DNA of 64,000 bases from NCBI GenBank assembly GCA_016871515.1, contig VHDE01000010.1:1-64000 (forward strand), written 5' to 3'. A program made the position numbers and the translations under genes. The DNA is from Verrucomicrobiota bacterium (GTDB taxonomy: Bacteria; Verrucomicrobiota; Verrucomicrobiia; Limisphaerales; SIBE01). A model generated the notes under the pieces. It saw nothing but the letters and a program-made list of their open reading frames with translations, did not search any database and was not told the origin of the DNA. Positions 1-64,000 of this stretch are shown here, piece by piece (the stretch's first letter is position 1; every line of letters starts with the position of its first letter).

Positions 1-778
1 TTGGCCGGATGGACCGACTGCGATGACGTGGGACGTTTCTTGGCCGAAGGACGGGTTGCCGGGAGGAGGTCCCAGCAGGCCATGAGGTGGCCGCAGCCGC
101 AGGGCTAACTTTCCCAAAGACCGCCGAAGGATTGACGGACCGAGGATGGTATTGCCTTTCATCCCGTGTGGCGGGACTACTTTGGCGCTGCTGACATCTC
201 TGAGGGCAGGGCCGGTGAGACGCCGTTCCTGCCGCCAGCGCGTGGGGCTCGCCTTTTGTTGCTGACTTATAGCGGGCCGTTACGCTGCGGGGGCAGAGAC
301 GCTGTGAGACTTCACCGGTTGATGTGAACGCACTGAATGGCTGACATGACGGCGCGTAGCACCCCAGCGGGTTGGCTGTCGATAACCGCCTTTGCGACAG
401 CAGGAGCTTTCCCTATTGGGGCAGAAAGCCCGGACTTCGCGTTAGCACAGGACGCTCGTCCTCCGCTTGGGCCAAAACGCCTCCCTGTCTGGCCGTGGGA
501 ACGGGCCTCTTCGCGATGGTCCATCGCTGAACCACCCTGGCGACATTCCCGCGGGCAAGCCCAAGGTTTTGTTCCCACGGACTGATTGCACGCGGATGCA
601 ATCAGGTGGTCTGACAGGGCTAGCACTGTTTGTTCCACTCTCACATTCACACTACGGTTCGCGCCGCGCTACGACGGAATGTCTGTCTGAGCCGGGGTAG
701 TCCCGATCTGCGACCATGCGCGACCAAATCAAACAGAATAGCATTTGCTTTCATGGGCGCTTCCGTTATTCAATCGTC
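1..778. other. Unassigned 0.8 kb left-edge region
   Basis: I see no convincing gene here. The ORF track offers three overlapping open frames on both strands between about 312 and 700, but their translations are arginine/proline/serine rich, overlap one another and match no family I recognise. The stretch could be a structured non-coding RNA, a decayed mobile element or simple intergenic DNA. No tRNA, tmRNA or RNase P core motif was recognisable. Confidence 0.3.
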
Positions 779-1641
779 ATGAAAACTAGCATTCTCTTTC
801 TCGCACTCCTGAGTTCCATCACTGCGCTGGCTCAAGCTCAAGGCCCGGACTATTCAAAAGTAGAGATCAAAGCCACGCACGTCGCCGGCAACGTCTATAT
901 GCTCGAAGGTCTCGGCGGCAATATCGGTGTCTCCGTCGGACCCGATGGCGTCCTCATGGTCGATGACCAATACATCACAGCGCCGCGAAGATCGATGCCG
1001 CGCTGGAAAAACTGGACAAAGGGCCCCTCAAGTTCGTGTTGAACACGCACGTTCATGGCGATCACACCGGAGGCAATGCGCACTTCGGCCGCAAAGCTGA
1101 CATTATTGCCCACACCAATGTCCGCAAACGGCTCTCTGGAAATCCGGCGACGCCGAAGGAAGCCCTGCCTGTCCTCACCTTCGACGACTCACTTTCAGTG
1201 CATTTTAACGGCGAGGAGATTCGAGTCCTTCATTTGCCGCCCGGGCATACCGACGGCGACAGCGTGATTCATTTCACGAAGTCAGGCGTTGTCCATACCG
1301 GCGACCAGTTTGTCAACGCGCCTTTTCCGTTCATCGACCTTGGCAGTGGCGGCGATGTAGCCGGCTACATCAAGAATGTTGAAACGATGTTGGAGAAAAT
1401 TCCATCCGACGCCAAAATTATTCCAGGTCATGGCGCGCTGGCGACTCGGGAAGACCCGAAGAAATTCCACCGCATGCTGACCGAAACGGTGTCGATCGTG
1501 CGCAAAGCCATTACGGAAGGGAAAACGCTCGAACAGGTCCAAGCCGCTGGGTTGCCGGCGGACTACAAGGATTGGGGTGCTGGCTTCATCAACGTGAACC
1601 GCTGGCTCCAGATCATGTACAACAATCTCAACAAGAAATAG
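779..1641 (+). pseudogene. Metallo-beta-lactamase-fold hydrolase, exported, single-base frameshift
   Basis: The first frame, from ATG 779, encodes a signal peptide (MKTSILFLALLSSITALAQA) and the first MBL strand, with GNVYMLEG and DDQY. The second frame, open to 1641, continues with AALEKLDKGPLKFVLNTHVHGDHTGG. The HxHxDH zinc motif, the GHTDGDS segment, HTGDQF and the late PGHG histidine are all present, so the metal site is complete once the frames are joined. The frames meet near 975-987, where one base appears to be missing. The rebuilt protein would be about 287 aa, normal for secreted members of the family that act in the periplasm on ester or lactam-like bonds. The substrate is unknown. 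A sequencing error is the alternative to a real pseudogene. Confidence 0.85.
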
Positions 1642-1650
1642 GCGTGTCGT

Positions 1651-1738
1651 CATGCCAGGAGCGCGGCGTCCCGCCTGTCCGGCATCTGCGTCCACCAAGA
1701 GCAGGACAGGCGAGACACGCTGTCCTGCTGCATTCATG
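1651..1738. repeat. Family A palindromic repeat, copy 1
   Basis: The left half carries GCGTCCCGCCTGTCC and the right half GACAGGCGAGACACGCTGTCC. Between them is the conserved loop TGCGTCCACCAAGAGCA, and the copy ends in TTCATGGG. It fills the gap between the MBL gene and the PAP2 gene, whose start codon lies only 17 bp further on. Confidence 0.8.
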
Positions 1739-1754
1739 GGCGGTCCGACAACTT

Positions 1755-2825
1755 ATGAGAATCGCTGCAGCAGCTCTCTTGTTGGGCGCTGTTGTTCTGA
1801 CGACAAGCGGCGCGTCGGCCTCATTTCTCGAAGAATTGCACCGCTCCGAAATCGAACAGACGCTCCGATTTCAAGAAGGTGGCGGTTGGGCCGAGATCAT
1901 GAAATGGATTTCGCGTTTGGGGCCAGGTCCATTTATTGCCGTTTTTGCATTCTTGTACCTCAGCGTGGATTCACGGATCGCGACAAGGCTGATTCTGCTT
2001 TATTTCTTGAGCGCCTGCGTGCGTGACTTGCTGGCGATGAGCTTTCGATCGCCGCGCCCGTACTGGCTCGATTCGCGCGTCACAACGTTCACAGCGAAGC
2101 CATTTTCAGCGAGCAGTTACAGTTTCCCTTCGGGACACGCAACTGTTGGAACAACCTTATGGGTTTACGCGGCGAGTCTTGTCAACAAGCCGTGGGCGTG
2201 GGTCGCGGGGTTTTCGGTCGCGATTCTGATTTGTATTTCGCGCGTCTATCTGGGCGTTCATTACATCAGCGATGTTGTCGCGGGATTTCTGTTGGGACTC
2301 TTCTTTGTGCTCTGTTTCCGAATTGCCGAAACGAAACTTGGTCCCATCTTCAAGCAAATGAGTTTCGGCAAGTTGGTGGCATATTCCGCGCTGGCGGCCT
2401 TCGCCATGATCGCGGCCGCCGTGTTCGTCCGATGGGCCATCTCAAACTCGCCCGACCCTGCGGATTGGGCGACGTTCGCCAAACGCGTTCGAACGTTGAA
2501 GGGCGTCGCGAAGGACGCCGGTGTGGTTTTGGGACTTGGCGTCGGCATTGCTATGTCGCGCCGCTGGGCGCCCTTCGACGCGAGCGGCCCTTGGGGACAG
2601 CGGATTCTGCGGACAGTGATCGCGGCGGCTGTGATTGGACCGCTGGTTTGGCTTTTCCGAAAAAAGATTCCGCAAGAGCCGGAGGTTCTGGGCACGGCAA
2701 TTCAGTTTAGCCTCGCTATGTTCGGAGCTTGGACATTGTCATTCCTCTTGCCTTGGATTTTCCTGCGGACGGGCCTGGCGCCCCGGGCACTTGACCAAAC
2801 GCCACCGTCGACAACCAGCGGCTGA
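1755..2825 (+). CDS. PAP2-family membrane phosphatase
   Basis: This 356 aa protein has the three PAP2/acid phosphatase motifs in order: SFRSPRPYW (motif 1, RP pair), SFPSGHAT (motif 2, with the catalytic histidine) and SRVYLGVHYISDVVAG (motif 3, nucleophilic histidine and aspartate). Hydrophobic segments surround the motifs, as expected of an inner-membrane enzyme hydrolysing lipid phosphates such as undecaprenyl pyrophosphate or phosphatidic acid at the periplasmic face. An additional C-terminal set of membrane segments (about residues 200-340) is not part of the core domain. The ORF track begins at 1572, but that extension is translated repeat. ATG 1755, followed by a signal-like MRIAAAALLLGAVVLTTSG, is the better start. 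The substrate is not determinable. Confidence 0.9.
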   Translation: MRIAAAALLLGAVVLTTSGASASFLEELHRSEIEQTLRFQEGGGWAEIMKWISRLGPGPFIAVFAFLYLSVDSRIATRLILLYFLSACVRDLLAMSFRSPRPYWLDSRVTTFTAKPFSASSYSFPSGHATVGTTLWVYAASLVNKPWAWVAGFSVAILICISRVYLGVHYISDVVAGFLLGLFFVLCFRIAETKLGPIFKQMSFGKLVAYSALAAFAMIAAAVFVRWAISNSPDPADWATFAKRVRTLKGVAKDAGVVLGLGVGIAMSRRWAPFDASGPWGQRILRTVIAAAVIGPLVWLFRKKIPQEPEVLGTAIQFSLAMFGAWTLSFLLPWIFLRTGLAPRALDQTPPSTTSG

Positions 2826-2831
2826 TTTAAT

Positions 2832-3407
2832 TTACTCCGACGCGGCTCCCACCTTGCGGACCAATTCACGCACGAGCGGTTTGGCGCGCTCAAAGGCGTC
2901 GCGCAATTCGACAAGTTCCGGAATCACCGCCTCTGAAAACGCATTCTCGATTTGAGCCGGCGTGACCTGGTCGTGTTGGACCATGAATCTGATGTCGGCC
3001 ATGTCCTGGGCATCGTCACCGCGCATCATCTTCGTGAGAACGAGGTCCACAGTTGCTGGTCGAAAAAGGCGCAACCAACGTGTAGGAGGTCGAAGAACTG
3101 GCACGAGGTGTTTTTCCCAATCGTGGCGAAGGAAGACCTGGTCGGCGCGGAAAAGGTGTGTAATATAGAGTCCCTTCGGACCAAGCTCACGGTTTGTGGC
3201 TTCTTGTGCATCCCAGAAACTGTCGTCTTCCGAAAGCCGGTCCAAATCCGCGAGCGGTATGATCGCGTCGACATCCTTGGATTCTGCAACTTCTGGCGGT
3301 GCCGCTGTAAAGCCGAGACAAAGAGCAGCTCGGCCATACAAAATCAGCCGTGTGGATCGGCTCAAACGACCGTCAAACGTGGACAAAATGATCGACGGAT
3401 TATCCAT
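2832..3407 (-). CDS. DUF6036-like nucleotidyltransferase-fold protein
   Basis: This 191 aa protein has a nucleotidyltransferase-like layout: GRAALCLGFT near the N-terminus, the acidic pair KDVDAIIPL around residue 45, and a later MRGDDAQDMADIRFM helix resembling the DxxDI segment of DUF6036/AbiEii-type proteins. Its ATG overlaps the end of the upstream minus-strand gene by 8 bp (ATGGATAA), so the two are almost certainly co-translated. DUF6036 proteins commonly pair with a small DNA-binding or unknown partner in toxin-antitoxin-like modules. Such a role here is inference. It faces the PAP2 gene convergently with only a 6 bp gap. Confidence 0.7.
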   Translation of the reverse strand: MDNPSIILSTFDGRLSRSTRLILYGRAALCLGFTAAPPEVAESKDVDAIIPLADLDRLSEDDSFWDAQEATNRELGPKGLYITHLFRADQVFLRHDWEKHLVPVLRPPTRWLRLFRPATVDLVLTKMMRGDDAQDMADIRFMVQHDQVTPAQIENAFSEAVIPELVELRDAFERAKPLVRELVRKVGAASE

Positions 3408-4014
3408 TGACAGGCGCCACGGGTCCTGGGCGAATCCATTGAATAATGGTTTCGATTCCCCGGCGGGTCATTCCAGTCATGGCAACAAAGCGCGTGGGAT
3501 GAGGAACCACCGACGATTTGGGCGAGGCAACTGACGGCAGAAGGTTGAGCAGATTAATCCAAAAGTGGTTCTGCGGTTCAAATTTCCCCCCAGCCTCCGC
3601 CACGTAACGAACCACAGCTTGGCAGCGCTCGAGTAAAGATAGACGGGCGAGCTCTTCTGGGAGATTACCCGGCGCACTCAGCATAGCGGCACCCAATCGT
3701 ATCGTTTGTGGATCATAACGAAGCGCCGGATTCAGAAGGGCGATCGCGAGTTCAGCATTTGAAAATTGCTCCGATGAAACCAGCATGGGCGGTAATGGGC
3801 TCCCATCATGGTAGTAATTGCAACCTCGCTGCACCGCGAGAATCTCCAGTTCGCGCTGGCCCAGCCCCAAACGTCGCGCTTTCTGAAGCAACGGCGAAAT
3901 GTGCGTCGTCGTTCCAAGCTTCGCCGCCAATGTGGGCGCATCTGTTGCCATTCGGCTCCGAAGGTGCCCTGAAATCGCAGCGAAGTAAATGGCTTCAGTG
4001 CAACTTCCCATCAT
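3400..4014 (-). CDS. Hypothetical partner of the DUF6036-like protein
   Basis: I do not recognise this family. The frame is 204 aa from the first ATG; ATG 3951 (MATDAPTLAAKLG) is an equally good start giving 184 aa. It is mostly helical, with LLQKARRLGLGQRELEILAV followed by a cysteine/tyrosine segment, CNYYHD, and a conserved-looking C-terminal PHPTRFVAMTGMTRRGIE. It lies directly upstream of, and overlaps, the DUF6036-like gene, so the pair is probably an operon acting together. No helix-turn-helix or nuclease motif could be named with confidence. Confidence 0.6.
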   Translation of the reverse strand: MMGSCTEAIYFAAISGHLRSRMATDAPTLAAKLGTTTHISPLLQKARRLGLGQRELEILAVQRGCNYYHDGSPLPPMLVSSEQFSNAELAIALLNPALRYDPQTIRLGAAMLSAPGNLPEELARLSLLERCQAVVRYVAEAGGKFEPQNHFWINLLNLLPSVASPKSSVVPHPTRFVAMTGMTRRGIETIIQWIRPGPVAPVNG

Positions 4015-4189
4015 TTGCCGGGTGCGGCGCTTGGGGCTTTATACCCAATTCTCGCCGCGCGGGAAAAATTGAAGTCGGTGCGTTAGAAGACGCTTATGCT
4101 TTTGGAGGATAATGGATTGCCCCAGAAACGCGAATGGCATGACGTTCAGCAAGATGGTGCATCGGCCGCAAAAAGGCGTGGGAACGTCC

Positions 4190-4280
4190 CATGAACCGGA
4201 ACGTAGGATAGGCGTCCCGCCTGTCCAAGCATTTGCGTACAGCAAGAGCGTAGACAGGCGAGACGCGCTGTCCTGCCAGG
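4190..4280. repeat. Family A palindromic repeat, copy 2
   Basis: It begins CATGAACC, then GTAGGATAGGCGTCCCGCC, the loop TTTGCGTACAGCAAGAGC, and GACAGGCGAGACGCGCTG. It occupies the leader region of aroE. Confidence 0.85.
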
Positions 4281-4341
4281 CGCCGCCGCTACGGGAACTT
4301 TGCTCTTTGAAGCCATACCGTTCGTCCCTATTCTCCGGCGC

Positions 4342-5268
4342 GTGTCCGACTTGGCCGCAAATACGATTACCGCCGCGACGCGCTATTGCGCAGTGCTCGG
4401 CCATCCAATCAAGCATTCCGCGTCGCCAGCAATGCAGAACGCGGGCATTGCGGCCCTTGGGCTCGACTGGAGGTACCTCGCGTTCAATGTGCACCCTGAC
4501 AACTTAAGAGTTGCAATTCATGGCGCCAGAGCGATGCGCTTCATCGGCCTGAATCTCACCGTTCCGCACAAACTTTTAGCCTTGCACATGGTGGACGCAC
4601 TGGACGAGTCAGCCAAAACCTGGGGCGCCGTCAATACGATCCGATTCGAAAGCCGGCGGCAGGATGAGCAATGGAGGCCAATCGGCGAATTTGCGCCGGA
4701 AGAAATCTTCGAAATTCGCAGTCATGGATTCAACACGGACGCCGACGCGATTGTCCAATCTCTGCGCGAGGATCTCGGAGTGAATCTGCGCGATGCCTCG
4801 GTCTTACTCCTGGGCGCCGGTGGCGCGGGACGAGCGGCTGCATTGAAGTTGGCCGCCGAAAGCGTGAAAGCATTGTATCTGGTCAATCGGACGGAAACCA
4901 AAGCGACCGAAGTGGGACGCGAGATTCAAGCGCGGTTCCCGTCGGTTAAGGTGGCGATTGGTTATCCCAAGCACGCCATCGATTTGGCGCTCAATGCGAC
5001 TTCGCTGGGCTTGAAAGCAGACGATCCATTGCCACTCGACGAAGCGCGATTTCCGTTGCGCGATGCAGGCGCAGTGTACGACATGATCTATCGCCCGGCT
5101 GAAACTAAATTTCTTCAAGTAGCCAAAGCAGCGGGATGCCGCGTTGCGAACGGCTTGGGTATGTTGCTGTACCAAGGCGCGAAGGCACTGGAGATTTGGT
5201 CGGATCGTCCGGCGCCGATTGCAGTCATGCGGCGGGCCTTGAAAGAGAATGTTTATGGGACACAGTGA
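4342..5268 (+). CDS. aroE: Shikimate dehydrogenase
   Basis: This enzyme reduces 3-dehydroshikimate to shikimate with NADPH in aromatic amino acid synthesis. The N-terminal substrate domain shows VLGHPIKHSASPAMQNAG (the SxS shikimate-binding segment), GLNLTVPHK with the catalytic lysine, and GAVNTI. The NADP domain has LLLGAGGAGRAAALKL and the NRT segment, and the C-terminus has GLGMLLYQGAKALEIW. An insertion of roughly 15-20 residues precedes GFNTDADA compared with short AroE proteins. The open frame starts with TTG 4300, but GTG 4342 gives a normal N-terminus (308 aa) and avoids translating repeat A2. Another pathway gene, aroC, lies 3.3 kb away but is not in the same operon. Confidence 0.93.
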   Translation: MSDLAANTITAATRYCAVLGHPIKHSASPAMQNAGIAALGLDWRYLAFNVHPDNLRVAIHGARAMRFIGLNLTVPHKLLALHMVDALDESAKTWGAVNTIRFESRRQDEQWRPIGEFAPEEIFEIRSHGFNTDADAIVQSLREDLGVNLRDASVLLLGAGGAGRAAALKLAAESVKALYLVNRTETKATEVGREIQARFPSVKVAIGYPKHAIDLALNATSLGLKADDPLPLDEARFPLRDAGAVYDMIYRPAETKFLQVAKAAGCRVANGLGMLLYQGAKALEIWSDRPAPIAVMRRALKENVYGTQ

Positions 5269-5287
5269 AAAAGCCGCCATTCTTTCC

Positions 5288-5377
5288 GTGAACTGCTTGG
5301 CAGGAAAGCGCGTCTCGCCTGTCCAAGCGTTGAGGTGCATCGGGACAGGCGGGACGCGCTGTCCTGCGAAGTTCATG
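5288..5377. repeat. Family A palindromic repeat, copy 3
   Basis: The left part has GCGTCTCGCCTGTCC, the right part GGACAGGCGGGACGCGCTG, and the end is GTTCATGAGCGCAATGCG. The last piece is also found beside copies A6 and A8. Confidence 0.8.
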
Positions 5378-5429
5378 AGCGCAATGCGTGCGCAAGGCGA
5401 ATGGAGCCTCTCGATGAACCTCCTGGCAA

Positions 5430-5513
5430 GTAGTCCCGCCTTTAGGCGGCAGCATTTGCTGGCAGCGAAACACATTGGCGGAGGGCAATCGCACCGCCTG
5501 AAGCCGGGACTAC
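5430..5513. repeat. Family H palindromic repeat, GTAGTCCCGCC type
   Basis: This is an imperfect inverted repeat: GTAGTCCCGCCTTTAGGCGG on the left pairs with CCGCCTGAAGCCGGGACTAC on the right. A half copy with GTAGTCCCGGCTTTAGCCGG occurs at 15661. Confidence 0.8.
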
Positions 5514-5582
5514 ATACCACACCAGTGATGGTTGGCCAAATGCGAATTGCTGATAAGCGAGGGGCGATATTACCTCTTTCCT

Positions 5583-6746
5583 ATGTTTGACCCTCAACCT
5601 TGGGCCGCGGCGCCGTTTCATTTCTGGTCGGTGGTATTCTTCGTTCTCGGCTCGATGGTTGGGAGTTTGCTCAATGTCTGCATCCACCGCATGCCACGCG
5701 ATGAAAGTATTGTTTCCCCTGGTTCGCACTGCCCGCATTGCGGCTATGCGATTCCGTGGTTTTTAAACATTCCATTGCTTACCTGGCTTTATTTGCGCGG
5801 CAAATGCGCGAACTGCGCGGCGCCAATTTCGTTCCGCTATTTTCTCGTCGAGCTGCTGACAGGCGTCACGTTCCTGGGCGCCTGGCTCGCGCACGGCGCT
5901 CAATCGCCACTGCTGGCTTTGGCCTATTGCTTAGTGTTGTCCGGCTTCCTTGCAGCCACGTTCATCGACTTCGAACATTTCATCATTCCCGATCAAATCA
6001 CGCTGGGAGGAATCGCGGTGGGGTTTGTTTGCTCTGCCATCGTTCCGGCGCTGCACGCCGATCTATTTACCGGCGCCGTGCCGTCGGCGGCGCTGGCCTT
6101 GCGACGAAGCTTTCTCGGTATCTTGGTGGGCGGCGGATTGATTTACCTCATCTTGCGCATCGGAAAAATCTTGTTCGGCCGCCAAAGGTTCGCTCTTGAA
6201 CCGAACACGAAAGTCGTCTTTACCGAAACGGCGCTGCACCTGCCCGGCCAGGAAATTGCCTACGGCGATGTGTTTTATCGGAAGTCGGACGCGATTGCAT
6301 TCGAGGCGAAGAGCATTGAGTTGACAGACCGCTGCTATACTCATGTGGACGTGCGTCTGACACCGAGCCACCTCTGGGTTGGTGACGACAAATTCAATCC
6401 CGAAGAGATTCCTCGCATGGATGCAGTCACCGATCAGATTGTGTTGCCGCGCGAGGCGATGGGACTCGGTGATGTGAAATTCATGGCAGCGATCGGGGCG
6501 TTCCTCGGCTGGCAGGCCGTGATTTTTTCATTGATGCTCAGCGCGATGATTGGCGCGTTTGCAGGCTTGCTCTTGGTGGCATTGCGAAAGCAGGCTTGGT
6601 CGAGCCGTTTGCCGTACGGACCTTACATAGCGCTCGCAGCGACGCTCTGGATTTTTGCCGGCCATCCAATCGTCCATTGGTGGTTCAATGTTTTGAATCC
6701 TTGGCTGGCCCGGCAGTTGCAAGGGCTGCTTGGATTTGCGGTCTGA
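5583..6746 (+). CDS. Prepilin peptidase (A24 family) with interdomain insertion
   Basis: This membrane aspartyl protease and methyltransferase processes type IV pilin or type II secretion pseudopilins. The N-terminal domain carries the zinc-binding CPHC and CANC pairs between membrane segments. The catalytic aspartates appear as FIDFEHFIIPD and GLGDVKF. Between the two catalytic halves lies an insertion of about 100 residues (LFGRQRFALEP to MDAVTDQIVLP) that looks soluble and beta-rich. Classical PilD proteins are about 290 aa; this one is 387 aa. ATG 5583 is chosen because MFDPQPWAAAPFHFW leads directly into the first membrane segment; the ORF extends to 5532. No pilin gene is adjacent, so its substrates are elsewhere. 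Confidence 0.9.
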   Translation: MFDPQPWAAAPFHFWSVVFFVLGSMVGSLLNVCIHRMPRDESIVSPGSHCPHCGYAIPWFLNIPLLTWLYLRGKCANCAAPISFRYFLVELLTGVTFLGAWLAHGAQSPLLALAYCLVLSGFLAATFIDFEHFIIPDQITLGGIAVGFVCSAIVPALHADLFTGAVPSAALALRRSFLGILVGGGLIYLILRIGKILFGRQRFALEPNTKVVFTETALHLPGQEIAYGDVFYRKSDAIAFEAKSIELTDRCYTHVDVRLTPSHLWVGDDKFNPEEIPRMDAVTDQIVLPREAMGLGDVKFMAAIGAFLGWQAVIFSLMLSAMIGAFAGLLLVALRKQAWSSRLPYGPYIALAATLWIFAGHPIVHWWFNVLNPWLARQLQGLLGFAV

Positions 6747-6764
6747 GCGGTGACATTCAGAGAT

Positions 6765-6889
6765 CGTAGCGCAGACTTGCAGTCGGCATCGCGCCCGAAA
6801 AGATCGGGCAGTCTCGGTCCTTACGGATGCGCTGCAGAATGGAATTAAATGGAATTCTGCGATACAGCAGAGTGAAACTCCGCGCTACG
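6765..6889. repeat. Family B repeat, CGTAGCGCAGAC type, copy 1
   Basis: It begins CGTAGCGCAGAC and ends GCGCTACG, an inverted pair. In the middle it carries the hallmark CAGAATGGAATTAAATGGAATTCTG inner palindrome, here with GGAAT in place of the GTAT of copies B2 and B3. Confidence 0.75.
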
Positions 6890-6998
6890 TCGGTTCGAGC
6901 TGAAGGCCAGCATCGTTAGGCACGGCTCGCCTGAAAACGAGACTATGTGCAATCAGTCTATGGAAAGACTTCTCCGAAACAAAACTTCGCGCATTGAA

Positions 6999-7108
6999 CC
7001 CATGAACCTGAAGGCAGGGCGCGCCACTCCGTGCGCGCCGCCGCCGGCTTGCCCCATGGTCTTGCTCGGCGCGCACGGAGTGGCGCGCCCTGCCTTCAGG
7101 TTCATGGG
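6999..7108. repeat. Family A-type element with perfect 41 bp inverted repeat
   Basis: The left arm (6999-7039) begins CCCATGAACCTGAAGGCAGG. The right arm (7068-7108) is its exact reverse complement, ending CTGCCTTCAGGTTCATGGG. The loop is 28 nt. The termini match the CATGAACC/GGTTCATG ends of family A but the interior is different. The flank (TTCTCCGAAACA, GCGCATTG) is shared with copy A6. The right arm contains the likely start codon of the ceramidase-like gene (ATG 7104). Confidence 0.9.
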
Positions 7109-8507
7109 GAGGCGTAATACCATCTCGCGGCGGGCAGCGATCGAATTGCTCGGCTGCGCTGCGACCGGAGTTGTTTTGCCTGGCTGTGCGACGGCGCAAA
7201 GGCAGCCGCTGCGGCTCGCTGCGTTTAGCGCCGATGTCACTGTTCCGCAGGGCCATGGCATGATGGGCGGCGCATGGCTTTCAAAAAGCGTGGCTGATCC
7301 GCTCGAAGCGCACGGCTTTGTCTTACTGAGTGGCGAGGCGCCAGTTGTGTTCGTCTCCGTGGATTGGTGTGAGATTCGCAATGACGCATACGCGCGCTGG
7401 CAGACAGTCCTCGCTAACGCCGCTCACACCAGAACTGAGCGCGTGATGATTGCCACCGTGCATCAACACGACGCGCCGGTGGCTGATCTCGAAGCGGAAC
7501 GCATTTTGCGCAGTGGCAAGCTGGCGGGCACAGTGTGCGACTTGGAGTTTCACGAACGCGCGGTGCAAGCCGTGGCGCGTGCCCTCCGGAAGAGTCTGGC
7601 AAACGCAAAGCCAGTGACGCACATCGGCACGGGCCAAAGCAAAGTCGAGAAGATTGCTTCGAATCGCCGCTACCTGACGCCCGAGGGACGAGTGCGGTTT
7701 GATCGTACGAGCAGCACCCGCAACATCTTTGCGATCGACGCCGACGAGGGATTGATTGATCCATGGCTCAAGACGCTGAGCTTTTGGAATCGCGACATTC
7801 CACTCGCAGCGGTTAGCTTCTACGCCGTTCATCCGATGAGTTACTATGGGCAAGGCGAGGTCTCGGCGGATTTTCCCGGCCAGGCCCGGCGCCGCCGGCA
7901 ATCGGAGACGGCGGGGACAAAACAGATTTATTGCTCCGGCTGCAGCGGCAACGTAACGGCGGGCAAGTACAACAATGGCGCGCGCGAGAATCGCGTCGTG
8001 CTGGCCGATCGCCTTCACCAAGCCATGATCTCGGCTTGGCGCAACTCGACGAAACATTCTGTGCGCAGGACGGATTTTCGTGTTGCGAAGCTCCATCTTG
8101 AACCTCGCAATGACGCTGGCTTTGCGGTGGCTGAACTCGAACGGAAGCTGGAAATGGAGACCAGGCCGTTCCAGCAATGCCTGGCCGCGATGGGACTGAG
8201 CTGGCAACGCCGCGTCACTTCGGGCCGGCCTATCGAAGTGCCCGCGCTTGATTTCGGCGTCGCACAACTTCTTTTGCTGCCCGGCGAAGCTTACGTCGAA
8301 TTTCAGCTCGCCGCGCAACAGATGCGGCCTGATTCCTTTGTTTGCGTGGCAGGTTACGGTGACGGCGCCACGGGATACATACCCACAGAGAAGCACATCA
8401 CCGAAGATGACACTAATCTCGGCGACTGGTGCTGGGTCGCGCCAGGGAGCGAAGCCAGGCTTTTGGAAGCCATCGGCCGTGCCTTAAACAGCAAGCCACT
8501 TCAATAA
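7104..8507 (+). CDS. Neutral/alkaline ceramidase-like exported protein
   Basis: The mature region begins RLAAFSADVTVPQGHGMMGG, the typical opening of neutral ceramidase-like proteins. It continues with VSVDWCEIRND, ATVHQHDAP (metal-binding histidines), a VSFYAVHPMSYYGQGEVSADFPG block with the catalytic region, YCSGCSGNVTAGKYN, and LLLPGEAYVEFQ. The N-terminus has a Tat-like SRRAAIELLG followed by a lipobox-like VLPGCAT, so it is probably exported and possibly lipidated. At 467 aa it is shorter than ceramidases and lacks the C-terminal Ig-like domain. The amide substrate is unknown. The start codon lies in the right arm of a 41 bp inverted repeat; the ORF upstream of it is only translated repeat. 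Confidence 0.8.
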   Translation: MGRRNTISRRAAIELLGCAATGVVLPGCATAQRQPLRLAAFSADVTVPQGHGMMGGAWLSKSVADPLEAHGFVLLSGEAPVVFVSVDWCEIRNDAYARWQTVLANAAHTRTERVMIATVHQHDAPVADLEAERILRSGKLAGTVCDLEFHERAVQAVARALRKSLANAKPVTHIGTGQSKVEKIASNRRYLTPEGRVRFDRTSSTRNIFAIDADEGLIDPWLKTLSFWNRDIPLAAVSFYAVHPMSYYGQGEVSADFPGQARRRRQSETAGTKQIYCSGCSGNVTAGKYNNGARENRVVLADRLHQAMISAWRNSTKHSVRRTDFRVAKLHLEPRNDAGFAVAELERKLEMETRPFQQCLAAMGLSWQRRVTSGRPIEVPALDFGVAQLLLLPGEAYVEFQLAAQQMRPDSFVCVAGYGDGATGYIPTEKHITEDDTNLGDWCWVAPGSEARLLEAIGRALNSKPLQ

Positions 8508-8508
8508 C

Positions 8509-8591
8509 TTCGGCGCAGCGGGGTCTCGCAGAGCGCCGCTGCTCTCACCAAGGCATTTTGCGGCGCCCTGCCGGGACGCCGCGACGCCGAA
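8509..8591. repeat. Palindromic intergenic element between convergent genes
   Basis: TTCGGCGCAGCGG at the left pairs loosely with CGCGACGCCGAA at the right, with an inner AGAG/CTCT hairpin around GCGCCGC. It lies just past the ceramidase-like stop codon and reaches the 8594 end of aroC, and might act as a two-way terminator. There is no T-run. Confidence 0.45.
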
Positions 8592-8593
8592 AT

Positions 8594-9676
8594 TCATTGC
8601 CCGCACTGGGCCTTGTGTCGCAACGCATGATCAATCAGAACTAGCGCGGTCATTGCTTCCACCATGGGGACGGCTCGCGGCAACACACATGGATCATGAC
8701 GGCCACGGCCTTTTAACGTCGTGTTCTTCAAATCCACATCCACGGTATCCTGTTCGTGCATCACGGTGGCCACGGGTTTGAACGCGACACGGAAGTAAAT
8801 CGTTTGGCCGTTTGAAATGCCGCCTTGAATGCCGCCCGAGTAATTCGTGGTTGTCACGACTTTCCCCGCTTTCATTCGAAATGGGTCATTGTGCCCGCGG
8901 CCGGTCATTAGAATTCCGTTGAACCCCGAGCCCACGTCGAACCCCTTTGACGCCGGCAAACTTAACATCGCTTTGGCCAAATCCGCTTCGAGCCGGTCAA
9001 AGACTGGTTCGCCCCAACCTCCGGGAACGCCCCGCGCAACGCCCTCGATGATACCACCCACGCTATCCCCGCCCCGCCGCATCTTGTCGATGAGCCGCAT
9101 CATACGGCCGGCTGTTGTCGAGTCTGGACAGCGGACAATGTTCGCTTCGATCTCGCTGGCTTTCACGGTTTCGGGATTGACCTGCGCCGTGATGCGTTGC
9201 ACTTGCTTGACGTAAGCGAGGACCTCGACGCCGCAGCGCTCGCGCAGCAACTTCTTGGCAATCGCGCCCGCCGCGACTCGCCCCACTGTCTCGCGCGCGC
9301 TGGTCCGCCCGCCGCCCTGCCAGTTGCGATGTCCGTACTTGGCGACGTAGGTGTAATCGGCATGCGAAGGACGGAACTTCGTGGCCATTTCCGAGTAAGC
9401 TTCGGGACGCGCATCTTCGTTTTTGACCCACATCGAAATGGGAGTCCCGAGCGTTTTGCCTTCGAAAATTCCGGAAAGGATTTGGACCGTATCGGTCTCC
9501 TTGCGCGGGGTGACAATCTTGGATTGGCCGGGCCGGCGCCGGTCGAGGTCTGGTTGAATGTCCGCTTCAGACAACTCCAGCAACGGAGGACAACCATCCA
9601 CCACGACGCCGACACCCCCGCCGTGAGATTCGCCCCACGTCGTGATGCGGAACAGGTGACCAAACGAATTCGCCAT
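8594..9676 (-). CDS. aroC: Chorismate synthase
   Basis: The protein converts EPSP to chorismate with reduced FMN, the last common step of aromatic synthesis. At 360 aa it is full length. The signatures are [20 protein letters not shown] at the N-terminus, the [18 protein letters not shown] segment, [30 protein letters not shown], and [29 protein letters not shown] near the C-terminus, which contain the active-site histidines and FMN contacts. Its end faces the ceramidase-like gene. Upstream is a partial repeat and then the end of the CrtI-like gene. It appears to be monocistronic. Confidence 0.96.
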
Positions 9677-9715
9677 GCCAGCAGCGTGCGAAAAAAATGA
9701 AACAAGGTCAAACGG

Positions 9716-9749
9716 AGTTCACAGAGACAGGCGAGACGCGTGTCCTACT
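9716..9749. repeat. Family A repeat, right-half fragment
   Basis: GAGTTCACAGAGACAGGCGAGACGCGTGTCC matches the right half of family A. The TAG stop codon of the CrtI-like gene (complement of 9745-9747) lies inside it, so the repeat may have set the C-terminus of that gene. Confidence 0.7.
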
Positions 9750-11313
9750 TCAGGCCCAGATCAGCCAGGATAACTTGGGCGCAGTTGTAGCCGGGCAACC
9801 CGGTGATGTTGCCTCCCGGATGACAACTGCCGCCGCACAAGTACAATCCTTTGAAATGGCCTCTGTAATGGCCAGCCCCCGGGAACGGTCGATGATATCC
9901 AACTTGCCCATGATTGAACGCGCCGACTAGCAGGTCGCCGAATCTCATGTTGGGCAAGGTCCGCTCGACGTCCAACGGGCTGGCGGTGAATTCTTCGATC
10001 AGTGCGTCTCCAATATTCGGAGCAAATTTTTGCCAATGCGAAAGCATGGCCTTGCCGTGCTCATGCTTGACTGCATCCCAACGTTTCGGATCGCCCTGCA
10101 ATCGATAGGGAAGCTTCTCCCACATGAATGCGGCATGCCGGTCGCGTGGCGCTTGGGACGAGTCAAAGATCGTCGGGCACGAACCCCACATGACCGTGGG
10201 CGGAAAAGCGCCCGCTTCGTGGTGCTTGACGATTTCTTCAAATTGTTCCGGCCGGTCGAGTCCGAGGATCACCATGAACGCACGCTCGAGTTCGGGATGT
10301 TTTTGAGCGGCGGAGTATCTCGGCGGTTCGCGCAGGTTGACGTTTAACGCAAAGAGCGGCGCGAGCAGGTTGTATTGAAAATTGCGGACCTTCGTGAGCC
10401 AATCGCTCGGCGGCAAAGATTCGTCGATCAGTTCGAGAAAAGTCTGATGCGGATTGAGGCCCGAAGCAACGAACTGGCGAGCTCGAATGACTTCGCCGTC
10501 GGCTGTTTCCACACCGATGACCCGATCCGACTGGATCAGAATGCGCCGTGGCTTGACATTGACGTGGACGTTCCCCCCCGCATTTTGGATCGCCGCGACG
10601 AGAGCCTCCGCAAGTTTTCTCGAACCCCCAATGCACATTTGCGCCATACGCCCGCTCGCGAGCAGCGCAGGGATATGATGCCCAAAGCCGCGACAGCGCA
10701 AGTCTACCTCGCGCAGGCCGTTAAAGAAGAGCAAGCCCGCTTGCACGATCGGATGCTCGAATTCACGGAGCACGAATTCCAGCGGAGACAACGCGCTGAC
10801 CTCAAGCAGCAATCGTCCTTCAGCGCTCTGCGAGAGTAACGAGCGTCGCTGATCGAACGGCACCGGCGGCGCTTGCGCTTCCGGAATCAGAATGTTCGTA
10901 ACGATCGGGCGGAACCTGTGGCACCAATGTTGGACCGTGCCGGCATCTTTGCGAGAGAACTGTGCGACAGACGCCACGGTCTTTTCAAAATCAGTCCACC
11001 ATTCGAGCACGCGCCCGTCGCTGGCTATGAGTGCGACGTTCAGATCTGGCTCGATGTACTCAGCTCCGTAGCGTTTGAGTTCGAGGTCTGCGTACCACGG
11101 CATATGAGTGATGCCGCGGTGATAGAATGAATGCGTGTTATGAAAGAAACCGGAGCCAGGCGGTTGCTCGATCGTGGCCAAACCGCCGCCGGCCAGATCG
11201 CGCGGCTCCAAACAGAGCGTCGTTAACCCTGCACGCGCCAGATACGCCTGCAGAATTAAGCTATTGTGGCCCGCGCCAAGGAGAATGGCATCGTATTCGT
11301 CATGAGCGATCAC
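9745..11313 (-). CDS. FAD-dependent oxidoreductase, phytoene desaturase (CrtI)-like
   Basis: The protein opens with a dinucleotide-binding motif, YDAILLGAGHNSLILQAYLARAGL, followed by LCLEPRDLAGGG. It closes with GLYLCGGSCHPGGNITGLPGYNCAQVIL, the typical FAD-contacting C-terminus of CrtI/NAD(P)-FAD amine-oxidase-type proteins. The middle contains GGSRKLAEALVAAIQNAGGNV, also characteristic. At 522 aa from GTG 11313 it is full length. The ORF extends to 11478, but that part is translated family A repeat. No other carotenoid gene is nearby, so the substrate is uncertain; many such relatives act on other polyenes or lipids. Confidence 0.85.
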   Translation of the reverse strand: MIAHDEYDAILLGAGHNSLILQAYLARAGLTTLCLEPRDLAGGGLATIEQPPGSGFFHNTHSFYHRGITHMPWYADLELKRYGAEYIEPDLNVALIASDGRVLEWWTDFEKTVASVAQFSRKDAGTVQHWCHRFRPIVTNILIPEAQAPPVPFDQRRSLLSQSAEGRLLLEVSALSPLEFVLREFEHPIVQAGLLFFNGLREVDLRCRGFGHHIPALLASGRMAQMCIGGSRKLAEALVAAIQNAGGNVHVNVKPRRILIQSDRVIGVETADGEVIRARQFVASGLNPHQTFLELIDESLPPSDWLTKVRNFQYNLLAPLFALNVNLREPPRYSAAQKHPELERAFMVILGLDRPEQFEEIVKHHEAGAFPPTVMWGSCPTIFDSSQAPRDRHAAFMWEKLPYRLQGDPKRWDAVKHEHGKAMLSHWQKFAPNIGDALIEEFTASPLDVERTLPNMRFGDLLVGAFNHGQVGYHRPFPGAGHYRGHFKGLYLCGGSCHPGGNITGLPGYNCAQVILADLGLK

Positions 11314-11372
11314 GACAGCTCTTTTAAACGATAAAACCGCCGGTGACGATTCGATCCGGCGCGACAGTTCTC

Positions 11373-11525
11373 CCCATGAACCTGCGCGGTAGGATAGGCG
11401 TCCCGCCTGTCCTGCTTTTGGTGTGCGCAGATGCAGAACAGGCGGGACGCCCTGTCCTGCCACGTTCATGGGGCGCAATGCGCGAAACGTTGTTTCGGAG
11501 GAATCTTTCCATGAACCTCGCAGGG
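11373..11525. repeat. Family A palindromic repeat, copy 6, with flanking module
   Basis: The core runs from CCATGAACCTGCGCGGTAGG to CACGTTCATGG at 11471, with GCGTCCCGCCTGTCC and its inverse GGACAGGCGGGACGC. The loop is in opposite orientation to A1/A2. It is followed by the module GCGCAATGCGCGAAACG...TTTCGGAGGAATCTTTCCATGAACC. The reverse complement of that module flanks copy A4 at 6960-7008. Confidence 0.85.
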
Positions 11526-11548
11526 GCCCGTTGGGGTTAAAGACATTT

Positions 11549-11611
11549 CAACCCTATTCCTAGGGTAGCCTCGCCAACTCGGCAACCCTGGGCTGATGGA
11601 TTTGAACCTAG
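11549..11611. repeat. Family F repeat, GGGTAGCC...GGCAACCCTGGGCTG
   Basis: It contains CTAGGGTAGCC and GGCAACCCTGGGCTGATGG, shared with the element at 23105-23211. The rest of the gap to 11706 holds a short CACGAAAAACACGAAAT motif and no gene. Confidence 0.65.
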
Positions 11612-11706
11612 AAACCGCAGTCGTGACCACGAAAAACACGAAATAAGAGAAGATCGCCAAGACCAGTAAATTCACCCGCTCTGGTGAATCCAAACGCGTT
11701 TTCAGA

Positions 11707-12189
11707 TTACCGCCTTTGTTTCTCGTCCAATGTGGCCAGCCCCTCCAGCTTCGCCAGCTTGTTGGCCTTCGGATCGAAGCTCCAAAACGTGTCGCAATTG
11801 AGCAACAGTGCGGAAGTGACGTGCAAGAGATCGTACGTCCGAAAGCCATGTTTAGCTGTGTGACGCAAAGAAAGTTCCTGAAACTGGCGTTCCAGGTCCG
11901 ATTGTGTCACGATTGTTTGGCGCAAGAAGCTAGCCGGGTCGCGGCAATCATCTTCGAACCGAGTGTTGGCAGCCGCAGCGGTTTCAGGTGTGACGCGCGT
12001 TTGGCCCAACGTCCTCGATGCGAACACGTGCAGTTCAAACGCATTCGGCACTTCCAACCGATGCAACCAAATCACCGGCAAACGAAGACCTTCCGTGTTG
12101 AGACGCTCGATTTGAGCGGCGGGCGCCGGAAGCTGATCCGTCAAAAGATAACAGCGCGTTAGAAAATTCGTATCCGCGTACGGTTTCAT
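11707..12189 (-). CDS. PIN-domain (VapC-like) toxin
   Basis: This 160 aa protein has PIN acidic residues at Asp6 (MKPYADTNFLTRCYL), a mid-domain Glu (WLHRLEVPNAFEL), FRTYDLLHVTSALLL, and the terminal WSFDPKANKLAKLEGL. These are the residues that coordinate magnesium in VapC RNases. ATG 12189 overlaps the stop codon of the upstream antitoxin (ATGA), the usual TA arrangement. The ORF extension to 12264 overlaps the antitoxin and is not needed. The RNA target is unknown. Confidence 0.88.
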   Translation of the reverse strand: MKPYADTNFLTRCYLLTDQLPAPAAQIERLNTEGLRLPVIWLHRLEVPNAFELHVFASRTLGQTRVTPETAAAANTRFEDDCRDPASFLRQTIVTQSDLERQFQELSLRHTAKHGFRTYDLLHVTSALLLNCDTFWSFDPKANKLAKLEGLATLDEKQRR

Positions 12190-12449
12190 TCGCCAGCGAT
12201 TCGACGATCGACTAACGCGGTCTGTTTGGCGCCGATCGGCTTCGGAAATGTTCGAGCTAACCAAGCCTTATGCTTATTAAGCCAGTGTTGTCTTTTTTCG
12301 GCTGGCGCCGCTCGCGACTCACCATCGTCACGCCGAACCGTATAACTGCGGCCGTCGCGCCGCCGAACGCGCACGGAACCTTCACGGTCACACGCATCCA
12401 ACACGACAGCAGGCTGCCGGTCCAAATCTCGCACCGTAAACGTTTTCAT
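12186..12449 (-). CDS. Antitoxin, Phd/YefM-like, partner of the PIN toxin
   Basis: This 87 aa protein begins MKTFTVRDLDRQPAVVLDACDREG and continues VRVRRRDGRSYTVRRD, the N-terminal DNA-binding pattern of Phd/YefM antitoxins. The basic, tryptophan-containing tail (WLNKHKAWLARTFPKPIG) would bind the toxin. Two starts are possible: GTG 12458 (adding three residues) or ATG 12449. ATG is preferred because a perfect palindromic operator lies immediately upstream of it. Confidence 0.82.
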   Translation of the reverse strand: MKTFTVRDLDRQPAVVLDACDREGSVRVRRRDGRSYTVRRDDGESRAAPAEKRQHWLNKHKAWLARTFPKPIGAKQTALVDRRIAGE

Positions 12450-12450
12450 G

Positions 12451-12486
12451 TCCGACACAATGTCGGATGTCGTCGCAACGAGTCAA
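12451..12486 (-). promoter_or_regulatory. Toxin-antitoxin promoter with palindromic operator
   Basis: On the minus strand TTGACT (complement of 12481-12486) is followed after 16 nt by GACATT (12459-12464), a plausible -35/-10 pair. A perfect palindrome, TCCGACA-TTG-TGTCGGA (12451-12467), covers the -10 box and ends one base before the ATG at 12449. This suits autorepression by the antitoxin. The expected transcription start would leave almost no leader. Confidence 0.6.
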
Positions 12487-12636
12487 GGTAATCGATGGTC
12501 TGCCTCGAAGCGAATGTCCGGAAAGATAGAAAAGCGCTGTCGCGCTTCCAACTAGCCCGCAGGTATGGACCGATTCCACTTTACCTATCGATAATTCAGA
12601 GAGCATTTTTCCCGGAGGAACACGGTGAGAATAGCC

Positions 12637-12775
12637 CGGCGTTTCAACGCCGGGACAGGGAAGGAGAGCATGTGAGTCCCGAAAGGGACGGCTGAAGCTC
12701 GTTCGTTGGGAGATGCGAACAATTCGACCGTCCCTTCGGGATTACCGAAAGGCATTGCAGTGGAATGCGTCCTCG
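12637..12775. repeat. Family G repeat, GTCCC..GGGAC / ACCGAAAGGCATT type
   Basis: It contains short hairpins GGCGTTTCAACGCC and GTCCCGAAAGGGAC, then ACCGAAAGGCATTGCAGTGG. The element at 40083-40203 shares ACCGAAAGGCATT and AGTGGAAT. No gene is seen between 12450 and 12805 apart from this. Confidence 0.6.
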
Positions 12776-12805
12776 CCAGATTTTGGTGCTTGAACGCTTG
12801 CTTCC

Positions 12806-14605
12806 CTACTCCTTCCTCCCCACCTTCAACTCGATATGCAAGTCGCGAAGCTGCTTCGGTTCGACTGGAGTCGGTGACTCGGCCATAAGATCGGTCCCTT
12901 TCGCGGTCTTTGGAAACGCAATCACGTCGCGGATACTCGGCGTGCCGCAAAGGATCGCGATCATGCGGTCGAAGCCCAACGCGATACCGCCATGCGGCGG
13001 ACAACCGTAACGGAACGCTTCGAGCATATAACCGAAGCGCGCTTTGACCGTGTCCGGCGGAATCTGCAGCAGTTGCTCGAAAATAGTTTTTTGCACATCG
13101 GGCTGATGAATACGAATCGAACCCCCGCCGAGTTCCATTCCATTCACGACCACGTCGTAATGCTGGCCGCGAACCTTTTTCGGGTCCGTCGCCAGCAACG
13201 GAATGTCCTCCGCAACCGGCGCTGTAAATGGGTGGTGGCTCGAATACCAGCGGTTCTGTTCTTTGTCGAAGCTCAACAATGGAAAATCGACGACCCACAG
13301 AAAGTCGAAGCGATCACTCGGGATGCTGAGCTTTCCCTGCCCTTTCAGCACGTCGGCGGAGTACAAACGAATCTTGCCGAGAATCTCGCAGGCGGTGAGC
13401 CATTGATCCGCCGCAAAAAGGATCAAGTCTCCTTCCTCGATACCCAGCTTCTTCGTCAGTGCTCCTTTCTCGCCGTCATTAAAAAACTTGACGATGGGCG
13501 ATTTCCATTCGCCGTTTTCGACCTTGATGTAAGCGAGTCCTTTCGCGCCGAAGCTCTTGGCATATTCGGTCATGGTTTCGATTTGCCCCTGCGTCGCGCC
13601 GGCCAGCCCTTTCGCGTTAAGCGCCTTGACGACTCCGCCATTCGCAATCGCGCCGCTGAAGACTTTGAAAGTGCTCGCGCGGAATTCTTCAGTGAAATCG
13701 GCAAGCTCCATTCCGAAGCGCGTGTCCGGCTTGTCGATGCCGTAGCGATTCAAGGCCTCTTCAAAGGAAATGCGTTTGAACGGCGTCGGAATATCCATGT
13801 TCAACGCGGTTTTCCAGACGCGTTTCAACAAACCTTCGACCAGATTGTAAATGTCTTCACGCTCGATAAAGGACATTTCCAAGTCGATCTGAGTGAACTC
13901 GAGTTGCCGGTCGGCACGCTGGTCTTCGTCCCGGAAACATTTCGCCAATTGGAAATACCGCTCTACGCCAGCCACCATCAGGATTTGTTTGAATTGCTGC
14001 GGCGATTGCGGCAGCGCATAGAACGAACCTGGATGCACACGGCTCGGAACCAAGAATTCACGCGCCCCCTCCGGTGTGGACTTGAACAGGATTGGCGTTT
14101 CGACCTCGAGAAAGCCTTGCTCGTCGAAATAAACGCGGGTCGCCGTCGCGACTTTGCTGCGGAGACGAAAGTTTCGCGCCATTTCCGGCCGCCGCAAATC
14201 GAGATAACGATATTGCAAACGCAATTCTTCGTTCACTTTGCTCGACACTTCCGGATCGTCCACCGGGAACGGCAGGACGTCAGCTTGGTTGAGCACCTCG
14301 AGCGCAGTAGCCATCACCTCGACTTCTCCAGTCGCGATCTTCGGATTGTTCGTCCCGGCAGGGCGCTGTCTTGCTTTGCCGGTCACGGAAATGACCGATT
14401 CACTGCGCAGTCCAGAGGCGCGTTCAAAGATTTCCTTCGACAAGTCGGATGGATCAAAGACGGTCTGAGTACGCCCCTCACGGTCGCGAATATCAATAAA
14501 GATCAAACCACCCAAATCGCGGCGCGAATGGACCCACCCTGACAAAGCGACAACCTGCCCGATATGTGCCGGGCGCAATTCATTACAATGATGCGTTCGT
14601 TTCAT
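12806..14605 (-). CDS. aspS: Aspartyl-tRNA synthetase
   Basis: This is a full-length bacterial-type class IIb enzyme of 599 aa that charges tRNA-Asp (or both Asp and Asn tRNAs if non-discriminating). The N-terminal OB-fold contains VALSGWVHSRRDLGGLIFIDIRDREG. Class II motif 1 lies around VYFDEQGFLEVETPIL, motif 2 is FRDEDQRADRQLEFTQIDLEMSF, and motif 3 is GIALGFDRMIAILCG. The bacterial GAD insertion domain lies between motifs 2 and 3 (GALTKKLGIEEGDLILFAAD). PFTAP and HYDVVVNGMELGGGSIRIH are also typical. The large plus-strand ORF opposite it (12992-14542) is a shadow. Confidence 0.97.
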   Translation of the reverse strand: MKRTHHCNELRPAHIGQVVALSGWVHSRRDLGGLIFIDIRDREGRTQTVFDPSDLSKEIFERASGLRSESVISVTGKARQRPAGTNNPKIATGEVEVMATALEVLNQADVLPFPVDDPEVSSKVNEELRLQYRYLDLRRPEMARNFRLRSKVATATRVYFDEQGFLEVETPILFKSTPEGAREFLVPSRVHPGSFYALPQSPQQFKQILMVAGVERYFQLAKCFRDEDQRADRQLEFTQIDLEMSFIEREDIYNLVEGLLKRVWKTALNMDIPTPFKRISFEEALNRYGIDKPDTRFGMELADFTEEFRASTFKVFSGAIANGGVVKALNAKGLAGATQGQIETMTEYAKSFGAKGLAYIKVENGEWKSPIVKFFNDGEKGALTKKLGIEEGDLILFAADQWLTACEILGKIRLYSADVLKGQGKLSIPSDRFDFLWVVDFPLLSFDKEQNRWYSSHHPFTAPVAEDIPLLATDPKKVRGQHYDVVVNGMELGGGSIRIHQPDVQKTIFEQLLQIPPDTVKARFGYMLEAFRYGCPPHGGIALGFDRMIAILCGTPSIRDVIAFPKTAKGTDLMAESPTPVEPKQLRDLHIELKVGRKE

Positions 14606-14688
14606 GAAACTCTAATCAACTTCCCCCATCTCGGCGAAAATTGAACGGTGATGTTGGCGGGAAACGAAAATGAATTCAAAGAGAAATT

Positions 14689-15366
14689 TTAGAGCCGTTC
14701 GCGGATGGCTTTGGCGGCGGCGCCGGCGCGCGAGTGGACGTGCAGTTTCGCGTAGATGTTGCGCACGTAGGTGTCGGCTGTGTGATAGCTCACCTGCATG
14801 CGATCAGCGATTTCTTTGACGGTCAACCCCTGCACCATGCCTTCGAGCGTTTGCTTTTCACGCGGGGCCAGGCCGTAATCCGGGCGGGACGGTTTTGCGC
14901 CTCCCAATTGGGCGAACATGTTCAAGACGGCGCTGGCCACCGGCGGACTCATCGGAGCCCCTCCGCCAAGGACTTCTCGGATGGCATCATTGAGCTTCGC
15001 CAGAGGCGCCCTCTTCAAGAGATAACCAGAGGCTCCTCCACAAACAGCTTTGAAAATGCGGTCGTGATCATCCGAGGAAGTTAGCACCAAGATTTTCAGT
15101 TCCGGAGCGAGCGCCTTGAATCGGCTTAATCCTTCCAATCCACTGATCCCGCGTAATCCCAGGTCCAAGAGCAGGATGTCAGGCGGTGATTCGACCGCCA
15201 GGGCACTGAACGTCTCCTCGCAATCCGGAAACGTGCGCACTTCCCCACAATTTGGAATCCTGGCAATGACACGGGCTGCGCTGGCCCGATAGGCAGCATT
15301 ATCCTCCACAATCCAGACGCGCAATGGCGTTCGTGTTTCATCAGACGTTGGAGCGTCCGCAGACAT
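14689..15366 (-). CDS. NarL/LuxR-family response regulator
   Basis: The receiver domain has the acidic pair WIVEDN (Glu21, Asp22), phosphoacceptor Asp68 in DILLLDLGLRG, the LVLTSSDD threonine/serine and LLKRAP lysine. The C-terminal LuxR helix-turn-helix (about residues 155-215) reads LAPREKQTLEGMVQGLTVKEIADRMQVSYHTADTYVRNIYAKLHVHSRAGAAAKA. ATG 15366 gives 225 aa. The longer ORF to 15660 is translated intergenic repeat. A histidine kinase remnant of the type that partners NarL regulators lies upstream on the same strand, so the pair was probably functional once. Today the regulator may lack its cognate sensor. Confidence 0.92.
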   Translation of the reverse strand: MSADAPTSDETRTPLRVWIVEDNAAYRASAARVIARIPNCGEVRTFPDCEETFSALAVESPPDILLLDLGLRGISGLEGLSRFKALAPELKILVLTSSDDHDRIFKAVCGGASGYLLKRAPLAKLNDAIREVLGGGAPMSPPVASAVLNMFAQLGGAKPSRPDYGLAPREKQTLEGMVQGLTVKEIADRMQVSYHTADTYVRNIYAKLHVHSRAGAAAKAIRERL

Positions 15367-15435
15367 TACTTGACGTTCGCGCTTTGGATGTTTAGGCGCA
15401 ATCACGGATTTTCGGGGAAGGCGATCGGTGGCCTC

Positions 15436-15775
15436 TCGGAGACAATAACCACGAATGGACACGAATTGGAGGCTGCGTGATTTGATGTTCTCGTCGCTTG
15501 CCGCTGAGCAATTCGCAAGCTTGGCTCCCGCTGCCATTTCATTCGGGAATCTCGAGGCATTCAGTCTTCTCCGGCTCTTCACGAGCGAGGAGAGGGCTGG
15601 GGAGAACTTCTCCGAAACACATTCTCGCGCATGGCGCCCACGAACCTGACATTGCGGCATGTAGTCCCGGCTTTAGCCGGAGCGATTGCAATCCGCAAAA
15701 GCTGTTTCGCGACCAGCGAATGTATTCTCGGTTCCCCTTAGTTCGTGTTCATGGGTGTCCATTAGTGGTTACTGC
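15436..15775. repeat. Inverted pair of ACCACGAATGGACACGAA-type motifs with half element H
   Basis: AATAACCACGAATGGACACG at 15445 and its near reverse complement GTGTCCATTAGTGGTTACTG near 15755 bracket the gap between regulator and kinase remnant. Inside are TTCTCCGAAACACATTCTCG (the flank module of family A, about 15608) and GTAGTCCCGGCTTTAGCCGG (family H half copy, 15661). No gene is seen in the gap. Confidence 0.6.
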
Positions 15776-16538
15776 GAACTATCTCCAGCCAAGTTCCACC
15801 AACACCGTCTCGGGCGCGCGAGAGGAACCGCGATAATGATCGCGGTTCCTTGCCCCGGCTGGCTTGTGATTGCGATTTCGCCGCCAAGATCCGCCGCGCG
15901 CCGGCGCAAGCTTTTCACGCCGTGGCCGAAGCTCGTGCCTGAGGTTTGGAATCCACATCCATTATCCGACACTGTGAGATGAAATTTTCCCGCGTCCGTT
16001 TGAATCCGAATGGCCACGCGCATCGCTCGAGAATGTTTGACGATATTATGGAGTATTTCTTTAAACATCAGAGAAACACGTTCCGGTGAAATTCAATTGG
16101 CAGCCTGATTGAAGATTGATGCTGCGGCGCCTCGAATGAGTAATCTCGTCCGGTCAGAGACAACGTGGCAACCTCGCGCATACGCCGAATCATGTCTGCC
16201 AGATTGTCGAAATCGGGATTCGTGAACCAAACGATGTTGCGCACGGTGGTCCCGGTCTGGCTGGCCAGTCGGCAGATTTCCATCAACTCTTGACGCTGCG
16301 CCGCGGGGACGGCCGGGTCGTTCTGCAACAGTTCAGTGTTTAGGCCAATGCTGCCGATGTTGGCGCCGAGCTCATCATGCAGATCACCCGCGATCCGCAA
16401 GCGCAGACGATTGACCGCTTCAAGTTGGACGATACGCCATCTATAAACGACCCAGGCAACAGCCGGCGTGAGGAGGCTCTGAAGTCTCCATATGATGGCC
16501 GGCGAACAAATGAGCCTCCTCACGCCGGCTGCTGCCAA
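15769..16538 (-). pseudogene. Histidine kinase remnant (HisKA_3 + HATPase_c), 5'-truncated and frameshifted
   Basis: The first frame (16538-16068) begins in repeat sequence, then shows the end of a membrane segment (VAWVVYRWRI) and the dimerisation/phosphoacceptor helix AGDLHDELGANIGSIGLNTELL. It runs to FHRNVFL and stops. The second frame (16068-15769) resumes at once with FKEILHNIVKHSRA (N box), DNGCGF and GHGVKSLRRRAADLGGEI (G boxes). The frames join at TGATG, so either one base is lost or the two domains are now separate, coupled proteins. The N-terminal sensor, often a two-component propeller plus Y_Y_Y domain in this phylum, is missing. The break coincides with inverted repeat E2. Confidence 0.8.
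16461..16530. repeat. Family E inverted repeat, copy 2
   Basis: The arms AGCCGGCGTGAGGAGGCTC (16461-16479) and GAGCCTCCTCACGCCGGCT (16512-16530) are perfect 19 bp inverses. The sequence is close to copy E1 at 20050 (AGCCGAGGTAACGAGGCTC). It sits exactly where kinase homology begins. Confidence 0.85.
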
Positions 16539-16564
16539 TCACCAAGCTTAGAAACCAGCTCGAT

Positions 16565-17770
16565 CTAACGCGCAGTTTCGTTGAAATAAATCTTCACGTT
16601 TTTGGTCGCGCGTCCAGCAGCGATAATATCCAGGCGCCGGTCGCCGTTGAGATCGGCCAAAGTCAAATCTTCGCACGCCATCGTGTTGTCATCGACCAAG
16701 GTTTGCCTCCATTCCTTGCCTTCGGCGTCGAGCGGGGTGAACAACTTGATCCCGACTTTGACTCCAGGCCGGTTCGCCGCGCCCATGGCCCGCCAGCCCA
16801 CCACGATCTGGTCGCGCCCTACGCCGAGCATATCACCACAGGCCAGCGCGTGACCATCCAAAAGCGTGTCATCCAAGACGCGGCGATTCCAAAGCTTGTT
16901 GCCGGACGAAGGTCGATAAAGCACCAATTGTGTGCCGTGCATCGGTTCGACGGTCGCAAAAAAATCATTGGCTTGCCTTAGCTTCCCAGCGCGGACTTCT
17001 CCCGCTCCACCGCCTTCATTGGATCCGAGTTGAGTTAATTTCAGCGCATTATCGTCGCTCGACCAATTCGACAGAAATACGCCTTCCTTGCCGCCGAAGA
17101 GAAATTCCATCGCTTCGTCGTCATCCCATTGGACTGGATCGAAGTTGTGCGTTTTGTGCAGTGATTCGTCGATGGTCATAATCTCCCAGGGATCGCGAGG
17201 ATTTTCCGGGCGGATGTAGCGCTGAATCTTGACGCCAGCTCCTTCGCCTTTGCCGGGGTCGTTGCCGCGGCCGTGCAACGGAACCACGATCAAGGTGACG
17301 CGTCCCATCCAATCCTTAGCCCATCTCATCCGATGCACGGTCGGTTCGTGCGGCAGTTTGACGGGGTCCCATTTCTGCGTGCGATCCGCTGGAGGGATCA
17401 GATAAAACACAGCGCCGCTATTTCGCGTGTCGCTCGGGGCCCATTCGGCGCCCACCGCGACCTCGGCCTTGCCATCGCCATCCACGTCGGCGGCCGCGAT
17501 GCAAACATGGTCTTTCGGCGTTAGCTTCTCGGCGATGATGTGCTTTTTCCACGATGGGTTCTGATACCAAACAATCACATTGCTGTCGGCGAGCAAGATG
17601 TCCGGCCTCTTGTCCCCATCCACATCGGCAATCGCGAGGCCGTAGCCAATTCCGACTTTCGTATCGACATCAACGGAACGAAACGCGGGAACCGGCAAAT
17701 CGGCGCTCGTGAGGACGGTGGTTGTCGCAGCGACAGTGACCAAACAGAACAATCCTGATGTTGCGTTCAT
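16565..17770 (-). CDS. Exported FG-GAP/VCBS-repeat protein
   Basis: The protein (401 aa) has a signal peptide (MNATSGLFCLVTVAATTTVLTSA) and repeated calcium-binding-like blade motifs: IADVDGDKRPDILLAD, AAADVDGDGKAEVAVG, CGDMLGVGRDQIVVG and LADLNGDRRLDIIAAG. These indicate an integrin-alpha/VCBS beta-propeller acting outside the cytoplasmic membrane. Such proteins are abundant in PVC bacteria and are thought to mediate binding or structural roles. No enzymatic motif is seen. It begins 27 bp from the kinase remnant on the same strand; whether the two were ever functionally linked is unknown. Confidence 0.85.
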   Translation of the reverse strand: MNATSGLFCLVTVAATTTVLTSADLPVPAFRSVDVDTKVGIGYGLAIADVDGDKRPDILLADSNVIVWYQNPSWKKHIIAEKLTPKDHVCIAAADVDGDGKAEVAVGAEWAPSDTRNSGAVFYLIPPADRTQKWDPVKLPHEPTVHRMRWAKDWMGRVTLIVVPLHGRGNDPGKGEGAGVKIQRYIRPENPRDPWEIMTIDESLHKTHNFDPVQWDDDEAMEFLFGGKEGVFLSNWSSDDNALKLTQLGSNEGGGAGEVRAGKLRQANDFFATVEPMHGTQLVLYRPSSGNKLWNRRVLDDTLLDGHALACGDMLGVGRDQIVVGWRAMGAANRPGVKVGIKLFTPLDAEGKEWRQTLVDDNTMACEDLTLADLNGDRRLDIIAAGRATKNVKIYFNETAR

Positions 17771-17888
17771 AGGCGCGAGTATTGTCGGATTTGAATGAGC
17801 CCGAAACTAGCGACGATGCGGCTTCAACTCAACTCCTTTTGGAGCGGGATCCTGCCATGAAGCGGCGCGATCCGAGGACCGCCAGGTT

Positions 17889-17958
17889 TTGGACTGCGGC
17901 AGCCCTCTGCCGCTTTTGATGATGCGACCGAAAGCGCCAGAGGACTGGCGCAGTCCAA
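17889..17958. repeat. Palindromic repeat, TTGGACTGCG type (family J)
   Basis: TTGGACTGCG on the left pairs with CGCAGTCCAA on the right, and inner CTCT/AGAG and CTTT/AAAG also pair. It lies in the 360 bp gap before the DHPS-like gene, which otherwise holds nothing recognisable. Confidence 0.8.
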
Positions 17959-18129
17959 GACGCTGTCGCGCCTGCGTTTGCCAGAGCCGGTTCGCCGTCC
18001 CGATACGTGCCAAAACGACTAAGGAGTCTCCACAGACGCAGATAGAATTGCTGTGCTCAGTGTCCGAAGTTGCCGAATATCACGGCCTGTTCTAGTCTTT
18101 CATCAGAACAGTTTTTCCTAAGACGCGAC

Positions 18130-19017
18130 ATGCTAGACCTCGAACAACTAGCCGCACTGTACCAGAAACATCGCGACGCGGCGCGTGCGCGGGTGCAGGA
18201 GTTTTCAATCGCGGGATGTCATTTCGCTTTCAATTCGCGGCCGGCCATTATGGGAGTCATCAATCTTTCGCCCGATTCCTGGTACCGCGAAAGTGTCTGC
18301 CTGACGGCCGAACGAGCGATTCAACGGGGACACGTTTTGCACGCGCAGGGCGCTGATATCGTCGATGTCGGCGCCGAGTCCACATTGGCGCATGCCGTGC
18401 GCGCCACCGAAATGAATCAGAAGAGCAAGCTGCTGCCGGTCGTCGAGGGACTGCGTCAGGCGAAGATTCTGGTTTCCGTTGAAACTTACGAGCCTGAAGT
18501 GACGCGCGCGTGTTTCGAGGCCGGCGCCAACATTCTGAACCTTACGGGAACCAATCGGAGCGAAGAGATGTACCGCTTGGTTGCGGAGCACGACGCCGCG
18601 GTAATCATATGCTTCGTGCTCGGCGGCAACGTTCGTGAAGTCGGCGAGTTCAGATTGGGCGACGACTCTGCCGCAGCCATGCACGACTATTTTGCTCGCC
18701 AAATTGAGATAGCGACGCGGGCTGGTGTGACGAAAATCCTGATCGATCCGGGGTTGGGATTCTATTATCCAAACCTCCGGGACAGCGCCGTGCGTGTGCG
18801 GCATCAAATGACAACTTTCCTCAATACGTTTCGCCTCCGAACGCTCGGCTTTCCCATTTGCCACGCTCTGCCGCATGCATTCGAATATTTTGGCGAAGAA
18901 GTCCGGTCGGCCGAAGCCTTCTTTGCCGTCCTGGCGGCTCTGGGAAAGACGGACTTGTTCCGGACACATGAGGTTCCTCGAGTTAAGGCAGTGTTGGATG
19001 CGTTGAAAGTCTTTTAA
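18130..19017 (+). CDS. Dihydropteroate synthase-like (pterin-binding fold) protein
   Basis: The N-terminal half matches DHPS: RPAIMGVINLSPDSWYRES (compare IMGVLNVTPDSF) and GADIVDVGAEST (compare DVGGESTRPG). VSVETYEPEVTRACFEAGANILNLTGTN and ILIDPGLGFYYPN also follow the family order, and the end LFRTHEV resembles the RxHD ending. However, the GGESTRPG loop is altered to GAESTLAH and the lysine-containing SRKxF motif is replaced by ICHALPHAFEYFGEE, so ordinary folate synthesis is doubtful. It may be a paralogue acting on another pterin or corrinoid-type substrate. ATG 18130 gives 295 aa. It shares a TTAA with the convergent EgtD-like gene. Confidence 0.7.
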   Translation: MLDLEQLAALYQKHRDAARARVQEFSIAGCHFAFNSRPAIMGVINLSPDSWYRESVCLTAERAIQRGHVLHAQGADIVDVGAESTLAHAVRATEMNQKSKLLPVVEGLRQAKILVSVETYEPEVTRACFEAGANILNLTGTNRSEEMYRLVAEHDAAVIICFVLGGNVREVGEFRLGDDSAAAMHDYFARQIEIATRAGVTKILIDPGLGFYYPNLRDSAVRVRHQMTTFLNTFRLRTLGFPICHALPHAFEYFGEEVRSAEAFFAVLAALGKTDLFRTHEVPRVKAVLDALKVF

Positions 19018-20006
19018 GGGGCTCTCTGGCAAAGAAAGACGCCTTCCTCCTCGGACTTCGTAATCCATTGGTCCAGCACCTGAAGCCCATATTGCCGCAG
19101 CAAATCACGAATTTGACTGGGCGTATGGCGATACGAGAAAAACAAGCGCATCGATTCACCGGCCTCGAAATGAACCGCGTCTTCGTCGATATGAATCGAG
19201 CATCGTTGACGAAGCTGAAAGTAGGCCGCGATTCGCTTCAGGCCGCTGTTGTTCGGGCAATCCTCGATGACGAAGCGTAGCTGGCCGGCGTTTCGGGCCA
19301 CGCCGCAGTCGTCAAGAAAAGTAAGAAGCCAATCGCGAGTCAATTCGTTATCATAGAGAGGAAGGACCTTTTCCATGCCAAACGCGTAATCGGGGCCTGG
19401 AGCAAGATTCGCGCTGAACTGCAAATGATCTCCTCGCGCCAGCAAGCTCGCCAACTGAGGCACGATCGCGCCAGGTTCAAAATTGGGGATCATTCCAAAG
19501 AAGGTCACGATGCGGCTCGCTCCCGAACCAGGCGCAGCCTTGAACAGATCTCCCAGATCGCTCGTTGAAAGGAGATCGCACACGACCGGGTAACAGTTCA
19601 TCGCTGGCAGAGCGGCCAGCGCGGTTTGACAAGCAACAAGCACCATCGATGTGCTGACATCACACGGCGCGTAAAAGACGGCGCGATTCTCGTGTTGGAG
19701 CAGTTGCATCAAACGAAGATCCTTCTGGCCGCCGCCACACCCAAGGCCAAGAACCTGCACGCGCGTGGCCTCTGAGAGGAGCTTGGCTGTCGCCTGAAAA
19801 CTCGATTCATAAACCGCACGACAATCCGCATCTCTGCGCGCTGGTGAATAGGCCTCGTGCAACCTCAGCCATTTCTGAGTTTGCCTGCTGCTGTCGTAAA
19901 GAAACTTGTGATTGAGCCGCCGCGCCCGGAGAGAATGGAGTAAATCTTGCCGGACCTTATCCGGCCACTGGCTTCTATGAATGGTGACTGTGACGGCTTC
20001 TGGCAT
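19014..20006 (-). CDS. EgtD-like SAM-dependent methyltransferase
   Basis: The layout resembles the histidine-specific methyltransferase EgtD: an N-terminal LLHSLRARRLNHKFLYDSSRQTQKWLRLHEAYSPARRD, matching the KxLPxKFFYDxxGSxLFexItxLpEYYpTR region, then the SAM motif QVLGLGCGGGQKDLRL, and later TFFGMIPNFEPG where EgtD has FxGSTIGNF. The C-terminal half carries GLKRIAAYFQLRQRCSIHI and FEAGESMRLFFSYRHTPSQI, like the FxxGExIxTExSYKY region. Key glycines and the GSTIGNF loop differ, so the substrate is probably not free histidine. ATG 20006 gives 330 aa; the ORF upstream runs through inverted repeat E1. Its 3' end overlaps the DHPS-like gene by 4 bp. Confidence 0.72.
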   Translation of the reverse strand: MPEAVTVTIHRSQWPDKVRQDLLHSLRARRLNHKFLYDSSRQTQKWLRLHEAYSPARRDADCRAVYESSFQATAKLLSEATRVQVLGLGCGGGQKDLRLMQLLQHENRAVFYAPCDVSTSMVLVACQTALAALPAMNCYPVVCDLLSTSDLGDLFKAAPGSGASRIVTFFGMIPNFEPGAIVPQLASLLARGDHLQFSANLAPGPDYAFGMEKVLPLYDNELTRDWLLTFLDDCGVARNAGQLRFVIEDCPNNSGLKRIAAYFQLRQRCSIHIDEDAVHFEAGESMRLFFSYRHTPSQIRDLLRQYGLQVLDQWITKSEEEGVFLCQRAP

Positions 20007-20049
20007 CCGCCATAGGTTCTTAGAGCGTGTTTTAGAAATCAATCCAATC

Positions 20050-20148
20050 GTAGCAGCCGAGGTAACGAGGCTCTGATTTGATTCGAAAACCGGCCATAAT
20101 CCCAGCCCTGACAAAGCGATTTCAGAGCCTCGTTACCTCGGCTGCTAC
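20050..20148. repeat. Family E inverted repeat, copy 1, perfect 27 bp arms
   Basis: The arms at 20050-20076 (GTAGCAGCCGAGGTAACGAG onward) and 20122-20148 are exact reverse complements separated by 45 nt. The copy lies upstream of the EgtD-like start. The fragment GTAGCAGCCGA also occurs just after the DUF1501 gene near 37657. Confidence 0.92.
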
Positions 20149-20337
20149 TTTTAAAACAGGTTCTTACCAAGAGGACGCAAGAGGACGGCTTGCCGCCAAC
20201 TCGCAATCGAATCTTTGAGCAAACTGCTAACAGAGGCATTAACGGGCGCACGCTCTACAAATGCCCGCAGTTCTGCCACTTTTTCCCAATTGTGCGCGCG
20301 CGCGCACAATTGGGTTGGGGGTCTGAGAATGTCATTC

Positions 20338-22461
20338 TTACGGCGTTCGGACGCGGAAGAAACGCCGGTCGGTTCGCTGTCCCAGCGGTTCACGATGCGT
20401 GAACGTCCCGCTGTGATTCGTCAGTGCGGCAGACGTGGTCCAATTAAGGAGATCACGCGACGCCTGAATTCGCAAAGGCCAGCGCGCCGGCGCGATGATG
20501 TTCAATTCGATCGCCGGTCCGGCTGTTAACTTGCTTTCGCTAAGCGCGACTAAATCGCGTGGGACCGGGGCTGATTGGACAATGGCGCCATTGGCGCCGA
20601 CGGCCACAAATCTGCCGCCGACAAATGAGATGGCGTTAAGCGAACTGCCTGTCGCAAGCGGAGGGAACCACGACCGTCCGTCTGGCGACAAGACAATCGA
20701 CGTCGCGATCAAGATTCGTCCATCGGGCGAGAAATAAGAGCCCGTCGATGCGATTGCTGCATAGACACCGCCGCCAAAGGCTACACTCCGAAAACCGAGA
20801 CCAGTTCCAGACCAATTGATCCCGTCGTGCGAACTGAACAATGCGCCGCTGGTATCGGTCATCAGAAATCGATCCGAAGCGTATTGAATGCTCGACAAGA
20901 CCGAAGCTCCGATGGGAGCGGACGCGGGAGACCAGCCGACGCCATCGCTCGAAACCAACATGATATTCGTCACTCCGCTCAGGAGTTGGAGACCGCCAAT
21001 GGCGACAAACCGATCGTTGCCGAAAGCCACACTTTGCAACCGCCCCTCGGTCCCTGAAACCCGCCGCGTCCAACTTAGCGCATTCGTCGAAGTCAGAACA
21101 GTTCCACCATCGGCAACTGCGACGAACAGGCCTTTGCCGTGGGCCACACTGAGCAAAGGAAACTGCTCGTCCACTGGGCTGTTTTGCCAATCCGAACCGT
21201 CGGCCGACCGCCAGATTGCGCCTGAGAATGGGCCGTTGCTTCCGACCGCGACAAAATAACCTGGACCACGCGTAAGGCCGGGGAGTCGTTCCGAAGGCGA
21301 TCCTGATCGCGTTTCTTTCCAACTCACGCCATCTGACGAGGCAAGAACCTTGCCGTTCGGTCCCGCGGCCACATAGACACCGTCTCCGTAAGCGATCATC
21401 GTCAAATCGCCCTGCAAATGTGTGGAGCGAGCGGTCCAATTGGTCAAATCGGGTGACGTCAGCAAAGTTCCGGAATCGCCGACGGCAACGTACGTGCCGT
21501 TGCCGAAAGCGACGTCATAAATTGCTGCTTTGGTTCGAGTCGAGTGCTGGTTCCAGTTCACGCCGTTGGTCGAGGCCCATACAATTGTTCCCGGCAAGAG
21601 AAACTGGCCGTTCTCGAAAATCGGCGAGGTGCTCGGACCAGCGAAACTGCTGGTGGGCCAGGTGGCGCCGTCGCGTGAGGTGGAAATAACCCGTCCGCCC
21701 GTTGCGACAAACGTCCCATTCCCGAAGACCACGTTCGTGAATCCTTGCGTGCCCCCAGAGTTCCTCCAACTCCACGCCGTTGCGTCCCGTGACGACAAGA
21801 TATTTCCGCCAGGTCCGACGGAGACATAAAGGCCATCGCCGTAAGCCATATCCTTGACGGAAAAAAAGGAATTGGTGGCCCAATTCATGCCATCGGTCGA
21901 AGTAACGATGGTTGATCGAGTGAGTCCGACATCTGCGAACCCTTTGAAGAACCCGTTGACGAAAGTGATCAGTTCAATTCGGCGCACGCCAATGGTATGC
22001 TTTGACCAAGTGCTTCCGTTCGTCGAAGTCAGGAATGTGCTGGCAGGCGTCGCAGTTATGGCGGCGCTCAAGGTGGCAAACCTGCCGTTCCCATAAGCAA
22101 GCTCGGTCAATGGAGCATCGGTATCGGAGAATTCATGCGTCCACGTCGCGCCGTCGAGCGAAGACAGAATCGTTCCGGCGGCGCCGACAGCCACAAACAT
22201 TCCGTTGCCGAACGAGATGGCGTGGAGGGAAGCGCCGGTTGGAGATGGATTGCACTAGAACCAAGTATCGAGCGGATGCCGATTCATGCTTTGGGCATAG
22301 CTCAGAGAGCATGCAATCGCTAGGCCGGGCGAGAGGAAGCGCAGCAGACTGTGGCTGCGCCGGACATTCGTGATCGACCTGGTGCAAACGCCGGGAGCAG
22401 AACGTTCCCGATCTGCGCGGCCCGCGGCCCGCGATCCAACAAGCCAATTGCCCTGGTGCAT
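20338..22461 (-). pseudogene. Exported repeat (propeller) protein with in-frame amber codon
   Basis: The long frame (22200-20338) is a tandem array of about 45-residue blades of the pattern YGNGxFVAVGxxGxILTSxDGxxW, ending in a PLRIQASRDLLNWT tail common to secreted Verrucomicrobiota proteins. Upstream, in the same frame and separated by one TAG (complement of 22255-22257), lies a signal-like stretch (LLRFLSPGLAIACSLSYAQS) and PLDTWF-stop-CNPSPTGASLHAISFGNG. Related proteins read LDTWxWRNPxPTG there, so a Trp codon has probably become TAG. The true start is uncertain; ATG 22461 is the nearest clear candidate. Without readthrough only a leaderless, non-exported protein could be made. Confidence 0.75.
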
Positions 22462-22537
22462 GAAGCATAAAGATAGCATTACACATACCGTGGCGGGCCT
22501 GTGCCGCAAGACGCACGGGAAGGCTTTGCCGACCTTC

Positions 22538-22625
22538 ATTGAACCGTCGTCGTAGGACAGGCGTCTCGCCTGTCCAGCAGTTGCGTACACCAAAAGCAGG
22601 AAAGGCGAGACGCGCTGTCCTACCA
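22538..22625. repeat. Family A palindromic repeat, copy 7
   Basis: It contains GTAGGACAGGCGTCTCGCC, the loop TTGCGTACACCAAAAGCA and AAGGCGAGACGCGCTGTCC. It lies between the propeller gene and the DMT-type gene, whose stop codon is 2 bp away. Confidence 0.85.
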
Positions 22626-22627
22626 TA

Positions 22628-22966
22628 TTAACCCTTACGAATCTGGAGGAGGATAACGCCGATGCCGATCGTGATGATGCCGGACCATTGCCACACCGAG
22701 AGTGGCTGCTTAAACATGCGCCATAGGGCGATCTGCGTTAGAGCCAGCGCGCCGCCGTAACAGAGAGCATACATGATATTAGGATTCGCGTACTTCAGGC
22801 CGAAGGTGAGAGAGAGAGGGCCGAAAAATCCAATAACGTTCCCCATGATAAAGTACCAGAGCGCGGTCCGGCCTGCATTGTCGGCGGCTAACTTCAGCTG
22901 AACCGCGGCCGCCGCACTTGCAATCATAAACACTGACCCACACAGCAAAACTAAAACGGTTTTCAT
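22628..22966 (-). CDS. Small four-helix DMT/SMR-like membrane protein
   Basis: This 112 aa protein has four predicted membrane spans: VLVLLCGSVFMIASAAAA, ALWYFIMGNVIGFFGPLSLTFGL, IMYALCYGGALALTQIALW and WQWSGIITIGIGVILLQ. The size and order fit small drug/metabolite transporter (EmrE-like or DUF-type) proteins. The catalytic membrane glutamate of EmrE in helix 1 is not evident, so drug efflux is not supported. ATG 22966 is chosen over 23011 because MKTVLVLLCG is a cleaner N-terminus. No co-transcribed partner is evident. Confidence 0.65.
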   Translation of the reverse strand: MKTVLVLLCGSVFMIASAAAAVQLKLAADNAGRTALWYFIMGNVIGFFGPLSLTFGLKYANPNIMYALCYGGALALTQIALWRMFKQPLSVWQWSGIITIGIGVILLQIRKG

Positions 22967-23691
22967 GCGAAGCACTATACTGGTCGTTGGACATGAACTC
23001 CGAGCAAACAATTGAATGTTTCATCGGAGAGTTTCCTTTCAGGATCAGTTTCGACTTTTGCTGACGCGCTACCAGGTCTCATTTGATGAACGTTACGTGT
23101 GGGATTGATGGAACCCTTTCAGGGTTGGTGAGGTTGCGGGGCCTCGCTAACCCAGGGTAGCCGCATAGCGGCAACCCTGGGCTGAAATGATTTCATCCCG
23201 TTGGGATGACAACGTCTTCGCCACCTCTCCGGGATTCGCCAGGATCTCAGAATGTCCAGGCGCCAGGCTGAAGCCGCGGTGCCAATGAGAGACTAACCTG
23301 TCTGTGAAATATCCGGGCCAAGGTCTCATGATCGCTCGGTTCGAACGATCCCCGTTCGAGGACAGAGGAAAACAGGGGTCAAAAGCTTCACGCCACTGCG
23401 CCTCGCCTATGCACGTTTCCAAAAGCTGATCATTCCAAACTGTCTTTTCGTCAACTTGCCCGAGAAGATCAAGGGCCGCTTTGGTCAAGGGTTAACTGCC
23501 GCGGAAATGAAACGATGCACTTGGTTAAAGCCCGCCCTGGTTTGCCAAGTTAGATTCTCCGAATGGACCCGCGACGGCCACTTAAGGCAGCCGGTCTTCC
23601 TCGGCTTGCGCGAAGATAAGAAAGCGACTGAAGTTGTGCGTGAAAAGCCTCGTCGAATTGGGAATCGAAACGGCGCGCCGCAACAAGATCG
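22967..23691. other. Gene-poor gap with family F repeat
   Basis: The family F element lies at 23105-23211: AACCCAGGGTAGCC and GGCAACCCTGGGCTGAAATG, plus a GGAACCCTTTCAGGGTT hairpin. The minus-strand ORF 23147-23488 begins in plausible protein sequence (ALDLLGQVDEKTVWNDQLLE) but ends by translating the repeat, so it may be a gene remnant. I could not assign it. The plus-strand ORF 23456-23695 shows no family features. Confidence 0.4.
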
Positions 23692-25200
23692 TTAGGTGAT
23701 CTTTGGCATCAGGAAAGGCCGGCGATATTCCCGCCGCGAAAGGGCATTCGCATCGTCTGCGTAATCGCCGACGAACCGTTCCTGTTTCGAATCGTAAGTG
23801 AGCCACGGCCCAAGGACCGCGGGCGTTGTCTCCAAACTAACTTCGTTTTCACGCAAGTACTCGCGGCAGCGCTCGAACGCGTCCGAGAGTGGCTGGTTTA
23901 TTTGGATCATTTCCTGGATGACTTCCGGCCGCGTTTGCTTGCCGAGTCGATACGAGACGTTCGCCAGGTGGCAACAGGCCGTAGAGTGATGTCCTGCCGA
24001 GGCCGGCGCCGCCAGTTCACTGGCCTTGCGACTGCGAACCGCAGCCACGAAATTCGTCATGTGCGAGGTTTCCAATCCTTTGGATCGGCCTTCGTCTGCA
24101 AACTCTTTGATCTTCTTGCCGTCCTTATTGAAGATTGCGCCTCCCGAAGAATCGCCGGCGAAATAACCGCCTTCGCAATCAATGATGATGCCGCGGTTCT
24201 GATTTCGAAACTTGCCAATTGCCTCCGGGCGTTGCGAGGCGCGCACGTTACGAATTTCACAGATGAGCGGAGCGGATGGGTAATCGAAGAATGCGACGTG
24301 GGTGTTGGCTGTCTCGCCGCAGTCATCGAACGCAAACCGTCCGCCGATGCTCATCGCGCGCGGAGGAGGTTCATCCTGGCCCAACGCCCACCGCGCAATG
24401 TCAATGACATGAATCCCATTGTTGCCCATCTCGCCATTGCCCGTCGCCCAGAACCAATGCCACTCGTAATGCAATTGCTTTCGTATTAGGGACGTCTTCG
24501 GCGCGGGACCGCACCAGAGATCGTAATCGACCGTTTCGGGTAAAGAGAGCGAGGCGTTGACTGTGCCGATGCCGTCGCGCGGTCGATACACAAGCGCATG
24601 CGCGTAACGCATGGCGCCGATTTGGCCGGCGTGCAGGCAATCAAATGCTTCGCGCAGAAGTGTGCTCGAACGATTTTGCGTGCCTACCTGAACAATGCGG
24701 CCGTTCTGCCGCGCTGCAGCCACCATTTGTTGCCCTTCCCAGAGGTCGTAGGAAAACGGTTTCTCGACGTAAACATCCTTGCCTGCTTGACAGGCCCAAA
24801 CCGTGGCCAAGCCATGCCAATGGTTGGGCAAGGCAATAACGACGGCGTCGATGGATTTATCGTCGAGAACTCGGCGCAGGTCGCGGTGCGTGGCTATTTC
24901 TTCGCTGCGATTCTTGAATAACTGCGCTTCGCGGTCGAGATGCGTCTGATCCACATCGCACAGCGCGACGATCTTTGCGCCTGGCGCCTCTCGCACGCGC
25001 GGAATGAGCTGATGCCCGCGTCCACCGACACCACCAACCGCGGTGGTAGAACCCATTCCTATCACCGCGACACGCACCGTGTCATTCGGGCCGAACGATC
25101 GGGCCGCACCCTCGGCGCGCATCACGATTCTCGGCATTCCGAGCGCTAGTCCAGTGGCTGCTGACTTGTTGAAGAAATTCCTACGCGTGATTGTTTTCAC
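23692..25200 (-). CDS. Gfo/Idh/MocA-family oxidoreductase, Tat-exported
   Basis: This 502 aa protein has a twin-arginine leader (TRRNFFNKSAATGLALG), then a Rossmann fold VRVAVIGMGS and IVALCDVDQTHLD. The signature VYVEKPFSYDLWEGQQMVAAARQNGRIVQVGTQNRSS holds the EKP motif. The C-terminal alpha/beta domain contains WHWFWATGNGEMGNNGIHVIDIARWALG, typical of the bacteroidetes/PVC subgroup. Such enzymes oxidise or reduce sugars or glycosides with tightly bound NAD(P) in the periplasm. In this phylum they occur together with DUF1080 and DUF1501 proteins in polysaccharide or glycoside breakdown; the substrate here is unknown. Confidence 0.9.
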   Translation of the reverse strand: MKTITRRNFFNKSAATGLALGMPRIVMRAEGAARSFGPNDTVRVAVIGMGSTTAVGGVGGRGHQLIPRVREAPGAKIVALCDVDQTHLDREAQLFKNRSEEIATHRDLRRVLDDKSIDAVVIALPNHWHGLATVWACQAGKDVYVEKPFSYDLWEGQQMVAAARQNGRIVQVGTQNRSSTLLREAFDCLHAGQIGAMRYAHALVYRPRDGIGTVNASLSLPETVDYDLWCGPAPKTSLIRKQLHYEWHWFWATGNGEMGNNGIHVIDIARWALGQDEPPPRAMSIGGRFAFDDCGETANTHVAFFDYPSAPLICEIRNVRASQRPEAIGKFRNQNRGIIIDCEGGYFAGDSSGGAIFNKDGKKIKEFADEGRSKGLETSHMTNFVAAVRSRKASELAAPASAGHHSTACCHLANVSYRLGKQTRPEVIQEMIQINQPLSDAFERCREYLRENEVSLETTPAVLGPWLTYDSKQERFVGDYADDANALSRREYRRPFLMPKIT

Positions 25201-25208
25201 ACAGTTAG

Positions 25209-25702
25209 TCAGAATTGAAATAGAATCGGGCGAACATATTTTCGCAATCGCTCCAGCTCGATCGAATTATGCGAAAGGAGATTATCCGCCCACGTCACAG
25301 TAGTGTCGTTTTGACAATCCTCGGCCATCGCTAAGCCGATGGTTTCATAGGAGCCGAGCTTTTTCCGAAGTTCTTCGGGTTCTGTCCAAGCACCTGGAAC
25401 GAAGACTCGGTCTTGCAAATGAATTGGAATCGCAGCCTTCGCTGCGTTCAGTCGATCAGAATTGCCATCGAAGTCAATTAGAAGAACCGAAGAACCATAA
25501 ATCGGTTGGCATATCGATCCATTTCCGGAACGCAATCTGCCTTAAAACGATTTAGGACTTCCTGCCATCCGCCCGCCTCCTCAAGGATTTGAATCTTCCG
25601 CGTTGCTACACGCTGATTCAGTTGAAATCCATTGGCCAACTGCCGCTTGGCATCGTCCTTCGGCAGGACCAAAACGTGGGGTAAATATTTGTTGACGCTC
25701 AC
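25209..25702 (-). pseudogene. Partner protein of AAA ATPase, broken by 8 bp tandem duplication
   Basis: Frame one (25702-25478) reads MSVNKYLPHVLVLPKDDAKR to NRFMVLRFF-stop. Frame two continues LLIDFDGNSDRLNAAKAAIP to the end at 25209. At the junction the sequence GTTCTTCGGTTCTTC looks like a duplication of 8 bp (CGGTTCTT); removing it restores NRFMVLLIDFDGN. The acidic DD and DFDG spots recall TOPRIM-like partners of OLD/AAA ATPases, but I cannot assign a family firmly. ATG 25702 overlaps the ATPase stop (ATGA), so the two genes formed one operon. The intact protein would be about 160 aa. Confidence 0.65.
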
Positions 25703-26912
25703 GGTTCAACGTCGCCACGAATCAGTGCGCTCACTAATTCCCCGCTTACATTAATCTCACTTAGACGCCTGATAGCCGTGGGTTCAAGATGATTCCTTCG
25801 ATAGAGAAGAATTGTGTTCTCCTCGGAAAATTGTCGGATCGCTTCCGGATTGTGCGAAGTAGCAAGGAACTGGCCGCGGGATTGGAAAGCTTTACGGAGG
25901 GCCGTCACAAAGTGCCCAACCTCGGAAAGCGCCAAGTGGCTGTCCGGCTCATCCCAAAAGCAAACTAGCGGTCCATAAGCATCATTCGCGGCAAGGACCA
26001 TTGCCGATATCATAAAGCATTTCTCGCCTTCTGAGAGGTCTTCGAAAGGAATGGTCACGTTTCCTTGCTCATTCGAGAATTGCACCTCGAGACTTCAGGA
26101 GTCCTTGCCAATCACCAGATTCCTGATGTCTTTAAGGTCAGGCATTAACTGCCGTAAATAACTATCGATCTTTGCATACGCGGCCGGTGCGTAGGCCAAC
26201 AAACGCGAAAACCATGCTCTAAAATCGGTGCCTTCAGCGTTTGGTTGCAACGTCTCTCGCTCGGAGGCGCCTTTGATTAGGCTAGGGGATCCGGCCGAAG
26301 AATGAGTGCACGGGCGAGCCATTGCTTGAAAACAAACAAGGGGTCTTTCGCAGCCCGTTCCTGAATTATTGGCAAAGCAGCCAGGTGCCAATCGATGAGG
26401 AACTTGGCTTCGTCCTTAGTTGACGTAGCAAGTTGTGCCTGGGCCAGCTTTCGTGTAAAAACCGGTCTGCTGTCTGACGAAAGACTCTCTTCAAACACTC
26501 GCAATTCCTTGAACCCCTGAGGAAATTCGAAAGCAATTGAATACTTAAAGATATGGGCTCCCAGCTGGACTTCGATTTCAAACCGCATGGGAACGTCCGT
26601 GCTTCCGCGAGTAAGATCTTTCGGTTTTACGACGTCGTCCACTCGATTCACGCCTTGGGCGATCCTCTAAAGGATTTCAAGCGCCCGTGTCAGGGTTGTC
26701 TTGCCCGTGCCATTTTTGCCGATGAGCAGAACGGATGGCCGATCGGCGATCGACAGTTCGAAATTCTCCAAACACCGAAAATTATGAACGTAAAATCGCC
26801 CAATCACAAAGCGACCATACTGCGCGATCTCTGCCGCATTCAACTGGAATGTACTGGTCAGATCCAGAACCTTCTGGAATGGTCCACCGCCATGAACGCC
26901 AGAACTGGCCAT
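25699..26912 (-). pseudogene. AAA15/OLD-like ATPase, three lesions
   Basis: Read in order on the minus strand: Walker A (LLIGKNGTGKTTL) with IGRFYVHNFRCLENFELSI upstream; an in-frame TAG (complement of 26667-26669) after RALEIL; a middle region (FEIEVQLGAHIFKYSIAF); a frameshift near 26275-26290; an in-frame TGA just before 26092 (LVIGKDS-stop-SLEVQFSNEQG); then the ABC-type signature LSEGEK, Walker B VCFWDEPDSHL and the ATSHNPEAI switch histidine. The architecture is that of standalone AAA ATPases found with nuclease or TOPRIM partners in anti-phage modules. The promoter-proximal end abuts the divergent beta-helix gene. Confidence 0.8.
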
Positions 26913-28910
26913 CTAATATTTCTGCCCAAACAAATTCGGGTCGCATTTGATTTCGTTCGCCTGATCCTGATGCTTTCTGTCCTTTCTTCCTCGCTTCAAG
27001 CCCAGAACGCCGTCAGAGCCGGCCGCTTTCATGTCGAACATCCGACCCTGATGAACCTTGGTTTCGAGTGGGCTATCGAAGGCGACGCGAATCGCAACGC
27101 AACTGTGGCAGTTCAATTTCGCGCGGCGGGTGAATCAAAGTGGCGCGACGCTCTGCCGCTCGTCCGCATCGGTGGCGAGAACGTTTACCGTCGCCGCGAG
27201 AACCTCGACTACACAGTGCCGCACGGTTTCGCCGGTTCGATCCTCAACCTGCAACCGGGCACGGAGTACGAATGTCAGTTCGTGATGAGCGACCCGGACG
27301 GCGTTGCGGGCCAGGCTGCGCAAAACGTTAAGGTGAAGACGCGCGTCGAACCGCAACCATACAAAAGCGGTCGCGTTTTGCATGTTTATCCACCTGACTA
27401 TTTCGGGTCTCGCGAGGCGCCTAGCTTCACTGGCCTCTTGCAGGCCTATTACGGCGCGGGCCTCGGTGATTGGTCGGTCGTATGGGAGCGCCGCGCGCAA
27501 CCGGGCGATATTCTCCTGCTCCACGCGGGACGTTACAAAACCGAGCGCCTCAATTACGTCGATCCGATGATGACGCCGTTCGATGGATCGATGTTGCTCA
27601 CGCTCAAAGGCACGCTTGAGAAACCGATCACCATCAAAGCAGCCGGTGATGGTGAGGTTGTCATCGACGGGGACGGCAATCACCGGCTCTTCGATGTGAT
27701 GGCTTCCCGTTATCATATCTTCGACGGGCTTACCTTTCGGAACACGGACGTCGCGATCTTTGCCGGTCAGAAAGAAGTACTCGGCGCGGTAGGTCTCACC
27801 GTTAAGAACTGCCGTTTTGAGAATGTAGGTTTCGGTGTCTGGACCGAGTATGCGGGCTCGAGTGATTTCTACATTGCCGACAATCTCTTCATAGGCCGCG
27901 ACGATCGATTCCGCCTCGTGGGATGGGGTGGGGTTCCGCGCGAACCTGGCGGTCCATCATGGCAGACACCGGCTTACGGTTCGCATCTGCTGACCAGCTA
28001 TTACGCCATAAAAGTCTATGGCCCTGGCCACGTGATCGCCCGCAATTCAATCGCGTACTTCCACGATGGCATCGGCATTTCCACCTATGGCACGCCCGAA
28101 AGTGACCCTGACCGTCGCGCTTCGGCGATCGACATTTATGGGAACGATCTGCACATGCTCAACGATGATTTCATCGAAACCGACGGCGGCGTGCATAATG
28201 TGCGCGTCTTCAACAATCGTGGCGTCAATGCGGCTCAAGGTGGTTACAGTGCGCAACCGGTCTTTGGCGGCCCGGTCTATTTTTTCCGCAACCTCCTCTA
28301 TCACGTCCCGTCCGGCGTTGCTTTCAAATTCTCGGCCAAGCCCGCCGGCCTTTTCGTTTGGCATAACACCATCATCGGCGAACATCTTCTGGGCGACCCG
28401 TCAGCCAATATGCATTTCCGCAATAATCTGTTCCTCGGTCGTGATACGCCAAGCCGCGGCATTCTGACACTGGCCAGCTCAACCTTCCATAACACGACCG
28501 ACTACAACGGTTATCGCCCAAACCGCGGAATCCTAGAACAGTATCGTTACTTCAAACCCAAGTCTGGAGCGAACGTCTACGAACCTAAACGAGAAGAGTG
28601 GCAAATCTTTTCAACATTGAATGAATTCCGAGCTGCAACGGGCCAGGAGACTCATTCGATGGAAGTGGACTTCGACATCTTCGAGAAGCTATCTCCGCCC
28701 GATCATACCAAGCGGTATGCGGTTTACCATGCGATGGACCTGAACTTCACTTTGAAGCCGAACAGTAAGGCCGTAGATGCGGGCGTTGTGATCCCTGCCG
28801 TAAACGAAGAGTTCGCTGGCCGCGCCCCAGACCTCGGGGCGTTGGAAGCTGGACAACCTGCGCCGCACTATGGACCCCGCTGGCTCACGTGGCAGCCGTT
28901 CTACCGGTGA
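26892..28910 (+). CDS. Exported right-handed beta-helix protein
   Basis: This 672 aa protein starts with an N-terminal signal (FVRLILMLSVLSSSLQAQN), followed by a fibronectin-type-like sandwich (LNLQPGTEYECQFVMSDPDG). A parallel beta-helix then runs from KPITIKAAGDGEVVIDGDGNHRLFDV through repeated turns such as GLTVKNCRFENVGFGVW and ARNSIAYFHDGIGIS to MHFRNNLFLG. Such proteins bind or cleave acidic polysaccharides (pectate lyase-like), but no catalytic residues could be assigned. ATG 26892 is the best start; ATG 26970 would leave a shorter signal. The first codons overlap the 5' end of the broken ATPase on the other strand by about 20 bp. Confidence 0.82.
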   Translation: MNARTGHLIFLPKQIRVAFDFVRLILMLSVLSSSLQAQNAVRAGRFHVEHPTLMNLGFEWAIEGDANRNATVAVQFRAAGESKWRDALPLVRIGGENVYRRRENLDYTVPHGFAGSILNLQPGTEYECQFVMSDPDGVAGQAAQNVKVKTRVEPQPYKSGRVLHVYPPDYFGSREAPSFTGLLQAYYGAGLGDWSVVWERRAQPGDILLLHAGRYKTERLNYVDPMMTPFDGSMLLTLKGTLEKPITIKAAGDGEVVIDGDGNHRLFDVMASRYHIFDGLTFRNTDVAIFAGQKEVLGAVGLTVKNCRFENVGFGVWTEYAGSSDFYIADNLFIGRDDRFRLVGWGGVPREPGGPSWQTPAYGSHLLTSYYAIKVYGPGHVIARNSIAYFHDGIGISTYGTPESDPDRRASAIDIYGNDLHMLNDDFIETDGGVHNVRVFNNRGVNAAQGGYSAQPVFGGPVYFFRNLLYHVPSGVAFKFSAKPAGLFVWHNTIIGEHLLGDPSANMHFRNNLFLGRDTPSRGILTLASSTFHNTTDYNGYRPNRGILEQYRYFKPKSGANVYEPKREEWQIFSTLNEFRAATGQETHSMEVDFDIFEKLSPPDHTKRYAVYHAMDLNFTLKPNSKAVDAGVVIPAVNEEFAGRAPDLGALEAGQPAPHYGPRWLTWQPFYR

Positions 28911-28928
28911 GCCAACGCACAAACGAAA

Positions 28929-31874
28929 TCAGCGGCTTTCCTGCAAGTAGGCGATCAAATCTCTGAGATCGGCCGGAGTGTGGCCCGCTTCTAATCCTTC
29001 GGGCATCAAAGATAATCCGCTGGATTGCATTCGGACGATATTCTTTCGCGCCAGCGTTTTCCGTTGCCCATTTGCTTGCAGTAAAGTGATCGCTGCCGTT
29101 GATTCGGATTCAATGATGCCTGATTCCAACTGTCCGGAACCGAGTTCAATGGTGTAGCTGACGTAAGCGGGGTTGATCGCCATATTCGGGTCGAGAATGT
29201 TGAACAACAAATCCTCGACGCTGCGGTGAGATAAATTGGTTAAGTCGGGACCGACGCGATGGCCAGCCTGGCCTGCGACATGACACTGAGCGCAGACCTT
29301 TTCGAACAGGGCACGGCCGCGCTCGGCGTCGCCACGCTCTGGAAGTTTGCCCAGCCATTCGTCCACGACTGCTTTCCGGTTGCTGTATTCCTCGTCGCCA
29401 AACAGCTTGGTCGCCCGCGCCATGATTTCAGGCGAACTCTCCCGCAGTAATCGCCGCCGCTGTTCCAAATCCAGGTTTAGCTCGCCCAGGCCGATCTCGT
29501 GGGTTTCAATCGCCTTCACCAAATAGTCATGATACGGCAGCCGATCCAACAACAGGTTGATTACCGCTGGCCGAACGGCTGGCGCCAGCGCCCGCCAGCG
29601 CTCGACGATCCTTCGCCCAATATCCGCGTCGTCAAATCCTCGCAACACCTCCAAAGCGGCCACCTGCACCGTCGAGGGCTCCGTCGCTTCCAAGAGTGAA
29701 AACAACGTGGCGCTTATCACCGCGTAGCGACCCAAACTCAAGAGCTTTAAGTTCGCAACGCGATTATCGATTGGCTGGTTTGCGTCGAGCGCGATCTCTG
29801 TGGCGCGCTGCAACGCTTCCGTTTGTCTCTCCGTTTCGGGTAGAGCCACAAGCCGAGATAATCGCCAAGCGGCTGCGGTTAATTGAGGATTGCTTCCTTG
29901 GCTGATCTTCGCCAGTGCCAAAGCAGAAGTCCTGTCGCCGCGAATCGGACTTGTTTGTCGTTCGAGGCCGCTAGCGATGCCTAACAACGCGGATTTTTTG
30001 TACTGATCGTCGAGACTCAGCGCCGCCAGCATCGACAAGATATCGGACACTCCATCGTTCGGCCGCGTTGATAACCGCGCGCCTATTAAATCGGACAATT
30101 CGGCGATCAGGTCCAACTTGTCCTTTTTGATCGGCAAACGAAACCGCGAATCCTGCAACAGCGCTTGCAGGAGTTTGCTCTCGCCCGATCGAATCGAACT
30201 TAAGGCTGCGACACGTGACCAACGATACTGGTAATCATGCCGGAGAATCTTCAACAAGGCAGCATTTGCTGGCCGAGGATCGAAGCTTCCCAAGGCGAGG
30301 GCCGTTTGAAACCGAACTCGGGGATGCGCGTCTTCGGCCAAGGCCAGAACCTCCTTTCGGAGCGCTCTCGATTGCGCGAAAAAGTTTTCCCCGACAAGCA
30401 GCGCATTCTCACGGACACCTGGATGCTTGTCCGTCAACGCCCGGCGCAGGGACGATTCATCGAGGGCGCGCAACCCGCTAAGCGTCCATAGGGCATGCAA
30501 ACGCCCAAGAGGTTCCCCGCCATCGGACGCCATGTTTCGGAGCGACCCCACAACACTCTTATCTTGCCGTTCGACAAGCAGACGCTGCGCGGTGATGCGC
30601 CACCACGGATTGGGATTCGAAAGGTGCTTCACCAACTCGGCCGGCGTGGCTTGTTGCAAATTAGGCTTGCGAGCCGGCAGCCCGCCTTTCGGAGTGATGC
30701 GATAGATGCGTCCCCGATTCTCGCCCGCACGAAGGCCCAGCTTCTCCTTTGCCTTTTGCGGAATGTAATCCGGGTGTTCGATCACATCACGCTGCATATC
30801 GATTAGATAGAGCGCGCCGTCTGGTCCTGTCTCGATTCCGACGGGACGAAACGCATTGTCGCGGCTCGCAAAGAATTCGCTCGTTTGCTCCGCAGTAGAA
30901 CGTTTGGCAATGAAACTCGGCCCGTGCTGTTCCAGAATGTCGCGATGGACAAGATTTCCGACCACATCGCAAACCAGGAGGCTGCCCGACAAATCACCGG
31001 GATAAATCGACAGGTTGATGATGCCCATTCCGCCAGCCGCTGAAAAATGGCCGGCCTGTTCGGGATGATTCACTCGAGTTTCCGCTGCGGAGATCGGATA
31101 AATCCTTCCCATTTCACCGTGATCAGAAATGTTGACCGTCGCCTCGATAGGAGGAAAGCCCGGAAAGCGTTGCAGATAACGCGCTGGAATCATGCGTTGT
31201 TGAATGTGATTGATGTTGTAGGTGGTGAACGTTCGTCCCCAATCATCAAAGACCAGCCCAAAGCCGCCGCTCGTGTGATAGGTCGTTGTGAAGTCGCCGG
31301 TCGATGGATCAAAACTGAAATCGAGTCCGCGAATTGAAACAGGGGCCGCTGGATTACGCGGTGATGAAATCTCGCCGCCATTTCCGCCATTGGCGCCATG
31401 CACTCGGTTGTCCAATCCCCAACGCAGCCCGTTCACGTTGCTGTCAGTGACTCCCAGGGTGAAGCCGCGCAGGAAGACGTCGCGAAGATCAGCTTTGCCG
31501 TCGTTATCGTTGTCTTTGAGATAGACAATCTCCGGCGGTGCAGTCACCAGAACGCCGCCTTTCCACGGCGCAATCGAGGTTGGAAAACTGAGTCCTTCGG
31601 CAAATAGAGTTGCGCGGTCGATTTGGCCATCTCCATCGCGGTCTTCCAACAAACGCACTGTTCCCCCAGCACGCCTTTCCGGACCAATCCCGAGCGGGTA
31701 ATCGCGCATCTCGAGGACGTACATCTTTCCTTTTTCGTCAAACGTCAAGGCGACGGGATCGACCACATTCGGTTCCCCAGCGAATAGGGTCATTTCGAGG
31801 GCAGGGTGCAACTGATAGTCCAAGGCTTCTTTCATGGACTGCGCCAAACAAATCTGAAATCCCACCAACGCCAC
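28929..31874 (-). CDS. PVC-type HEAT-repeat/cytochrome c (CxxCH) protein
   Basis: This large exported protein has three parts: an N-terminal six-bladed propeller (FAGEPNVVDPVALTFDEKGKMYV, RDGDGQIDRATLF), a central HEAT-like helical region (about residues 500-800: NPWWRITAQRLLVER, HPGVRENALLVGENF, HPRVRFQTALALGSF), and a C-terminal cytochrome c domain with CAQCH and PDLTNLSHRSVEDLLFNILDPN. This is the PVC haem-binding architecture, probably a periplasmic dehydrogenase or electron-transfer protein. The start is ambiguous: GTG 31874 follows repeat C1, while ATG 32045 would read through the repeat. About 981 aa from GTG 31874. Confidence 0.88.
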   Translation of the reverse strand: MALVGFQICLAQSMKEALDYQLHPALEMTLFAGEPNVVDPVALTFDEKGKMYVLEMRDYPLGIGPERRAGGTVRLLEDRDGDGQIDRATLFAEGLSFPTSIAPWKGGVLVTAPPEIVYLKDNDNDGKADLRDVFLRGFTLGVTDSNVNGLRWGLDNRVHGANGGNGGEISSPRNPAAPVSIRGLDFSFDPSTGDFTTTYHTSGGFGLVFDDWGRTFTTYNINHIQQRMIPARYLQRFPGFPPIEATVNISDHGEMGRIYPISAAETRVNHPEQAGHFSAAGGMGIINLSIYPGDLSGSLLVCDVVGNLVHRDILEQHGPSFIAKRSTAEQTSEFFASRDNAFRPVGIETGPDGALYLIDMQRDVIEHPDYIPQKAKEKLGLRAGENRGRIYRITPKGGLPARKPNLQQATPAELVKHLSNPNPWWRITAQRLLVERQDKSVVGSLRNMASDGGEPLGRLHALWTLSGLRALDESSLRRALTDKHPGVRENALLVGENFFAQSRALRKEVLALAEDAHPRVRFQTALALGSFDPRPANAALLKILRHDYQYRWSRVAALSSIRSGESKLLQALLQDSRFRLPIKKDKLDLIAELSDLIGARLSTRPNDGVSDILSMLAALSLDDQYKKSALLGIASGLERQTSPIRGDRTSALALAKISQGSNPQLTAAAWRLSRLVALPETERQTEALQRATEIALDANQPIDNRVANLKLLSLGRYAVISATLFSLLEATEPSTVQVAALEVLRGFDDADIGRRIVERWRALAPAVRPAVINLLLDRLPYHDYLVKAIETHEIGLGELNLDLEQRRRLLRESSPEIMARATKLFGDEEYSNRKAVVDEWLGKLPERGDAERGRALFEKVCAQCHVAGQAGHRVGPDLTNLSHRSVEDLLFNILDPNMAINPAYVSYTIELGSGQLESGIIESESTAAITLLQANGQRKTLARKNIVRMQSSGLSLMPEGLEAGHTPADLRDLIAYLQESR

Positions 31875-31909
31875 GGTTGCAGATGTCCATACGAATCTTA
31901 TCCCGAGAC

Positions 31910-32002
31910 GGAGCGCGGATATTCCTGTCTGCAGCGGTCTGGAATTCGCCCAGACCGGTCGAGCTTCAGGATATAGCTGCGGACAGGAATGTCCGCGGTC
32001 CG
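31910..32002. repeat. Family C repeat, GGAGCGCGGAYATTC type, copy 1
   Basis: GAGCGCGGATATTCCTGTC at the left is inverse to GGACAGGAATGTCCGCGGTCC at the right, with an inner AGCGGTCTGG/CCAGACCGG pair. It is embedded in the 5' part of the PVC-haem ORF. Related copy C2 lies at 44980. Confidence 0.85.
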
Positions 32003-32145
32003 TCAAAGTAAGAATTGCCGCGACATCAGACAGGTAGCTCAACATGCGCGCGACAGTACCAAACCGGAGATCATTGGCCATGCAAATTGGGCTAATTGGG
32101 CTTTTTTCTTGCGGGACGATCTTCGCCAGCCATAACCTGCAACCC

Positions 32146-33294
32146 ATGTTGAAGAAGGGTGTTCTTGTCATCTTGTTGTTCACGACCTCGATTGCATATG
32201 CGCAACCAAAACCCCGCGCGCGCGATTTGGGAATTCCATTCGAAGGCACGCCCGCTCGATTAAATGCAATCACCGATGTGAGTGGCGTCGAAGTGGGCCA
32301 CACAACGTTGATCTCTGGCCAAGGCGCTTTAAAAGTTGGCGAAGGCCCGGTTCGGACGGGCGTGACCGCGATCTTGCCGCGCGGCAAAACCTCCGACCAT
32401 CAGGCATTTGCTGGTTGGTTCTCATTGAATGGCAATGGTGAGATGACTGGCACGACTTGGATCGAGGAGTCCGGCTTTCTCGAAGGTCCGGTCATGATCA
32501 GCAACACACACAGTGTCGGGGTGGTGCGTGATGCCACGATCGCCTGGCGTTTGAAGCGGAGCAACATGCCGCAATCGTGGGCGTTACCTGTGGTCGCGGA
32601 AACCTGGGATGGCCGGTTGAACGACATCAATGGTTTTCACGTCAAGCCCGAGCATGTTTTTGCCGCGCTGGACAACGCGAAGTCCGGGCGAGTTGCGGAA
32701 GGTAATGTTGGCGGCGGCACGGGCATGGTTTGTCACGGCTTCAAAGGGGGCATTGGGACCTCTTCGCGAAAGTTGGAAATGGAATTCGGCGGTTACATCG
32801 TCGGTGTCCTCGCGCAGTGCAATCACGGCACGCGGCCGCAGCTTCGCATAGCCGGCGTTCCAGTCGGTTTGGAAATTGCCGATGACATGTTAAAGCACGA
32901 AGATGTCGGTTCCATTATTGTCGTTGTGGCCACTGACGCGCCCTTGCTGCCGCATCAGCTCAAACGGCTGGCCAGACGCGTATCGATGGGCCTGGCCAGA
33001 ACTGGCAGCATTGCCGGCAATGGTTCGGGCGATATTTTCATCGCCTTCTCTACAGCGAACGTGGATGCCGCCAAACCGGAAGGCACGGCCACGTTGGAGA
33101 TGTTGCCCAACGATCGCATGAACCCGCTTTTTGCTGCGACCGTGCAAGCGACCGAAGAAGCGATCATCAACGCCTTGATCGCTGCGGAAACCATGCTTGG
33201 CGTCGATAATCATAAGGTAATCGCGCTTCCACACAAACTCGTGCGGGAAATCTTGAAAAAGAACAATCGGCTGGCGGAAACAGTGAGGCAGTGA
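32146..33294 (+). CDS. P1-family (DmpA-like, S58) peptidase, exported
   Basis: This N-terminal-nucleophile hydrolase self-cleaves to expose Ser/Thr. Family signatures: RARDLGIPFEGTPARLNAITDVSGVEVGHTTL at the start, TGVTAILPRG, the NGNGEMTGTTWIEESG block, SNTHSVGVVRDA, and GNVGGGTGMVCHGFKGGIGTSSR, which contains the cleavage site and nucleophile. The end has GSGDIFIAFST. Relatives are D-aminopeptidase DmpA and beta-peptidyl aminopeptidases. ATG 32146 gives a short signal (MLKKGVLVILLFTTSIAYAQ) and 382 aa. The ORF reaches 32044, but that start would overlap the divergent ATG of the haem protein. Confidence 0.88.
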   Translation: MLKKGVLVILLFTTSIAYAQPKPRARDLGIPFEGTPARLNAITDVSGVEVGHTTLISGQGALKVGEGPVRTGVTAILPRGKTSDHQAFAGWFSLNGNGEMTGTTWIEESGFLEGPVMISNTHSVGVVRDATIAWRLKRSNMPQSWALPVVAETWDGRLNDINGFHVKPEHVFAALDNAKSGRVAEGNVGGGTGMVCHGFKGGIGTSSRKLEMEFGGYIVGVLAQCNHGTRPQLRIAGVPVGLEIADDMLKHEDVGSIIVVVATDAPLLPHQLKRLARRVSMGLARTGSIAGNGSGDIFIAFSTANVDAAKPEGTATLEMLPNDRMNPLFAATVQATEEAIINALIAAETMLGVDNHKVIALPHKLVREILKKNNRLAETVRQ

Positions 33295-33354
33295 GAGTTG
33301 ATCAAAAGCTCGCTGCGAATCGTCATATAGGAGCGGGACAGCCGTACCGGGTTA

Positions 33355-33434
33355 GCGTAGCGCAGACTTTCATTCTACTGTATCGCAGAATTGTATTAAT
33401 TGTATTCTGCGGATCGCCCGCAAGTTCGAGCGCC
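33355..33434. repeat. Family B repeat, copy 2
   Basis: It contains CGTAGCGCAGACTTTC, GTATCGCAGAATTGTATTAA, ATTGTATTCTGCGGA and CCGCAAGTTCGAGCG, shared with copy 3 at 48264. The remaining gap to 33652 has no gene. Confidence 0.85.
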
Positions 33435-33652
33435 CCGGAAGGTGCGGACGGTATGCCGATTGCAAATCCGCGATACGCGCTGCGCTTAACACGCACGTTC
33501 CGTGCGGAACACAGTTTTGTAACACGCGACGAGCAAGCGCTAGCGATCGCGGAGCTTCTAGGTTTTCCCGGTTTTGTCTTGTGCCAGCGCGGGAAAAAAC
33601 TAGATTACAGTCTCGAAGCCGCGATTTCGCCGACATGCTGATGCTTCTTGAA

Positions 33653-36196
<2,544 letters not shown>

Positions 36197-36199
36197 GCC

Positions 36200-37651
36200 A
36201 TGAATCCCTTTCTTTGGACGCATCGCCAAGCCCCTGGCAGGGAGATGTCTCGACGCGAAATGCTCCGAAGCAGCGCGGTGGGATTCGGTTACCTCGCGCT
36301 ATCCGCACTGTTGGCCGGCGAGTCGAACGCCGACGCCAAGCTTGTTGCGGCAATCGATCCCCTCCAGCCGCGCCTACCGCAGGCTGCCGCCCGAGCCAAG
36401 CGCGTTATCTTTCTTTTCATGAAGGGCGGACCGTCGCAGGTGGATACGTTCGATTACAAGCCGCTATTGCAGCGCGATCACGGCAAGCCGCTCCCGTTTG
36501 AAAAGCCGCGCGTTCAGTTTGCAAAGACCGGCAACCTCCTGAAATCGCCTTGGCAATTCAAAAAATACCGCCAAAGCGGCATTGAAGTGAGTGAACTCTT
36601 TCCGCATGTCGCCCATCGTGTCGACGATATCTGCTTCATCAATTCAGTCCACGGCACGAATGCAGCCCACGGCGGCGCGGTTTTGAAACTTCATACCGGC
36701 AGCGACACTTTCGTCCGCCCGAGCCTCGGTTCCTGGATTACCTATGGGCTCGGCACCGAAAATCGTAACCTGCCTGGATTCGTCACCATTTGTCCAACGC
36801 TGGCTCATGGCGGCGTGAACAACTGGGGTTCCGCTTTTCTACCTGCGCCTTACGGAGGCACACCGATAGGCAACGCCAGTATTCCGGCTGATCAAGCTAT
36901 CGTCCGTTATGTGAAGAATCGCCGGACATCACCGGACCGACAACGCAGCCAGCTCGATTTGCTGGCCCAGCTGAACCGCGAACATCTCCAGGAGACCGGC
37001 CCGAACTTGGCCTTGGAAGGACGGATCAATTCGTTTGAGCTGGCTTTTCGGATGCAGACGGCAATGCCGGAACTTCAAGACATCTCGAAGGAATCTTCGG
37101 CTACCCTCAAACTTTATGGCATCGACGATAAGGTCACCGAAAACTTCGGCCGCCAATGCCTCATGGCCCGAAGGTTTGCCGAAAGCGGCGTGCGCTTCGT
37201 GCAAGTGACCCACAGCGATCCCTACGTCCAATGGGATCAACACAGCGACCTCAAGAAAGGCCACGAGAAAAATGCGCTGGAAGTGGACAGGCCAATCGCA
37301 GGCCTCCTGACCGACCTCAAAGCGCGCGGCCTATTGGACGATACATTAGTGGTCTGGGGGGGCGAATTCGGCCGCACACCGACGGCTCAAGGCGATAATG
37401 GCCGCGATCACAACCCGGAAGGCTTTACCATGTGGCTGGCGGGCGGCGGAGTTCGCGGCGGGATCAGATATGGTGCGACGGACGATTACGGTTATTACGC
37501 CGCGAAGGACAAGGTTCATATCCACGACCTTCACGCAACGATTCTGCACATCCTTGGCCTCGATCACGAAAAGCTCACCTATCGTTACGCGGGGCGCGAC
37601 TTCCGTTTGACCGACGTGCACGGGCACATCGTCACGGAGATACTCGCCTGA
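36200..37651 (+). CDS. DUF1501 protein, Tat-exported, sulfatase-like fold
   Basis: This 483 aa protein has a Tat leader ([23 protein letters not shown]). Family signatures are [67 protein letters not shown] and [23 protein letters not shown]. The latter resembles the alkaline phosphatase/sulfatase superfamily metal ligands, though activity is unproven. It directly follows the DUF1549/DUF1553 gene (3 bp), the standard PVC gene pair, so the two are co-transcribed and likely work together at the periplasmic face. Confidence 0.92.
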
Positions 37652-39201
37652 CACCGTAGCAGCCGATGTCAAAGTTTGCGCTCGGGTCGCCGCAGATTTG
37701 AAATTCGAAATCCGAAACAATCCTGCCCGGACTTCGCTTGCCTGGATGTCTTTGATGCGCATTGGCGCTCGGCGGCTAACGAAAAAGGTGAGCGACCGCC
37801 GCTGACCCCGCGCTTGCGCATGCGCCTTTACTTGGGCGGGTGGTTCTGGGCAGTTTGTAGGCTTTGCGCGCGTGCGCACCTTTGGCTGCGCCGCGTAAAG
37901 GGCCTTTGGTGGGAGTCGATTCTGGGCGTGATCTAAAACCCTAGCAGGACGCTTGCTCCGGGACTTTCTACGCGGCTGGCTCCATCTGGCGGCCAAAGTG
38001 CGGGCCAATCGCGTGCGCGCTCTGCTGAAAGAACCACCCTTGCTCACCACTCAAGAGCAACAGACCTGGAAGCTGCCGCCAACGATTGAGCCGCGCGGTC
38101 CAGCTCCGGCCTCCAATCCGGCCGAGGCAGGACCGCGCTGTCCTTGTTGCCGCAAACCGATGCGCCTGGTGGCCGCTTGGGCGGCGGGACACCGAGCACC
38201 GCTCCCGTGCTGGCCCAATCGTCCGCCATGAGATCACGCCCGCGCCCAATAGAGTTTTCCTTTCCCACGAGCTGTCTTGTGCACCGATGGACTCTGCCCG
38301 CGCGCCGAATTTTGTGCCTGAAGCTGCTAAACAATCACTGCCCGTGCGTGCGGCCAGAGCGCTGGAGCAGCGGCCACCATTCTCCAGAACCACTCAAAAG
38401 GTTCCTGGTCCAGCGGTCCTTGGGCTCAGGGCGTAAGACCAAACGAAAACCTTCCGCAAGGAGCTAAGCCTTCAGGGCCACGGGTTATCGGCCGCGGCTT
38501 CGTTCAATCAGGGAATGCAAATAACCCGGAGTGAAGCGATCGTGCTCTCGCACAAATCGTCCCCCTCTGCCGCTTCACTCCGGGTTATCTACATTCCTTC
38601 TTTTGTTAGACGACCTATTCTGAACCCTCTCATCTCTCGTCAGGTTCGACTCGACTATCGCACCGGATCGCCCAGCGTCAAAATCGATTTCCTCCGCCGC
38701 GCCAACTCCGCCGCATCCCGTGGACGCCGTCCAGCGCAATCTCTCCGCCGAGCGCCATTCTCTGCTCTCGATCTCCCGCGGCGCTCGAATCCGACAACCC
38801 GTATTGAATCTGCCGCGAGCCATTCAAGTTCTGACCCCTGAGCGCCCACTCGCAAGGGCGTCTAACGACCAAGGTCAGGCACGGCGGAACTGGATGCCAC
38901 CATCAACCCGAACGCGCTCCCCGCCGTTGCCTGCACCGTTCTTCGTTCGGCTTTCCCGTCGGCCGAGGACGCGACCACCTCTGATGACCATCCGTGTAAT
39001 CCGTGCAATCCGTGGTCAATACAAAAGGCAGACTGAACCACGGATGACACGGATAACCCGGATCGATGTGTTGCTCTCACGACATCCTCTCCGGGTTCCG
39101 CCGAACGACGGAACTGAGCGCCGCGAGCGGCCAAGTGCGTCCGCATTGGCAATCGATATGGCCCGCTCGCGTTCGCTCCAGTGATCTGGTTCGGCACGTT
39201 T
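37652..39201. other. Gene-poor 1.5 kb region with repeats and possible transposase debris
   Basis: No intact gene is seen. Plus ORF 37953-38231 contains GPRCPCCRKPMRLV, a two-Cys-pair motif resembling the end of some transposases or zinc-ribbon proteins, but flanking frames do not extend the homology, so it may be debris. The K inverted repeat lies at 38512-38597. Near 38992-39060 there are CCGTGTAATCCGTG and CCACGGATGACACGGAT inverse motifs. Near 37657 there is a GTAGCAGCCGA fragment of family E. Confidence 0.4.
38512..38597. repeat. Inverted repeat K, ATAACCCGGAGTGAAGCG arms
   Basis: The 27 bp arms at 38512-38538 and 38571-38597 differ at two positions, sharing ATAACCCGGAGTGAAGCG, with a 32 nt loop. 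Confidence 0.85.
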
Positions 39202-39615
39202 TTAATGAATCCGATCTTCAATAAATGCCGGAGAAGACACCGGCTGTGTTTTAAGAATATCCTCAATGGAATCGATTAAGTCATGGTATAAAGAAAACAT
39301 CCGGCGGTAGTTCATGAAATCAATCGGCCTCATGTGGTAGAAGGAATATGTAGTCCCCTTCCACGTCACCGATTCGTCTCGTCCGGATCGCGAGATGAAA
39401 ATGCCGTTGGAATGCACCGAATTCCGGACGTGCCTCCAGACGTCATACAGTGGAATGTAGCGGTCAAGACCAAGCTGCTTCAGGAGAAAATCGTAGATCG
39501 ACTTGAAAGCTGCACCTCCTCGATCACATGATCCTGGAAAAAGAAAAGTGACCAATTTCCTGAAGGTCCACTCCTGACGGGAAAGGAAAAAGACAAACAT
39601 CGCGTGCTTCGTCAT
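39202..39615 (-). CDS. Hypothetical protein fragment with possible HEPN-like helix
   Basis: I do not recognise a family with confidence. From ATG 39615 the frame is 137 aa: MTKHAMFVFFLSRQEWTFRKL, then DRYIPLYDVWRHVRNSVHSNGIF, then YHMRPIDFMNYRRMFSLYHDLIDSIEDIL. The RHVRNSVH segment recalls the Rx(4-6)H pattern of HEPN nucleases, which is suggestive only. Plausible protein-like sequence (DEPSPGDLGALRNLES) continues upstream of this ATG until it meets hairpin L at 39683, so the N-terminus has probably been cut there. It is transcribed away from the integrase remnant. Confidence 0.45.
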   Translation of the reverse strand: MTKHAMFVFFLSRQEWTFRKLVTFLFPGSCDRGGAAFKSIYDFLLKQLGLDRYIPLYDVWRHVRNSVHSNGIFISRSGRDESVTWKGTTYSFYHMRPIDFMNYRRMFSLYHDLIDSIEDILKTQPVSSPAFIEDRIH

Positions 39616-39682
39616 GGATTCAAGGTTGCGTAGGGCACCGAGGTCGCCGGGGCTCGGTTCGTCTTTCTGATAAGCCTGCTTC

Positions 39683-39745
39683 GTGTCGCTTCGGCAAGCG
39701 TGCTCAACGGACTGCCGGTGTTGAGCACGCTTGCCGAAGCGGCAC
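39683..39745. repeat. Inverted repeat L at a junction of two truncated ORFs
   Basis: The 26 bp arms at 39683-39708 and 39720-39745 (GTTGAGCACGCTTGCCGAAG on the right) have one mismatch and an 11 nt loop. Integrase homology begins directly after the right arm. The HEPN-like ORF is broken on the left. Confidence 0.88.
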
Positions 39746-40018
39746 GTTGATCCACGCACGGGCAAGCAGCGACGGCATCACGCCAACGAAACAGGGCTAC
39801 AACGAGCGGTCAAAGAAGCGTTGCGCCTGGCGAATATTCTAAAACCAGCCAGTTGCCATTCCTTGCGGCAGAGTTTTGCGACGCATTTGCTGGAAACTGG
39901 CTATGACATCCGCACGGTGCAGGAACTATTGGGACACGAGAGTGTGGAGACGACGCAGATTTACACGCACGTGATGCAGCGGCCCGGTTTGGGGGTTAAG
40001 AGTCCCTTGGATGGGTAA
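39746..40018 (+). pseudogene. Integron-type tyrosine recombinase, C-terminal remnant
   Basis: The sequence [31 protein letters not shown] followed by [40 protein letters not shown] and GLGVKSPLD is the C-terminal catalytic part of an integron integrase (IntI type). It has the HxxR histidine/arginine (CHSLR), the LLGH histidine and the nucleophile tyrosine (IYTHV). The first two-thirds, including the first catalytic arginine and the IntI-specific insertion, are absent. Homology starts exactly at the end of hairpin L. No intact attI or cassette array was found, so this is a dead relic. Confidence 0.88.
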
Positions 40019-40082
40019 GCGGGCTTGGACCTAAACCGCGCACTTGGAGTTAACGCAAAGGCGCAACGACGCGGACGCCCCT

Positions 40083-40203
40083 GAGGGAGAAGTTAGGGAC
40101 CGAGCGCCTTTTGGTAATTCAGAAGGCATTTGTCCCTCCGGGACAACCATTTGCCGCACGGCCTTGAATCACCGAAAGGCATTAGAGTGGAATCGGTCCT
40201 TAC
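40083..40203. repeat. Family G repeat, second copy
   Basis: It contains GTCCCTCCGGGAC and ACCGAAAGGCATTAGAGTGG, matching the element at 12637-12775. No gene is seen between 40019 and 40514. Confidence 0.55.
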
Positions 40204-40258
40204 AGCGGGCCGAGAGGGCGATGCCCAAAATCGCATCCCGCGAGAAGAGCGCAGCACT

Positions 40259-40296
40259 GGCCTGCTTGGACAGGCGGGACGCGCTGTCCTACGGAA
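40259..40296. repeat. Family A repeat, right-half fragment
   Basis: TTGGACAGGCGGGACGCGCTG then TCCTACGG is the right half of family A only. Confidence 0.7.
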
Positions 40297-40514
40297 GGGC
40301 CGCCCAGCAATTACAACTGATGGGCGGTTTGCGGTTCATCGTTTGTTCAAGCAATGCCATTGCTGTATGTAGCTTAAAGCTCAGGGCTGGCAGATGACGG
40401 GGCTTCATCGCTGTCGATCAGCGACTTTTCGAGGGTCGGAGGCTTTTCAACTTTTCCAGGGCTAAGACGCGTCGAGCTTGCGCGTTGAAGAACGTCCTTG
40501 TTAGCGTGTGCCAC

Positions 40515-41594
40515 ATGATTGAGCGATCCATCCAGAGTTGCACGCGCGAGCAGTTGGGCGAGTTGGCGCAGCGTGTTTTGGCAGGCGGTTCCGTGACGCG
40601 CGAGGAAGGCGCGTGGTTGTTTAACATCGAGGCGGCTGCGGACATTTTTGATCTGTTGTCGTGGGCCAATCGCATCCGCGAACATTTCAAAGGCAACAAA
40701 ATTCACCTTTGCTCGATTGTGAATGCGAAGGCTGGCGCTTGTTCGGAGAATTGCCATTTTTGCGCGCAGTCGTCGTTCTATCAAACCGGTTCGCCACGGT
40801 ACGGATTCATCGATCCCGACCCTGTGTTCGCGGCGGCCGAGGAGGCGAACCAAAATGGTGTCACGGCCGTGGGGTTGGTTGCGGCGTGGAAGGGGCTTAA
40901 GGAAGGTCCGATGCTGGACGAAGTATGCGATCGCATTCGTGATCTGGCGAAAAGCGGGAAAGCGCGGCCCGACGCATCGCTCGGCATTATCAAGAGTCAG
41001 GAGGTGGCGGACCGGCTGAAGGAAGCAGGTTTGGAATGTTACGGACACAATCTGGAAAGCTCGAAACGTTTCTTCCCGCAGCATTGCACGACGCACACCT
41101 ACGAGGATCGGATCGAGACGATTGGTTACTTGAAGAAGGCGGGGATCAAGATTTGTTCGGGCGGGATCATTGGCATGGGCGAAACGCGCGAAGACCGCTG
41201 CGATCTGGCGTTTGCGTTGCGCGAGATAGGGGCAAACGTGGTGCCGATTAATATTTTGAATCCAATTCCGGGCACGCCGTTCGAGCATGTGCCGCCGTTG
41301 CCGCCGCTGGAAATCCTCAAGACGATCGCTTGTTTCCGGTTTATTCTGCCGCGTCAGGAGATCATGGTGGCGGGCGGGCGCACAGTGAACCTGCGCGATT
41401 TGCAAAGCATGATCTTCGTGGCCGGAGCAAGCGCGTTGATGGTGGGGAATTATCTCACGACGTTGAATCAACCGGTGGAAAAGGACCTGCAAATGATCAA
41501 GGACCTCGGTCTCGATCCGAACTGGGACAAGCATGATTTTGCGGATCAGATGGAAGCCGGAGATGAATCTCGATTGTCCTCGGAGAATCACTGA
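40515..41594 (+). CDS. bioB: Biotin synthase
   Basis: This radical-SAM enzyme inserts sulfur into dethiobiotin. At 359 aa it is full length. The SAM cluster motif is CSENCHFC, preceded by CSIVNAKAGA. YGHNLESSKRFFP and CSGGIIGMGETREDRCDLAFAL follow, then NILNPIPGTPFEH and MVAGGRTVNLRDLQSMIFVAGASALMVGNYLTT, the last carrying the arginine that holds the 2Fe-2S cluster with its conserved cysteines. ATG 40515 is chosen; a TTG 30 bp earlier is possible. No other biotin gene is adjacent. The large minus ORF (40374-41681) is its shadow. Confidence 0.96.
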   Translation: MIERSIQSCTREQLGELAQRVLAGGSVTREEGAWLFNIEAAADIFDLLSWANRIREHFKGNKIHLCSIVNAKAGACSENCHFCAQSSFYQTGSPRYGFIDPDPVFAAAEEANQNGVTAVGLVAAWKGLKEGPMLDEVCDRIRDLAKSGKARPDASLGIIKSQEVADRLKEAGLECYGHNLESSKRFFPQHCTTHTYEDRIETIGYLKKAGIKICSGGIIGMGETREDRCDLAFALREIGANVVPINILNPIPGTPFEHVPPLPPLEILKTIACFRFILPRQEIMVAGGRTVNLRDLQSMIFVAGASALMVGNYLTTLNQPVEKDLQMIKDLGLDPNWDKHDFADQMEAGDESRLSSENH

Positions 41595-41644
41595 GCAGTG
41601 ATTTTGCGGTATCGCAGGAAGCAAATGCGCGCCAGCCTCCTTCC

Positions 41645-41911
41645 CATGAACCTGCTTGTGAACGATGGCTGGCGAAGGCAAAAAGCAGCCCCTCTCTCCA
41701 TCGGATGGGGCGAGGGGCTTTATGCACCAGGTTCATGCTCCCAATGCGCGCAACTGAACGTAGGATAGGCGTCCCGCCTGTCCAGCATTTGCGTACACCA
41801 AGAGCATAGACAGACGAGACGCGCTGTCCTACCAGGTTCATGGTCCCAATGCGTGTCAACTTCCAACCAATACACCGACAGGCGAGACGCTGCGGGACGC
41901 CTGTCCTATGG
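41645..41911. repeat. Composite cluster of family A elements, copies 8a-8c
   Basis: 8a (41645-41737) has CATGAACC and GGTTCATG termini around a different interior (CCCCTCTCTCCATCGG...GAGGGGCTTT). 8b (41753-41842) is a standard copy with GTAGGATAGGCGTCCCGCC and the TTTGCGTACACCAAGAGC loop. 8c (41873-41911) is a shortened copy, GACAGGCGAGACGCTGCGGGACGCCTGTCC. The join TCCCAATGCGCG/TCCCAATGCGTG appears after both 8a and 8b. The stop codon of the pseudoprotease gene at 41906 lies inside 8c. Confidence 0.88.
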
Positions 41912-43459
41912 ACTAACTGCGGCGGTGGTTGTGTTTGTGGATGGCGGGGTCGCGAAGAAGTGATCTTTGACGATGCCGTAACGTTGGAGAACGCGACGCG
42001 TGGCTTGCTCTTGTTCATCCGCGGCGAGGACGAGGCGGCGCAGGGAATCGCTTTCCATGAATTGAATCTGATGGAAGCCGTTGATCGGTTTGCGCAGCGC
42101 TTCACGGAGTTCGGGCAAGCGGCTGATTTTTTGCCCGTTCACTTTATCCACCACCAAATGCCTTAAGTCCTGATAACCGAGATTATAGATGTCGGGCAAC
42201 ACTTGAGATAGAAGGACGAGCGCGGGTCGTTCGCGCGTTGGCTCCTGGTTGTTGTAGTAGTAGAGGCGGAATGGGGAACGGCGTTTCCAGTCGGCGCCCC
42301 AACCCTGGAGGAAAGCATCGGTGAGCGGTTGAAACACGAGACCGCCTACAATCAAGTATTCCGGTTCCTGATCGTACACCGCGTCAGGCACGAGCGTCGA
42401 ACTGTACTCCGCTTTAGGGAGGCGATAGGTCACGTCTTGGGCTTTGCCATCGCGCCAGATTTTCAGCTTCACGTCGTCGCCTGCCCACTTGCCGCGCGTG
42501 GCGAGATTCTCGAGTGAAAGATGGCCGTAGTTCGGGTCGTCGTAATCGCCTTGAATATCGATGTCGAAACCATCGACTTGCAGGAGGATGTCGCGCGGCT
42601 TCAAAGGTGATTCCTGGCCGGGGCGCGACGGGACTTCAATCACGAGCACGCCGCGAGGTTCGCCTTGAAGTTTGAGGAAGGAGAGGCTGGCGGGGTTTTC
42701 GGCGGGTTGCCAGTAAAAATCGAAATAACCTAAGCCGCGATACGACCCTTTCTGGCGCGCTTCCAAAATCGGACGGATGAACGAGGCCGGAATGACAGTG
42801 CACTTCGTGCCCGCTTGCTGTTCGGTGATTCCAACGATGCGCCCGTCGGCGATGACGGGTTCACCCCAGCCTGTGCTCTGAATCTCCGAACTGATTTCCA
42901 GTGTGACGTGCGGGACGAAACTCAACGGGCCGTTATCGACGCTGAACTGAGTGAATTCGGCTTTGCGCGTCTCGAGTTTTCCTTCGCGCCACCGCGTGAT
43001 TTGAAAGGACTCGGTATTGGGGGAAGGATCGCGCAATTGGACGGGCCTCAAGTCCTGCCAGAACGACGCATCCGTCAAGCTGACGATGGCAAGGTTCGCG
43101 TGGTAATCGAGCCAACTCACTTCGCCGTTGAACCAGCGGCCTCGCCCGCCTTTTTGAACGCGAACGAGTGTGCGATCGAATAACTGGTCGGCTGTGGTGA
43201 GAATCTCCTGCCCTTCGAGCACCAAGCCCATCTTAATGGTGTTCTTGGTTCGCTTGGACCACGGCTGGAAGTAGTCGTACTGCTTGCGTGTGACGTCGAG
43301 GAGAACCACCGCACGTTCCCAATTGAGTCGAGTCGAGCGGTCAGGAGCGGTGTTTGCCGACTCACGTTCTGCGGCATTTGTGGGAGGGGACGTCGACTGT
43401 ATCATGACGGCAATGGCAAAGATGCCGGAATACTGTTGAAAACGACGGTTAGGATTCAT
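41906..43459 (-). CDS. Degenerate Deg/HtrA-like paralogue (probable pseudoprotease) with PDZ domains
   Basis: This 517 aa protein is colinear with the Deg protease encoded upstream: N-terminal protease-like domain (MGLVLEGQEILTTADQLFDRTLVRV, DYHANLAIVSLTD), then PDZ-like regions (GVLVIEVPSRPG, PRDILLQVDG, LVVDKVNGQKISRLPELREALR) and a C-terminal ending resembling its neighbour (LQRYGIVKD). Where the active paralogue has TNAHVV this one has TTADQL, and where that has NPGNSGGP this has STGWGEPV, so the histidine and serine are lost. ATG overlaps the preceding stop (ATGA). A structural or regulatory partner is likely. A signal-like N-terminus (GIFAIAVMIQSTSPPTNA) implies export. Confidence 0.82.
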   Translation of the reverse strand: MNPNRRFQQYSGIFAIAVMIQSTSPPTNAAERESANTAPDRSTRLNWERAVVLLDVTRKQYDYFQPWSKRTKNTIKMGLVLEGQEILTTADQLFDRTLVRVQKGGRGRWFNGEVSWLDYHANLAIVSLTDASFWQDLRPVQLRDPSPNTESFQITRWREGKLETRKAEFTQFSVDNGPLSFVPHVTLEISSEIQSTGWGEPVIADGRIVGITEQQAGTKCTVIPASFIRPILEARQKGSYRGLGYFDFYWQPAENPASLSFLKLQGEPRGVLVIEVPSRPGQESPLKPRDILLQVDGFDIDIQGDYDDPNYGHLSLENLATRGKWAGDDVKLKIWRDGKAQDVTYRLPKAEYSSTLVPDAVYDQEPEYLIVGGLVFQPLTDAFLQGWGADWKRRSPFRLYYYNNQEPTRERPALVLLSQVLPDIYNLGYQDLRHLVVDKVNGQKISRLPELREALRKPINGFHQIQFMESDSLRRLVLAADEQEQATRRVLQRYGIVKDHFFATPPSTNTTTAAVSP

Positions 43460-44907
43460 AGACGTCGATCTTTCGGAATGCCATAGGTCTGCAGAATGGC
43501 GGGAGTGGATTGTTCGGCTTCAACACGATCCAGGCAATCGAAAGTGTTGTTCGGGAGGAACTCGATAACATGGTGGTCATTCTGCACGGTTTCGAAAGCC
43601 TTGACCACGTCTTCGAGTTTCATAATGCGAATGCCGTTGATGCGATCGACCAAGGCGCGCTCGCGAACCATGAGATTCGCATTTACGGGCGCGGCCAATG
43701 TCGTGGCGAGAATGATCGGTTCCGGACGAATCTCAGAGGGCGCTTCATGCCGCCGGTAATAAAGCTCGTAAACGAGTTCGGCATTGGCGGCGTCGGCCCA
43801 GTTGCGCCCGAATGTTTTCATGTAATCGAGGCTCAGCGGGGTAAAGACCAAACCGCCATAGACAAAGTAGCGGGGCAGAGTGCCATACTGATTTCCCACG
43901 GCGCGGTCAGCCTCATAAATATAAACGGGGAGCGAGACATCGATTTCCTTGCCGTCGCGCCAAAGTTTGAGCGGAACGCTGTCGCTGTGCTGCGCCTCTT
44001 GAAAAGCCATCGATCCGTAAACGCGGTTTCCTTGATAAAGGATTGTCCCATCGGACCCGACCGGGTACGGGCCGATTTTCAGAATAACATCGTCCTCCTT
44101 GAGAACCTGCCTCGTGCTTGGGATTTGCAGAATGCTATCGACGCGTGCGCCCAAATCTCCTTCCGGCAGTTTTAGAAACCGTCGGTAAGCTGGATTCTGA
44201 AGAGGCATCAAGCGGATTCCAGCTTGGGGAAAACCGTGATAGGCGCCGTCCTCGATGTCTTTGAAGAAGTGCTGAATGACGGGCGGCGGAATGAAAAACC
44301 CGGTGTTCTCGAGGCCGGCCATGCCCTGAAACGCGACACCAACGACCAAATCATCTTGAATCACCGGACCACCGCTGTTGCCGGGGTTGATCGCGGCATC
44401 GGTTTGGACGCCGAGATACGTCCGATTGCCGATGTGCGCGTATGTTTGCATCTCGATGCGGGAAACCACGCCGCGCGTGTAGGAGATTTGCTCGCCACCG
44501 GCAGGATAACCATATGTGACAACCGTAGATCGAACCTTGGGAAGTTCACCGAAGCTGAGTGGTTCCAAACCATTGAAGAACGATTCGTCTTCGACTTCCA
44601 AAATTGCGAGGTCGCAATCGTAAGCGATGAACCGGACTTTCGCGAGATACGGACGTGGGTCTTGGTAACGCCGGACGAGAATTTGTCGGTCCCAACTGAC
44701 AACGTGCGCGTTGGTCATGATCCGTTTGCCTTTAATGACAAAGCCGGAACCGCCGCCGCGCCTGACCGATTCGAATCTCCAAGGCGCATCCCAGATAGGG
44801 CCTTGGCTGAAACACATGATTTGAATGACCGATTTCTCCGGTTCAGCGGCGCGCCCTGCGCTCAGCGAAATCAGGATCAACCCAGGAATTAGGAAATTTC
44901 TCAACAC
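43456..44907 (-). CDS. Deg/HtrA-family serine protease with PDZ domains
   Basis: The signal NFLIPGLILISLSAGRAAEP directs this S1C protease to the periplasm. The catalytic triad is visible: histidine in RIMTNAHVV, aspartate in DCDLAILEV, serine in NPGNSGGP. Downstream PDZ regions include DVILKIGPYPVGSDG and LVDRINGIRIMKLEDVVKAFE. The layout (protease, PDZ, second protease-like fold, PDZ) recalls plant Deg9-like proteins. GTG 44907 is preferred; the ORF up to 45171 reads through repeat C2. About 483 aa. It lies first in an operon with an inactive paralogue. Confidence 0.88.
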   Translation of the reverse strand: MLRNFLIPGLILISLSAGRAAEPEKSVIQIMCFSQGPIWDAPWRFESVRRGGGSGFVIKGKRIMTNAHVVSWDRQILVRRYQDPRPYLAKVRFIAYDCDLAILEVEDESFFNGLEPLSFGELPKVRSTVVTYGYPAGGEQISYTRGVVSRIEMQTYAHIGNRTYLGVQTDAAINPGNSGGPVIQDDLVVGVAFQGMAGLENTGFFIPPPVIQHFFKDIEDGAYHGFPQAGIRLMPLQNPAYRRFLKLPEGDLGARVDSILQIPSTRQVLKEDDVILKIGPYPVGSDGTILYQGNRVYGSMAFQEAQHSDSVPLKLWRDGKEIDVSLPVYIYEADRAVGNQYGTLPRYFVYGGLVFTPLSLDYMKTFGRNWADAANAELVYELYYRRHEAPSEIRPEPIILATTLAAPVNANLMVRERALVDRINGIRIMKLEDVVKAFETVQNDHHVIEFLPNNTFDCLDRVEAEQSTPAILQTYGIPKDRRL

Positions 44908-44979
44908 GTGGTCAAAATGGTCGTCACTCCGGGAATGGTCAAGTCTTAAGCGGTTCTTAAGCGGCAATTCTCCTTTTGA

Positions 44980-45060
44980 CGGAGCGCGGACATTCGTGTC
45001 CGCAGCAATGTCGAGAAACCCAACCGATCCGGGCGCATTCAGACCGCTGCGGACAGACAA
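44980..45060. repeat. Family C repeat, copy 2
   Basis: GGAGCGCGGACATTCGTGTC is followed by CGCAGCAATGTCGAG, and the inverse GACCGCTGCGGACAGACAAT lies at the right. Translated in one frame it reads DIAADTNVRAPSK, nearly the same as in copy C1 (DIAADRNVRGPSK). Confidence 0.85.
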
Positions 45061-45111
45061 TAAATTTTGAAACTGTAACGGCGGGTTGACTTTGATTACT
45101 CTGCCTGCGCT

Positions 45112-45477
45112 ATGAAACGGCGGACTTTTCGCAAGCTGCGAGCGGCGACGGAGAACGCTTTTCATCATCATGCATACGTGGTGTTGTTGGATGAATGCGT
45201 GGCGGACAACGTCAAAGTCCGGAAAGCGAATCCGAACCGCGATGCCTCAAAACCGTGTGTTTATGTGGGCATGAGCGGGCTCGAACCGGCCCATCGATTT
45301 GAGAATCACAAGGCTGGACGCAAGGCCGCTCGCGTGGTGCAACGTTATGGCATTCGGCTCTTGCCCGAGTTGTTCGAGTGTTTCAATCCGATGCCCTTCG
45401 AAGCCGCCGTCCAAATGGAGCGGGAATTGGCCGAGGAACTTCGCAGTCAAGGTTACCCCGTGACAGGCGGAACATAG
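45112..45477 (+). CDS. GIY-YIG-like single-domain protein
   Basis: This 121 aa protein contains HAYVVLLD, then PCVYVGMSGLEPAHRFENHKAGRKAARVV, then the acidic helix FEAAVQMERELAEELRSQGYPVTGG. The YVV/YVG pair, arginine and glutamate occupy the order seen in GIY-YIG nucleases, which cleave DNA with a metal ion. The conserved asparagine at the end is replaced by GGT. Single-domain members of this kind are often uncharacterised. It is divergent from the Deg gene and in the same direction as the ABC ATPase that follows. Confidence 0.7.
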   Translation: MKRRTFRKLRAATENAFHHHAYVVLLDECVADNVKVRKANPNRDASKPCVYVGMSGLEPAHRFENHKAGRKAARVVQRYGIRLLPELFECFNPMPFEAAVQMERELAEELRSQGYPVTGGT

Positions 45478-45525
45478 TCGCGGGATGCGTCTAGGTTCAT
45501 AAATCGCAAAAACCAGAATCTCAAG

Positions 45526-47076
45526 ATGACGCTGTCTAGCTCTCAACCCGCGAGCCTATTGTCGCAGCCTCTCCTCCAAATGCGGGAGATTCACGAACGC
45601 TTTCCAGGTGTGCACGTGTTAAAAGGGGTCAACTTCGACGTTTACGAAGGCGAGGTTCACGCCTTGATCGGCGAGAACGGAGCTGGCAAGAGCACGCTGA
45701 TGCATATTCTCGCCGGCGTTTGCGGGCTGGAGTCAGGCAGAATCGATTTCGGCGGCCGCTCGGATATCATCATCCCTGACGGGCACTCGAGCCAGCAGCT
45801 TGGCATTGCGATCGTGTTTCAGGAACGGAGTTTGTTTGGCACTTTAAGCGTCGCGGAGAATATCTTCGCCGCCCGGCAGCCAGCGAATCGTTTGGGAAAG
45901 ATTGACCGCAAGAAACTCTCCGCCCAGACGCGCGCTTTGCTCACTCGCGTCGGTCTGGATGTGGAACCGCGAACCCCGTTGAGCGAGTTGCCTCCGGCGC
46001 AACAGCACATGGCGGAAATTGCCAAAGCGCTTTCGTTGAATGCGCGCTTGATCATTTTTGACGAACCGACAGCAGCGTTGACCGAAACGGAAACGCGCGC
46101 GCTGTTCAAAGTCATTGGGCAACTCAAGCAAGCTGGGGTTGGCATCGTTTACATCTCGCATCGGCTCGAAGAGATTTTCCAAATTGCGAATCGCGTCACT
46201 GTGCTCAAGGATGGAGCGTGGCAAGGGACGTTCCAAGTGTCGGAGACGAACACGGACGATCTCATTGCGCGGATGGTGGGCCGAGAACTCTCGTTGCACC
46301 GGCGACGCGAAGATGTGGCAACTGTGCGAGGCAGGGTCATATTGGATGTGAGGAATCTGACAGATGCAGAGCAGTTTCGCGGTTCGCGGCCGTTTCTGCA
46401 GAATATTTCCCTTCAAGCGCGCGCCGGCGAGATCGCGGTCTTTGCTGGGTTGGCGGGCGCAGGCCGGACGGAGTTGGCGCTTTCGTTGTTTGGGGTGCGG
46501 CCGCGAGCTTCGGGAGACGTTTATATCGATGGCCGGCAAGTCTTCATCCGATCACCAGCCGACGCCATTGCGGCAGGCTTTGGTTACACCTCGGAGGACC
46601 GCAAGGAAGCCGGATTGTTCCTCGACCAAACCATAACGCAAAACATTGTGTCGAGCCGATTGAACGAGTTTGGCGCTTGGTGGCTGGACGATCGACGCGG
46701 TGAGCAAATGGCGGAACAGTTTCGCCGGAAGTTGAGCGTCAATTGCCAAGGGGTTCGGCAAGTTGTTCAAACGTTGAGCGGCGGCAATCAACAGAAAATT
46801 GTTCTGGCGAAGTGGCTGCTGGTCAATCCAAGAGTGTTGGTGGTTGATGAGCCGACGCGTGGTATTGATGTGGGGGCGAAAGCGGAGGTTCACACTTTGT
46901 TGCGAGAGTTCGCCAGTGGCGGAGCGGCCGTCATTGTGATTTCCTCTGACTTGCCTGAAGTGCTGGCGATTGCCGACCGGATCCTTGTGATGCGCGAAGG
47001 CCGGATCGTCGGTGAAGTTGCGGGTTCCGAAGCCACGGAGGAAAAAATAATGCGTCTGGCAGCGATATCGGTATGA
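45526..47076 (+). CDS. Sugar ABC transporter ATPase, RbsA/MglA type, orphan
   Basis: This 516 aa protein has two ATPase halves. The first has Walker A GENGAGKST, LPPAQQHMAEIAKAL (signature, with LSxGQ degraded to LPPAQ) and Walker B LIIFDEPTAAL. The second has the expected degenerate Walker A (GLAGAGRTE), LSGGNQQKIVLAKWL and VLVVDEPTRGID. This is the duplicated ATPase of ribose/galactose-type importers. No permease or binding protein gene follows; instead a DUF433/DUF5615 pair begins with overlapping ATGA. A short remnant at 47826 may be the permease start. The transporter is thus probably incomplete. Confidence 0.92.
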   Translation: MTLSSSQPASLLSQPLLQMREIHERFPGVHVLKGVNFDVYEGEVHALIGENGAGKSTLMHILAGVCGLESGRIDFGGRSDIIIPDGHSSQQLGIAIVFQERSLFGTLSVAENIFAARQPANRLGKIDRKKLSAQTRALLTRVGLDVEPRTPLSELPPAQQHMAEIAKALSLNARLIIFDEPTAALTETETRALFKVIGQLKQAGVGIVYISHRLEEIFQIANRVTVLKDGAWQGTFQVSETNTDDLIARMVGRELSLHRRREDVATVRGRVILDVRNLTDAEQFRGSRPFLQNISLQARAGEIAVFAGLAGAGRTELALSLFGVRPRASGDVYIDGRQVFIRSPADAIAAGFGYTSEDRKEAGLFLDQTITQNIVSSRLNEFGAWWLDDRRGEQMAEQFRRKLSVNCQGVRQVVQTLSGGNQQKIVLAKWLLVNPRVLVVDEPTRGIDVGAKAEVHTLLREFASGGAAVIVISSDLPEVLAIADRILVMREGRIVGEVAGSEATEEKIMRLAAISV

Positions 47077-47423
47077 ACTTTTATAGTATGATCCAGTTGG
47101 AAACGACACAAACGGTGCCCCTGCGAATGGAAGAGGGGGGTGCGATTCGCGTGGGCAATACCGGAGTTACGCTTGATGTGGTTATTGCGCGGTTTAAGGA
47201 TGGTGACACTGCTGAGGATATCCAGCAGAGTTTTCCTACATTGCGGCTAAAGGATGTCTATGCGGCTTTGGCTTACTACCTCGCTCACCAGGAGGAGGTA
47301 GAGAGTTACTTGCGTGAGCGTGATGCCGAGGCTGCCGAGCTTCGGCGATTCTGGGAAAATCACCCTAAATCTAGCACCTTGCGAGCAAGGTTGCGGGCAC
47401 TCAAAGAGCAACAAGCAAAGTAG
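47073..47423 (+). CDS. DUF433 antitoxin-like protein
   Basis: This 116 aa protein (111 aa from ATG 47088) carries AIRVGNTGVTLDVVIARFKDGDTAEDIQQSFPTLRLKDVYAALAYYLAHQEEVESYL, the typical DUF433 winged-helix core used by VapB45-type antitoxins. The charged C-terminal helix (REREAEAAELRRFWE-like) would grip the toxin. Its start overlaps the stop of the ABC ATPase gene (ATGA), placing it in that operon. The toxin gene begins 17 bp downstream. Confidence 0.88.
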   Translation: MNFYSMIQLETTQTVPLRMEEGGAIRVGNTGVTLDVVIARFKDGDTAEDIQQSFPTLRLKDVYAALAYYLAHQEEVESYLRERDAEAAELRRFWENHPKSSTLRARLRALKEQQAK

Positions 47424-47439
47424 CAGCTTCGGGCAATCG

Positions 47440-47790
47440 ATGGTCCGGATTCTCTTCGATGAAAACATAGACCGTCGAATCATTGGCGGTCTGAGGCGAC
47501 GCATCTCGGGACTGGACAGCTTGACCGTTCAGGAAGCTGGGCTGCGGAGAAGACTCGACGTGGAAATCCTGGCGTTTGCAGCGTCGGAAGAGCGCGTAGT
47601 GATAACTCACGATGTCAATACGCTTATCAAAGACGCAAAGGAGCGAATATCTGCAGAGTTACCAACGCTTGGAGTGTTTATTGTTCCGGCGCAAATGCCG
47701 ATAGGAGCGGCTATCGAAGAATTGCATTTTGCCCTGGCTGCGAGCAACCCAGAGGATTTCTATGGGACATTGACTTACGTGCCACTTTAG
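47440..47790 (+). CDS. DUF5615 PIN-like toxin
   Basis: This 116 aa protein begins MVRILFDENIDRRIIGGLRRR and continues VQEAGLRRRLDVEILAFAASEERVVITHDVNTLIKDA, then GVFIVPAQMPIGAAIEEL. This is the Mut7-C/DUF5615 PIN-like fold with acidic residues DEN, the D in LDVEIL and THD. Members are the toxin partners of DUF433 proteins (VapC45 type), presumed RNases. ATG 47440 is favoured; the ORF extends to 47314, overlapping the antitoxin. The pair forms a type II-like module inside a former sugar-transport operon. Confidence 0.85.
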   Translation: MVRILFDENIDRRIIGGLRRRISGLDSLTVQEAGLRRRLDVEILAFAASEERVVITHDVNTLIKDAKERISAELPTLGVFIVPAQMPIGAAIEELHFALAASNPEDFYGTLTYVPL

Positions 47791-47825
47791 GGACCACGGT
47801 GCTTTCGGTTTCCGTTGATCATGAC

Positions 47826-48011
47826 ATGAGTGAAATCATCACTGGAGCAACTATTGGTAAAACCAAGGAAAGGAGTCGTTTCCAATTGCCATCCTTTTCC
47901 CGCGAACTCGGTTTGGTTCTGCTGATACTCCCTTGGGCGATTTTGGGACTGGGAGGACCGGGGTTTTACGTTTTTGAGGCTGGCCAGCGAGCCTTGGAGG
48001 AATCGTTCTGA
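47826..48011 (+). pseudogene. Possible permease remnant or small membrane protein
   Basis: From ATG 47826 a 61 aa frame reads MSEIITGATIGKTKE, then FSRELGLVLLILPWAILGLGGPGFYVFE. The sequence resembles the N-terminal helix of RbsC-type sugar permeases (SRELGLxLxxLxxxxxxLxxPGF) and lies where such a permease would be expected after the ATPase. The frame stops after 61 residues, and the next ORF (48021-48221) is not an obvious continuation. Alternatively it is an independent small membrane protein. Confidence 0.4.
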
Positions 48012-48263
48012 GGAGCCGCGGTGTGGTGGGGGATTATCGGGTTTATGGTTAGTTACACTTGTTACATGACGTCGCACCGCCAGTTGGCAGATGAATTTCG
48101 CGAGGTTGCTTCGAAGCAATTCGTTCGCTTGACATGGGCGAGAGGCGAAAAGCGACGCACACGCAGGCCGCGATCCTTCGCGCACCGTCTTGTTATGCCG
48201 CAACAAAGGTCGCTGTCGTAAATCCAAGATCACGGAGTGCGTGTCTAGCGCACCTGCCTTCGT

Positions 48264-48352
48264 CGTAACGCAGACTTTCAGTCTGCTGTATCGCAGCTGT
48301 ATCGCAGAATTGTATTAAATTGTATTCTGCGGACCGTCCGCAAGTTCGGGCG
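48264..48352. repeat. Family B repeat, copy 3
   Basis: It contains CGTAACGCAGACTTTCAGTC, TGTATCGCAGAATTGTATTA, AATTGTATTCTGCGGA and CCGCAAGTTCGGGCG. It directly abuts a truncated PRC-barrel fragment. Confidence 0.9.
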
Positions 48353-48526
48353 TGCGACTAGGTCCTGGATTTCGCCAAGGTTCTCGCCGAGATGGTTTTT
48401 TACCTGCATGCCAACCAGACCGCCAGCCTTGTTGACCTTGGTGACGCCAGCTTTGCGTTCACCGGCCCGATATTGACCGTCTCGGTCGCGATCGAATTGC
48501 GTTGTCGTGCGGTCGCGATCCTGCAG
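48347..48526 (-). pseudogene. PRC-barrel domain fragment between two repeats
   Basis: On the minus strand the frame reads QDRDRTTTQFDRDRDGQYR, then KVNKAGGLVGMQVKNHLGENLGEIQDLV. The last part is the opening of a PRC-barrel domain (typically KASxLxGMxVKNxxGExLGxIxDLV). The rest of the barrel is absent: immediately after DLV the sequence becomes family B repeat, and upstream it becomes the family A fragment at 48528. PRC-barrel proteins are small stress-related or RNA-processing proteins. This copy cannot be functional. Confidence 0.78.
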
Positions 48527-48527
48527 C

Positions 48528-48563
48528 CGTAAATGCGGGGCAGGCGGGACGCCTATCCTACGA
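48528..48563. repeat. Family A repeat, half copy
   Basis: GGGGCAGGCGGGACGCCTATCCTACG corresponds to one arm of family A in reverse. Confidence 0.75.
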
Positions 48564-48612
48564 CGCCTGAAATTCAATTTTCCAATCGGACGGCGTGGGG
48601 GTAGCCTAAGGC

Positions 48613-49092
48613 GTGGTTCTGGCACGCATATTAGTCGATGGATACAGCTTGCTCCATAACTGGTCGGAATTGGCGCTCGGCAAGCCGCGTCACTCCGCGG
48701 CAGCAAGGGAGGAACTGATGCGCTGGCTGACTCGGTATGGCGATGCGATTCGCACGCCGATCACTGTTATTTTCGATGGGGCAGGTGCGGTTGGTCCGAG
48801 GAGCGCCGACGCGCGCTCGGCACCGGAGATGGAAGTCCTTTATTCCGGGCCAGGACAGACAGCGGATCAATTGATCGAGCGCGTGGCGCACCGGCTGACC
48901 GCATTTGGCGATGTGCTCGTAGTGACGGACGATCACGCCGAGCGAGACACAATTACATCGATGGGCGGAATGGCCTCGAGTTGTGACAACTTCGTGGCAA
49001 CAATTAAGTCGGTGTTGAAGGGGTGGGAGGTTGATCTCGAACGTTACAACCAACGGGAGTTGAATCGATTCAGAAGCGCCAACAAATCATGA
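48613..49092 (+). CDS. YacP-like NYN-domain ribonuclease
   Basis: This 159 aa protein has a PIN-like NYN fold: ILVDGYSLLHNW with the first acidic residue, TVIFDGAGAVGP, and LVVTDDHAERDTI. This matches the YacP/Rae1 family (PF05991) of small endoribonucleases implicated in ribosome-associated mRNA cleavage in Firmicutes. The start is GTG 48613. The stop overlaps the start of the vWA gene (ATGA). A functional link with the vWA protein is implied only by this coupling. Confidence 0.85.
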   Translation: MVLARILVDGYSLLHNWSELALGKPRHSAAAREELMRWLTRYGDAIRTPITVIFDGAGAVGPRSADARSAPEMEVLYSGPGQTADQLIERVAHRLTAFGDVLVVTDDHAERDTITSMGGMASSCDNFVATIKSVLKGWEVDLERYNQRELNRFRSANKS

Positions 49093-50363
49093 AGCGCATC
49101 CTGTTTTTGTTCCTGGCCTTTCCCCTTTTCTGTCAAGCTGTCCCGGTGCGCTATCTGTTTGTTGTCGATACTTCTTTTTCAATGGCCCGGGAGAGGCAGA
49201 CTTTGAGCCGTGCAGTTTCGGATATCATTTCGCGAGGCTTAGACGATCGAATGCAAAGTGGCGAGGCATTCACAATTTGGACCTTCAACGAACAAGTTTA
49301 CACTAATCGCTTCTCGCCGCAGATTTGGAGCCGCGATCAACGGCAGCCGCTGGCTGAACGCACTGCGCAGTTCATAAGGAATCAACGCTTTGAGAAACGC
49401 ACGCGCATCGAACGAGTCATGCCTGAGTTGTCGAAAGTCAGCGCGGCTCCCGACCGTCTAAGGATTTTTCTTTTCAGTGATGGTGACACCTCGCTCGCAG
49501 GGACGCCTTTCGATCGCAGCATTAATCTTGCATACGCCCAGCACGGGCGCACTGCGCGAAAAGCGAGAACGCCGTTGGTCACTCTGCTCTCGGTTCGAGG
49601 CGGACGCATGGTGGCGTGAGCTGTCAAGCCTGTCGATCAGCTGCGGTTAGCGGATTTCGGAGAACCGCACGGTCTAGTTCAGACAGTCGTCTCAGTTAAT
49701 CCAGCACCGACGAATCCTTTGCCGCGCCCAGATTCGGTTCCTCCAGTTCAGCAGGAGCCCGCGTTGGCGATCAATGCGAACGCCTCAACGGAAGCGTTAT
49801 CAACGCCGAAGACCAATACAGTTGGCGCTAAAACCGTGGCAAGCGCTGAACCGGCAACACCCGAAATCGCAAACCTTCCGAACTCATCACCGACGCCGGT
49901 GAGCCAGCCGCCGGGCGCAAGCGAGCCCGGCAACCAGGTCCCTACGACTCAAGCGCCGGTTCAACGGCAAGTCGAGATCCACTCTGCCGATTCCGCATCG
50001 AACGTCGGCGTTCAGCCAAAAGCGCCTCCTGTCACTGCGGCCGAACCACGTGCGGTAACATCAGAGGTTCCATCCCATCGGGAATCACAGGTTAAGTTCC
50101 CTCCAGAGAAAGTCACGGAGCACAAACTTCCGTCCGCTGAAACAAAAGAGTTCACGACAGGGGAGTCTTCGACTAACGGGTTGCCGAACGAGACGCCAAC
50201 CTTGGCGACCTCGCCTGTCACGCCAGGTGCGAATCTCTACCTAATGGTGGGATCTATGTTGCTCCTGATCGCCGCTGGATTACTCCTTTGGTGCTTTCGG
50301 AGCAACCGCTCGCACGCGCGCCCGAGCTTAATCTCACGTTCCATAGAAGGCGGAAAGAAGTGA
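49089..50363 (+). pseudogene. Exported vWA-domain protein with in-frame TGA
   Basis: The first ORF (49089-49619) gives a signal peptide (MKRILFLFLAFPLFCQAVP), the MIDAS motif VVDTSFSM (DxSxS) and FSDGDTS. It ends at TGA (49617-49619). The same frame stays open from there to 50363 (AVKPVDQLRLADFGEPHG, then a Pro/Thr/Ser-rich linker, then the membrane anchor YLMVGSMLLLIAAGLLLWCF). The stop falls between VRGGRMVA and AVKP; a Trp (TGG to TGA) would restore a 424 aa anchored protein. The MIDAS suggests metal-dependent ligand binding. Whether the TGA is real, an error or read through is undecided. Confidence 0.8.
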
Positions 50364-50370
50364 GCTGACC

Positions 50371-52017
50371 CTATTGCACACGAAGCCAGAGCGTCTTCAA
50401 ATAGGCTGGTTCATCCCGAGTGACGGCAAAGTCGAGCGGTTGCGGCACGTAATGCTTTTGAATGATTCTACGGCTTGATGCCTTGATCGCCTTCGTAACT
50501 GTTTCAACGAAGTTATCAGCGGCCAATTTGGTGGCGTTAGTAGAAACGAAAAGAACACCATTCGATTTGAGCAACGGCAAACTAGTGGTGACTAACTTCC
50601 CAATGTCCCGTTCTGCCCGAAAAACACCGCTCTCCTTCGATCTCGAGAACGTGGGTGGATCAAGGATGATCGCATCGAACGAATGCTGCTTCTTTGACAG
50701 CCGCCGAAACCAATCGAATACATCGCCGTGAAGGAATTCATGTCCGGCCGCATCGATTCCGTTTAGCTCGAAATTGCGCCTTCCCCACTGGAGGTACTTC
50801 TTCGACAGATCGATGCTGACGGTCTGTGCGCCGGCAATAGCCGCGCAGACGGAAAAGCCGCACGTGTAAGCAAAGGCGTTCAACAACCGGGGCGGCCCGG
50901 GGCGTTCGGCGAACAGCGGAAAGTCAGCCGCAATGTGCTCGGTTAAAATGCGTCTGCGATTATCGCGTTCGTCCAAGAAAATGCCGACCGAATAACCTTC
51001 ATCAAAACTCAGTTCGAATCGAACACCGTTTTCCCGAACGGCAAATGAAGCGGGCGTGGCTTCCTGAGGCCGTGGCGCAGGGGAGGCCTTATGTTCCGCC
51101 AAAAGTGTGTTCTGTCCGGAACACACTTTTGTGTGCGCGGCAGATGCGGTGATCTGGCGCGTCAGAATTTTATGGTACGCGCATCGAGTACCCGATGTTT
51201 CCAGCAACCCGGATAATGCTTTCCGTTGCTGCGGAGAGAGGTCATTTGCTGACTGAGACAGGAGGTAATCGTCCAACCGATCAACATACCATCCGGGCCA
51301 TCCGTCCGATGCGCCGTGGATAAGGCGGTAAGCATTGGTCAGTTCGAAATCGATGACGGCTGACCGCAATGCGAGTTGCGCGTCGCATGAAAAATCCACC
51401 GGCGCTTGGAAGGAGATTGCGGCGCCGCTGGCCGGATGAGTGACAGCAATCTCGGCGGCGTGAAGACACAACCTGGGAAAATTCGCTCCCCCGTAGCGAT
51501 TGTCTCCGAGAACAGGAAAGCTGGAATCGGCGGCATGCACGCGGATCTGATGTGTTCGACCGGTGAGGGGTTCAGCCTCGACGAGCGTTCCTAATGGATG
51601 AGAGCCAAGCACGCGAAACCGCGTCTCCGCGTGATCGCAGCCAGCGTGGAGTGGACGACTCACATACCTTTCGCCAGAGCGAACGATGGCTGAAGTTACC
51701 GACGTTTCCTTCCGCTGAATCACCTGGCTGGTCACGAAGAGATATTTTTTGTGGATCAGACGGCGCGTGAATTGGTCGGTCAAGGAACGATTGGCGACGG
51801 CGGTCTTGGAGAACACCAATACGCCGGACGTTTCTTTGTCCAAGCGATGCACGATGGCCAACGCCGCCCAGCGCGGTTCTCTGTGTCGCAGCCAATCATA
51901 AATGCCCTCGCCGGTGAACGGACTTGGGGAATGCGTGCTGAGGCCCGCAGGTTTATTGACGACGAGCAGATGGTCGTCCTCGAAGATTAGCAGCGGATAA
52001 TGCTCGGTGGCGCGCAT
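50371..52017 (-). CDS. RluA-type pseudouridine synthase fused to RlmI-like rRNA methyltransferase
   Basis: This 548 aa protein has two enzyme halves. Residues about 1-220 form a pseudouridine synthase: LLIFEDDHLLVVNKPAGLSTHSP, catalytic IVHRLDKETSGVLVFSKT, LTGRTHQIRVHAA and the C-terminal GAAISFQAPVDF. Residues about 225-548 resemble a class I SAM methyltransferase of the RlmI/RlmK group: GASDGWPGWYVDRL, SFDEGYSVGIFLDERDNRR, LNAFAYTCGFSVCAAIAGA, SIDLSKKYLQWGRRNFELNG and the catalytic DPPTFSRSK. A fusion of two rRNA/tRNA modification enzymes suggests they act on nearby nucleotides. The target bases are unknown. Confidence 0.88.
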   Translation of the reverse strand: MRATEHYPLLIFEDDHLLVVNKPAGLSTHSPSPFTGEGIYDWLRHREPRWAALAIVHRLDKETSGVLVFSKTAVANRSLTDQFTRRLIHKKYLFVTSQVIQRKETSVTSAIVRSGERYVSRPLHAGCDHAETRFRVLGSHPLGTLVEAEPLTGRTHQIRVHAADSSFPVLGDNRYGGANFPRLCLHAAEIAVTHPASGAAISFQAPVDFSCDAQLALRSAVIDFELTNAYRLIHGASDGWPGWYVDRLDDYLLSQSANDLSPQQRKALSGLLETSGTRCAYHKILTRQITASAAHTKVCSGQNTLLAEHKASPAPRPQEATPASFAVRENGVRFELSFDEGYSVGIFLDERDNRRRILTEHIAADFPLFAERPGPPRLLNAFAYTCGFSVCAAIAGAQTVSIDLSKKYLQWGRRNFELNGIDAAGHEFLHGDVFDWFRRLSKKQHSFDAIILDPPTFSRSKESGVFRAERDIGKLVTTSLPLLKSNGVLFVSTNATKLAADNFVETVTKAIKASSRRIIQKHYVPQPLDFAVTRDEPAYLKTLWLRVQ

Positions 52018-52042
52018 GAAGCGTCAATCCTCACCGCTGAAT

Positions 52043-54349
52043 TTAGGGGCCTCGGTGCTTCCAGCGACGCAAGCGGAGAGCATTGCCGATGACAATCAAG
52101 TCTGACAGACCCATCGCCAAAGCTGAAACGATTGGGCTAAGAAAGCCGAACATCGCCAACGGCACGGCGGCCGCGTTGTAAAAGAAAGCCCAGAAGAGAT
52201 TTTGCTTTATCGTGCGCAGAGTTGCTTGGGCCAAAGCCAACGCTTCTGGGACCGCCTGAATCTCCGATCTCAGCAGGATGATATCGGCCGCTTCTCGCGT
52301 GACATCACTCGCTCGGCTGACCGCAATCCCGAGGTCCGCTTGTTCCAACGCTGGCGCATCGTTGATACCATCGCCAATGAAGGCTACGCGCTGCCCTTGA
52401 CTCTGCAACCTTTTGACGATTTCGGCTTTCTCTTCCGGACGGACTTCGGCAAAGAGATTCGTACGGTCAATGCCGATTTGATCGGCGATGGCCGCAGCCG
52501 TGAGTTTGTTGTCGCCCGTCACCAGATGGATGGATTTTCCCTGACGTTTCAGTTGCGCGATGACCTCGGCGGCTCTGGGTTTGACGGCGTCGCGGAGAGC
52601 AATCCAGCCGAGCAACCGGTCGTCAGCGGCGATTCCGAGGATGGTGGCGCCACGCGCCGACCAGACGTCGACAAAGGTTTGGTTGGGCGGCAGCTGCACG
52701 CGTGATTGCGGCAGCCAGTTTATGGAGCCGAGGCGAAACGTGGCTGACGCCAAGGTCGGATCGTGGATGTTCAATCGCGCTTGGACACCGGACCCGCGTA
52801 CTTCTTGCCAATCGATTGGAGTTAAAGTCGCATTCGACAGAGCCGCGACAGCCTGGCTTAGCGGATGTGACGACGGTTTGGCGAGTGAAGCTGCGATTTT
52901 GTGCAGACCCACCGCCTGTTGTGAATCCGTTAAGAAATCTTGTTCGGCGCAAACCGTTAGTTTCCCTTCGGTAAGCGTGCCGGTTTTGTCAAAAATAACG
53001 GCAGTGATTTGGCCGGTCTTTTCGAGCGCAACGCCGTCTCGAATCAAAATACCGCGTTCGGCGGCCACGTTCGCGCCCGCCATAATGGCGACAGGCGTGG
53101 CCAAACCCATCGCGCAGGGACACGCAATGATCAAAACCGCCGCCGCGTGATAGATGGCCGACGCCAACGGTCCAGCCGGATGATGGGCATACCAAAGGAA
53201 ACCACTCAACCATGTGCTGACAGCTAATGCGGACTCCGGCGCCAAACCCCACCAGAGGCCTGTTGCCAGGGCAATCAATATGACGATCGGTACGAAAATG
53301 CTGCTGACCTTGTCGCCGAGCTTCTGAATGTTAGCCCGGCTGTTTTGGGCGTGCTGCACAACGGCGATAATCTGTGAGAGAGCCGTCGCTTCGCCGGTGG
53401 CTAAGACTCGCGCCAGCAACCAACCGTGGAGATTGACGGCGCCGGCATAGATTTTGGCGCTTTTCGCCTTGTCGACTGGGATCGATTCGCCAGTCAGTGA
53501 AGCTTCATCAACGCTGGAGATTCCTTCGATCACTTCGGCGTCGCTCGGAATGCGATCTCCTGGTTTCACGATGATCTGGTCGCCGACTTTGAGATGGGAA
53601 ACAGGCACTTGGAATTCAAGTCCGTTTGGCGCCAAAAGCCGGGCCGTCTGTGGCGCCAGATTCAGGAGGGCGCGCAACGAGTCCGCCGCTCGGGCGCTGA
53701 CTTTCGTTTCGATCCAGTGCCCAACGCTAATGAGCGTGATGATCGCGGCGGATTCCATGAAGAAGAGATGGCCATGCCAGCCGGAGAATAGACCCCAAAC
53801 GCTATAACCGAAAGCGGTTGTCGATCCCAGTGCCACCAGAGTGTCCATGTTGGAGCTGCGAACTTTCAGTTGATTCCAAGCGCCGCGATAAAACCGTGCG
53901 CCGCCGAGAATTTGCAGGGGCGAAACCAGGCAGAAAGCCGCCCAGTGATACCAGCGTTCGGCGCCCAATTGGAAAACCCATTCTGCTAACACAAGCGGTA
54001 TGGTGACAATGGCGCCGAAGACGACATTGAACCTCCAACCGGACAGCGGAGACCAGGATTGATGACCTGGCGGGTGGGCATCGACGAGCAGCGGCTCCGC
54101 TTGATAGCCGGCATCCTCGACCGCTTTGATCAGCGACTCTGCATTTGGCGAAGCGTCCCGTTGCCATCGAACCGTCGCCCGCTGCTGTTCGAGGTTAACA
54201 TTGGCGCTCGCCACACCCGGAACACCCTGCAGCGCTTCCGTGACATGCCGGACGCAGTTGTTGCAACTCATGCCGCGCACCGTCAACTCGCTTCCCGCGG
54301 TCTGCGGCGAACTCTCGACACTCGAACCTCGTTCATGCGTCTGTGGCAT
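52043..54349 (-). CDS. Copper-type heavy-metal P1B ATPase
   Basis: This 768 aa metal exporter has an N-terminal HMA domain with GMSCNNC, membrane segments, the A domain TGES, transmembrane metal site IACPCAMGLATP (CPC), phosphorylation motif FDKTGTLTEGKL, the HP locus SSHPLSQAV, and GDGINDAPAL. The CPC motif with the GMSCNNC HMA indicates monovalent copper or silver export (CopA type). ATG 54349 is used; GTG 54370 is an upstream alternative. Only one HMA domain is present. No copper chaperone or regulator is adjacent. Confidence 0.93.
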   Translation of the reverse strand: MPQTHERGSSVESSPQTAGSELTVRGMSCNNCVRHVTEALQGVPGVASANVNLEQQRATVRWQRDASPNAESLIKAVEDAGYQAEPLLVDAHPPGHQSWSPLSGWRFNVVFGAIVTIPLVLAEWVFQLGAERWYHWAAFCLVSPLQILGGARFYRGAWNQLKVRSSNMDTLVALGSTTAFGYSVWGLFSGWHGHLFFMESAAIITLISVGHWIETKVSARAADSLRALLNLAPQTARLLAPNGLEFQVPVSHLKVGDQIIVKPGDRIPSDAEVIEGISSVDEASLTGESIPVDKAKSAKIYAGAVNLHGWLLARVLATGEATALSQIIAVVQHAQNSRANIQKLGDKVSSIFVPIVILIALATGLWWGLAPESALAVSTWLSGFLWYAHHPAGPLASAIYHAAAVLIIACPCAMGLATPVAIMAGANVAAERGILIRDGVALEKTGQITAVIFDKTGTLTEGKLTVCAEQDFLTDSQQAVGLHKIAASLAKPSSHPLSQAVAALSNATLTPIDWQEVRGSGVQARLNIHDPTLASATFRLGSINWLPQSRVQLPPNQTFVDVWSARGATILGIAADDRLLGWIALRDAVKPRAAEVIAQLKRQGKSIHLVTGDNKLTAAAIADQIGIDRTNLFAEVRPEEKAEIVKRLQSQGQRVAFIGDGINDAPALEQADLGIAVSRASDVTREAADIILLRSEIQAVPEALALAQATLRTIKQNLFWAFFYNAAAVPLAMFGFLSPIVSALAMGLSDLIVIGNALRLRRWKHRGP

Positions 54350-54424
54350 AGAGCAATCGAACGATAACACTGCGATTGTTACTCTGCACGAGAACTTGTC
54401 TCACACGCTTGTTTCTTGTTGATG

Positions 54425-54588
54425 GGAGCGTGGACCGCCGAGTTCGCGAGCGCAACGATTGAATCGAGCGACGAAAACGCGCGGACTCAGCGGTCCGCGC
54501 TCCGCTGCATTGGGGAATAGGAGCGCGGAATTCATTCCGCTTCCGCTGGTTCCAGTCAATACCGAAGCGGAATAAATTCCGCGCTCCG
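54425..54588. repeat. Two adjacent inverted repeats, GGAGCGYGGA type (family D)
   Basis: D1 (54425-54503) pairs GGAGCGTGGACCGCCGAGT with ACTCAGCGGTCCGCGCTCC. D2 (54520-54588) pairs GGAGCGCGGAATTCATTCCG with CGGAATAAATTCCGCGCTCC. They resemble family C at the ends (GGAGCGCGGA). They lie between the divergent copper ATPase and DUF5069 genes. Confidence 0.85.
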
Positions 54589-54642
54589 AAAAAGCTGAGA
54601 TGCGCACGAGTTGCCCGAGTTGTCCCCAAAACCAAATTCACG

Positions 54643-54704
54643 TTGACCGATCTGGCAACTTTTCTATACTGCGCACGGTTATAACTCCAATCAACAATAA
54701 GGAC
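54643..54704 (+). promoter_or_regulatory. Sigma70-type promoter and ribosome binding site for DUF5069 gene
   Basis: TTGACC (54643-54648), 16 nt, TATACT (54665-54670) form a good -35/-10 pair. AAGGA (54699-54703) lies 5 nt before ATG 54709. This is one of the few clear vegetative promoters in the window and suggests constitutive expression. Confidence 0.7.
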
Positions 54705-54708
54705 ATTT

Positions 54709-55152
54709 ATGAATACTGTTGTGCCTCTGATTAGTTCTGGTGTCGCCGGCCCTTTAGGGGTTCTGCATCTGCCGCGGCTTTGGTTGAAGGTCTCGTTGGA
54801 AGCGCGCGGGAAGCTGGCGCCGGGCTATCCTGGAGCGGGAAAAGGCTACGACCAAATGGTCATTGATGGCATCGGCCTGAACCGGGACGCGGTCATTGCT
54901 TGCATCAAAAACGAACGTCCGACGTACGCTCAATTCGAAGCTTGGGTCAAGAATCAACCTGGCGTGAAGCTGGATAAGGCTTCGGTGGAGAAACTCAACG
55001 CCGCAATTCGCGGGTACATCCATGACGACGGGACGCGCAAGGCTATTCTTTCCGCGAACGGCATTCCCGATGACGGGTCGGCGCCGCGCGATGCGGTTAA
55101 CTTGAACAATTTGGATGATTGGAAGGAATTCCACGAAGCCGTGCTCAAGTAG
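54709..55152 (+). CDS. DUF5069 protein
   Basis: This 147 aa protein carries the family signature LPRLWLKVSLEARGKLAPGYPGAGKGYDQMV, then TYAQFEAWVKNQPGVKLDKASVEKLNAAIRGYIHDDGTRKAILSANG, and ends DDGSAPRDAVNLNNLDDWKEFHEAVLK. DUF5069 is largely restricted to Verrucomicrobiota and its function is unknown. There is no signal or membrane segment, so it is cytoplasmic. It has its own promoter and an intrinsic terminator, making it a single-gene unit. Confidence 0.9.
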   Translation: MNTVVPLISSGVAGPLGVLHLPRLWLKVSLEARGKLAPGYPGAGKGYDQMVIDGIGLNRDAVIACIKNERPTYAQFEAWVKNQPGVKLDKASVEKLNAAIRGYIHDDGTRKAILSANGIPDDGSAPRDAVNLNNLDDWKEFHEAVLK

Positions 55153-55196
55153 AGTATTAATTCCAGCGCCGCTGAAACCAGTTGCGCAGCTTTCCT

Positions 55197-55230
55197 CCGC
55201 AGCCGCCGGCCAAGCGGCTGCGGTTTTTTT
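55197..55230 (+). terminator. Intrinsic terminator after the DUF5069 gene
   Basis: CCGCAGCCGC (55197-55206) pairs perfectly with GCGGCTGCGG (55214-55223) around a 7 nt loop, followed at once by seven T residues (55224-55230). Confidence 0.93.
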
Positions 55231-55327
55231 GTTGCCTAACCTCCGCGAGATGTTTGCGACGGACAAGCCGGGCCTTTCCGCGCCTTCATAGATCACCTGC
55301 GTCAGTCGCTAAAATCGCGTCTACCCA

Positions 55328-56989
55328 ATGAATGAGCGCGCGAGCCCTGGCGTACGGTTTTGGCTTCGGTTTGCCTGTCTTGGGGTCTCCGTTGTGGCTT
55401 TGTGGTTGATCTTTCGTCGACTCGATTTTCAGGCGTTGGTTGAGGCGATGTTGCGCATCAGGTTTGGGTGGTTCGCCGCTGCCATTATAGTGTTCGGAGT
55501 GGCGTTCGTGCTGGCGGCGATTCGATGGCACCTCGTGCTGCGTTTGAGCCAATGTCATGTCCATTTCGGCGCGACGGTGCGCACCGTTTTTGTCGGTCAT
55601 TTCTTTAACACGCTCCTGTTTGGCCCACCTGGGGGCGATGTGGCTAAGGCAGCGCTCTATGCTCGCTGGTTCAATCATCCCGTGTCATCGATCCTGGCGA
55701 CATGCTTTCTTGATCGACTGTTGGGTGGGATTGGCTTTTTGCTGTTTCTCGTAGCAATACCCGGCTTCTCTCTGGGCGCCGAGCGTTCTTTGCCGTCTCA
55801 TGTGCCCGCGATTTCCGGCTCTCGATGGGTGATGCTCGGAGGGTTGTTGTTGATTTTGCCGCTGGTGGGGTTGGGCCTGCGTCGGACGCTGCTGAGCTGG
55901 ATGCCGCTGAAGAGATTGGCCCAAACATTTCACGCGGGCCTTGGGCAGCTAGCCCGCCAGCCGCGGCAAGCATTTGTGGGAGTGCTGACTTCGTTTCTGG
56001 CTCACGTGTGCATGAGCAGTTTGCTCTTGCTCTGCTTAAACGCGGTGACGGAGCAATCCTTCTCTTTGAAGGCGCTCATTTGGACGTTTCCGGCCATTTC
56101 ACTGATAAGCGCGCCACCCATAACGTTTGCGGGAACCGGCTTGCGGGAAGGCGCTGCGATGGTGCTTTTCGGACGGTACGGAATTCCTGCGGCGGATGCG
56201 GTTGCGGCATCGCTGCTCGTTCTAGTGATCTATTTGGCTTGGGCTGCAATCACCGGGATTCTTTTCTGGCGCGAACAGAGGCTCGAGCGCGGGCGAAGCA
56301 AAGTGACCCCGCGAAGTCTGTCGGTTGTCATTCCAACCCTCAATGAAGCGACGTCATTGCCGGAAACAATTGCGAGTCTGAGGAAAGTCCGGGAAGTTTC
56401 GGAAATCATTGTTGTGGACGGCGGCAGCAGTGATAACACGACGAATATTGCTTTGCAGTTGGGTTGTCATGTTCTCACGACGGCCCGAGGGCGTGGCCGC
56501 CAGTTGCGCGAAGGCGCTTTGAAAGCGACCGGTGATGTCGTGTTATTGTTGCACGCCGACACGCTGGTTCCTAGCGGGGCCGGCAGCGCGGCGCTGAATT
56601 GCTTGCGCGATCCGACCGTTATCGGCGGAGGTTTTTGGAAGGTTTTTCGTACGCGGAGCTTTCTGATGCTGGGCTCGCGGTTCCGCTGTGCGGTCCGGCT
56701 GTATTTAGGCGGACGAATTGCCGGGGACCAAGCGATGTTCATTCGCCGTGACGTTTTGGAAGCGATTGGCGGCGTCCCGGACATGCCCTTGATGGAAGAG
56801 TTCGAACTCTGCCGCCGTTTGCGAATCCATGGACGCCTTGCCTTGGCTGGAGCCATCGTAAGCACTTCCGCGCGACGCTTTGCAAAACTTGGGGTTATCC
56901 GAACATATCTGCGCATGTGCCGCGTCACAGTGCAGTATTATTGCGGAACGCCGGTCCAGAAGTTAGCTAAGTTGTACGAGCGAGACTGA
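55328..56989 (+). CDS. Flippase-like membrane domain fused to family 2 glycosyltransferase
   Basis: This 553 aa protein has an N-terminal lysylphosphatidylglycerol synthase/flippase-like domain (UPF0104 type, about residues 1-315): FLRFACLGVSVVALWLIF, FFNTLLFGPPGGDVAKAALYAR and PPITFAGTGLREGAAMVLFGRYG. This is followed by a TIGR04283-like GT2 domain: SLSVVIPTLNEATSLPETIASL, IIVVDGGSSDNTTNIA, LLHADTLVPSGAG, GRIAGDQAMFIRRDVLEAIGG and MEEFELCRRLRIHG. The order suggests synthesis of a lipid-linked sugar coupled to movement across the membrane. The neighbouring GT2 gene is convergent. Confidence 0.85.
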   Translation: MNERASPGVRFWLRFACLGVSVVALWLIFRRLDFQALVEAMLRIRFGWFAAAIIVFGVAFVLAAIRWHLVLRLSQCHVHFGATVRTVFVGHFFNTLLFGPPGGDVAKAALYARWFNHPVSSILATCFLDRLLGGIGFLLFLVAIPGFSLGAERSLPSHVPAISGSRWVMLGGLLLILPLVGLGLRRTLLSWMPLKRLAQTFHAGLGQLARQPRQAFVGVLTSFLAHVCMSSLLLLCLNAVTEQSFSLKALIWTFPAISLISAPPITFAGTGLREGAAMVLFGRYGIPAADAVAASLLVLVIYLAWAAITGILFWREQRLERGRSKVTPRSLSVVIPTLNEATSLPETIASLRKVREVSEIIVVDGGSSDNTTNIALQLGCHVLTTARGRGRQLREGALKATGDVVLLLHADTLVPSGAGSAALNCLRDPTVIGGGFWKVFRTRSFLMLGSRFRCAVRLYLGGRIAGDQAMFIRRDVLEAIGGVPDMPLMEEFELCRRLRIHGRLALAGAIVSTSARRFAKLGVIRTYLRMCRVTVQYYCGTPVQKLAKLYERD

Positions 56990-57008
56990 TTCTTAAAGAG
57001 AGCTGGTT

Positions 57009-57767
57009 CTAACGCACGTGGCGAGCTGGAGGCTGATCATCGTTTGGCAATTCATCGAACGGCACATTTCCGACCCGCCGCTTTTGATACCAGGCCATCG
57101 CGAACAGGTCAAAAATTCCCCTGCCTAAGCGATTCCAGAGACCGTACTTTGAGACACCAGCGATGCGTGGGCGATGATTGATTGGAATTTCCCGGGTCGT
57201 CGCGCCTTCGCCATGCACAAGCACGGGAAGGAATCGATGCAGACCGTTGAACGGAAAGAGTTCCTTGAGCACGCTGCGTTTGAAAACGCGAAAAGCGCAA
57301 CCTGTATCGCAGAAGTCCACGCCCAAGACCAACTTTCGCGCCTTTCGAGCCACGCAAGAGGATGCACGGCGGATGAAATTGTCCTGGCGCTTTGTTCGAA
57401 CGCCACAGATGAAATCGTACTTTTCCACCTCAGCCAAAAGCTTCGGCAAATCAGCTGGGTCGTTCTGCAAATCGCCGTCGAGAGTCGCGATGATCGGGCC
57501 GGTGGTCGCTTGCAAGCCGGTCCAAAGAGCGGCGCTTTGCCCGCAATTGCGCGCGTGCCGGAAGCCATGAACGCGCGGGTTCTGGCGGCGCGCTTGCTGA
57601 ATTTTCGCCCAGGTTTGGTCTGTGCTGGCGTCGTCGACAAAAACCAGCTCGTAGGATCGCGTTTCGTGGCGGAGCGCTTGATCCACTTCATCGGCTAAAG
57701 GCAGGATGTTCGCCTCTTCGTTATAAACCGGCACCACGATCGAAATGTCGCACGACACAAGGCACAT
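57009..57767 (-). CDS. Dolichyl-phosphate-mannose-synthase-like glycosyltransferase
   Basis: This 252 aa cytoplasmic GT2 enzyme has ISIVVPVYNEEANI, FVDDASTDQT, GQSAALWTGLQATTGPIIATLDGDLQNDP (DxD as DGD) and DTGCAFRVFKRSVLKEL, with the PINHRPRIAGVSKYGLWNRL ending typical of DPM1/ArnC-type enzymes that transfer sugars to polyprenyl phosphate. The C-terminal membrane helices of ArnC are missing, so it may be soluble or act with a membrane partner. ATG 57767 is chosen over 57812. The neighbouring plus-strand flippase/GT2 fusion ends 19 bp away, so the two lie tail to tail. Confidence 0.88.
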   Translation of the reverse strand: MCLVSCDISIVVPVYNEEANILPLADEVDQALRHETRSYELVFVDDASTDQTWAKIQQARRQNPRVHGFRHARNCGQSAALWTGLQATTGPIIATLDGDLQNDPADLPKLLAEVEKYDFICGVRTKRQDNFIRRASSCVARKARKLVLGVDFCDTGCAFRVFKRSVLKELFPFNGLHRFLPVLVHGEGATTREIPINHRPRIAGVSKYGLWNRLGRGIFDLFAMAWYQKRRVGNVPFDELPNDDQPPARHVR

Positions 57768-57888
57768 TAAACTTAAGTGCACACTTCGAAAACGCAATTT
57801 TGCCGCGGACAAAAAGTGCTTTCGTTCATCGTGATTAAAACATACGCTGGTGAAACATAACAGTTGGCATCAGAAAGGATCTTTGCAT

Positions 57889-58080
57889 ATGCAACGGCAT
57901 TGTCGACAAAACGCTCTGAAACAGTGGAAACTTCTCTTTGTTTGTTTGGCGGCAGTTGGATTTACCGGTTGCGCTCACATGACCAGGTATTCCATCGAAT
58001 CTTATGAAGGCCCACTTCTCCTTGAGGAGGATTACGCGTCCGCGCCGACGCCAGCTGTCGCAGTTCCTCCATCGGAATAA
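57889..58080 (+). CDS. Small lipoprotein
   Basis: This 63 aa precursor has the signal KLLFVCLAAVGFTGC with a plausible lipobox (GFTGC). The mature part (AHMTRYSIESYEGPLLLEED) is short and acidic and ends in PTPAVAVPPSE. No family was recognised. A likely lipid-anchored outer membrane or periplasmic peptide. The start is ATG 57889; the ORF runs from 57850. Confidence 0.55.
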   Translation: MQRHCRQNALKQWKLLFVCLAAVGFTGCAHMTRYSIESYEGPLLLEEDYASAPTPAVAVPPSE

Positions 58081-58158
58081 GCCCGACTGACCGAAGGCCA
58101 TCGGCACGGCCTTGCAAATCAGGGCCACCCCTGATTGCGGGCGCCAGAGTGCGGGCCG

Positions 58159-58190
58159 TAAGTTACGCGAGCAAAGAAAGGGCGTAACTT
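58159..58190 (+). promoter_or_regulatory. Hairpin around the ribosome binding site of the GlsB-like gene
   Basis: TAAGTTACGC (58159-58168) is inverse to GCGTAACTTA (58182-58191) just before ATG 58191, with the GAAAGG-containing loop between. The arms could sequester the ATG in the mRNA. Confidence 0.5.
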
Positions 58191-58449
58191 ATGACCATAC
58201 TTTGGACTCTCATTATCGGGCTGCTGGTGGGAATTGTCGCCAAGCTGTTTAATGCCCGGCAAAGATCCGGGCGGATGCATCGTCACGACGCTGCTGGGTA
58301 TTGCCGGCGCGTTTTTAGACTGCTTAATCGGTTGAGCCGCGGGGTGGTACACCGAAGGAGAACCGGCAGGCTTCGTCGCATCGGTCATCGGTGCGATTCT
58401 GCTTCTCGTTCTGTACCGAATGTTTACCGGTCGAAAAGCACAAACTTAG
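58191..58449 (+). pseudogene. GlsB/YeaQ/YmgE transglycosylase-associated protein, frameshifted
   Basis: Frame one gives MTILWTLIIGLLVGIVAKLF. An extra A near 58250/58251 shifts the frame: joined to the next frame the sequence reads MPGKDPGGCIVTTLLGIAGAFLDCLIG, then a TGA (58333-58335), then AAGWYTEGEPAGFVASVIGAILLLVLYRMFTGRKA. This is a normal three-helix GlsB-like small membrane protein. At least two lesions (one base insertion and one nonsense, probably CGA to TGA) disable it. Its 3' end overlaps the convergent DUF1080 gene by 26 bp. Confidence 0.85.
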
Positions 58450-59170
58450 ACGGCAGTTCTCGAATCTTGAGATTGCGGAACCAAGCCTCGTCCTTGTGAT
58501 CCGTTAAGAGAATGTGTCCTTTGATCTTAGTGCCGAACCCGGCAACGTCCTTGAATTTGCTCTGTGCAACACCGGCTTTGACCTGTTCGCTGCCAAGTTC
58601 GTATTCCAACACTTTAGTTCCATTGAGCCAGTGCTCGACGTGATTGCGAGTGACAACGATTTTAGAATGATTCCATTGTCCGGGAGGTTTTAACGGCTTG
58701 TCCGCGGCAGGTGGCAGCACCTCGTAGAAGGAACCGGTGCTGGATTTAGCGTCCTTCACGAGTATGTCATCGATCATTTGATATTCGTGGCCGATGGCCG
58801 AAGCGCGTTGCTCGGTGATAAAATACTTCACGCCGTTATTTGCGCGCGCGGGTATCTTCCATTCCCACTGGAACTCGAAATCGGTGAATTGGTCGATGGT
58901 CAGAATGTCGCCGCCACCGGCATTTGCAACGTGCTTGAGGCAACCATCCTCAACCACCCAGCCTTTGTCCGGAAACGCTTGCTTTTTGAAATTTCGCCAG
59001 CCCTGAGTGGTTTTGCCGTCGAACAGCAGCTTCCAACCCGCGGCCTTTTCCGCCTCGGTGAGCTGATTGTGCGGAGCCGCTTCGGCAGCCGAAGCTTGTC
59101 CGAAATCAACCTGGGCCAGATTAAAAAGAGCAATCAGAACGACGCCTGGGAGCGATATTGTTGTGTTCAT
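58424..59170 (-). CDS. DUF1080 (3-keto-disaccharide hydrolase-type) exported protein
   Basis: This 248 aa protein has a signal sequence (LPGVVLIALFNLAQVDFGQASA) and the family markers GWKLLFDGKTTQGWRNFKK, WVVEDGCLKHVANAGGGDILT, FEFQWEWKIPARANNGVKYF, GSFYEVLPPAADKPLKPPGQWN and GHILLTDHKDEAWFRNLKIREL. DUF1080 proteins bind or hydrolyse 3-keto-glycosides in the periplasm and commonly work with Gfo/Idh/MocA oxidoreductases like the one at 23692. It is monocistronic here. The start codon lies 82 bp from the next gene's frame. Confidence 0.9.
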   Translation of the reverse strand: MNTTISLPGVVLIALFNLAQVDFGQASAAEAAPHNQLTEAEKAAGWKLLFDGKTTQGWRNFKKQAFPDKGWVVEDGCLKHVANAGGGDILTIDQFTDFEFQWEWKIPARANNGVKYFITEQRASAIGHEYQMIDDILVKDAKSSTGSFYEVLPPAADKPLKPPGQWNHSKIVVTRNHVEHWLNGTKVLEYELGSEQVKAGVAQSKFKDVAGFGTKIKGHILLTDHKDEAWFRNLKIRELPSKFVLFDR

Positions 59171-59302
59171 CGTGTTTGGCAGTGAATTGCTTTTAGCTGC
59201 GAAGCCCGCGAGTGGTCAAGATTCATTCAAACAAGCAAACACAGCCAGGCGATGCCAAAGAAGCCTTGTGATAAGCGCGGGACCGGCCTATTTTCCCGTC
59301 GT

Positions 59303-60004
59303 ATGGCGGCAAATACTCGCACCATTCGCACTTGGCCAACGCCAGGCGAGGTCTTCTATCCGGAAAGCGACGGGAAACCAATGGCGGAAAACACCGAACA
59401 GTTCAATTGGATCGTGCTGTTAGTGGAAAACCTTAAAGCTCTGTTTGCCAATGATCCGAATGTCTTTGTCGCCGGAGATTTGCTTTGGTATCCGGTCAAA
59501 GGCCGAGTGGATATTTCTCTGGCGCCAGACGCTATGGTTGTCTTTGGGCGCCCGATGGGATATCGCGGCTGTTACAAACAGTGGGAGGAAGGCGGGATCG
59601 CTCCTCAAGTCGTTTTTGAGGTGCTCTCCCCGAATAACACGGCCCTGGAAATCGTGGACAAGTTCAATGCGTACACGCGCTACGGCGTCGAAGAGTATTA
59701 CTTGTACGAACCGGAGAAGAAAGAGTTTCGGGCTTGGATCAGACACGGGGATGTGCTTGAGCCGGTTCACAGCGTTGACGGATTCACGAGTCCACGCTTG
59801 CGGGTGCGCTTCTGGCTGACGGCTGACGGCTTAACCGTAGAGAGACCCGATGGCACACCATTCGAGACCCACTTGAAATTGGTTCAACGCGCGGAGCAAG
59901 AACGCCAGCGGGCCGAACGGGAACGCCAGCGCGCTGAAGAGCAACGTGAGCGTGCGGATCGACTAGCCGAAAAGCTGCGCAACCTGGGCCTTGATCCGGA
60001 CTAA
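59303..60004 (+). CDS. Uma2-family putative nuclease
   Basis: This 233 aa protein (250 aa from ATG 59252) belongs to the Uma2/DUF820 group with a PD-(D/E)xK-like core: NVFVAGDLLWYPVKGRVDISLAPDAMVVFGRP, APQVVFEVLSPNNTALEIVDKFNAYTRYGVEEYYLYEPE, plus the GDVLEPVHSVDGFTSPRLRVRF region. A long charged coiled coil (AEQERQRAERERQRAEEQRERA) ends the protein, as is common. Family members are presumed restriction-like endonucleases of unknown role, often numerous in multicellular-like or mobile-rich genomes. The start is uncertain between the two ATGs. Confidence 0.85.
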   Translation: MAANTRTIRTWPTPGEVFYPESDGKPMAENTEQFNWIVLLVENLKALFANDPNVFVAGDLLWYPVKGRVDISLAPDAMVVFGRPMGYRGCYKQWEEGGIAPQVVFEVLSPNNTALEIVDKFNAYTRYGVEEYYLYEPEKKEFRAWIRHGDVLEPVHSVDGFTSPRLRVRFWLTADGLTVERPDGTPFETHLKLVQRAEQERQRAERERQRAEEQRERADRLAEKLRNLGLDPD

Positions 60005-60013
60005 AAAAGATTT

Positions 60014-62104
60014 TCACGGCGGCGCTTCAAGTCCGTGCGGAGGCGGCATCTTTCTTCCCAACCGTATGTGCTGCCAGAGCGCCTCAATTTGTTTGGCTCC
60101 GTCTCCATCGAAAACATCTGTGAGCGGGCTCTTTCCCTGTTCGTCGAAATAGACCGGCATCTTGCTTGCGGGATCAATCCCAAGCGGATTGAACAGCCAG
60201 CGCACAAAATACGGCTTGAGCAGCCGTTCGCCTGAGTAAGCCAGATTAATCCCCGCGCTTTCAAACACCTGGTTGGCGCCTAAGTTCCCGATCGAATGAC
60301 AAGCCACACAAGCGAATCCACCGTCCGTTGCGACAAGTTTCTGACCAATGCGGACGAGCTCCTGATCGGCGCTGGGTTCGGCTGGTGTTCGAGGAGGATA
60401 CCCGTGCAGCGTCGCTAAGCCGCGCGCCAGTGGTTCCGCATACTTCCCAAACGCCGGCATTATCGCGGGCAGCCAGGGACGCGGCTTGTCCGCTATTTCG
60501 CCCGCGATAAATGCCTTGCTCCATTCAGGCTTGAGCTTTCCTCCTAGAATCTCTAGAGGCGGGAAGCCTTCGAATTTCCCGTGACATTCCATACAGTTGA
60601 GACTTCGAATTTTGCGGCTCGCGAAATCTGCCGGATTGTGGCGCGCCAGCGATGACGCGTCAGTTGAGATGAACAATTGCAATGCAGCGCGTTCCTCGGG
60701 CGAGAATGCGAAATCAGGCGCCTTCGAATCAAGGGGACGGACAGGCGCAAGACATCCCTGCTGCTGTTTGACGGCGATTTCCTTGAGCGACTTGGCTGAG
60801 AACTTGTTTTCCAAGTTCATCGCATGGCAATTGAGGCATCCGGTCGTTTGAATCATTTGCTTTCCGCGCTCCACGGTGGTTGGTTCGAATGCCTGCGGGT
60901 TAGGCAGGGGATCAGCATCACGTTGAAGGAACGCCGCCAACTGAGCCGCTTCATCATCTGAAAGCCGAAAGTTCGGCATCCTCGTCCAGGCATAATGCGC
61001 TTCGGGGCTCTTCAGAAAGACCGCGAGCATTCCTGAGGTGAATTTCCGATTCACATGCTTGAGCGAAATCCGCTTCGCATCAACAGCCGTACCGTCCGGC
61101 GGATGATGGCAAGCAGCGCAATGAAGCGTTTCGAAAAGTTGTTTGCCTGTTTCAGCATCAGAGGCGGCTGCAGTTGTTTCTGCACGTGTGCTTCCGCCAA
61201 GCTTTAGAGAAGCTAGATAGGCAGCGGTCGCTGCAGCATTCTCCTCAGCTTTGTCTCCGTGAAAGAAACGGGGCATTCGAGCGGAATGCCGCTCCGTTTT
61301 CGGATCGAGAATCCATCGAACCAACCAATCATAGTTGCGCCGCGAACCGATGCCATCGAATGACGGCGCGTCACGAGTCAGCTCAATCATTCCACCTTCG
61401 GGAATCGCGGTCGCATGACACTGAATGCATCGATATTCAGCGAATAAGTCGCGCCCGAGACGAAGTTTGGCCGCCTGTTGCAGGTTCGGTTCGTCGGTCG
61501 CATGGGTCAGCGCATTCAATGGCATCGGCGCCGGCAGCGCAGCTTTCGGTATCCAGGAGAGCCGCACGAAGGCATCGCCTTTGTCTGGACTTCGAAATGT
61601 CGCGACCAGCGCATTTGTCCCTTTGTTCAATCGAACGAATCGGCCCGGAGAAGAAAGTTCTCCGGCGCCGGACGCGTCGAGCACAGGCACGCCATTGATT
61701 TCCAGCTTCAGACTGCCGTTGAGTTCGGCCTGGAATGAGTATTCCGATCGGAGGTCGAGCGAGACAAATCCGCTCCAGATCAGCGTAAAGGGGCCGCCAG
61801 GCAAAAATGGAGTCGGAGGCGATTTGGAAGGAATGTAAAGCGCGACATTGGGCAGAACCGCAATGTCGGAAGGAGTCCTGGCCATGCTTTCGCCGCTGCC
61901 TGTGTAAAACGTCGCCTGAAGACCCTGGGCGGTTTTTGTTTTGGGTTCAGATCGGTTCTGGGCAAAAACTGAGATGCCACAAAGCATCCCCAGAAAGCCG
62001 ATGTGAAACCAGCGGGCGGAGGCTTGAATCCCCGATCGAACCTGATCGAAGATGTGACCACGAAATACAGCAAAAACACGAAAGCGGGAACTTAATGTAA
62101 CCAT
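60014..62104 (-). CDS. PA14-domain pentahaem cytochrome, exported
   Basis: This 696 aa protein starts with a signal-like GFLGMLCGISVFAQN and a PA14-type beta sandwich (GLQATFYTG, WSGFVSLDLRSEYSFQAELNGSLKLEINGVPVLD). It then carries five CxxCH haem sites in order: CIQCH, CAACH, CLNCH, CMECH and CVACH, each within a cytochrome c-like domain (for example MPNFRLSDDEAAQLAAFL). It likely mediates periplasmic electron transfer in a PVC-type redox system. The start is uncertain: ATG 62104 lies in repeat-like sequence, so the true start may be inside. Confidence 0.88.
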   Translation of the reverse strand: MVTLSSRFRVFAVFRGHIFDQVRSGIQASARWFHIGFLGMLCGISVFAQNRSEPKTKTAQGLQATFYTGSGESMARTPSDIAVLPNVALYIPSKSPPTPFLPGGPFTLIWSGFVSLDLRSEYSFQAELNGSLKLEINGVPVLDASGAGELSSPGRFVRLNKGTNALVATFRSPDKGDAFVRLSWIPKAALPAPMPLNALTHATDEPNLQQAAKLRLGRDLFAEYRCIQCHATAIPEGGMIELTRDAPSFDGIGSRRNYDWLVRWILDPKTERHSARMPRFFHGDKAEENAAATAAYLASLKLGGSTRAETTAAASDAETGKQLFETLHCAACHHPPDGTAVDAKRISLKHVNRKFTSGMLAVFLKSPEAHYAWTRMPNFRLSDDEAAQLAAFLQRDADPLPNPQAFEPTTVERGKQMIQTTGCLNCHAMNLENKFSAKSLKEIAVKQQQGCLAPVRPLDSKAPDFAFSPEERAALQLFISTDASSLARHNPADFASRKIRSLNCMECHGKFEGFPPLEILGGKLKPEWSKAFIAGEIADKPRPWLPAIMPAFGKYAEPLARGLATLHGYPPRTPAEPSADQELVRIGQKLVATDGGFACVACHSIGNLGANQVFESAGINLAYSGERLLKPYFVRWLFNPLGIDPASKMPVYFDEQGKSPLTDVFDGDGAKQIEALWQHIRLGRKMPPPHGLEAPP

Positions 62105-62175
62105 GCAACGATGCAATTACCAGGTTGGATGGGGAAGTCGGTTTGTAATTTGCATGGTCAACTCCATGTCATAGT

Positions 62176-62667
62176 TCAAAGCAACAGTTCCATGTAGGCG
62201 ACGTCAAGCCAACGGTCGAACTTGAAGCCGACTTGCTTGAAATGGCCGACGTGTTGAAAACCAAACGACGCGTGGAGGCGAATGCTCACTTCGTTTTGGG
62301 CATCGATTGCGGCGATGATCGCATGAAAGCCGCGCTCGCGCGCGGCTTGAATCAACGGCGCCAGGAGCATTTGGCCAATCCCTTTCCGGCGCTGCTCGGC
62401 CGCGACATAGACCGAGTTCTCAGTCGTGAAGCGGTAGCCGAAGCGATCATGGTATCGATTCAATGCGCTCCACCCAACAACGCGCCCTTCCGGGTTGACC
62501 GCGACAAAAACCGGATAGTTATGCTTGACGTGGTCCTCGAACCACGCGATGCGATGCCCCAACGTGCGCGGCTCGTAATCGTAGCTCGCCGTCGTGTTCA
62601 GCACGGCATCATTGTAGATTTCCAGGATGCCTGGCAAATCGTCGTAAGTGGCCGGGCGAATTTTCAC
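62176..62667 (-). CDS. GNAT acetyltransferase, phosphinothricin/methionine-sulfoximine type
   Basis: This 163 aa protein has VKIRPATYDDLPGILEIYNDAVLNTTASYDYEPRTL, the acceptor-site region of PAT/MddA-like acetyltransferases, then SVYVAAEQRRKGIGQMLLAPLI (the Q/RxxGxG/A acetyl-CoA motif), and ends ASFGFQHVGHFKQVGFKFDRWLDVAYMELLL. It acetylates small amines such as methionine sulfoximine or related compounds. GTG 62667 follows the preceding stop codon by a single base, so it is translated in the same operon as the spermidine-synthase-like gene. Confidence 0.86.
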   Translation of the reverse strand: MKIRPATYDDLPGILEIYNDAVLNTTASYDYEPRTLGHRIAWFEDHVKHNYPVFVAVNPEGRVVGWSALNRYHDRFGYRFTTENSVYVAAEQRRKGIGQMLLAPLIQAARERGFHAIIAAIDAQNEVSIRLHASFGFQHVGHFKQVGFKFDRWLDVAYMELLL

Positions 62668-62668
62668 G

Positions 62669-64000
62669 TTACAATTGGAGCTTTTGTGCTCGATCAATGA
62701 CGCGGTAGAGGCAGTGCAATTGCGCGTCCTTGGAATCGATCTGTAATCCGAGAGCAACCGCTCTTAACGCACCTTCGAGATCGTTCCGGCTGCCTCGAGT
62801 CTTTGCCGCGAAGGCTGCGAAGTGCGGGGGCAGCCAATCGACCGTGACTGGTCTTTCACGAAGTTGACCCAGCGTCAGCAAAATGCGTTCGATCGTCTCG
62901 ACGCCTTCTTGCCACCGGTCTGGTTGCGAAAGGATAAGCGCTTGCGCTTCCGAGAGTCGCATTGCTTCCGGACTGGCGGTTGACGAGAGGCCCGGGTTGG
63001 CTGGATAAGACTCCGGTGGGCGGAAAGGGGAAGTGAAGTACGGATCGTTGGCGTAAATATCATGCTTGCCGATGCTTTCGAAACTCTTCTTGCGCCAGGC
63101 CAAGTATTGAGAAAGTTCTTTGTTGCAGGAAACGTAGGCGCCGAACACCCCAGCAAGCACATCGTGCGAAAGCGCTGCCAAGACCGAACGCTTTTCCGCG
63201 GGCGCGAGTGCCGTCTGCCACGTCCGTTCGTCGAAGAGAAACAACTGTTGGGCATTCGCGCCGATGTAAAAGGCTTTCGGCGCCGCATATTCCAGCACCG
63301 GAAAGGCATCGGTTTGAATCGGTCCCTCCCCGGCGATAGCAAAGGCCGTGTGCTGCGACGCGATCTGCCGCGACAGGATCGCTTCGGGGGTGGTCAAGCC
63401 GATTTTTTCCAAGTCCTGTCGAGGTGCGTCACGATTAAAGATTTGGCGATAAACCTCGGGCGAAGATCTCCACGGCTTTTGGGCGCCAAGCAGAATGATA
63501 TCGCCTTCCTGAGTGTCCCACATTTCCATGAACGGAAAGACCGGAGCAAACGTCCGCAAGACCAAAAAAACAATTCCGTCAGGCATCTCATAAATGTGAA
63601 ACCACTGCGCCATAATCCCATCATCCTTGAGGCGGCTCGCGGCTATCTCAGAAAACTCCTGACTGAAAACGCTGCCCACGCCGGCCACCCATGGATTGGA
63701 CGGCTCGCTGATCAGGACATCATATTTGTGCGGGTCGAGTTTCAACACCGTGCGTCCGTCCTCGTAACGCAGGTGCGTCCGCGCGTTGGTCAGAACACCC
63801 CGGTTCCACGGCTCAAATAGTTGTCCGGCTTTCAGGATTGGCTTGCAGTTCTCGGCAATAGTAAGGCGTTCGATTGGGTGCCCAAGCAATGCGCCAGCGG
63901 TAATGCCGCTGCCAAAACCTAGAACAAAAATATCTTTGCTCTCGGGTTTGGCCGGCATCGGCAGATGGGCGACCATCAGTTGTGTCGAGAGATCGCCGCG
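62669..64000 (-). CDS. Spermidine-synthase-like membrane protein, C-terminal part (cut by window edge)
   Basis: The frame is open to the window edge, so the gene begins outside. The visible part has the methyltransferase/spermidine synthase fold: GDLSTQLMVAHLPMP, KDIFVLGFGSGITAGALLG, LKLDPHKYDVLISEPSNPWVAGVGSVFSQEFSEIAASRLKDDGIMAQWFHIYEM. An additional domain of about 250 residues (TPEAILSRQIASQHTAFAIAGEGPIQTDAFPVLEY to RGSRNDLEGALRAVALGLQ) ends in a TPR-like helix pair. The family is the large bacterial fused MFS/spermidine synthase type; the upstream membrane half would lie beyond 64000. The substrate is uncertain. Confidence 0.82.
   Translation of the reverse strand, partial: RGDLSTQLMVAHLPMPAKPESKDIFVLGFGSGITAGALLGHPIERLTIAENCKPILKAGQLFEPWNRGVLTNARTHLRYEDGRTVLKLDPHKYDVLISEPSNPWVAGVGSVFSQEFSEIAASRLKDDGIMAQWFHIYEMPDGIVFLVLRTFAPVFPFMEMWDTQEGDIILLGAQKPWRSSPEVYRQIFNRDAPRQDLEKIGLTTPEAILSRQIASQHTAFAIAGEGPIQTDAFPVLEYAAPKAFYIGANAQQLFLFDERTWQTALAPAEKRSVLAALSHDVLAGVFGAYVSCNKELSQYLAWRKKSFESIGKHDIYANDPYFTSPFRPPESYPANPGLSSTASPEAMRLSEAQALILSQPDRWQEGVETIERILLTLGQLRERPVTVDWLPPHFAAFAAKTRGSRNDLEGALRAVALGLQIDSKDAQLHCLYRVIDRAQKLQL

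Follow-up and report, generated by a model that had tools for sequence, protein, structure and literature searches.

A REPIN/MITE-like composite element probably supplies the start codon of an exported-protein gene in a verrucomicrobial genome

Comparison of sequences from a member of the Verrucomicrobiota suggests that a mobile REPIN/MITE-like insertion probably now supplies the start codon and codons 2–3 of a gene for an exported, ceramidase-like protein, and that at least three more exported-protein genes of the same genome have been captured in a similar manner. The first of these genes is located in a stretch of 64,000 nucleotides, analysed at its full length and referred to below as the window. 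The features discussed are collected in Table 1.

Table 1. Coordinates of the composite element, of the gene that follows it, and of other genes with apparently captured starts. Positions without a locus label are those of the window.
Feature	Position	Strand	Remarks
Upstream in-frame ATGs (6945 and 6960)	6945..6962	+	Frame stays open across the entire element
Composite mobile element, about 150 bp	6962..7111	+	Delimited by end-conservation profiles over genome copies
Constant left module, GGAAAGACTTCTCCGAAACAAAACTTCGCGCATTGAACCCATGAACC	6962..7008	+	Precedes many different payload hairpins genome-wide
Left arm of inverted repeat	6999..7040	+	Repeat search
First REP: tag GCAG, then hairpin GGCGCGCCACTCCGTGCGCGCC	7014..7039	+	
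In-frame ATG in hairpin spacer	7056..7058	+	Alternative start, 24 residues before RR
Right arm of inverted repeat, with ATG 7104 inside	7067..7108	+	Repeat search
Second REP, inverted	7068..7093	-	REPIN-like pair with the first REP; 28-nt inter-REP spacer
Constant right end, GGTTCATGGGGAG	7099..7111	+	Conservation drops after its last G
Putative ATG start codon	7104..7106	+	Codons 1–3 ATG GGG AGG = M-G-R
Ceramidase-like protein, predicted exported, 467 aa	7104..8507	+	Translation; stop at 8507
S-R-R of Tat motif, residues 8–10	7125..7133	+	ISRR kept in G001, G002 and G028
Cys28, probable lipobox LPGC	7185..7187	+	Orthologue Cys at the matching place: FPGC (G001/G002), LPSC (G028)
Sulfatase	L309:1626		Start apparently inside element, MGRNALHTALAFLVATLPAVAA; read as MGRNALHTALAFLVATLPAVAASLPNVVMIVSDDQ
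Small lipoprotein	L343	minus	MGRSFFQRLCALVILPLLLLAGGC; conserved in 26/40 genomes
VOC-domain protein	L438/L390		Reversed left module gives MGSMREILFRRSLS; native signal peptide from LALLLAPAILAQLPPG
Candidate fifth captured gene	L419/L443		Would use inner CCCATGAACC

The start of the ceramidase-like gene

A repeat search of the window revealed two arms that are 100% complementary over 42 nt and separated by a 26-nt spacer. The initial annotation had reported a perfect inverted repeat of 41 bp at this place; the repeat is indeed perfect, and the measured length of the arms is 42 nt. Their core, GCAGGGCGCGCCACTCCGTGCGCGCC, occurs twice in the window (shuffled sequences predict no occurrence), and both occurrences correspond to the arms. 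According to the folding calculation, this region would form an RNA hairpin of −130.7 kcal/mol (z = −11.7). An Rfam search gave no match at the gathering score; the only matches, all below threshold, were to microRNA models, which is expected for any long hairpin. In this draft genome of 246 contigs, an assembly error at the perfect hairpin is a residual possibility. Other near-perfect inverted repeats of 25–27 nt, with spacers of 11–45 nt, are present in the window at 20050-20148, 39682-39746, 38512-38597 and 16455-16536.

The right arm, which terminates with TTCATGGG, does contain ATG 7104, as had been noted from the sequence. The nucleotides ATG GGG AG are derived from the element, whose eroding boundary coincides with the final G of codon 3 (7112). 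The distance from this ATG to the twin arginine is 8 residues, and in most of the other RR-bearing orthologues the nearest start candidate precedes the RR by 3–9. A search for a downstream start revealed no in-frame ATG, GTG or TTG between ATG 7104 and codon 15, i.e. past the RR pair. The orthologues in two genomes of the same genus (G001 and G002) lack the element and start with MNQTSVISRRAAF, 27 nt past the stop codon of the same upstream gene, which encodes a type IV prepilin peptidase. The spacing, the orthologue starts and the lack of a downstream start therefore identify ATG 7104 as the best start, in agreement with the initial annotation, and we infer that initiation occurs there.

The N-terminus of the window protein, MGRRNTISRRAAI, has the same Met-to-RR spacing of 8 as its congeneric counterparts and differs from them in residues 2–6 (MGRRNTISRR vs. 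MNQTSVISRR), which supports the earlier suggestion that the repeat supplies the N-terminus. In neither congener, where the gene lacks the repeat, does another ATG give rise to these N-terminal residues. The intergenic gap upstream of the gene is 357 nt long in the window vs. 27 nt in the congeners, whose intergenic DNA is too diverged to align, and no exact empty site was found in these two genomes. The same gap of the window contains a member of a further dispersed repeat family (6768-6898, with matches at 33356-33432 and 48261-48352).

The twin arginine occupies residues 9–10; the initial annotation had placed a Tat motif right after the start. The protein read from ATG 7104 also contains a hydrophobic stretch and, as in the orthologues, a conserved Cys, and on the basis of this signal it is probably a Tat-exported lipoprotein. 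The designation "ceramidase-like" proved to be weak: the match to PF04734 (26.4 bits) falls below the Pfam gathering cut-off of 32.1, and no NCBIfam family was matched. The gene is intact, with codon-position differences to G001 of 0.19/0.12/0.54 and 75% identity to the congeners, and, judged by these comparisons, it is evolving under constraint. In two members of the family it adjoins a sulfatase gene (G003:C90:16898-19409 and G007:C29:5933-8675); the orthologue of this sulfatase is found on another contig of the genome studied here (L309), where its own start also appears to be captured.

Anatomy and spread of the composite element

Stretches around the element ends were examined throughout the genome. 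The left module reads GGAGAGACTTCTCCGAAACAnnnnTTCGCGCATTGnnCCCATGAACC, and the space between this module and GGTTCATGGGGAG is occupied by several unrelated payload hairpins. The genome contains 90 left modules with ≤3 mismatches; a right end is within reach in 71 of them, and the ATG has been kept there in 61 of these 71. The right end retains CATGGGGAG regardless of the left flank. CCCATGAACC and GGTTCATGGG are inverted to each other, and the left module runs a further 37 nt without a partner. At the loci examined, the arms of the type present in the window consisted of a short palindrome with a tag on one side, as in REPs of the GTAG class (GTAG in 9, GCAG in 10 and neither in 1); the window copy has GCAG. 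Inverted REP pairs (n = 7) were each 76 nt long, with a spacer of 28 nt in all. At L026 and L014, REP arms were found outside the constant frame, so that the frame and the REP pair can exist separately. We read the palindrome as the paired REPs at the core of a non-autonomous element of REPIN/MITE-like type. A clean target-site duplication could not be demonstrated: GGAG/ATGG is common to many sites, but without covariation.

A second composite element of the window, with the same frame and another payload, is located at 11370-11510 (-), where the 9745-11478 (-) ORF begins. It is open in frame with this ORF, whose native GTG start lies approximately 64 nt downstream of the element ATG.

Left modules with ≤2 mismatches numbered 67 in this genome vs. 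0–3 per genome in 292 others of the order, and the exact right end was found 78 times here and not at all in the two congeners; many further families of the order have it in low copy number. Related genomes with the right end include G010, G050, G061 and G068. These counts indicate an expansion specific to the lineage, and the insertion at 6962-7111 would thus be later than the split from G001/G002. The genome carries five Y1_Tnp genes. Among eight Y1-transposase loci inspected (including three of these five) there was no RAYT flanked by an element of the window type; mobilisation of the element is presumably of the RAYT/IS200 type.

Many copies (e.g. L002, L076 and L079) were found within another dispersed repeat (CCCTCTCCCCATCGGATGG^GGAGAGGGTTAGGGAGAGGGG), which is apparently a favoured target. 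The titles of the public records behind L181, L186 and L203 (Akkermansia muciniphila, Klebsiella pneumoniae) disagree with the sequences and appear to be misassigned. We also looked for a bias of the elements, in orientation or distance, towards gene starts, and this was rejected (right ends: 45 codirectional and 61 convergent; left ends: 27 and 37). Taken together, the copies of this family therefore do not constitute a gene-start device.

Captured gene starts and alternative explanations

By reading the element ends into their flanks we identified three more genes, and one candidate, whose start apparently lies inside an element end (Table 1). In the case of the VOC-domain protein, the orthologues in three other genomes (G003, G004 and G006) have short ends of their own (MTKLL, MRSIL and MRFIA, respectively), and for both this gene and the sulfatase gene the element sequence extends several codons beyond the ATG. 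All of the captured genes appear to encode exported proteins. In frame, four matches were obtained (six when starts inside the element are counted) vs. one and two in the shifted-frame controls; for one of the four (L427) the signal peptide looks spurious. The excess over the controls is thus modest, and the case for capture rests on the homology of the individual genes.

Five other loci (L315, L162, L335, L393 and L291) were rejected as captures: the frame from element to gene is open, but an intact native start is present downstream. At L430:1363-1630 the element lies directly 5′ of a clear signal-peptide gene, with no ATG, GTG or TTG between them; reading back across the element, the frame remains open as far as an upstream ATG, as if the element had inserted in frame within the n-region. 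At L135, L084, L322 and L003 the GGGGAGG of the right end is located just 5′ of the ATG of the downstream gene (by eye, rhamnose isomerase-like, squalene synthase-like, agmatine deiminase-like and ABC permease-like products, respectively), where it may act as an element-donated Shine-Dalgarno-like sequence.

The proposed course of events is as follows. The element would have expanded in this lineage and inserted between the prepilin-peptidase gene and the gene of the exported enzyme, with its right end placed exactly at the beginning of the latter. The start and codons 2–3 would then come from the element (M-G-R, the positive charge of which suits the n-region of a signal peptide), followed by native sequence from approximately codon 4. 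An n-region requires no more than Met and positive charge, which is probably why such captures are tolerated. As for ribosome access, the transcript would most likely begin within the right arm or close to it, or else expression would be low.

An alternative, which we consider possible but doubtful, is that the native gene already had ATGG at this place and that the element, which would prefer such sites, did no more than duplicate or overlay an existing start. This would fit the start-to-RR spacing of 8 shared by the window and both congeners, as well as the left flank, CT-ATGG, which immediately precedes the element. The left edge of many other copies likewise reads ATGG or GATGG, and in the window the left ATGG (6960) and the right ATGG (7104) are in frame, 144 nt apart. 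However, the constancy of the right end under any left flank makes it element sequence now, and in the VOC and sulfatase cases the element-derived sequence continues for several codons after the ATG.

It is unlikely that the protein is instead N-extended, with a start at ATG 6945, 6960 or 7056 and translation through the element, as in the Rickettsia palindromic elements. Such a product is conceivable: no stop interrupts the frame between 6876 and the end of the element, open frames are formed by further copies of the element as well, ATG 7056 is situated in the loop region, and hairpins can be melted by ribosomes during elongation. Its twin arginine, however, would be 24 to approximately 60 residues from the start, and in most RR-bearing orthologues the nearest start candidate precedes the RR by 3–9 residues.

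With donation of the start by the element as the preferred reading, the effect of the hairpin on initiation has to be considered. RNA folding calculations gave an unpaired probability of 0.001 for AUG 7104 when the whole hairpin is transcribed, and the AUG became open (approximately 0.6) only when the 5′ end of the transcript was placed inside the right arm; in the same calculation the initiation region of the congeners was mostly open. The AUG being predicted to be paired in a full-hairpin transcript, transcription would start inside the right arm or expression would be low. No Shine-Dalgarno-like purine run was found at normal spacing 5′ of ATG 7104, and a simple sigma-70 promoter scan of positions 6700-7200 revealed no promoter-like site. 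Control of initiation by the hairpin, as proposed in the initial annotation, is possible according to this folding model, which can equally well be taken to mean silencing.

Silencing would mean that the insertion shut the gene off and that a pseudogene is in the making. The buried AUG and the promoter scan are compatible with this, and a recent insertion would show no decay yet; nevertheless, the 467 intact codons, the identity to the congeners and the strong third-position bias of the changes make such an outcome improbable. That the hairpin is a device selected to control initiation (thermosensor-like, or a leader processed by RNase III) is very unlikely, since, for all its extreme stability, the AUG within its stem and the precedent of such mRNA processing in the Neisseria NEMIS elements (PMC2229807), it belongs to a dispersed repeat with no orientation bias to genes and with most copies off start codons, and the arrangement is not conserved in the congeners.

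If start donation by the element is correct, comparative sequence shows a route by which conserved genes can acquire their 5′ end from a mobile repeat that is short and non-coding; capture is probably survivable because the n-region of signal peptides is tolerant. Four genes in one genome would offer a concrete, repeated case against which to examine the view of REP-type repeats as mere extragenic passengers, and N-termini beside such elements may be wrongly placed when starts are called automatically. We raise, as a speculative and rather doubtful extension, that the element ends are ready-made start and n-region modules (M-G-R at one end and M-R-E-I-L-F-R-R at the other), by which the family would repeatedly rewrite exported N-termini, and perhaps expression, and thereby spread at gene starts.

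Comparison with known systems

In a short literature search, which covered few subscription journals, we did not find a description of the donation of a start codon and n-region by element ends, and it is the repeated donation of these that seems to be new. REPINs and BIMEs consist of paired, inverted REPs (Bertels and Rainey, PMC3116915). The element described here resembles them in having two inverted, tagged REPs with a short spacer, in its many, mostly extragenic copies, and in the presence of Y1 (RAYT-type) genes in the genome; it differs in its constant frame (left module plus GGTTCATGGGGAG), which holds several unrelated payloads, and in that no adjacent RAYT was found. It is thus a candidate member of the REPINs: the tag and the inverted pair speak for membership, whereas the constant frame and the lack of a RAYT link do not.

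REPs of the GTAG class have been reported from another verrucomicrobium, Opitutus terrae (PMC3733652). The REPs analysed here likewise have a G+C-rich palindrome immediately preceded by GTAG, or in this genome also by GCAG, but they differ in sequence family, composite frame and gene-start capture, and their place among the 24 published classes is putative.

Two other systems combine palindromic elements with coding sequences. At the Yersinia locus YPO1552, a putative exported protein owes part of its signal peptide to the palindromic mobile element YPAL/RU-2 (PMC2229807). This small element contributes a hydrophobic stretch, whereas the terminus of the element described here would give the start codon and the n-region, and would do so in at least four genes. 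The Rickettsia palindromic elements are found in frame and fused to host genes (PMC2229807, PMC10969869); they are likewise palindromic elements of approximately 150 bp with open frames. They are located inside conserved coding genes and are translated through, in contrast to the present case, in which the host protein would begin at the end of the element.
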